Part shown: positions 1-33,654 of the stretch, one piece after another | Numbering within the stretch: position 1 is the stretch's first letter | Layout of the letters: every line of letters starts with the position of its first letter | NCBI GenBank assembly: GCA_030637065.1 | Contig: DAOVVQ010000002.1 | Coordinates: 1-33,654, forward strand | Length of the DNA stretch: 33,654 nt | Source: Planctomycetota bacterium | GTDB lineage: Bacteria > Planctomycetota > Phycisphaerae > Sedimentisphaerales > Anaerohalosphaeraceae | Reading direction: 5' to 3' | Translations under genes and position numbers: made by a program | The notes under the pieces: model-generated | Told to the model about the DNA's origin: nothing | Seen by the model: the letters and a program-made list of their open reading frames with translations, nothing else | Databases searched by the model: none

Positions 1-2
1 AT

Positions 3-995
3 GCCGACGACACCATGACACTTCACCTGCGGCCTGAGACCGCCCAGGGGATCTTTGTAAATTTCAAGAACGTCCTGGACAGCACGCGGGTAAAGCTGCC
101 CTTCGGGATCGCGCAGATAGGAAAATCGTTCCGCAACGAGGTGACAACCAAGGCCTTTATCTTCCGAACCCGCGAATTCGAGCAGGCGGAACTGGAGTTC
201 TTCTGTCAGCCGGGAACCGATGAAGAGTGGTTTAACCACTGGAAAGAGCAGCGGTTCAACTGGTATCTGAGCCTGGGGATAAAGAAGGAAAACCTCCGCT
301 TCCGCGAGCACGATCCCGACGAACTGGCCCACTATGCCAAGGGCTGCGTCGACGTCGAATACAAGTTCCCCTTTGGCTCGGGCGACTGGCAGGAACTCGA
401 GGGAGTTGCCAACCGAACCGATTTCGACCTTCGCCAGCATCAGCGGGGAATGAGAACGATGAACAGTTGGTATGAAAACAACGGCGACCTGTCGAAGATC
501 GAACTGAAAGACGAGGCCGAGGATTACCACAAAGGCCCGCTGTCGTTTTTCGACGAGCAGGAAAAGAAGCGTTACATCCCTTACGTGATCGAACCTTCCG
601 CCGGGATCGACCGCAGCACGTTGGCTTTTCTTGTAGACGCTTACGACGAGGAAGAGGTCAATGGCACAACGCGAAATCTGCTGCGTTTCCATCCCTCTCT
701 GGCCCCCACGAAGGCGGCGATCTTCCCGCTCGTCAAGAAGGACGGTATGCCGGAGATCGCGATGAACATCTACAACGATCTCAAGGGGCTGTTTAATTGT
801 TTCTACGACCAGAAGGGCGCCGTCGGAAAGCGTTACCGCCGCCAGGACGAGGCGGGGACCCCATTCTGCATAACAGTCGACGGCCAGACGAAAGAGGACG
901 GTACGGTAACTCTCAGGGACCGCGACTCGATGGAACAGGTCCGCATAGCGTCCGATCAGGTCAAGACCTGCCTGCGGGAAAAACTCGGTTTATAG
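3..995 (+). CDS. glyS: Glycine--tRNA ligase (single-chain type), C-terminal part; 5' end truncated by window edge
   Basis: The frame is open to the left edge (A-D-D-T-M-T-L-H-L-R-P-E-T-A-Q-G). Class II aaRS sequence LRPETAQGIFVNF, GKSFRNEVTTKAFIFRTREFEQAELEFF, and motif-3-like GIDRSTLAFLVDAY. The ATG at 15 is internal, not the true start. Confidence 0.93.
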   Translation, partial: ADDTMTLHLRPETAQGIFVNFKNVLDSTRVKLPFGIAQIGKSFRNEVTTKAFIFRTREFEQAELEFFCQPGTDEEWFNHWKEQRFNWYLSLGIKKENLRFREHDPDELAHYAKGCVDVEYKFPFGSGDWQELEGVANRTDFDLRQHQRGMRTMNSWYENNGDLSKIELKDEAEDYHKGPLSFFDEQEKKRYIPYVIEPSAGIDRSTLAFLVDAYDEEEVNGTTRNLLRFHPSLAPTKAAIFPLVKKDGMPEIAMNIYNDLKGLFNCFYDQKGAVGKRYRRQDEAGTPFCITVDGQTKEDGTVTLRDRDSMEQVRIASDQVKTCLREKLGL

Positions 996-1193
996 AACGG
1001 CTGCCGCACAGCTTACCTGCCGGCCCGGTTGCAATAAAATATCGTATTTATTCGTCTAAAGGATGGACGGTTCCTGCATTTAACGGTTGGCTGGGAGGGC
1101 CGCCGGGAGAGGGTATGGGGGGCGAAGATGTTCGCTAAAGAGGATATGTCATGGAACAAGGTGAATTGATACGTTTTTAAGCAGGAGAATGCT

Positions 1194-2801
1194 ATGAAGC
1201 GGCGTGATTTTTTGAAGTTTGCAGCCCTTGGCGCAGTGGCGATTGCGGCTGGTTCTGATGCAGCCGCAGCCCGGGACAAGAGACCCAACATCCTGTTCAT
1301 CATGAGCGACGACCATACCAGCCAGGCTGTTGGGGCTTATGGCGGTCGCCTGGCAAAGCTCAATCCGACGCCCACCATCGACGCCTTAGCCAAAGAGGGC
1401 ATGCTTCTGGAGAATGCCTTTTGCACCAATGCGATCTGTACGCCGAGCCGGGCGTGTATCATGACCGGTCAGTACAGCGCGGTCAACGGCTGTCCGACGC
1501 TGAGCGAGGCTTTGCCTCCCGAGCGGCAGTATCTCTCGACCGAGATGCGAAAGGCCGGCTACCTTACCGCCATTATCGGCAAGTGGCATCTCAAGGTCCG
1601 CCCGTCGACGTTCGATTATTACAAGGTTTTGCCCGGCCAGGGGAAATATTTCGATCCGCAATTCTACGAAGGCTCTTTCGGCGATACGAAGGGCACTACG
1701 ATCCAGATGAAGGGTCATTCGTCGGACTGCATTACCGATTCGACACTTCATTGGCTAAAGACCCGCGACAAGACCAGACCGTTTTTTCTTAAGTATCATT
1801 TCAAGGCCCCTCACGACATGTTCCAGAATGCCCCGCGTTACGACAGCTATCTCGAGGACGTTCATATCCCCGAGCCGGACAGCCTGTGGGAGACGGGCAA
1901 TCACGGCTCTATCGCGACGCGCGGACACAATGACGAATTGATCCACAAGATCGGAACGTCCGTCGGCAAGCGAAATCACCGCCGCAATATGGGCAAACAC
2001 ATGAAGGTCGATCAGGAGCTATCCGACAGGGAATACAAAAGCGAGGCCTATCAGCGTTATATGAAGATGTACCTGCGGTGCGTAAAGGGCGTCGACGATA
2101 ACCTGAGACGCGTAGTCGACTATCTCAAAGCCGAGGGCATCTTCGACAACACGGTGATCTTCTACACCGGCGATCAGGGCTTCTATCTCGGCGAGCACGA
2201 CTACATCGACAAACGCTGGGGATACGAAGAGGCGATGCGGATGCCGTTTATCGTTCGCTACCCCAGGAGCATCAAGGCTGGAACGCGGACCGATGCGATC
2301 GTTGAAAATGTCGACTACGGCCCGACGATGCTCGAGTTTGCCGGCGTTAAGACCCCCGGCTATATGCAGGGCCGCAGCTTTAAGTCGATCCTCGAGACGG
2401 GCCGCGAGCCGGACGGCTGGAAGAAGGCGGCGTATTATCACTACTGGATGCACATGGCCCATCACGACAATCCCGGCCACATCGCCATACGCACGAAGCG
2501 TTACAAGCTCATCCTGTTCTATGCTACGGCGATAAAGTCGTCCGAGCCGGATACTCCGCCGGCGTGGGAGTTTTACGACCTCGGCCGCGACCCCGGCGAG
2601 ATGAATAATCAGTACGACAGCCCGGAATACGCCGAGGTCATCGCAAAATTGAAGAAGGAGCTTAAGGCGCTTCGAGCAAAATACAAGGAGGACGATCCGA
2701 AGTTCGCCTTCAACGAGGCGATCGACAGGTTCTGGGACTACGACAAAAAAGACTATCAGGACGCGGTAAAGATATCCCGAGCCATGGCGGGCAAGGACTG
2801 A
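1194..2801 (+). CDS. Sulfatase (family S1, formylglycine-dependent), Tat-exported
   Basis: Tat leader MKRRDFLKFAALGAVAIAAG; RPNILFIMSDDH metal-binding start; C-T-P-S-R-A sulfatase signature; GKWHLK motif; C-terminal YDLGRDPGEMNN. Confidence 0.93.
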   Translation: MKRRDFLKFAALGAVAIAAGSDAAAARDKRPNILFIMSDDHTSQAVGAYGGRLAKLNPTPTIDALAKEGMLLENAFCTNAICTPSRACIMTGQYSAVNGCPTLSEALPPERQYLSTEMRKAGYLTAIIGKWHLKVRPSTFDYYKVLPGQGKYFDPQFYEGSFGDTKGTTIQMKGHSSDCITDSTLHWLKTRDKTRPFFLKYHFKAPHDMFQNAPRYDSYLEDVHIPEPDSLWETGNHGSIATRGHNDELIHKIGTSVGKRNHRRNMGKHMKVDQELSDREYKSEAYQRYMKMYLRCVKGVDDNLRRVVDYLKAEGIFDNTVIFYTGDQGFYLGEHDYIDKRWGYEEAMRMPFIVRYPRSIKAGTRTDAIVENVDYGPTMLEFAGVKTPGYMQGRSFKSILETGREPDGWKKAAYYHYWMHMAHHDNPGHIAIRTKRYKLILFYATAIKSSEPDTPPAWEFYDLGRDPGEMNNQYDSPEYAEVIAKLKKELKALRAKYKEDDPKFAFNEAIDRFWDYDKKDYQDAVKISRAMAGKD

Positions 2802-2853
2802 AACCGGCAGGGAAGGGTTTAGCAGGGCGTATCGTTTGGCAGGAAGGCGTAAA

Positions 2854-3966
2854 ATGCGTCAAAAGGTGCCGGATAACCCGAATCGATCTATTCGTCAGGG
2901 CCCAAAGCAGTCGCCCTGGAACGGGAGGCCCACCGGCTCAGCCGGACTAAAGACAACCGGCCTGATCGCCGAATCGGATCGGCTCCGGACGGCCTGGACG
3001 CAGTACGAATCGGATCTGCTGGACCGCTACCTCGTAACCGGCGTCGAGGACCCGCGGATCAACCTGCAAAGCATCATAAGCAGGGCGTTTCTTATCGATG
3101 CGATCCGGCCGGACGATTTTACCGGCCTTGTGCAGGAGGAGTTTCGCTTCAGTATCTGTCTGAACTTTATCCTGCATATTCTCATGACCGGGTGTTTTCA
3201 GGCAAGTCGCAAATCGATTTTAGATGCGATCGTTCAGGACCGGCAGGCTTATGGCGATGTCGTGATCCCGTCCTACCTCCGGCGATGCTTCGAGTTGATC
3301 TCCGGCGAAAAGCGGGATATACCGGACTATATCGCCCAGGCTCTTACTCGATCCGCTTCGGGTGAGAACAGCTACCTGCCCGATGGGGCCCTTTCGACGT
3401 TCGAGCATATCTGGGGCAGGGAGCTATCGTTCCATGGCGAAGCGAAAAGCATATCGGTGCTGGAGCCCGCCTGCGGATCGGCGAATGACTATCGTTACCT
3501 GCATTCCTTCGGCGTCTCTAAGTTCCTGGACTATACCGGATTTGACATCTGTGCCAAGAATATCGCCAACGCGCGTCGCCGGTTCCCGACAGTGGATTTC
3601 GAGGTCGGAAACGTTCTTGACATCCCAGCCGATGACAAATCTTATGACTATCTTTTTGTGCACGATATCTTCGAGCATCTCTCTCCCGCGGCGGTCGATA
3701 TCGCGCTGGCCGAGATTTGCCGTGTAACCCGCAAAGAGGCGTGTCTGTCCTTTTTTAACATGGCTGACATTGACGAGCATGTTGTCGAGCCCGCGGGGCT
3801 GTACTACTGGAATACGCTGAGCGTTAAGAAAGTTCGCCGGGTTCTGATGGATTCGGCCTGCGATATCGATGTAGTCCATATCGATACTTTCCTGAGGGAC
3901 AACTACGATTGCGATGATTATCACAACAAGGAAGCTTATACGCTTATGGTTTCGTTCGATGCCTGA
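2854..3966 (+). CDS. Class I SAM-dependent methyltransferase with about 190-aa N-terminal extension
   Basis: Motif I VLEPACGSANDYRYL, motif II YTGFDICAKNIANARRRFP, motif IV DKSYDYLFVHDIFEHLSP. The track start (2836, TTG) is less likely than ATG 2854, which has AGGAAGG about 6 nt upstream. Confidence 0.8.
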   Translation: MRQKVPDNPNRSIRQGPKQSPWNGRPTGSAGLKTTGLIAESDRLRTAWTQYESDLLDRYLVTGVEDPRINLQSIISRAFLIDAIRPDDFTGLVQEEFRFSICLNFILHILMTGCFQASRKSILDAIVQDRQAYGDVVIPSYLRRCFELISGEKRDIPDYIAQALTRSASGENSYLPDGALSTFEHIWGRELSFHGEAKSISVLEPACGSANDYRYLHSFGVSKFLDYTGFDICAKNIANARRRFPTVDFEVGNVLDIPADDKSYDYLFVHDIFEHLSPAAVDIALAEICRVTRKEACLSFFNMADIDEHVVEPAGLYYWNTLSVKKVRRVLMDSACDIDVVHIDTFLRDNYDCDDYHNKEAYTLMVSFDA

Positions 3967-4079
3967 TAGACCGCGGGATATTGCGATTTTACGCGGGCAT
4001 CGCCAATGATTCTTATTGAAATAAAGCTCATTCGCGTTTAGAATCGGGTTTTTGGTCTTTCGAAAAGGAGGTCTCTGTT

Positions 4080-4904
4080 ATGGCGAAGATCGGCATTGGG
4101 ATCAATCTTGAATTTGTTCGTCACGGCGACAAGTCCTTCGAGTGGGGCGTTGCCAAGGCTGCGGAGTTGGGTTATGAGTACGTCGAACCCCTCGTCCACT
4201 GGGGCCGCGAGCTGCTCAGCGAGGCGGGCTACTTCCACAGTGTTTCGATGTTAGACGATCCCTTCCGCATCAAGAGCGTTTGTGAAAAGCACGGCGTAAA
4301 GTGTTCGGGTCTGAGCGCCCATTCGCCGCTGTGCAAGCCGGAGATCAGCGTCGAGTACCTAAAGCAGGCCATTCGTTTTGCCGCTGAGATCGGCGCACCG
4401 GTCGTCAATACCGACGAGGGGCCCAAACCGGACTGGACTACCGAAGACGAAGATTATGTCCTGATGCGATACACACTTGGCGAAGCGGCTAAGGTTGCCG
4501 AACCGCGCGGGATACTTATCGGCCTCGAGCAACACCAGCAGTACAGCAAGACGCCCGACGGGCTCGATCGCATCTACAACCTGGTCGACTCGCCGGCGAT
4601 CGGCATCAATTTTGATACCGGCAACAGCTATCTTGCCGGCCAGGACTCTTACGCCTGGCTTCAGCGCGTAAAAGACCGCCTCGTGCATTTGCACGCCAAG
4701 GACATCTCCGTCGAGCAGTCCGAGGACGAGCGCGGCAAGGTTACCGGTACGCCGGTGGGCTGCGCCTGCGGCCAGGGCGTTATCGACTGGGAAAAGGTCA
4801 TCGCAATATGCAATAAAACAGATAGAGACATCGTCTTTTCAGTAGAGTGCGGAACGGTCGAGCAGGCGGCTGGGAGCATCGAACATCTGCGTAAATTGCT
4901 CTGA
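4080..4904 (+). CDS. Sugar phosphate isomerase/epimerase family (xylose isomerase-like TIM barrel), cytoplasmic
   Basis: KAAELGYEYVEPLVHWG, GLSAHSPL, NFDTGNSYLAGQD, LVHLHAKDIS; no signal peptide; strong Shine-Dalgarno AAGGAGGT at 4065-4072. Confidence 0.85.
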   Translation: MAKIGIGINLEFVRHGDKSFEWGVAKAAELGYEYVEPLVHWGRELLSEAGYFHSVSMLDDPFRIKSVCEKHGVKCSGLSAHSPLCKPEISVEYLKQAIRFAAEIGAPVVNTDEGPKPDWTTEDEDYVLMRYTLGEAAKVAEPRGILIGLEQHQQYSKTPDGLDRIYNLVDSPAIGINFDTGNSYLAGQDSYAWLQRVKDRLVHLHAKDISVEQSEDERGKVTGTPVGCACGQGVIDWEKVIAICNKTDRDIVFSVECGTVEQAAGSIEHLRKLL

Positions 4905-4967
4905 TACAGGAGATAATCATAAAATAAGGTAGGGTGGCCCCTGGCCCACGCGGTTCTGACATGGAGT

Positions 4968-6341
4968 ATGATTATGAAGACACGCAAAATAACACGTCGG
5001 CGTATGCTAAAGGCCGGTTCGGCGATCGCCGCAGCCACAGCCGTACCGACAATCGTTCCGTCGACCGTTTTTGGCAAAAATGCGCCGAGTAACCGTGTTA
5101 CCGTGGCCCAGATAGGCGCCGGCGGTCGCGGCAATATCCATTTAAGGTCATATCTACAACTGCCAGGCGCCCAGATCGTGGCGGTCTGCGATTGTTACGG
5201 CTCGCGCATGGAAAAGGCGGTCGAACTCGTTAACCAGCAATATGCCGGGCGTTTTGACAAAGCCGGGTATTCCGGCTGCGAAATGACCGGCGATTTTCTG
5301 GAATTATTAAAACGCGATGACATCGATGCCTTTTCCATTGCCACGCCGGACCACTGGCACGTGCCGATCGCCATCGCAGCCGTCCGCGCCGGCAAAGATG
5401 TCTACGTCGAAAAGCCCCTTGGCGTAGCTGTCGCCTGGAACCAGGCATTAAGGGCCGCTGTGAAGCGTTACGGCGCGGTCTTGCAATACGGCACCCAGCA
5501 GCGCTCAAGCCGCAACTTCCGATTCGCCTGCGAGTTGACACGCAACGAGTATATCGGCAAGCTCGAGCGCATCGAGGCGTGGTGTCCGGGTATTTTGCAG
5601 CAGTATGGTAGCTTCAATGTCAAGCAATATGGCTCGACGGCCCCTGCCCCGGTCCCCGACGACCTGGATTTCGACCGCTGGACCGGCCCAGCCCCCAGAG
5701 CTGCCTACACCGTGGATCGCTGCACAAAGTTCGGCACGTATCACATTTACGATTACGCCCTGGGTTTCATAGCCGGATGGGGCGCTCACCCGCTGGATAT
5801 CGCGCAGTGGGGCAACGACACCGACGATACCGCCCCCGTCTACTACGAAGGCAAAGGCGAAATCCCCTCCGAAGGGCTCTACGACACCACCTCGACATGG
5901 GATATTAGCTGCGAGTATGCAAACAGTATCAAAATGCGGTTCATGGATTGGCGCATCGCAGAGCCGATAGTTTCTGACTACCGAAAGTTCACCGCCCACG
6001 GCACCACGTTTTTCGGCACCAAAGGCTGGGTCAGCGTCGACCGCGGCGGCATCTATGCGAGCAAGCCGTCTCTTCTTAATATCAAACTCAAACCCAATGA
6101 CGAGCACCTCTACGAAAGCAACGATCAATTCGGCAATTTCATCGAGTGCGTAAAGACCCGGGCAAAAACCATTAGCCCGGTCGGCGCCGCCGTGCAATCG
6201 GATATCATTTCGCACCTCAGCGATATCTGCATCCGGACGGGCCGCCCGATACGGTGGGACCCCAAAAAGGAAGAAATTATCAATGACCCCCAGGCGAGCA
6301 CAATGCTCAACCGGTCGTGCCGGGCGCCCTGGAGTGTATAA
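4968..6341 (+). CDS. Gfo/Idh/MocA family oxidoreductase, Tat-exported
   Basis: Tat leader KTRKITRRRMLKAGSAIAAATA; Rossmann VTVAQIGAGGRG; EKPLG motif; ATPDHWHVPIAIAAVRAGKDVYVEKPL. Confidence 0.92.
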   Translation: MIMKTRKITRRRMLKAGSAIAAATAVPTIVPSTVFGKNAPSNRVTVAQIGAGGRGNIHLRSYLQLPGAQIVAVCDCYGSRMEKAVELVNQQYAGRFDKAGYSGCEMTGDFLELLKRDDIDAFSIATPDHWHVPIAIAAVRAGKDVYVEKPLGVAVAWNQALRAAVKRYGAVLQYGTQQRSSRNFRFACELTRNEYIGKLERIEAWCPGILQQYGSFNVKQYGSTAPAPVPDDLDFDRWTGPAPRAAYTVDRCTKFGTYHIYDYALGFIAGWGAHPLDIAQWGNDTDDTAPVYYEGKGEIPSEGLYDTTSTWDISCEYANSIKMRFMDWRIAEPIVSDYRKFTAHGTTFFGTKGWVSVDRGGIYASKPSLLNIKLKPNDEHLYESNDQFGNFIECVKTRAKTISPVGAAVQSDIISHLSDICIRTGRPIRWDPKKEEIINDPQASTMLNRSCRAPWSV

Positions 6342-6407
6342 AGTTATTCAAACTGACCGATTTGATGTACAGGCATTTTTAGCATCGAAAAAACTGAATT
6401 ATTCATT

Positions 6408-9400
6408 ATGCAAAAAACGAAGCAAATATGGAGTGTCTTGATCCTCCTTGTTCTCGCAACGTCTGGTTGGGCGCAGGGCGAAGGAGGAGTGCGGGTTGAA
6501 AAGCACGCCTCGGAAATGAAGACTGTGCGGGCGAGAACCGCTCGGGAAATTATCAACACAAGTGGTTTCACGGGTGGTCTTGTCGTGCATGTCGGGCCAG
6601 GCGACGGTGCGTTTACCTCTGAATTGTTCGCGAACGACCGTTGCGTTGTCCAGGGGCTCTACAGCGATGGAGACCTTGTCGGCGCCGCCCGCAAAAAGAT
6701 CGCAAAACAGGGCCTGTACGGCAAAGTGTCGGTCCGACATTGGGACAAGGACTATCTCCCCTACGCGGACAACCTCGTAAACCTCCTGGTCGTCGCCGGC
6801 CCCGGTGATGTCTCCATGGACGATGTTTTCATGAATGAGGCGATGCGTGTGCTGGCACCGCTTGGATCGGCTTTCACCAAGTCGGGCGATAGTTGGGCCA
6901 GGACGGTCAAGCCGTGGCCGAAAGAGATCGACGAATGGACCCATTATTTGCACGGGCCGGACAACAACGCCGTTGCGCAAGACAAAGTCGTCGGCCTGCC
7001 GAGGCGAGTGCAGTGGATCGGCTTTCCAAAATTCGCCCGCAGTCACGACCACCTGGCAACCGTCAGCGCGATGGTCTCGGCCCGAGGGCGGCTTTTTTAC
7101 ATTATCGACGAGGGGCTGACGAGCGATATCCGCATGCCGCCGAGATGGCGTCTGGTGGCCCGGGACGCCTTCAACGGTACGGTCCTGTGGAAGCGATCGG
7201 TCGATCGTTGGACGAACCATTTGCGCCGATTTCGCTCTGGCCCGCCGGACTTGCCGTTCCGGCTGGTCGCGGTGGGAGAGCGTGTGTATGTGGCCTTGGG
7301 GGAAGGCAAGCCGGTCGTGGCGTTGGAGGCGGCGAGCGGAAAAACAGTGACGACGTATAAAGGCTCGGAAAATGCGAGACAGATCATTCGTGCCGCGGAC
7401 TGTTTGATCGTGCAGGTCGGCGTCGATCGGGAGACGGTTCGTAAGCCCCCCGAGGACGGCGAATCGGTCCGCGCAAGCATCCTGGCGTCGAATCCTGAAA
7501 CGGGAGAGCGGCTTTGGCGCAAGGAAATCAACGTTGGGATGTTTTCCCCTCTGGTGGTGTCGGGCGATGCCTTGTTGTACCAGACAAGGGAGCGTCTTGT
7601 GTGTCTGGAATTGAAAACAGGTGACGAGAAATGGAGAAAGGTCCGCAACGTTAATATTAATAATACGAGTTGGGCGTCGCTAACGTTGACCGCTCACAAG
7701 AACATCGTGTATGTTGCCGACTTCAGCAAACTCACCGCATTTCCCGTCGAGGATGGCGCGGCCCTTTGGGAATGTTCAAGCGCGCCGGGATTTGCTTCGC
7801 CCCCCGATATTTTCGTGATCAACGATTTGCTCTGGCGCGGGTATACGAAGAATAGAGGATCCGCGGATTTCGGGCAGGGCCTCAATGCGAGAACGGGGAA
7901 AATCGAGAAGACTATCGCCACGGAAAAGGCGTGGGAATATCCCACACTGGCACATCATCGTTGCTATCGCCCCAAAGCGACCAGTCGCTTCATCCTGTCC
8001 AGCCGGTCGGGAGTTGAGTTTATCGACGTCGAGTCCGGCAAGATCGATCTCAATCACGCGGTGCGTGGGACCTGTCAGTATGGAGTGATGCCGAGCAACG
8101 GCCTCTTGTACGCCCCGCCCCACTCCTGTGCCTGCAATATCAAGACGATGGCAAAAGGCATATACGCATTCGGCCCGCCGGCCCGCGGGGCACCGAAACC
8201 GAGCGCGGAGGATTCTCGTTTTGAAAAAGGACCCGCCTACGAAAGCATTCGCAACTCGCAACTTGCAATTAACAATTCCTCCGACTGGCCGACATTTCGC
8301 CATGACAACGCGCGAAGCGCACGCACCGCAAGCAAGGTGCCGCACGATCTCCGGCAGATGTGGACGTCGAAGCCGGGCGGACGGCTATCGAGCCCTGTTG
8401 CCAGCGATGGGAAAGTTTTCGTCGCCGCGGTCGATACGCATACGGTTCACGCTTTGGACGCGGCAAGCGGCGCATCGCTATGGTCGCACACCGGCGGCGG
8501 ACGCATCGATTCCCCGCCCACGATATACAAAAACAGGGTCTTCTTCGGCTCGGCCGACGGCTGGGTCACCTCTCTTCTCGCGGCGGACGGAGCGCTCGTC
8601 TGGCGTTTTCGCGCCGCCCCGGAGGAGCGCACTGTCATGGTACGCGGACAACTGGAATCCGCATGGCCCATTCATGGCAGCGTCCTTATTAAGGACGATA
8701 CGCTTATTGTCGCTGCGGGGCGATCGTCCTACCTCGATGGCGGTATAACCGTCTACCGTCTTGACCCGAGCACCGGAAAAAAACTCTCGCAAACCACCTT
8801 ATACAGCCTCGATGCAAAAACCGGGGAGCAACCGGACGGCGGCGTCGATCTGCGCGGCGTTTTGAACGACGTCCTTTCCGTCTCCGGAGGATCGGTATAC
8901 ATGCGGCATTTGAAAATCAATTTCGAGACTGGCGACGATCTCGGGGTCGGGCCGCCGCATTTATTTGCCCCCACAGGGTTCCTGGACGACACCTGGTGGC
9001 ATCGTTCCTATTGGATTTATGGATCGGACCCGGTCTGCATGCCTCCCGTTAATGAATCGGGATGGCAGATCTGGCCGCGTGTGGGCAATATGGTTCCTTC
9101 CGGACGCATTCTTTCGCTGGGCGAGGAGACGGTTTATGGCTACGGCCGCGACAAATATCCGGGCGGAGGCACGGGGCAAATTGTCGGGGGCGAAAAGTAT
9201 CACTTATTCGCTGCCGAAAAGAGGCCCTTTGAGCCGCTGCCAAGTAATAAAGAAAATCAACACCTCCGCTATGGGCGATCGGGCACAGCCCTCGGCCTCA
9301 AAGTAACCGAGCGAGACAAACAGCATGGCGCGCCGGGTTTACACCGCAACCTCTGGAGCCAAACCGTGCCTGTTTTTGTCAGGGCGCTCGCGTTGGCCGA

Positions 9401-9665
9401 TACGACTTTGTTATTGGCAGGTCCGCCGGAAAGGGCCGAAATGAGAAGTGACAGCATGACGTTCACGGAACCTGATAAAGCAGAGGCCGCCTTCCTGGGG
9501 CGGCAAGGGGCGTCACTGTTGTTGGTTGATGCGGCGGAGGGAAAACAATTGGCTGAATATGAATTGGAATCGTCTCCGGTTTTTGACGGTATGATTGCCG
9601 CCCGGGGCCGTATTTTTGTTTCTTTGGAAAACGGTTCGATCGTGTGTTTTGGTAAATATCGCTGA
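6408..9665 (+). CDS. Exported multidomain protein: N-terminal methyltransferase-like domain followed by two PQQ-binding-like beta-propeller modules
   Basis: Sec-type signal MQKTKQIWSVLILLVLATSGWAQ; MTase-like VVHVGPGDGAFTSEL...LYSDGDLVGAARKKI...LPYADNLVNLLVV; propeller repeats such as VYVALGEGKPVVALEAASGKTV and VFVAAVDTHTVHALDAASGASLWSH; second module starts at DWPTFRHDNARSA. Confidence 0.82.
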   Translation: MQKTKQIWSVLILLVLATSGWAQGEGGVRVEKHASEMKTVRARTAREIINTSGFTGGLVVHVGPGDGAFTSELFANDRCVVQGLYSDGDLVGAARKKIAKQGLYGKVSVRHWDKDYLPYADNLVNLLVVAGPGDVSMDDVFMNEAMRVLAPLGSAFTKSGDSWARTVKPWPKEIDEWTHYLHGPDNNAVAQDKVVGLPRRVQWIGFPKFARSHDHLATVSAMVSARGRLFYIIDEGLTSDIRMPPRWRLVARDAFNGTVLWKRSVDRWTNHLRRFRSGPPDLPFRLVAVGERVYVALGEGKPVVALEAASGKTVTTYKGSENARQIIRAADCLIVQVGVDRETVRKPPEDGESVRASILASNPETGERLWRKEINVGMFSPLVVSGDALLYQTRERLVCLELKTGDEKWRKVRNVNINNTSWASLTLTAHKNIVYVADFSKLTAFPVEDGAALWECSSAPGFASPPDIFVINDLLWRGYTKNRGSADFGQGLNARTGKIEKTIATEKAWEYPTLAHHRCYRPKATSRFILSSRSGVEFIDVESGKIDLNHAVRGTCQYGVMPSNGLLYAPPHSCACNIKTMAKGIYAFGPPARGAPKPSAEDSRFEKGPAYESIRNSQLAINNSSDWPTFRHDNARSARTASKVPHDLRQMWTSKPGGRLSSPVASDGKVFVAAVDTHTVHALDAASGASLWSHTGGGRIDSPPTIYKNRVFFGSADGWVTSLLAADGALVWRFRAAPEERTVMVRGQLESAWPIHGSVLIKDDTLIVAAGRSSYLDGGITVYRLDPSTGKKLSQTTLYSLDAKTGEQPDGGVDLRGVLNDVLSVSGGSVYMRHLKINFETGDDLGVGPPHLFAPTGFLDDTWWHRSYWIYGSDPVCMPPVNESGWQIWPRVGNMVPSGRILSLGEETVYGYGRDKYPGGGTGQIVGGEKYHLFAAEKRPFEPLPSNKENQHLRYGRSGTALGLKVTERDKQHGAPGLHRNLWSQTVPVFVRALALADTTLLLAGPPERAEMRSDSMTFTEPDKAEAAFLGRQGASLLLVDAAEGKQLAEYELESSPVFDGMIAARGRIFVSLENGSIVCFGKYR

Positions 9666-9846
9666 AAAAACCGCGAGCTAATATCTCCGGTGGAATTGAA
9701 ATTAAAATAATCGTCGACAAAGTCGGCTTCGACCGACTAAAATATTGAGCAAAGCGAAATCCCGATCTATCGGGACTAAATACTAACGACTAAAAAATCG
9801 GTCGGTTTGAGTAATGTTAACATTTAGATCGGAAAGGTGGAAAGGT

Positions 9847-10767
9847 ATGTTAAGACGTCAAATAGCAGCAGTTGTTCTAATCCTGGTTTTCGCGGCGATC
9901 CCGGTTTCGGCAGGTTCGTCGTCTGCAAAAACCCTCAAGGCTTTGATAGTCGACGGCCAGAATAATCACAATTGGCAGGAAACGACGCCGGTCCTGAAAA
10001 AACTCCTTGAGCAGACGGGGCTCTACAAGGTCGATGTCGCTACCTCGCCGGCGAAGAAGGAGCCCATGGAGGACTTTAAGCCGGCCTTTGCCAGATACGA
10101 TGTCGTCATCTGCAACTATACCGGCGACGAATGGCCGGCCAAAACCCGCAAGGCCTTCGAGCGTTACATGAAAAACGGCGGCGGGCTGGTCGTATTTCAC
10201 GCTGCGGACAATGCCTTCCCTCAGTGGCCGGCCTATAACGAGATGATCGCCATCGGCGGATGGGGCGGTCGCAACGAAAAGTCCGGGCCTATGGTACGAT
10301 GGCGTGATGGCAAGGTCGTTTACGATACCAGCGACGGCAAAGGCGGCCAGCACCCACCTCAGCATGAATTTCAGGTGATAACCAGGGACAAACAGCATCC
10401 GATCACCGCCGGGCTGCCGGAGAAGTGGATGCACGCAAGCGATGAGCTTTACAGTGCCCTGCGGGGGCCTGCCAAGAATATGACGGTCCTGGCGACGGCG
10501 TACTGCGATCCGGATCAAAAGAACGGGACCGGCGAGCATGAGCCGGTGCTATTTACGATCGACTACGGCAAGGGCAGGGTATTTCACACCGTGCTCGGCC
10601 ACGCCGGCGCGCATATGGAGTGCGTTGGCTTTATCGTCACCCTTCAGCGACGCACCGAATGGGCGGCAACCGGACGCGTTACGCAAAAGCACGTCCCAGC
10701 CGACTTCCCCAAGCCGGACCGCGTAAGCAGAAGGCCGGGCCATAAAGAGCCCAAAAAATCCAAATAG
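9847..10767 (+). CDS. ThuA domain-containing exported protein
   Basis: ThuA-type motifs [97 protein letters not shown]-like region, [12 protein letters not shown]. Start moved to ATG 9847 (GGAAAGG upstream, clear signal peptide [23 protein letters not shown]) from the track start 9814. Confidence 0.88.
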
Positions 10768-10803
10768 AAATCGAACCTGACATTGATAAAAAAGAGGTGA
10801 CAA

Positions 10804-12537
10804 ATGAAGCGACGTGACTTTTGCAAGGCGGTAGCTCTTGGCGTAACGATAGGTCCTGCAGCGGCGAAGGCGTTTTGGCCTTTTGGCAAAAAGAAACCCA
10901 CCCGGCCCAATATTATCGTCATCCTGTCGGACGATATGGGTTATTCGGATATCGGCTGTTACGGCAGCGAGATCAAGACGCCGGCGCTCGACGCTCTTGC
11001 AGCAGACGGCCTTCGGTTTACGCAGTTTTACAACACGGCACGCTGCTGTCCGACGCGGGCATGTCTCCTCAGCGGTCTGTACCCGCACCAGGCAGGTATC
11101 GGTCACATGATGAACGATCGAGGCGTCGACGGCTATCGCGGCGAGTTGAACCGAAACTGCATGACGATCGCCGAGGTGCTCCAGACGTCCGGTTACGCCA
11201 CCTACGCCGTGGGCAAATGGCATGTAACCAAGGGCACCCAGCCGGACGGACCCAAGCACAACTGGCCCATGCAGCGCGGATTCGAGCATTACTACGGAAC
11301 GATCCACGGTGCGGGAAGTTTCTGGGACCCCTCAACGCTGGTACGCGATAACACGATGATCACCCCGCCGACCGACCCGGAATATCAGCCCGATGAGCCT
11401 TACTACTACACCGATGCGATCTCCGACAACGCCTGCCGCTTCATCGACGAAAGCGACGCCGACAAGCCATTCTTCATGTACGTCGCACACACCTGCGCAC
11501 ACTGGCCGATGCACGCCCGCCCGCGAGATATCGCCAAATACAAGGGCAAATATGACGCCGGCTACGAGCCCATCCGCAAGGCGCGTTTCGAGAAGATGAA
11601 AAAACTCGGCGTAATCAAACCCGATGCCGAGCTGTCTCCCCCTGCGGGCCAGTGGAAGGATATCGAAGACAAAAAATGGGAAGCGGCCTGCATGGAGGTC
11701 TACGCCGCCATGATCGACAATATGGATCAGGGCATCGGTCGTATGGTCAAGAGCCTCAAGAATAAACGAATACTGGACGATACGCTGATCTTCTACGTTC
11801 AGGATAACGGAGGATGCGCCGAAGCCGGCGGACGAAGCAACAAACCCAGCCCCCGGGCCGATAAACCCACGCTCGCTCCGCTCGCCGACGATGCGCAGCA
11901 CTACTTTGGCTCGACGCCGAAGCAGACCCGCGACGGCTGGCCCGTCAGGCGCGGACACGTCTGGCCCGGCCCCGCTGATACATACATCGGCTACGGCAAG
12001 AACTGGGCAAACGTCTCGAACACGCCGTTTCGCGAATACAAGCACTGGGTCCACGAGGGCGGCATATCGACGCCGCTGGTCGTCCACTGGCCAAACGGCA
12101 TCGACGCCGAGAACGAGCTTCGCCACCAGCCGGCCCACCTCATCGACCTGATGGCAACCTGCGTCGATCTCTCAGGGGCCAAATATCCCACGCGATTCAA
12201 GGGAGAGGATATCAAGCCGATGGAAGGCAAGAGCCTCGCCGGTGCCTTTGCAGACAAACCTATCGGGCGAAAGACCATATACTGGGAGCACGAGGGCAAC
12301 CGGGCGATCCGAATCGGCAAGTGGAAACTCGTGGCCAAGGGCAATGCCGGACAGGTAGATGTTCAGTGGGAACTCTACGACGTAGAGGCCGACCGCAGCG
12401 AACTGCACAACCTCGCGCAGCAACAGCCGGAACGAGCCAGAGAGATGGCCGCTCAGTGGCGATCATACGCCGAGCGAGCCAACGTCATCCCATGGTCCGG
12501 GCAGAATAATAAGAAGACGCCGGCAAAGAAGAAGTAA
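10804..12537 (+). CDS. Sulfatase (arylsulfatase-like, family S1), Tat-exported
   Basis: Leader MKRRDFCKAVALGVTIGPAAA; RPNIIVILSDDMGYSDIGCYGSEIKTPALDALAADGLRFTQFYNTARCCPTRACLLSG (C-x-P-T-R signature); GKWH; ELYDVEADRSELHNLA. Confidence 0.94.
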   Translation: MKRRDFCKAVALGVTIGPAAAKAFWPFGKKKPTRPNIIVILSDDMGYSDIGCYGSEIKTPALDALAADGLRFTQFYNTARCCPTRACLLSGLYPHQAGIGHMMNDRGVDGYRGELNRNCMTIAEVLQTSGYATYAVGKWHVTKGTQPDGPKHNWPMQRGFEHYYGTIHGAGSFWDPSTLVRDNTMITPPTDPEYQPDEPYYYTDAISDNACRFIDESDADKPFFMYVAHTCAHWPMHARPRDIAKYKGKYDAGYEPIRKARFEKMKKLGVIKPDAELSPPAGQWKDIEDKKWEAACMEVYAAMIDNMDQGIGRMVKSLKNKRILDDTLIFYVQDNGGCAEAGGRSNKPSPRADKPTLAPLADDAQHYFGSTPKQTRDGWPVRRGHVWPGPADTYIGYGKNWANVSNTPFREYKHWVHEGGISTPLVVHWPNGIDAENELRHQPAHLIDLMATCVDLSGAKYPTRFKGEDIKPMEGKSLAGAFADKPIGRKTIYWEHEGNRAIRIGKWKLVAKGNAGQVDVQWELYDVEADRSELHNLAQQQPERAREMAAQWRSYAERANVIPWSGQNNKKTPAKKK

Positions 12538-12571
12538 AACGGCAACACAACAGGTCTTATGGGAGAACTAT

Positions 12572-15500
12572 ATGAAGGCAACAAGTCAGCAGAAAAACGG
12601 GGACTGGTACGTTCTGCCGCAAGGCAGGTTGTACCTGTACCCGCTTTTCGTACGCAATGCGGTAGCAGCTATCACAATATGTTTTGTCCTGATAGTTGCG
12701 GGGCTATGGCTATGCACTCCAGCGGTCGCCGGCGACTGGCCCACACACCGTTTTGACGGGCGACGAAGCGCTGTCACCACGGAAAATATCGGCCCCGAAC
12801 TTTATCAGCAATGGGTTTTCCACTCGCCGCACACACCCAAACCCGCCTGGCCGAGCCCCGCTGAGGAGATGCCGAGAATGCACTCTGACAGCACCTGCAA
12901 TGTCGCCGTAGCCGATGGAAAGGTTTACTTCGCATCGGCGACGGCGGGCAAGGTCAACTGTATCGATCTCGCCGGCGGCAAGGCCAACTGGTCGTTTTTC
13001 ACCGACGGTCCCGTGCGTTTTACTCCCTCCGTGCATAACGGACGCGTCTATTTCGGCTCCGATGACGGCTATGTCTACTGCCTCGACGCCAAAAGCGGCG
13101 AACCGGTCTGGAAATATCGCGCAGGACCATCTGCTGAAAAGGTTATCGGCAACGGCCAGATGATCTCGCTGTGGCCGATTCGCACTTCCGTTATCGTCGA
13201 CGACCGGCAGGTCCTCTTTGCCGCTGGCGTGTTTCCATACGAGGGAATATACGTCTGCGCCCTCGACCCCTCCGACGGCTCGGTAATCTGGCGAAACGAT
13301 ACCGTAGGCGATCGCGCCCACGAACTCGATTTCGGCGGAATGTCGCCCCACGGCTACCTCGTCGCATCCGACGACATCGTCTACGTTCCCTCCGGAAGGG
13401 CGCTGCCAGCCGCTTTTAGCCGCAAGGACGGGAAATTCCTGTTCTTTACAAGGGTCATCGGCAAGCACGGCGGAGCCTGGACCATGCTCGCAGGCGACAA
13501 ACTGCTCGCAGGCGTCGACATGTCGGGCAGTCCGCAAAAGGCCTTCTTTAACGCCTCCACCGGCGCGAGTATCAAAAACTCCCTCAGCCGAATCCCCGCG
13601 ATTGATATGGTCGCTTCCGGGGAATTGTTTTATGCCCTGACCGAAGATGGGATCCAGCAGGTCAGCCAGGAAGACAATAAGGGCCGGTGGCAGTATAAGC
13701 GTAAGGACCTCTCGACCCTCGTTCTTGCAGGTTATACGCTCCTCGCCGGCGGAAAAGATTTTGTCGTCGCCGTCGATACCGAAACCGGCAGCGAGATGTG
13801 GCAACGCGATATTTCCGGCACAGCCGTCGGATTGGCGGTCGCCGATGGCCGGCTCATCGTCAGTACCGACAGCGGCAAGATACATTGTTTTGCCGATCGA
13901 AAAAATAATGCCCCCGCCCAACTTCGCAGCGACCCTCTGCCCGACGTCTTTCCCAAAGACAGCTTGACCTCGCTCTACAGGAAGATGGCCCGGCAGATCG
14001 TCGATGACTGCGGCATTACAAAAGGATATGCCCTCGTCCTCGATTGCGGCACCGGTCGCCTCGCCTTTGAACTGGCTAAGAATACGGATTTGCAGATCGT
14101 CGGTCTGGAAAACGATCCCGACAAACTCCGCCTGGCCCGCGAAAAACTCGATTCAGCCGGACTGCTCGGCACGCGGATCGTTGCCCAGCCGTGGCAACTG
14201 GATGATCTGCCAGAGTATTTTGCAAACCTGATCGTATCGGATTCGATGTTGATCTCGGGAAAGACCGGCGCATCAAAACAACAGGCCCATCGCCTCCTGC
14301 GTCCTTATGGCGGCACGGCATATTGGGGCCGCCGGAGTATATCCGACAAGTTCGTCCGCGGAAAGCTCGAAGGAGCCGGCGAATGGACCCAGCAGTTTGC
14401 AAACGCCCAAAATACCGCCTGCTCGAATGACGATCTGGTGGCTGGGCCGTTGGGCGTCCTGTGGTATGGCGAGCCGGGTCCGCAGGGTATGATCGAAAGA
14501 CATGCCGACGCGGCAAGCCCGGTCTCTGTCGAGGGGCGGATGTTTGTCCAGGGCGAGCACCGGATCATGGCTGTCGACGCCTATAACGGGACCGTGCTCT
14601 GGGATAGAGAGCTGCCCGGCGCGGCACGAATGCTTGCCAAGGCTGATTCCGGCAATCTCGTCGCCAATGCCGACGGCCTTTACCTCGCAGCCAGAGCGAA
14701 ATGTTACCGCCTTGACCCGGCAACGGGCGATACCGTGCGGATATATACGATGCCGCCGTCTAAGGACAAAATGCCGAAGCGATGGGGATACGTTTCCGTC
14801 CAGGGCAACATCCTCTACGGCTCGGCGGCGGAGGCGATGGATAACGATTACGGTTCGATCGTCGACGTCCTTGTCGAAAACGGAAAGTGGAAGGACAAGG
14901 AGCGCATACCCGAAGAATATGTCTCTGTCTACGAGATGACCATAGAGAAGTACCCCGTTCCCGATGAAGATTTCCTCCGTGAACTCGAGCGAAACGGCGG
15001 GCTCTGGAAGCCTATGCGCCCACGTCCCCGAGGCGGCGAATTCACCATCAAAAATGCCGTAACCGAAAATGTCACTGTCAGCGACCAGGTCTTTGCCCTC
15101 GATACCGAAACAGGAAAGCTGCTTTGGACGCACCGGGGAAGCCGGATCGCAGACACAACGATCACTATAGGCGACGGCAAGCTGTTTCTTACGCGTCTTG
15201 ACACCTCGCCGCAGCAGAAGAAACTTGCACTGAAAGAACAGATCCGACTTGCCGCCTCCGGCAGATACCTTAGCCGTACGGATATCACGCAGCAACTCGA
15301 CAGCAACAAGAAAAGACTCGGCGCTATTGGCGACGATGCTTCCAGCAATCAGACGCGGAAGTTCAAATACATGATAGATGCGCTCCAGGCCGAGCTGGAA
15401 CTCAGGGAAGGGACCCTGAACTTTGACGATTATGACATCAGAACCGTCACTGCCGTCGATGCTGTCACGGGCCGAAAGCTCTGGGAGAAGGTTTACGATC

Positions 15501-16657
15501 TCACGGGCTGCGGCGGCGACGCCATGGGCTCGGCCCTGCAGGACGGTAAGGTGCTGTTCTTCGGCAACCACGGCAATCACGATGCGTGGCGACATCAGGC
15601 CGGCGGCATGGAGTGGCGGCGGATCACGGTGCTAAACGACCAGGACGGCGAGCTTATCTGGTCGCGACCGCTTAACTACCGCACGAGGCCGGTCATCGTC
15701 GGCGATAAGATCATCATCGAGCCAAAGGCCTGCGACCTTGCCACCGGCGAGATCGTTATGCGAGCCCACCCGGTCAGCGACGAGAAAGATCCGTGGGAAT
15801 TCCTCAGACCCGGACATACCTGCGCACTGATCTCGGCATCGTCGGAGATGCTGTTCTACCGCTCGTCGTGCATAGCGATTTACGATATGGCCGGCGACCG
15901 CGGCGTAACGCTCTTCGGCGGATACCGGCCCGGCTGTGCCATCAACATGATACCTGCCGGCGGAGTCCTGCTCTCGCCCGAGGCCAGCGCGGGCTGCACA
16001 TGTTCGTATCCACTGAGGTGTTCGTTCGCCCTTGTAACCAAGCCCCGCCGCAGCCAGCCATGGAGTGTCTTTATCTCGTCCGGCGATATGAAACCGGTTA
16101 GCCATTTTGCCGTCAATCTCGGGGCTGCCGCCGACATGAAAGACGACGACGGCACCGTCTGGTTCGGGTACCCCAACCCTATGACGAATTATCTCAAGAA
16201 CCACTATCCCGATTACGGCATGAAGTTCGACCTCAATGAGCAGATCGCCGCCAGCGGCTATTTCGCCGCGGACCACAAGGGCCGAACCATCGCAGGAACC
16301 GACAGGCCGTGGCTGTTTACATCCGGATGTCTCGGTATGACCAAATGTCTCGTTGCCCTCGAGGCCGAAGGCGCACCAGCCCATAAATACACGGTCCGCA
16401 TGGGCTTTATGCCCCGACCCGGCGATCGTCCCGGTCAGCGGGTCTTCGATATAATGATCCAGAACCGCCTCGTGGCTGGGAACTTCGACCCGTATAAGGA
16501 TGCCGGTGGACCTGACAGGGCGGTCGTTAAGGAATTCAGCGGTATTAGCGCAACCGACGCGCTGAAGATCGAATTGCTTGCCCGCTCCTCGACTTCCGCT
16601 GACAACGCCTCTCTGATCAACTTCATCGAGGTCGTCAAAGAGTATGACGGCAAATAA
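12572..16657 (+). CDS. Very large (1361 aa) exported/membrane-anchored protein: PQQ-like beta-propeller, internal methyltransferase-like domain, second PQQ-like propeller
   Basis: Hydrophobic leader NAVAAITICFVLIVAGLWLCTPAVAG; module starts at GDWPTHRFDGRRSAVTTENIG; propeller repeats VYFGSDDGYVYCLDAKSGEPVWKY; internal MTase-like YALVLDCGTGRLAFELAKNTDLQIVGLENDPDKLRLAREKL; second propeller from about 14400. Confidence 0.82.
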   Translation: MKATSQQKNGDWYVLPQGRLYLYPLFVRNAVAAITICFVLIVAGLWLCTPAVAGDWPTHRFDGRRSAVTTENIGPELYQQWVFHSPHTPKPAWPSPAEEMPRMHSDSTCNVAVADGKVYFASATAGKVNCIDLAGGKANWSFFTDGPVRFTPSVHNGRVYFGSDDGYVYCLDAKSGEPVWKYRAGPSAEKVIGNGQMISLWPIRTSVIVDDRQVLFAAGVFPYEGIYVCALDPSDGSVIWRNDTVGDRAHELDFGGMSPHGYLVASDDIVYVPSGRALPAAFSRKDGKFLFFTRVIGKHGGAWTMLAGDKLLAGVDMSGSPQKAFFNASTGASIKNSLSRIPAIDMVASGELFYALTEDGIQQVSQEDNKGRWQYKRKDLSTLVLAGYTLLAGGKDFVVAVDTETGSEMWQRDISGTAVGLAVADGRLIVSTDSGKIHCFADRKNNAPAQLRSDPLPDVFPKDSLTSLYRKMARQIVDDCGITKGYALVLDCGTGRLAFELAKNTDLQIVGLENDPDKLRLAREKLDSAGLLGTRIVAQPWQLDDLPEYFANLIVSDSMLISGKTGASKQQAHRLLRPYGGTAYWGRRSISDKFVRGKLEGAGEWTQQFANAQNTACSNDDLVAGPLGVLWYGEPGPQGMIERHADAASPVSVEGRMFVQGEHRIMAVDAYNGTVLWDRELPGAARMLAKADSGNLVANADGLYLAARAKCYRLDPATGDTVRIYTMPPSKDKMPKRWGYVSVQGNILYGSAAEAMDNDYGSIVDVLVENGKWKDKERIPEEYVSVYEMTIEKYPVPDEDFLRELERNGGLWKPMRPRPRGGEFTIKNAVTENVTVSDQVFALDTETGKLLWTHRGSRIADTTITIGDGKLFLTRLDTSPQQKKLALKEQIRLAASGRYLSRTDITQQLDSNKKRLGAIGDDASSNQTRKFKYMIDALQAELELREGTLNFDDYDIRTVTAVDAVTGRKLWEKVYDLTGCGGDAMGSALQDGKVLFFGNHGNHDAWRHQAGGMEWRRITVLNDQDGELIWSRPLNYRTRPVIVGDKIIIEPKACDLATGEIVMRAHPVSDEKDPWEFLRPGHTCALISASSEMLFYRSSCIAIYDMAGDRGVTLFGGYRPGCAINMIPAGGVLLSPEASAGCTCSYPLRCSFALVTKPRRSQPWSVFISSGDMKPVSHFAVNLGAAADMKDDDGTVWFGYPNPMTNYLKNHYPDYGMKFDLNEQIAASGYFAADHKGRTIAGTDRPWLFTSGCLGMTKCLVALEAEGAPAHKYTVRMGFMPRPGDRPGQRVFDIMIQNRLVAGNFDPYKDAGGPDRAVVKEFSGISATDALKIELLARSSTSADNASLINFIEVVKEYDGK

Positions 16658-16708
16658 ATGCTTTCGATAAAATCTTGCCTGCGGATATGACCCGGAGCGC
16701 CGCTGCTT

Positions 16709-17443
16709 CTATTCCTTCGCCAGAAGTATCGCCTTTGCCTCGATCTCCGTCATCATTCCCTCGGCAACCAGTTTGATATTTCCCATCTTATCGACAAAGA
16801 AACTGGTCGGAAGGGCCCGCGAGTAAACAAAAGGAGGCGGCAGGGGTGTCCGGCCGCCGACGATGGTATAATTAAGCCCCTTCCTGGAGGCGAAATCCTT
16901 TACCAATTCTGGATTCTCATCTGAGATCGCTATCATGGCCAGCTCGTCTTTGCCGATACTGTTTCGCAGTTCGATCAAATGAGGGATCTCCATATTGCAG
17001 GGCGGACACCACGTCGCCCAGAAGATCACCATCACGTTTTTTCCCTTATAGTCGCTCAGCTTGTGCTCGGCGCCCGTGATATCGGTGAAACTAAAGTCCT
17101 GCGGCGGTTTTCCCTGCCATTCTGTCAAGATCGGACCCCATGTCCTGGCGTTCTTCATAATGTCAATGAGGGTCAAATTGCTCGATGTCTGTTCCCCAGC
17201 CGCTTCGCCCTCGCCGGACCCCGCCAATTCGGCTCCCTCGTCATGGAAAGGCTCGGCTTGAGCGTCTTTATCGCCGGTTTCCCTGACCGAATCCAGGGCC
17301 CCGGAGATTACCTGATCCATGGACTTGCCCTCGTGACGCGGCGGATTCTTCCCCAATACCCAGACCACCAGCCCGATCAAAATTGCACATACAAGGTAGA
17401 CCGGCCACGCCTTGATCAGATTATTCCTGTCATTCTCGTCCAT
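16709..17443 (-). CDS. TlpA-family membrane-anchored thioredoxin-like protein
   Basis: VMIFWATWCPPCNMEIPHL active site (WCxxC); N-terminal TM segment VYLVCAILIGLVVWVLG; start MDENDRNN chosen over the track start at 17500. Confidence 0.88.
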   Translation of the reverse strand: MDENDRNNLIKAWPVYLVCAILIGLVVWVLGKNPPRHEGKSMDQVISGALDSVRETGDKDAQAEPFHDEGAELAGSGEGEAAGEQTSSNLTLIDIMKNARTWGPILTEWQGKPPQDFSFTDITGAEHKLSDYKGKNVMVIFWATWCPPCNMEIPHLIELRNSIGKDELAMIAISDENPELVKDFASRKGLNYTIVGGRTPLPPPFVYSRALPTSFFVDKMGNIKLVAEGMMTEIEAKAILLAKE

Positions 17444-17621
17444 TTCATTTTTCCTTTCGCAAAATTGTACCCCGCCATTATATCGAATCCCTGCCCGCAA
17501 TAACAGCCAAATCCGACAGGATTGATACGTGATTTTCCCCCATGGAGTTCTTTTTGTGGTAGTTTTCGGACAAATAAAGGCGTTATGGGGTCTGAAACCG
17601 GCCCCAAAACGAGAAAACCTC

Positions 17622-17651
17622 TTGACAAACCAAGGGCAAAGCGGTTAAAAT
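17622..17651 (+). promoter_or_regulatory. Candidate sigma70-type promoter upstream of coiled-coil lipoprotein gene
   Basis: TTGACA (17622-17627), 18-nt spacer, TAAAAT (17646-17651), about 40 nt before the likely GTG start at 17691. Confidence 0.6.
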
Positions 17652-17690
17652 TGCTCGTTTCACTGGAATGGCTTAAAGGGGAATTTGCAG

Positions 17691-19424
17691 GTGTGTCTAT
17701 CTAAATACAAGAGATTGTCGGTTTGTATTGCCGCACTGGCTGTGGCGGTCGTTATTCTTGGTGGGTGTTCTGACGACGATGACCGTCAGTCAGCCAAAAA
17801 CCTTCGCCGCAGCACGAAAGAGGTTCTCGCCGCCAGCGCCTCGGGCCAGGATATTGACCAGGCACGCACAGACCTCAAATCAGCGATAGCCAGGGCCCGG
17901 CGGTCCGCCGGCGGGACAGATGGAGCGTACATGGCAACAGGCCATCTCGCCACCATCCAGGCACAGCAGACACAACAACAGCAAGCAGCTAAGGCGGCTG
18001 AGACAGGTTCGGTCCTCAACGAAATCCACCATCTGATGGGAAAGTCAGGCGTGCTGCAAAGTCAGCGAATCGAGTTCGAGAGCCTGCTGGCCGCTACAAC
18101 TACAGAGATCGCCGAACTCGGAAAACTCATCAGCGGCGATGGAGATAACCCGGGCTTAGGTCACGAACTGGAGGCAACAAACATACAACTCCAGCAATTT
18201 CGGGGAAAACGCGACCGGTTCGGCAAAGACGCCCGGAGAGCCCAAAATTCCGCCGATGAGCTCCAGCGTCAGGCCGACGAACTTCTGCGACAGAGCGAAT
18301 TCGCCACAGCAGACCAGGCCGAATCGCTTCAGCGACAGGGGTTTTCGCTTATGCAGGCCAGGAAACAGTTCTTCATGCAGGCCCAGGAAGCTATGGACCA
18401 GGCCGAATCGCTGGACAACAGGATAGCTATCGTAGAGCCTCTGGTTGATAAGCTCCAGGCGGATGTCAAGGAGGTTCGCGAGCAGATAAAGGCGATCGAG
18501 CAATCGCCGCGCAGCAATGAATTGAAAACCCAGATCGGCGAGATCGATAAGCAACTGGAAAAATGTGACAGCAGGATCGCATGGCTCACCGGGGACCTCG
18601 ATCGCATACAAGGCGATTATGACAAGGCGGTTGACGCGATAACCCAGCTCCTGGCCGAGGCAGCCGACGCCTATGGCAAAGCAAGATCAAGATCGGCCCG
18701 GACTATGGCCAGGATGCGTATAGCCGACTGTTACTGGCAGACGGCGATGGTTCTTTCCTCGGCGGTAAACTCAACCGAGCACGCCGGCCTCAGGCTCGAG
18801 TCAATGGCCAGGGCAACGCAGGATCAGACGAAACAGTCGCTAAGTAAAGTCGCCGAGATGTTCTATTCGAAGGCGGTCGACTACGGAAAAAAGGCGATAG
18901 AACAATTTGACCTTGCGATCGACACTTACGAGCAGACAGACGGTCGCAGCGGCCTGGGAAGAGAAAGCGACAACGATCTGATAAAGAATCATATCCTCGC
19001 GCTGACAGGCAAGATGATGCTTGCCGAACGGATCGGTCAGCACGCCGCCGCCGATGACGCTCGCAAAAAATCCGAAAAACTCATCGAAACGGCCACCGAA
19101 GGCGACGAGGCTTTCCTGCAAACCGCTACAGCAAGACTTTTTGCCGGCGATACGCAGTACGTCCCTCTTATGGCGGTCGATAACGCCATCTTTTTCGACT
19201 CGATCAAAGCGGAACTGGGAGGCTGGAAGAGACTGCCGCGCGAAGAGCGCCAGGCGGCTGTCAACATACTCCTTGAAAAGGTAGCCGAGCTTGAGGCCAG
19301 CCCCAGCAACGACGACGATTTCAATCGAATGATCCAGTCGCAAAAGCAAACCATGGAAGAAGCCCTCGCCGGCGGATTCAAAGAAGAAGAAATAATAATA
19401 ATCACCGACCCGAACTTCCTGTAA
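17691..19424 (+). CDS. Predicted coiled-coil lipoprotein of unknown function
   Basis: Lipobox-like AVAVVILGGC followed by SDDDD; long Gln/Glu/Lys/Ala-rich helical regions. Track uses TTG 17685; GTG 17691 with AAAGGGG about 8 nt upstream is more likely. Confidence 0.7.
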   Translation: MCLSKYKRLSVCIAALAVAVVILGGCSDDDDRQSAKNLRRSTKEVLAASASGQDIDQARTDLKSAIARARRSAGGTDGAYMATGHLATIQAQQTQQQQAAKAAETGSVLNEIHHLMGKSGVLQSQRIEFESLLAATTTEIAELGKLISGDGDNPGLGHELEATNIQLQQFRGKRDRFGKDARRAQNSADELQRQADELLRQSEFATADQAESLQRQGFSLMQARKQFFMQAQEAMDQAESLDNRIAIVEPLVDKLQADVKEVREQIKAIEQSPRSNELKTQIGEIDKQLEKCDSRIAWLTGDLDRIQGDYDKAVDAITQLLAEAADAYGKARSRSARTMARMRIADCYWQTAMVLSSAVNSTEHAGLRLESMARATQDQTKQSLSKVAEMFYSKAVDYGKKAIEQFDLAIDTYEQTDGRSGLGRESDNDLIKNHILALTGKMMLAERIGQHAAADDARKKSEKLIETATEGDEAFLQTATARLFAGDTQYVPLMAVDNAIFFDSIKAELGGWKRLPREERQAAVNILLEKVAELEASPSNDDDFNRMIQSQKQTMEEALAGGFKEEEIIIITDPNFL

Positions 19425-19437
19425 AATTATCCTGTAG

Positions 19438-21006
19438 TCAGTACCATACCGCGTTTTTTAGCCAGTCGTCCGCTACCAGGGCAAAGTCGAATATGTTAAC
19501 GCCTCCGCTTCTGTCCAGATCGCCGGGCAGGCACGTGCCTGTTTGCAGCCAGTCCTGCATCTGCGGCGACAGATCATCGCCATCGACAACTCCGTTATTG
19601 GTCACGTCGGCAAGCAGCCCCCAGCCCGGCGGTGTCCTGCTCGCCTCGCTGGTGCCGCCATAGGCCCCCATGTTAATCCTGACATTGGTAATATCGTCAG
19701 GCTCATCACCCAACGGGCAACCGGGATTGCCCTTATCGATACACGGGCTGGTAACAGGATCACCGATCCAGCTTCCAGCCGGGAGAACCACCCAGAAATC
19801 ATCAGTCGGATCGGAGGGTGTACTGTTAGGGTCCCAATACCCGGTAGCTTCGGTAAGCCATCTGCCAGCCTGGGATTTCAGATGATAATCACCCTCTACC
19901 CACTTACCTTTGGGAGGATAGGTACGCGGCCATTCTTCCCAGTAACCAGGCTCGACGAAGCAAGGATCTGCAGAAGTATTGCCCAACCCCGGCCATCCGC
20001 CCTGGATGCAACTGAAGGTCACTTCCGCATCATAATTGTCCAATTGTTCTTCCGGCCCCCAGTGGAGAGGGCTGCCGTTGGCCCATAGAATGCTGTTATG
20101 TATTGAAAGTGATAACTCATAACCTCCACTGATTCCGCCGCCACCACCGGAACTCCTGTAATTACTGACAATCACACAATTCCGGACAGTCAACCGGCTG
20201 TCATCGAACATCGACCAGGTACTGGCACATATACCGCCGCCTGTCGCGTAAGCCCAGTTTCCTGCAATAATACAGTTAGTAATTGCCAGGTTACTTGACA
20301 GCGAATATATACCTCCGCCGACGCCTCCTTCAAACCACTCCTCCCATTCACAAGGTTCAGCCCGATTATTACTGATTAGACAATTGTCAATTGTCACCTG
20401 GCTGTATTCAAGGTAGATGCCGCCTCCCTGGCCGGGCCAACCGTACGGGCCACAAGAGGATACATTGCCGCTGATAACGCTGTCGATGATTCTGGAATTG
20501 CTGTTACGCAGGTATATACCGCCACCCTTACCCCCATAGTGAACTCTATCACTACTACTATTGTCGGTAATGTTGCAGTTGCGGATTGTCGCGCCGCTGT
20601 CGACAATACATATACCTCCGCCGATATAACCCTCAGGCAAGTTTGTATCTGTAGTCTCCCAGAGCTCTGCACCGGTGATGGTAAAACCGTCGAGGATAGA
20701 GGTGTTGGGGTCTTCATTACTATGAAAATAAAAGCCTCGATGCCCCTCATCCACATCGATAATACAGTTTTCCGGCCCGTGTTCACTGCGTACGGTAATG
20801 GCCTTGCCCTTAAAGTCAATGTCATAGTTGCCGGAGCCCGTATACGTCCCGTCGGCAACAACAACAATATCGTTGGTATCAGCGGCATCAATAGCAGCCT
20901 GGATAGTCGTATAGTCGCCCGAGCCGTCCCAGTTGACATTAATCGTACCTGCAACCGACAGCGCAGAGATTATGTGAAGGACCCAAAGAATTGTCAGCTT
21001 TCGCAT
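19438..21006 (-). CDS. Secreted right-handed parallel beta-helix repeat protein with C-terminal dockerin-type-I-like Ca-binding repeats
   Basis: Signal MRKLTILWVLHIISALSVAGTINV; DGSGDYTTIQAAIDAADTNDIVVVADGTYTG; repeated GGGIY/NCxI...N beta-helix coils; tail DVTNNGVVDGDDLSPQMQDWL and DLDRSGGVNIFDFALVADDWL. Confidence 0.85.
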   Translation of the reverse strand: MRKLTILWVLHIISALSVAGTINVNWDGSGDYTTIQAAIDAADTNDIVVVADGTYTGSGNYDIDFKGKAITVRSEHGPENCIIDVDEGHRGFYFHSNEDPNTSILDGFTITGAELWETTDTNLPEGYIGGGICIVDSGATIRNCNITDNSSSDRVHYGGKGGGIYLRNSNSRIIDSVISGNVSSCGPYGWPGQGGGIYLEYSQVTIDNCLISNNRAEPCEWEEWFEGGVGGGIYSLSSNLAITNCIIAGNWAYATGGGICASTWSMFDDSRLTVRNCVIVSNYRSSGGGGGISGGYELSLSIHNSILWANGSPLHWGPEEQLDNYDAEVTFSCIQGGWPGLGNTSADPCFVEPGYWEEWPRTYPPKGKWVEGDYHLKSQAGRWLTEATGYWDPNSTPSDPTDDFWVVLPAGSWIGDPVTSPCIDKGNPGCPLGDEPDDITNVRINMGAYGGTSEASRTPPGWGLLADVTNNGVVDGDDLSPQMQDWLQTGTCLPGDLDRSGGVNIFDFALVADDWLKNAVWY

Positions 21007-21047
21007 CGTACCTTCTCCTTTCGATAAAGGACGCTCCGAATAACTCC

Positions 21048-21076
21048 AATCTAACCTTAATCTATCCGGTTGTCAA
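21048..21076 (-). promoter_or_regulatory. Candidate sigma70-type promoter for the beta-helix gene
   Basis: Minus strand TTGACA (21076-21071), 17-nt spacer, TAGATT (21053-21048); SD AAAGGAG just upstream of ATG 21006. Confidence 0.55.
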
Positions 21077-21254
21077 TAGTTTTTTTGTGAAAAACCGCAA
21101 ACCCTGTCGAAGAGCAGGATTATAATAGTGCCACTCACCCCCGAAAAGAGGCCATGACAGCCGGGTGGAGGGCATTAAGTTCTGGCGTTTTCGCTGTCTG
21201 GCTGCTATCCTGCGGGCATGACAGCGGCAAAACAGTTTTTGACGGAGTTGAAAA

Positions 21255-22220
21255 ATGGCGACTGACCGCGGAGGCGTTTATCACAATCTCTCGGTCCTCA
21301 TGTCAGCGGCTGTGCCGATATTTCAGACCCTCGACAATGTCGCAAAGAACACAGGCGGTAAATTCGGACGCGTTTTCCGCGGGATCGCCGCCTATGTCAG
21401 GCAGGGCGACCGCCTCTCGCAGGCGATGAGCAGGTACCCGAAAGTGTTCCCGGAACTGGATATCGTCCTTGTTAATGCCGGCGAAGAATCCGGCAACTTA
21501 GCCGAGGTGATGGGCTTTCTCTCACGCTGGTATGATTTCGTCAAACGCATCAGGCGGATAATTCTCTCGGGCATGGTGCTGCCGGTCTTTCTCATTCACA
21601 TCACGGCATTCCTGGCCCCGGTCCCGGAACTGGTCCTGAGCACCATAAGCAAACATCAGTACCTCATCCAGGCCGCATGGACCCTGAGTTATCTGTATAT
21701 CCCGGTCTTGGCCATCCTCTGCATATTGCGTTTTACGCCAAGAAAAGGCCCCCTTCGTTTCCTGCTGGATACATTTATCCTGGTCACCCCGGTCCTCGGA
21801 CGCGCTGTCCGCCACCTCGCCCTAAGCCGATTCTGCCGCTCCTTCGTAATGCTCTACAAGGCCGGCATCCCGATCATCCAGTGCGCCGAATCGGCGATCG
21901 ATGTTACCGGCAACCTCGTCGTAGCCCGCCAACTCAAAGGCGGACTGGCCAGCGGACGAACCGGCCACCCGATATCCGAAGGTTTCAGCCGAACACTACC
22001 CAACGATTTCCTCAGCATCTGGCAGGTCGGAGAAGACACAGGAAAACTCGACGAAGCAGTAGAACGACTCGCAGAAGAGTACGCAACAAGCGCAGAGATG
22101 CTATTCGAAGAACTCGCCAGATGGCTCCCAAGACTGATCTACTTCTTAATATGCGGAATGATGGCCATGAAAATAATGGGCGGATACGGAGCAATATACG
22201 ACGCAAACACATTCCACTAA
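21255..22220 (+). CDS. Type II secretion system F family protein (GspF/PilC-like)
   Basis: LSVLMSAAVPIFQTLDNVAKNTGG, RQGDRLSQAMSRYPKVFPELDIVLVNAGEESGNLAEVMGFLS (GspF motif) repeated as LYKAGIPIIQCAESAIDVTGN...LPNDFLSIWQVGEDTGKLDEAVERLAEEY; TM segments. Confidence 0.88.
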   Translation: MATDRGGVYHNLSVLMSAAVPIFQTLDNVAKNTGGKFGRVFRGIAAYVRQGDRLSQAMSRYPKVFPELDIVLVNAGEESGNLAEVMGFLSRWYDFVKRIRRIILSGMVLPVFLIHITAFLAPVPELVLSTISKHQYLIQAAWTLSYLYIPVLAILCILRFTPRKGPLRFLLDTFILVTPVLGRAVRHLALSRFCRSFVMLYKAGIPIIQCAESAIDVTGNLVVARQLKGGLASGRTGHPISEGFSRTLPNDFLSIWQVGEDTGKLDEAVERLAEEYATSAEMLFEELARWLPRLIYFLICGMMAMKIMGGYGAIYDANTFH

Positions 22221-22279
22221 CAAACTCCGCCTCAAAGCACCAAAAACCACGATTCAGCCAAACATACCGGCCTGGGCGC

Positions 22280-22322
22280 AAAATAAACTACCCCGCCGCA
22301 AGCGGACGGGGTAGTTTATTTT
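22280..22322. terminator. Strong perfect hairpin, candidate (bidirectional) intrinsic terminator
   Basis: AAAATAAACTACCCCG (22280-22295) / CGGGGTAGTTTATTTT (22307-22322), 16-bp perfect inverted repeat; loop CCGCAAGCGGA can itself form CCGC/GCGG. It lies 60 nt after the gspF stop. Confidence 0.75.
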
Positions 22323-22354
22323 CTGAAGGTTGGAAACTTGAAAGGATATGCGGG

Positions 22355-22480
22355 ATGAATCGGATTTTTGTCAATGACAAATACCGACGGCCCTTTCTTG
22401 TAGAAGTCAACAACAAGAAAGTAAGCAGCTATTATATCGAAAAGTTCAAAGAATACATCCAAGACGAAGACCAGCCCTAA
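22355..22480 (+). CDS. Small hypothetical protein (41 aa) immediately upstream of HicB-like gene
   Basis: ATG 22355 preceded by AAAGGA at about 8 nt spacing; encodes MNRIFVNDKYRRPFLVEVNNKKVSSYYIEKFKEYIQDEDQP; stop 32 nt before the likely start of the next gene. Confidence 0.5.
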   Translation: MNRIFVNDKYRRPFLVEVNNKKVSSYYIEKFKEYIQDEDQP

Positions 22481-22511
22481 GGCCTTGGCAAAGCCATTTA
22501 AGGATTCGGTC

Positions 22512-22865
22512 TTGAATAAAGCCAGGGGCATTGTAACCGGTTATCATATCGTAATCGAGGAAAACGAAGAACTGGGCTTTGTCGGCAGCTCTGTCGAGAT
22601 CCCAACCGTTTCCGTAATCAGAAACACACCCGCGAAATGCTATACTGCTGCGCAAGAGGCCTTGAAGGTCGCTGTGGCAACAATGATCGAGTGCGGCAAG
22701 ACGCCGCCGCAGGCATTCTCAGCGAAGAAAAGAAATGTCCAGATAAACATCCGGGTCAACGGAGAGGAAAAACTCCTGCTCGCCAGTGCATCCAAGATGC
22801 TTGGTTTCAAGGGCCTCTCTGATTTTGTCCGCACCTCCGCAATAGAACGCGTACTCGCCATGTGA
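22512..22865 (+). CDS. HicB-like antitoxin family protein with C-terminal RHH/DUF1778-like segment
   Basis: HicB-like YHIVIEENEELGFVGSSVEIPTVSVIRNTPAKCYTAAQEALKVAVATMIECGKTPPQ; C-terminal NVQINIRVNGEEKLLLASASKMLGFKGLSDFVRTSAIERVL. TTG 22512 has AAGGA 8 nt upstream and is preferred over track start 22485. Confidence 0.7.
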   Translation: MNKARGIVTGYHIVIEENEELGFVGSSVEIPTVSVIRNTPAKCYTAAQEALKVAVATMIECGKTPPQAFSAKKRNVQINIRVNGEEKLLLASASKMLGFKGLSDFVRTSAIERVLAM

Positions 22866-22981
22866 TAAACACCCCCAACAACAAAACACAGCACCACCCT
22901 TCACAAAGCAAAACCGACCAGTCCGTATCGAAGCCCCCAATTCAACCAAGAGGCTGCAGAAAGCCACTAAATTTCATCAAA

Positions 22982-23008
22982 AATCCGTGGAATCCGTGGA
23001 ATCCGTGG
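22982..23008. repeat. Three perfect tandem copies of AATCCGTGG
   Basis: aatccgtgg|aatccgtgg|aatccgtgg read directly; intergenic, upstream of rnpA. Confidence 0.9.
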
Positions 23009-23186
23009 TTTATTAGCGTTTTGGATGCGATATTTCGCACCAATGCACTGCGAAGCCCCCGATATTGCTGGTTTTGCCGCATTTTATTGGCTTTTTCTCA
23101 TTTAGCCGATATTACAGCAGGTTTATGGTGGTGCGGGCGGCGAGGCACTGCAAATTGGCTTAGGTTTTCAACAGACAGGTTGTGAT

Positions 23187-23633
23187 TTGGTACGATTTTG
23201 GTTAAGAAAAAGCCAGCGGCTGACGGATAACGAGCAGTTTAAGGCGGTTTTGTCGCGTAGATGCTCTGTTGGCAACGATTTAATGCGGCTTTATGTCGCT
23301 GAGAACGCCCTCGATTATCCGCGGCTGGGGGTGTCTGTGAGTAAAAAATGCGGTAATGCAGTCCTGCGAAACCGGATCAAACGCCTCTGCCGGGAGGTTT
23401 TTCGGCTTGAGCAGCACAATATTCCGACAAGTTATGACTATTTATTAATCTTTAAGCCGAAATGGACGAAAAAACAAGGGCAGACCCCTCCGGCCGTCAA
23501 AGAGCAGTACAGCCGGATAACATTCGAGCAGATAGCGGGTTGGTTGCCGGATTTTGTGGTCCGCGGGGTCCGCAAATATGAGCAGGGCAGCTCCAGGCAG
23601 CCCAAAAATAACGAAAGGGCCGGTGGTTCGTGA
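23187..23633 (+). CDS. rnpA: Ribonuclease P protein component
   Basis: RnpA core RLGVSVSKKCGNAVLRNRIKRLCREVFR; N-terminal RKSQRLTDNEQFKAVL; TTG start. Confidence 0.92.
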   Translation: MVRFWLRKSQRLTDNEQFKAVLSRRCSVGNDLMRLYVAENALDYPRLGVSVSKKCGNAVLRNRIKRLCREVFRLEQHNIPTSYDYLLIFKPKWTKKQGQTPPAVKEQYSRITFEQIAGWLPDFVVRGVRKYEQGSSRQPKNNERAGGS

Positions 23634-23890
23634 GTAACAAGGAAGGACTCGTGCCAATCGGCTCAGCGGCAAAAGACGCTGGCATTTCCCGCCAGAGTTT
23701 GCAATACTATTTGATGTTAGGCTTGATCGAGCCTACACAGGTAACACCGACGGGGAGGCGTCTGTTCGATGACAAGGCCATAGACAGGATCAGGTTAATA
23801 AAGAAACTAAATGAGAGCGGATATCCGCTTCGGGCCATCAGGGATTTGTTCCTGAACAAACGCCAAGAGACGAAAGGGTCGGGATCATGA
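23630..23890 (+). CDS. Small MerR-family DNA-binding protein (HTH domain only, 86 aa)
   Basis: IGSAAKDAGISRQSLQYYLMLGLIEPTQVTPTGRRLFDDKAIDRIRLIKKLNESGYPLRAIRDL; GTG start overlaps the rnpA stop (GTGA). Confidence 0.87.
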   Translation: MSNKEGLVPIGSAAKDAGISRQSLQYYLMLGLIEPTQVTPTGRRLFDDKAIDRIRLIKKLNESGYPLRAIRDLFLNKRQETKGSGS

Positions 23891-24771
23891 CCGATTATAA
23901 CACTCGCCAGAGGCGACGCAACATAGCTGTCGGCGGATTTGTGATAGTTGCATTCTGTGCATTTCTGTGGATGATTTTCATCTTCGGCGAACTGCCCATT
24001 GCCGTTACCAAATTTCGCGCTTTTACCATTCTCGTCAATTTTCCCAGCGCTCCGGGTATCCAGAAGAGCACGCCCGTCCAGTATTGCGGCTACCAGATCG
24101 GAAGAGTAATGCTCGTCTCGCCGCCACAACTGGTCCGCGATGAGTTCGGCAGAAAGTATCATCAGGTCAAGGTCACCCTGGCGATAGAACGGCAATACAA
24201 CGACATACCGTCGAATATCGACGTAATGCTGATGAAGCGGGGTCTTGGCAGCAGCTATATCGAGTTCCAGTTCGAGCAGGACATGGAGGTCGACGGTTTC
24301 CTGGTCGACGGGATGGTCTTGCAGGGCGAGACCGGCGTCGGCAGCGAGTTTTTTCCGAAGGAAGTTCAAAACAAGATCGAGGATCTGGTCGATGCCGTCG
24401 CCCAGCTTGCAGACAATGTTAATAGCATCGTCGGTGACGCCGAGAACAAGGCGAATATCAAGCAGATGCTGGCCAACATGACGATCGCCACGGAGCAGGC
24501 GACCGAGACGCTCAAATCCATCAAGAGACTTTCCGATTCAGCCGGCGTGACGGTCGAAGGGGCCGCCGAAAACTTAAACGGTGTCCTGGCAGAATTCAAA
24601 AGGACCCTCGTCAAGATCAACGAAGGCGATGGGACCGCCGCGAGCCTGCTCAATGACGGCAGACTCTACGAAAACCTGCTCGACAGCAGCCAGGAACTGC
24701 AAATGGCCCTGGACCAACTAAAGAAACTGGCCGCCGAAGCCCGCGAAAAGGGGATAAAGATAAAGTGGTAA
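23887..24771 (+). CDS. MlaD/MCE-family protein (lipid transport periplasmic component)
   Basis: N-terminal TM RRRNIAVGGFVIVAFCAFLWMIFIFGEL; MCE-like FTILVNFPSAPGIQKSTPVQYCGYQIGRV; ATG overlaps the merR stop (ATGA). Confidence 0.85.
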   Translation: MTDYNTRQRRRNIAVGGFVIVAFCAFLWMIFIFGELPIAVTKFRAFTILVNFPSAPGIQKSTPVQYCGYQIGRVMLVSPPQLVRDEFGRKYHQVKVTLAIERQYNDIPSNIDVMLMKRGLGSSYIEFQFEQDMEVDGFLVDGMVLQGETGVGSEFFPKEVQNKIEDLVDAVAQLADNVNSIVGDAENKANIKQMLANMTIATEQATETLKSIKRLSDSAGVTVEGAAENLNGVLAEFKRTLVKINEGDGTAASLLNDGRLYENLLDSSQELQMALDQLKKLAAEAREKGIKIKW

Positions 24772-24781
24772 TTTAGCACCC

Positions 24782-24907
24782 GATCCGCCCCAGCCTTTCG
24801 ATCCGACATAGCCCCTCGGTCCGACATGGCCCAGCGATCCTGCTCAGTCCCTCGATCCTGCCCAGCCGCATGATCTGCCCCAGCCCCGCGCCTATTCGCA
24901 GCCCCGC
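24782..24907. repeat. Degenerate 18-bp tandem repeat, 7 units
   Basis: gatccgccccagcctttc / gatccgacatagcccctc / ggtccgacatggcccagc / gatcctgctcagtccctc / gatcctgcccagccgcat / gatctgccccagccccgc / gcctattcgcagccccgc, contiguous 7 x 18 = 126 nt; the last unit is weakest. Confidence 0.8.
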
Positions 24908-24941
24908 CCACAAAAATAACATTACAGCACCCACATACCTG

Positions 24942-24970
24942 TTGACAACACGCCGAAAAGCTGATATATA
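24942..24970 (+). promoter_or_regulatory. Candidate sigma70-type promoter upstream of tRNA-Lys
   Basis: TTGACA (24942-24947), 17-nt spacer, TATATA (24965-24970). Confidence 0.5.
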
Positions 24971-25063
24971 GCTGCAATTCAGGGCGGATTCGCAACGTCG
25001 TCAGCAAAACTGCCGGATCGATCAAGCACGTAATTGACGTAAAGCCTTGGTTATAAAGAAGTT

Positions 25064-25136
25064 GGGAGTGTAGCTCAGTTGGTAGAGCAACGGCTTTTTA
25101 AGCCGTAGGTCCTGGGTTCGAGCCCCGGCACTCTCA
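25064..25136 (+). tRNA. tRNA-Lys (anticodon UUU)
   Basis: 73-nt cloverleaf: acceptor GGGAGTG/CACTCTC + A73, D-arm TAGCTCAGTTGGTAGAGCA, anticodon arm ACGGC-TTTTTAA-GCCGT with TTT anticodon, T-arm CCTGGGTTCGAGCCCCGG (T-loop GGTTCGAGCC). CCA not encoded. Confidence 0.95.
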
Positions 25137-25328
25137 TTCACAGAACAAAGGATCCGTCCCAATGAAAGACGATATCGCAAGTGCTAAATCAAATTTGAAA
25201 GCCTCTACAGAGCATGTCTAAACCCTAAGAGGCCACAGCGTTTCGCACTGTCTTCCGCCTTCCCAGGATAGCGCAACTGTAACCGTGCCGCAATCCGATA
25301 TGACAGAGACGATCCAGAAACAGATTAG

Positions 25329-27143
25329 TCAATACTCTAACGGTGACGGACGTCCATACTTGTGGTCTTTAGTGGGTTTCTTGGCCTTGCAATAGGGATG
25401 AGCACCATCGCGGCCGTACCAGTCGAATTCAACTTTGCGCCCGTGCAAACGCCACATTCGCGGAGACGTGTTGTGCAGCCAATCCAAGGGTTCGCCCAGC
25501 GGTTGCGGTTTGGCCGCCGCGGCGAAGGCCATCTTGAGGGCATTTTGTTGCTCCCTTCCAAGGGCGGCCGGACTTGCTGATACAAATAACGGTGTTCCGC
25601 TTTCGGCCAACAGTTGTAACCATTGCTTGTTCATGGCCCAAGGTATCTGCCGGGTCAACCCAACGCAATCAGCATCGCAAAGAAAGAAAGTGCCATGTTG
25701 AGCCATGCGGAATGCAAGTGTATTAATTCCCATCTTCCGCGTGCGTTCCCATATCTTGCCGCTGGTATCATTACCTGTCCGCTGGATCTCGAAAATCCCC
25801 GCGCATAAATGCCCAATGGTGTTGCAGCCAATGATGAGCGCTTTGCCGGCAGCATGGCGTATTGTTCGATAGAGTCCCGTCACGATTTCCGCAGTCGTCT
25901 TTGATCGGTCATTGAAGGTCCAACCATCCGCCGTAAGAAATGAACCCATTTGATAACCCCAGTGCCCAAAAATATCGACCGTGCTGAAATCGTGTTTTAT
26001 CAGATCATAGCCCCAATCGACAAATCGCCGGATATCGGCGCCGATCCGTTCGAGCACCTCTGGAATCGATGGGTCCAGAACGGGATGTCGTCTTGTCATA
26101 ACCATCGTGAAACGATCATCTGGAAGGCATAGCGAAATGGGATCGGCTTTCGTGGCATCGAGCGGCCTATAGTGGATGCCCGGACGAACGCCCTGATTGC
26201 GCATCGCCGCGGACAGGCCTGGCATATCGGGGAACCGCTCATTGCCATGCTCCCAACAAGGAACGGCATCACGGTTGTTCCAGCCGCCATCGATGATCAT
26301 ATAAGGCCGGTTCCTGGCATCGGAGGCGTGCTCCGAGATGATGCGGCTGTCCTTGATAATACCTTCATGAGTATTCTTTCCATATGCATAATACCAATCA
26401 TTACCACCATACACCGGCCATTCGGGCAAACGCGGAGTTTCGCAGAGCATACGGCAAAACGCTTGCGCCGCCAAAAATGGGGATTCCCCTTCCCCGCGCC
26501 GCGTCACGACGGTCGCGGCGAGTAGTCTGCGATTGCCAAGGAGTACGCCTTGCCCGCCAGAACGCACATCCAGCCAGAGACTAATGCCTGAATCATCGAC
26601 TTGCCACCAGCACATCGCCGCCGGACCTGTCTTAACGCCGTATCCCGAAGTGTGTTCTCCCGTATAGGCTAAAAAGTAAAATGGCATCACCCGATCTGCA
26701 ATTCGGCAACGCCACTCAAGCTCGCCATAACCGCGTTCCCACTCATCTCCAAGAAAAAGGGGGTCGTCCGGAAATGCCTCGGATTGCCATCGAAGATGCA
26801 CGCGTTCCAGCGAGGTGTTCGGAGCCTCTATACTAATAGGTAATTCACCATTTGAAGGCCGGACTTCAACGAGTAAATTCGTTCCCGTCCATTTCTCAGT
26901 GTCCGCTCTGCTCAGTTCATGGAATCCTTCCTCCGTGAATGCCATTACCCGGTCGGGCGGTCGAATGATGTCGACAAAACCAGAGGCTTTACGGCTATTT
27001 TTACCACTCTTGGAATCTTTTCCGCTACCCGCCCCTGCCGCTGAGATCGCCAGGGAGGCCGTGGACGCGGAAGCCGCGAGAGTCATGAATTTACGTCTGG
27101 ATACCAACGTGTTTTGCCGATTTGAATCCGTCTGTCTTGTCAT
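25329..27143 (-). CDS. Melibiase/alpha-galactosidase-like glycoside hydrolase (GH27/GH36-type fold), Tat-exported
   Basis: Tat leader SRRKFMTLAASASTASLAISAAG; RPYMIIDGGWNN; GIHYRPLD; nucleophile-like YDLIKHDFSTVD; FFLCDADCVGL; RRDIR-type region absent so family uncertain. Confidence 0.75.
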   Translation of the reverse strand: MTRQTDSNRQNTLVSRRKFMTLAASASTASLAISAAGAGSGKDSKSGKNSRKASGFVDIIRPPDRVMAFTEEGFHELSRADTEKWTGTNLLVEVRPSNGELPISIEAPNTSLERVHLRWQSEAFPDDPLFLGDEWERGYGELEWRCRIADRVMPFYFLAYTGEHTSGYGVKTGPAAMCWWQVDDSGISLWLDVRSGGQGVLLGNRRLLAATVVTRRGEGESPFLAAQAFCRMLCETPRLPEWPVYGGNDWYYAYGKNTHEGIIKDSRIISEHASDARNRPYMIIDGGWNNRDAVPCWEHGNERFPDMPGLSAAMRNQGVRPGIHYRPLDATKADPISLCLPDDRFTMVMTRRHPVLDPSIPEVLERIGADIRRFVDWGYDLIKHDFSTVDIFGHWGYQMGSFLTADGWTFNDRSKTTAEIVTGLYRTIRHAAGKALIIGCNTIGHLCAGIFEIQRTGNDTSGKIWERTRKMGINTLAFRMAQHGTFFLCDADCVGLTRQIPWAMNKQWLQLLAESGTPLFVSASPAALGREQQNALKMAFAAAAKPQPLGEPLDWLHNTSPRMWRLHGRKVEFDWYGRDGAHPYCKAKKPTKDHKYGRPSPLEY

Positions 27144-27156
27144 TTTTTAGTTTCCT

Positions 27157-28341
27157 TTAGGGCTGTGTAGGGTGCGTAAGCAGGTAAAGCATGAGTGCGG
27201 AGGGAAAGACAGCGTGGGCGCCATCCTGTCCGAGTTCACCGGCGGGAAAGTGGCGGATCGCGGGAGCCATGATTGTTGCGGCCTTTTTCTTATCGCCATG
27301 TGCTACGAGGATGAGACCGAGTTGGAACGCTCGCTTGGGGTCCGTTTGGGGGGTGTACAGAGTCGGTGTGGCGGGTGTCGCGCGTTTGGGGCATGCCGGG
27401 CCGGTGTTCGGAGCGGTCATGGGAAATATGCATTTGATGGCGAAACCCGAGCCCTTATCGAGGGCGGCCTTGAGCGAGGCGTCCTTCGATGCGTCGGTAA
27501 AACGATGGATTTGAATAAGGGATTCCATTGTGACCATGAAGTAGCCAACGGTGTCTTTGTTGCTGGGGTCATTTCCATTGAGGCCATAGTGCCAGAAACC
27601 GTCGGGCTCCTGAGCGGGGAGGACCTGGCTGCTTACGCACCTGTCCGACTTCTGCTTGAGGCGAGCGGCAAGGGCGGGATCGATACTCTTGACACAGTCA
27701 CTGACCACAGCGGCGGCGAAAGAAACGGCTGCGGTCTTGTTTACGGACGAGGGCTTGCTGATGGGGTGCTTGGGAACGCCGGTGTTGACGTCGATGGTTG
27801 AGGCCCACCAGCCCTCTTCGTTCCAGGGGTAGCTGTCGATGACTGTGGCGATGTACCGGATGTCGTCGTCGCGACCGCCGGCCTTGTGGTAAATACGGGC
27901 CAGCGCGGCGGTATACCAGCCGAAGGCCGGCGGGCCTCCGCTGGGGAAGGCACGGCCGTCTTCGGTTTCATTTTCCTTGATGTAAATGACGCCAAACTTC
28001 ATCGCCTTCATTTTGGCAAGGACGCGGTCGGCGAGTTGAAGTGCCGCCGAACGGTAGGCCGGATCGCCCGTTAGCTCGTGCATGAATTCAAACGCCATCA
28101 ATGTCAGGCTTTCGGCGCTTTTACCCTTGAGATCGGCGACCTGGCCATCGGTATCGATGAGCAGGTCAAGGTGGTGCGTGACCGCCGATCGGAGTCGGGC
28201 GGGCAAGTCAGCAGCGGCGATCGGTTTGATGTCTGTAAAGTCGCCCGAGGGAAACTTTTTCGGCTGTTCTACCGGGGCGCAGGACGTTATGCAAAAAATC
28301 ACAATGACACAGAAGATGAATACCGATAGCCTATCAAGCAT
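27157..28341 (-). CDS. Lipoprotein with likely alpha/alpha six-hairpin glycosidase-type domain
   Basis: Lipobox-type CVIVIFCITSC; helical repeats with LTGDPAYRSAALQLADRVL, FGWYTAALARIYHKAGG, WNEEGWWAST; start MLDRLSVF at 28341 with CAGGAG 7 nt upstream; ends 13 nt before the alpha-galactosidase start. Confidence 0.6.
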   Translation of the reverse strand: MLDRLSVFIFCVIVIFCITSCAPVEQPKKFPSGDFTDIKPIAAADLPARLRSAVTHHLDLLIDTDGQVADLKGKSAESLTLMAFEFMHELTGDPAYRSAALQLADRVLAKMKAMKFGVIYIKENETEDGRAFPSGGPPAFGWYTAALARIYHKAGGRDDDIRYIATVIDSYPWNEEGWWASTIDVNTGVPKHPISKPSSVNKTAAVSFAAAVVSDCVKSIDPALAARLKQKSDRCVSSQVLPAQEPDGFWHYGLNGNDPSNKDTVGYFMVTMESLIQIHRFTDASKDASLKAALDKGSGFAIKCIFPMTAPNTGPACPKRATPATPTLYTPQTDPKRAFQLGLILVAHGDKKKAATIMAPAIRHFPAGELGQDGAHAVFPSALMLYLLTHPTQP

Positions 28342-28645
28342 AATGAAACTCCTGCACAAACGTGAATTTTGGGGGCAGATCTAACATTATTACATTTTTC
28401 TCATACGTGTTCACAGCACGTCTCCGATCTTACCACAACCCCGCCATCGCGACTGATCATAGCAAACGCAAGCCAGGATTTCAACGGATAATTTCATTGA
28501 ATCGCAAGGCTGGAGAACCCTCGGGCACTTATCCTGATTATCTAAGAGCGACTACTTCGACGCCAGGCCCAGAGCATTCGTCAAGCATAAAATGCGCAAT
28601 ATATATAACACTACACTATTGCCCGAAAAAAAATACTTAAAACGC

Positions 28646-28674
28646 TTGACTTAGCGAATTCAGGGAAATATAGT
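28646..28674 (+). promoter_or_regulatory. Candidate sigma70-type promoter for the 28717 operon
   Basis: TTGACT (28646-28651), 17-nt spacer, TATAGT (28669-28674), about 40 nt before ATG 28717. Confidence 0.6.
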
Positions 28675-28716
28675 TGAAAAAGTCAGGTATAAGAAAGAAA
28701 CACGGGAGCACCCACG

Positions 28717-30780
28717 ATGCGAAACATGGCCTATCTAATTCTTTTAGTTTTTGTCTGCCAGATTGCGTCCATCTCCTGCTCCAATATGGAGAGCGGCACT
28801 GAAGATATACTCTTAACGGATGAATTCGGCGCCCTGAAGGTCGGGATGTTTTCCACCTTTGTAAAGGCCCACGCCGAGTATCACTACCGGCCCGACGCTG
28901 CGCCCAAGGGAAACTGGGTCGTGTCCACGCATGAAGGAGATGTGGGGAGCCAGCGTGCATGGTGGATCCTTCAGGAAAACGGCGTCAACATTATGACCCA
29001 GACCTATGACAATCCCATCATCTACTCCCACCCGATGGTGATCGCGGGAGACCCGCTGTGGAAGGATTATACCGTCGTGGTTTCTTTTGCTCCCGAGTCC
29101 ACCGAGAAACAGAGCGGTATCATGTTCCGCTATCAAAATGACCGGTGCTATTACTTCTTTGGAGTCAAGGGCGATAAAGCCATTCTCAAGATGGTCCATC
29201 ATGCCAACGCCTATCGTCAGCCCCATGAAATTGTGTTAGCGGAGAAACAGACATCCTACTCTTCGGGACAATACCTCACAGCTAAGATTACCGTTCAGGG
29301 CAATCGTATCCGTGCCGAACTGGATAATGGGACCATCCTGGAAGCCGAAGACGCCAACTATCCGACCGGAAAAATCGGATTGATGGCGGACGTTCCAACC
29401 CGATACAGATCGGTCGCGGTAACAACCACTTCTACGGGGAAAAGCCTCTTTCTGACGCAAAAGAGAGAACGCCAGGCCGAGGAGGACCGTCTCGATGCAG
29501 CCAATCCGAAAATGGTCGTCTGGAAGAAGATCCGAACGTCAAAATTTGGCGTAGGCCGAAATCTGCGATTCGGTGACCTGAACAACGACGGTGTGATCGA
29601 CGTTCTCATCGGCCAGGTGGTCAATCACGGCCCCAAGGGCTCTTACAGTGAAGTAAGCTGTTTGACGGCCATGACGTTCGACGGCGATATACTCTGGCAG
29701 ATTGGCAGGCCCGACCTTCTAAAATACTTCCTGACCAACGACGTGGGAGTGCAGATTCACGATCTCGACAACGATGGGCGAAATGAGGTTGTCTACTGCA
29801 TGAATTCGGAGATTCACATAGCTGACGGCGCAACAGGCGAAACGAAGTACAAAGCGCAGGCGCCCCTAAGCAAACCGCCGGAGGACTTTTACCCCCGTAT
29901 CCTGGGGGACTGTCTGTTCTTCTGCGATCTGCGCGGGACCGGCCACGATCGGGATATCATTATCAAAGATCGGCAGAAACACTTTTGGGCGCTTAACGAC
30001 CGCCTTGAAGTCCTGTGGGAAGGCGGCTGTGGCGACGACAGCCAGACTGGCCATTATCCTTACGCTTATGACCTGGACGGAGACGGGAAAGACGAAGTGG
30101 CTATCGGCTATGCGCTCTATGATGACGATGGAACGCAGATATGGACCCACGATGGTAAGCTCGGTCAACATGCCGACGGCGTCGCCATTGTGCCTTTCTA
30201 TCCCGACACGGAAAAGGAACCTCAGATCTTCTACGCCGCGAGCGACGAGGGATACATGCGTCTGGATCAGGAAGGAAACATTCTCAAACACCACTATATC
30301 GGACATGTGCAAAATCCGTCAGTTGCCAATTATCGTTCAGACCTGCCGGGACTCGAAACCGTCTCCATCAACTTTCACGGCAACCAGGGCATCACTACTT
30401 TTTATGACGCCGACGGCAACATCTATCACCAATTCGAACCCGTTCAGCACGGCAGCATGATGCTTCCTTTGAACTGGAACGGGGGGGACGAGGAATACTT
30501 CGTTCTTTCGGCCGATGTTGAGGAAGGAGGCGTTTACGACGGCTGGGGGCGACGCGTGATGCGATTTCCGGGAGACGGACATCCCGTCATGTGCAACGCC
30601 GTGCTCGACATTACAGGCGACGTGCGGGATGAAATTGTAGTCTGGGATCCGTATGAGATATGGGTATACACACAGGACGACAATCCCAAGAGCGGGAAAC
30701 TGTACAAGCCCGATCGCAACCCTTTGTACAACTATTCGAACTACCAGGCAACTATATCACTGCCGGGGTGGTCGAAATAG
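28717..30780 (+). CDS. Lipoprotein with concanavalin/LamG-like N-terminal domain and FG-GAP/VCBS-type propeller
   Basis: Leader MRNMAYLILLVFVCQIASISC; SGIMFRYQNDRCYYFFGVKGDKAIL...YPTGKIGLMAD; FG-GAP-like FGDLNNDGVIDVLIG, HDLDNDGRNEVVYC, YDLDGDGKDEVAIG. Confidence 0.75.
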   Translation: MRNMAYLILLVFVCQIASISCSNMESGTEDILLTDEFGALKVGMFSTFVKAHAEYHYRPDAAPKGNWVVSTHEGDVGSQRAWWILQENGVNIMTQTYDNPIIYSHPMVIAGDPLWKDYTVVVSFAPESTEKQSGIMFRYQNDRCYYFFGVKGDKAILKMVHHANAYRQPHEIVLAEKQTSYSSGQYLTAKITVQGNRIRAELDNGTILEAEDANYPTGKIGLMADVPTRYRSVAVTTTSTGKSLFLTQKRERQAEEDRLDAANPKMVVWKKIRTSKFGVGRNLRFGDLNNDGVIDVLIGQVVNHGPKGSYSEVSCLTAMTFDGDILWQIGRPDLLKYFLTNDVGVQIHDLDNDGRNEVVYCMNSEIHIADGATGETKYKAQAPLSKPPEDFYPRILGDCLFFCDLRGTGHDRDIIIKDRQKHFWALNDRLEVLWEGGCGDDSQTGHYPYAYDLDGDGKDEVAIGYALYDDDGTQIWTHDGKLGQHADGVAIVPFYPDTEKEPQIFYAASDEGYMRLDQEGNILKHHYIGHVQNPSVANYRSDLPGLETVSINFHGNQGITTFYDADGNIYHQFEPVQHGSMMLPLNWNGGDEEYFVLSADVEEGGVYDGWGRRVMRFPGDGHPVMCNAVLDITGDVRDEIVVWDPYEIWVYTQDDNPKSGKLYKPDRNPLYNYSNYQATISLPGWSK

Positions 30781-30847
30781 TACGTCGACCTCTCGGAGAA
30801 AGGAATATGTTACCATGCATAAAGGAAAATTGGATTGGAAGGTTATC

Positions 30848-32173
30848 ATGAACCGACGAGATTTTGTTCTCTCTTCGGCTGGTCTAACCGCTATGCTCTG
30901 CACGTCTGGTGTCTGGGCAGTCCAAAATACTTTTTCCAGGAAGAAGTATTATAAATTTGAGTCTTTTAACACAGACAAAACGCTCGCACCGGTTACTCGA
31001 GTCACTCCCGATGACGGATTCTACGTCCATACCTATTTCGATGTCTGTCCCTTCAGCCCCTCCGAACGTTACTATGCCGTCACGAAAATCCCATTCCAGG
31101 ACAAAATGCCCATCTTGGGCGACACTGCCCAAGTGTGCGTAATTGATCTGCAGGAGCAGACCATTCAAACGGTTTTCACGACGAAATGCTGGGGTTACCA
31201 GACCGGTGCCAATGTGAACTGGGGCTCGGCGGACCGCCACCTTTACACAAATGACGTAATTGGTGGAACAGCGGTTTGCGTGCGAATCGACCTGGAGACG
31301 GGCGAGACCAAGGCATTCGCCGGACCGCTCTATCACATCGCGCCGGATGAATCGTGTGTGATCGGCTTTCCACACGAGCTGCGCGATATCTCCCAGATTG
31401 GATACGGCGTTCCCCCGAGGAAGCCCGGCGACTTTGCCGCTCTGTCCATCGGTGCTGCAAAGGACGAGGGTATCTGGCGCACCGATTTAAAAACGGGCGA
31501 GAAAACGCTGCTTGTCAGTCTCGCCAACGTCGCAGCAAAAGTCCCCGAACCCGAGCAGAAGGAAGGCGGCACTTATTACTTCTGGCATTCCAAATTCAAT
31601 CGGCAGGGTACGCGAATCGTCCAGGTCTTGCGCTACATGCTGGAATATGGAACCTCCAGCCGAAATCCGATGGCCTTTACCTTCAACGCCGACGGAACGG
31701 ACATCCAGTACACACCGCTCTCGGACCGTGTGCCCGTGTGGGATAATGGTGGAGGTCACCCGAACTGGCATCCGGACGGCGAGAATATTTTGCGATGCCT
31801 GAGTCCCGATGGCGGCGACAGACGCTATTGCCTGTTTAGATACGACGGGTCGGATTTCAAGGTCCTCTGTCCAAAGATCAAGGCCGGCGGTCATCCAAGC
31901 ATCGAAGTTCGCGGCAAATATCTCATCACGGACGACACTCCAGTTATAGATGACATCCAGCACGTGACATTGAAACTGATCAACCTCGCGGCGGAGGAAG
32001 ATCGCGAGATATGTTCGATCCCGACCATAGACAGGCGTAATCTGGTGGATAAAGTTTTTCGGCTGGACGGTCATCCCGCCTGGAGCCGCGATTACAAAAA
32101 AGTTTCTCTCCAGGCAGCTGAGAAAGGTCGCAGGCAAATGTATGTAGTAGACTTGTCCGATTTGATTGGCTGA
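30848..32173 (+). CDS. TolB/WD40-like beta-propeller, similar in type to oligogalacturonate lyases (PL22-like), Tat-exported
   Basis: Tat leader MNRRDFVLSSAGLTAMLCTSGVWA; VCVIDLQEQTIQTVF, WRTDLKTGEKTLLVSL, GGHPNWHPDGENILRC, DGHPAWSRDYKKVSLQ. In-frame ATG at 30815 is an alternative; the track start 30653 overlaps the upstream gene. Confidence 0.68.
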   Translation: MNRRDFVLSSAGLTAMLCTSGVWAVQNTFSRKKYYKFESFNTDKTLAPVTRVTPDDGFYVHTYFDVCPFSPSERYYAVTKIPFQDKMPILGDTAQVCVIDLQEQTIQTVFTTKCWGYQTGANVNWGSADRHLYTNDVIGGTAVCVRIDLETGETKAFAGPLYHIAPDESCVIGFPHELRDISQIGYGVPPRKPGDFAALSIGAAKDEGIWRTDLKTGEKTLLVSLANVAAKVPEPEQKEGGTYYFWHSKFNRQGTRIVQVLRYMLEYGTSSRNPMAFTFNADGTDIQYTPLSDRVPVWDNGGGHPNWHPDGENILRCLSPDGGDRRYCLFRYDGSDFKVLCPKIKAGGHPSIEVRGKYLITDDTPVIDDIQHVTLKLINLAAEEDREICSIPTIDRRNLVDKVFRLDGHPAWSRDYKKVSLQAAEKGRRQMYVVDLSDLIG

Positions 32174-32249
32174 GAATAATATGGTGGGCAGCCTGATGAT
32201 TGTAGCAGAGTTTTAACGCAGAGATAGAAATCAAAGGAGAAAAAGTAAA

Positions 32250-33654
32250 ATGCCTTGGAACTTGAGACGGAGAGAGTTTTTGAGATTGACGGGTGCCAGC
32301 TTGGTAGGGGCAATTGGGGATGGTTTTCTGCGGGGTGCATTCATTCGTAACAAGGCCTTTGCGTCTGGGGCTGAAAAACTGAATATTATTTTTATCATGG
32401 CCGACGATCTGGGTTATGCGGACCTGGGGTGCTATGGGCAGAGATTTATTAAGACCCCGTGCGTGGACCGGATGGCAAGCGAGGGACTGAAATTTACGCA
32501 GTGCTACACGGGCGCAGTGGTTTGTGCGCCAAGCCGAAGCGTGCTTATGACCGGCCAGCACACGGGCCATACACGCGTCCGCGGCAACAAGGGCGTCAAC
32601 ACGCCGCCTCATGATGGGCAGGATGGGCGTATCCCCCTTCGTCCCGAAGATTTCACTGTGGCGAAGCTGCTCCAGAACGCCGGCTATCGCACGGGCATCA
32701 CAGGCAAGTGGGGCCTGGGCGAGCCCGGCTCCACGGGCCTGCCCAACGACCATGGATTCGACGAATGGCTCGGCTACCTGAACCAGGACCACGCGCCAGA
32801 CTATTTCACTGACTTTCTCTGGCGGAACAAAAAGAAGCAACCCATTGCCGGAAACACGGGCAATAAACGCTACGTCTACTCGCACGACCTCCTCACTGAG
32901 TTCGCCCTCGATTTCATTCGTGAAAACAAAAGCCGTCCCTTTTTCCTCTACGTTCCCTACTGCATCCCCCACGCCACGCTCGAGGTCCCGAATCTGGAGT
33001 CCTACGCCGACAAGGACTGGCCCGAGGATGCGAAGATCTTCGCCGCCATGGTCACGCGGATGGACCGCGACGTCGGGCGGATTCTGGACTTGGTGGACGA
33101 ACTCGGCATTGGAGGGAAGACTGTTGTCTTTTTCTGTTCCGACAACGGCTCGGCCCGCGGCTGGCAGGGTCTTTTCGACAGTTGCGGCCCACTGCGAGAG
33201 AAAAAGGGAAGTGTATACGAAGGTGGAATTCGAACGCCCATGGTGGTGCGCTGGCCAGGCAAGGTTCCAGCGAGCGAGACAAGCGAAGCAGTGTGGTACT
33301 TCGCCGACTTCCTGCCGACAGCGGGCGAACTTGCTGGTGTTCGGCTACCCGAGAACATCGACGGCATCAGTGTGGCGGAGGCTTTTTATACTGCGAAACC
33401 GCCAAAAAGATTGGCGAAAAAACTCAGGAACCGTTTTCTCTATTGGGAGGCTACTGGCAAGAAAGATTTTCGCCAGGCAGTACGCCACGGTCACTGGAAA
33501 GCCGTACGCCCCGGGCAAGGCAAAAGCCTGGAACTCTACGACCTGAGCAAGGACGTAGGCGAAACGAACGACGTGGCAGCCAAGAACCCCGAGGTCGTCG
33601 AGGAGATTGAAAGGGATCTAAAAACCTGCCGGACCGACTCGATCCACTGGCCCC
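32250..33654 (+). CDS. Sulfatase (family S1), Tat-exported; 3' end truncated by window edge
   Basis: Read manually from ATG 32250 with no stop to the window end: MPWNLRRREFLRLTGASLVGAIGDGF...KLNIIFIMADDLGYADLGCYGQRFIKTPCVDRMASEGLKFTQCYTGAVVCAPSRSVLMTGQHTGHTRVRGN...GKWGLGEPGSTGLPNDHGFDEWLGY; C-A-P-S-R signature. Absent from the ORF track, presumably because it has no in-window stop. Confidence 0.94.
   Translation, partial: MPWNLRRREFLRLTGASLVGAIGDGFLRGAFIRNKAFASGAEKLNIIFIMADDLGYADLGCYGQRFIKTPCVDRMASEGLKFTQCYTGAVVCAPSRSVLMTGQHTGHTRVRGNKGVNTPPHDGQDGRIPLRPEDFTVAKLLQNAGYRTGITGKWGLGEPGSTGLPNDHGFDEWLGYLNQDHAPDYFTDFLWRNKKKQPIAGNTGNKRYVYSHDLLTEFALDFIRENKSRPFFLYVPYCIPHATLEVPNLESYADKDWPEDAKIFAAMVTRMDRDVGRILDLVDELGIGGKTVVFFCSDNGSARGWQGLFDSCGPLREKKGSVYEGGIRTPMVVRWPGKVPASETSEAVWYFADFLPTAGELAGVRLPENIDGISVAEAFYTAKPPKRLAKKLRNRFLYWEATGKKDFRQAVRHGHWKAVRPGQGKSLELYDLSKDVGETNDVAAKNPEVVEEIERDLKTCRTDSIHWP

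Follow-up and report, generated by a model that had tools for sequence, protein, structure and literature searches.

A class I methyltransferase fold, probably repurposed, in a family of predicted exported two-propeller proteins from Planctomycetota

The window, a stretch of 33,654 nucleotides from a Planctomycetota bacterium, encodes a protein in which profile searches and structural models place a real class I methyltransferase (MTase) fold behind a predicted signal peptide. We assign a probability of about 0.6 to the reading that this is an exported two-propeller protein whose MTase fold now serves a different purpose, as an integral part that packs on the propellers and does not methylate, most paralogues keeping a remnant of the nucleoside pocket. 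The original prediction had already proposed a repurposed domain, which is still the best reading of the data, although it was made without knowledge of the roughly 31 copies in the same genome or of the two propeller halves. No name or description of this family was found in Pfam, NCBIfam or the literature. The features discussed below are as follows.

6408..9665, plus strand: whole gene, 1085 aa, with signal peptide, MTase-like domain and two BamB/PQQ-like propeller halves (open reading frame, Pfam and model)
6408..6476, plus strand: signal peptide, aa 1-23 (sequence; model helix 2-19, low confidence 23-34; family statistics)
6519..6911, plus strand: MTase-like Rossmann domain, aa 38-168, about 130 residues (profile search, AlphaFold, Foldseek, Pfam)
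6582..6626, plus strand: motif I, VVHVGPGDGAFTSEL; family consensus HxGCGDGxLTAAL (alignment)
6654..6668, plus strand: motif II, GLYSD, with Tyr85 (6660-6662) in place of the family Asp/Glu (alignment)
6756..6785, plus strand: LPYADNLVNL, conserved block before and into strand 4 (conservation)
6909..6980, plus strand: conserved junction KPWPKEIDEWTHYLHGPDNNAVAQ, start of propeller 1 (conservation; resembles SSDWPTFRHDNARSA at aa 625)
6930..8282, plus strand: first BamB/PQQ-like propeller half, boundary approximate (Pfam, model)
7941..8141, plus strand: block with invariant H516, R518, C519, R553, C556, N564, Y568, C574 and C576 (69 of 69 homologues)
8283..9662, plus strand: second BamB/PQQ-like propeller half (Pfam, model)
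12572..16657, plus strand: second protein of the superfamily, 1361 aa; propellers enclose a divergent MTase-like domain (13973-14614), and the C-terminus is malectin-like

The 1085-residue protein starts with MQKTKQIWSVLILLVLATSGWAQ, a Sec-type signal peptide, and this signal peptide (MQKTKQIWSVLILLVLATSGWA) lies upstream of the MTase-like domain, as had been claimed. From the sequence, we read the cleavage site as lying near GWA/QG. A heuristic that asks for charge at the start, for a hydrophobic core and for small residues at the cleavage site was passed by 139 of 149 complete homologue N-termini (approximately 93%), compared with 259 of 2980 shuffled sequences; the other ten N-termini failed it. 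By this measure the Sec signal peptide is kept among the homologues, and export of the window protein is predicted. We know of no extracytoplasmic supply of S-adenosylmethionine (SAM) in bacteria, and a literature search found no described case. To our knowledge, the cytoplasm is the only place where the methyl donor would be expected, and the fold has therefore probably been given a new job.

The domain has the Rossmann-like MTase fold that characterizes the class I SAM-dependent methyltransferase fold superfamily, with predicted strands at residues 57-62, 79-85, 107-111, 124-129, 149-159 and 162-167. A profile built from 37 homologous MTase-like domains had 3dlc as its best PDB match (3.3e-9), followed by SpnF (4pne), 7v6h and RebM (3bus). 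AlphaFold modelled the isolated domain with a pLDDT of 88.9 and a pTM of 0.84, and the best 50 matches listed by Foldseek for this model were all MTase-fold proteins, with 3dlc at the top (E 7.6e-10, TM 0.72 by query length). Pfam matches of the window copy itself are borderline: Methyltransf_11 (aa 61-155) scored 18.3 bits on the whole protein, below the cut-off of 21.2, and 22.2 bits, just over it, on the isolated domain. Across the family, Methyltransf_25 was matched by 67 of 69 homologues and Methyltransf_11 likewise by 67, and together with the 3dlc profile match and the Foldseek result this rules out a chance resemblance. The three peptides in which the original prediction recognized Rossmann MTase motifs all lie in this open reading frame, and structure prediction, which it had proposed as a check, returned the MTase fold. 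The fold is nevertheless shorter than that of a functional enzyme, whose complete core includes strands 6 and 7 and a substrate region: in the window domain, one strand follows strand 5. The profile alignment with 3dlc ends at residue 163 of 219 of that structure, indicating that the domain lacks the C-terminal portion found in a usual MTase.

The SAM motifs are kept in most of the family and altered in the window copy. Among 137 core copies, strict GxGxG is found in 115 and the motif II acidic residue (Asp or Glu, at the end of strand 2) in 121, whereas the adenine-side Asp of motif III is present in only 61. The LPY residues are near-fixed (136, 136 and 134 of 137) and N125 occurs in 132 of 137. 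The preservation of motifs I and II in most paralogues suggests that, taken as a whole, the family could still bind a nucleoside; a residual pocket of the nucleoside type, with possible ligand binding, is probable in most paralogues. In the window copy, motif I retains the glycine-rich pattern as GPGDG, as the original prediction had noted, but Pro64 takes the place of the usual Cys in motif I, and the canonical motif II Asp, expected in a functional enzyme, is Tyr85, a loss that the prediction had overlooked. On the tree, the window protein groups with L062, L063, L064, L065 and L071 in a subfamily of six that has full support. Motifs I and II are altered together in this subfamily: Tyr or Cys replaces the motif II acid in all six members, and the Cys of motif I is absent from every one of them. 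The conservation check suggested for this acid found the residue kept in most core copies and lost throughout the window subfamily.

The acid is absent from 16 of the 137 core copies, and its loss was counted nine times on the core-family tree, at least six of these being independent on well-supported branches; the counts are label changes, so that a few may be regains. Changes in motifs I and II are coupled across the core family (Fisher p = 0.0003, with kinship of the sequences ignored). Two sets of more divergent relatives lack the acid in 14 of 20 and 13 of 20 members. In ten pairs from the window subfamily, conservation of the MTase part fell short of that in other pairs matched for propeller identity (0.47 vs 0.58 and 0.57 vs 0.60). 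Across 69 distant homologues, 11 columns of the domain and junction are invariant.

The MTase-like domain ends at about aa 168 and leads into the junction DEWTHYLHGPDNNAV, which is similar to the sequence that opens the second propeller half, SSDWPTFRHDNARSA. BamB/PQQ-like propeller repeats were detected by Pfam across much of the remaining protein. AlphaFold modelled the full protein with a pLDDT of 87 and a pTM of 0.91, and the latter value would argue for a fixed domain arrangement. The fusion itself appears constant. When the propeller 1 block HHRCYR...RGTCQYG...NGLLY...HSCAC was used as a probe in the protein's own genome, every copy had the MTase domain or started at a contig end, and no copy without the domain was found where the N-terminus was complete. 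Nine residues of propeller 1 are invariant in all 69 homologues, a set chosen for having the MTase domain. This block of Cys, His, Arg, Asn and Tyr residues may form a metal site, disulfides or the active site of an undescribed propeller family, and the Cys/His/Arg cluster is most likely a better candidate active site than the MTase-like domain. No named NCBIfam propeller family was reached at its cut-off, with scores of 95.8 bits for BamB (TIGR03300 equivalog, cut-off 285.2) and 42.2 bits for PQQ-dependent alcohol dehydrogenase (TIGR03075, cut-off 480). A link to the lambda-carrageenase propeller (PF25292) was set aside, since weak matches on a few paralogues only were taken as generic propeller similarity.

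The protein's own genome (3.56 Mb) contains 36 matching places, which reduce to about 31 N-terminal copies, four of them truncated by contig ends, after one split match was joined and four divergent "internal" copies were set aside. By a rough count (31 copies of ~3.3 kb), the family takes up nearly 3% of the assembly. The own-genome copies are spread over many separate groups of the tree, with the 31 rows requiring 24 label changes. These paralogues are old by this phylogenetic measure, and recent tandem duplication is ruled out as the cause of the conservation. Another genome of the same order has 16 copies. The distribution is patchy: the family was found in at least 6 of 31 near genomes and, in a survey of the whole phylum, in at least 23 of 149, with copy counts in that survey running to at most 19 scored candidates. 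When GTDB genomes were scanned, their contigs yielded at least 543 related loci, mostly from Planctomycetota, all counts of relatives being lower bounds. Some of these loci are in bins labelled Kiritimatiellota, Armatimonadota, Sumerlaeota, Verrucomicrobia and others, and some of the non-Planctomycetota bins may be mis-binned. Neighbouring family copies, four or five per array, occur on single contigs at L019 (G000:C161) and L021 (G000:C153). An extra LamG (concanavalin-like) domain is located near the C-terminus of L072 (4890-8831) and at the N-terminus of the divergent L058 (1956-4697).

The second superfamily protein of the window keeps a Glu in motif II (GLEND) and has DCGTG as motif I; comparable internal MTase-like copies were seen in L037, L038, L057 and L061. 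The window also carries a further, separate MTase gene (2836-3966), for which no signal peptide is evident; in it, Methyltransf_25 matches aa 208-300 (1.2e-12), preceded by an unassigned N-terminal region of 200 aa. Two sulfatases (1194-2801 and 10804-12537) flank the region, together with a Tat-signal Gfo/Idh/MocA gene (4968-6341) and a ThuA-like gene (9814-10767). The sulfatases, the ThuA-like and Gfo/Idh/MocA genes and other envelope-type neighbours would fit a role in polysaccharide use. Across the family, no single neighbour family was prominent as a recurrent partner, the largest cluster of neighbouring open reading frames being mixed (25 loci).

In the proposed mechanism, the N-terminal class I MTase fold would be retained as an integral module, packed against the propellers and without methylating activity. 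Most paralogues would keep in this module a nucleoside-type pocket with possible ligand binding. In the window subfamily, where the key pocket residues are gone, the module would probably be purely structural or serve protein-protein contact. Chemistry or ligand recognition would most likely occur at the invariant cluster of propeller 1. The persistence of the domain despite repeated loss of the acid and a shortened fold makes methyl transfer unlikely as the shared function; at least six losses, a domain found in every copy with a complete N-terminus and an end soon after β5 favour the repurposed, non-methylating module. A point against it is that the frequencies of GxGxG and the motif II acid exceed the needs of a plain scaffold, which suggests a bound ligand, possibly SAM. 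A possible but unlikely alternative is that in most paralogues the domain is an extracytoplasmic sensor of SAM, S-adenosylhomocysteine, adenosine or a related compound that gates or tunes the propeller, the window subfamily having changed its ligand. Such a sensor would fit the strong preservation of motifs I and II in old paralogues, although not of the motif III Asp, as well as the joint change of both motifs in the window subfamily and their coupling across the core family; against it, the acid is lost in many copies that still have the domain.

It is improbable that the protein is a true SAM-dependent methyltransferase working at the cell surface or in the periplasm and receiving SAM by an unspecified route. 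Genuine SAM MTases are the closest folds and most copies have both GxGxG and the motif II acid, but our literature search found no described extracytoplasmic SAM supply, the normal C-terminal part is absent and the family has tolerated losing the acid several times. We consider a decaying gene-fusion leftover without a role quite improbable. The somewhat faster domain of the window subfamily, lacking the motif II acid and the motif I Cys, is what decay would produce, yet a domain that is present whenever the N-terminus is complete, is modelled at a pLDDT of 89 and has many invariant positions makes simple decay unlikely. The original prediction argued against decay from motif I; its conclusion stands, but the argument was incomplete, given that the window subfamily has no motif II acid. 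A cytoplasmic protein with SAM available as usual, its hydrophobic N-terminus being a membrane anchor or the result of a wrong start, is very improbable: the signal peptides were called by a heuristic that some homologues failed, but the pattern recurs in nearly all of them and the partner domains are exported-type propellers, LamG or malectin-like. The repurposed, non-methylating module is therefore our preferred reading.

In this family, a fold that binds a cofactor in the cytoplasm appears to have been moved out of the cell and to have multiplied into about 31 old paralogues. Copies that keep the SAM motifs and copies that lost them independently constitute a natural experiment on whether the domain binds nucleosides outside the cytoplasm or is a scaffold. 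It is doubtful that this large, widespread family, predicted to be exported, binds SAM or another adenosine compound outside the cytoplasm, whether as a substrate or as a signal, and has some 31 specialised copies in one cell; if true, this would mean an undescribed extracytoplasmic nucleoside chemistry in Planctomycetota.

Among known systems, the class I SAM methyltransferases of the Methyltransf_11/25 type (3dlc MMP1179, RebM, TleD) share with the window domain the fold, the strand order as far as present and GxGxG; they have the motif II acid in common with most paralogues, whereas it is absent in the window copy. In contrast to these enzymes, the family is predicted to be exported and fused to propellers, its domain has ~130 aa with little beyond strand 5, and the motif III Asp is not kept. 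SpnF (4pne), an MTase-fold protein with a cyclase function and a case of this fold with a new job, is a close fold match to the window domain, but is a cytoplasmic single domain without a propeller. The eight-bladed BamB and PQQ-like propellers (BamB, tetrathionate hydrolase, PQQ alcohol dehydrogenases) have the propeller fold in common with the window protein. The window protein scores far under the family cut-offs and, unlike these propellers, combines two propeller halves, a Cys/His/Arg block and an N-terminal MTase domain.
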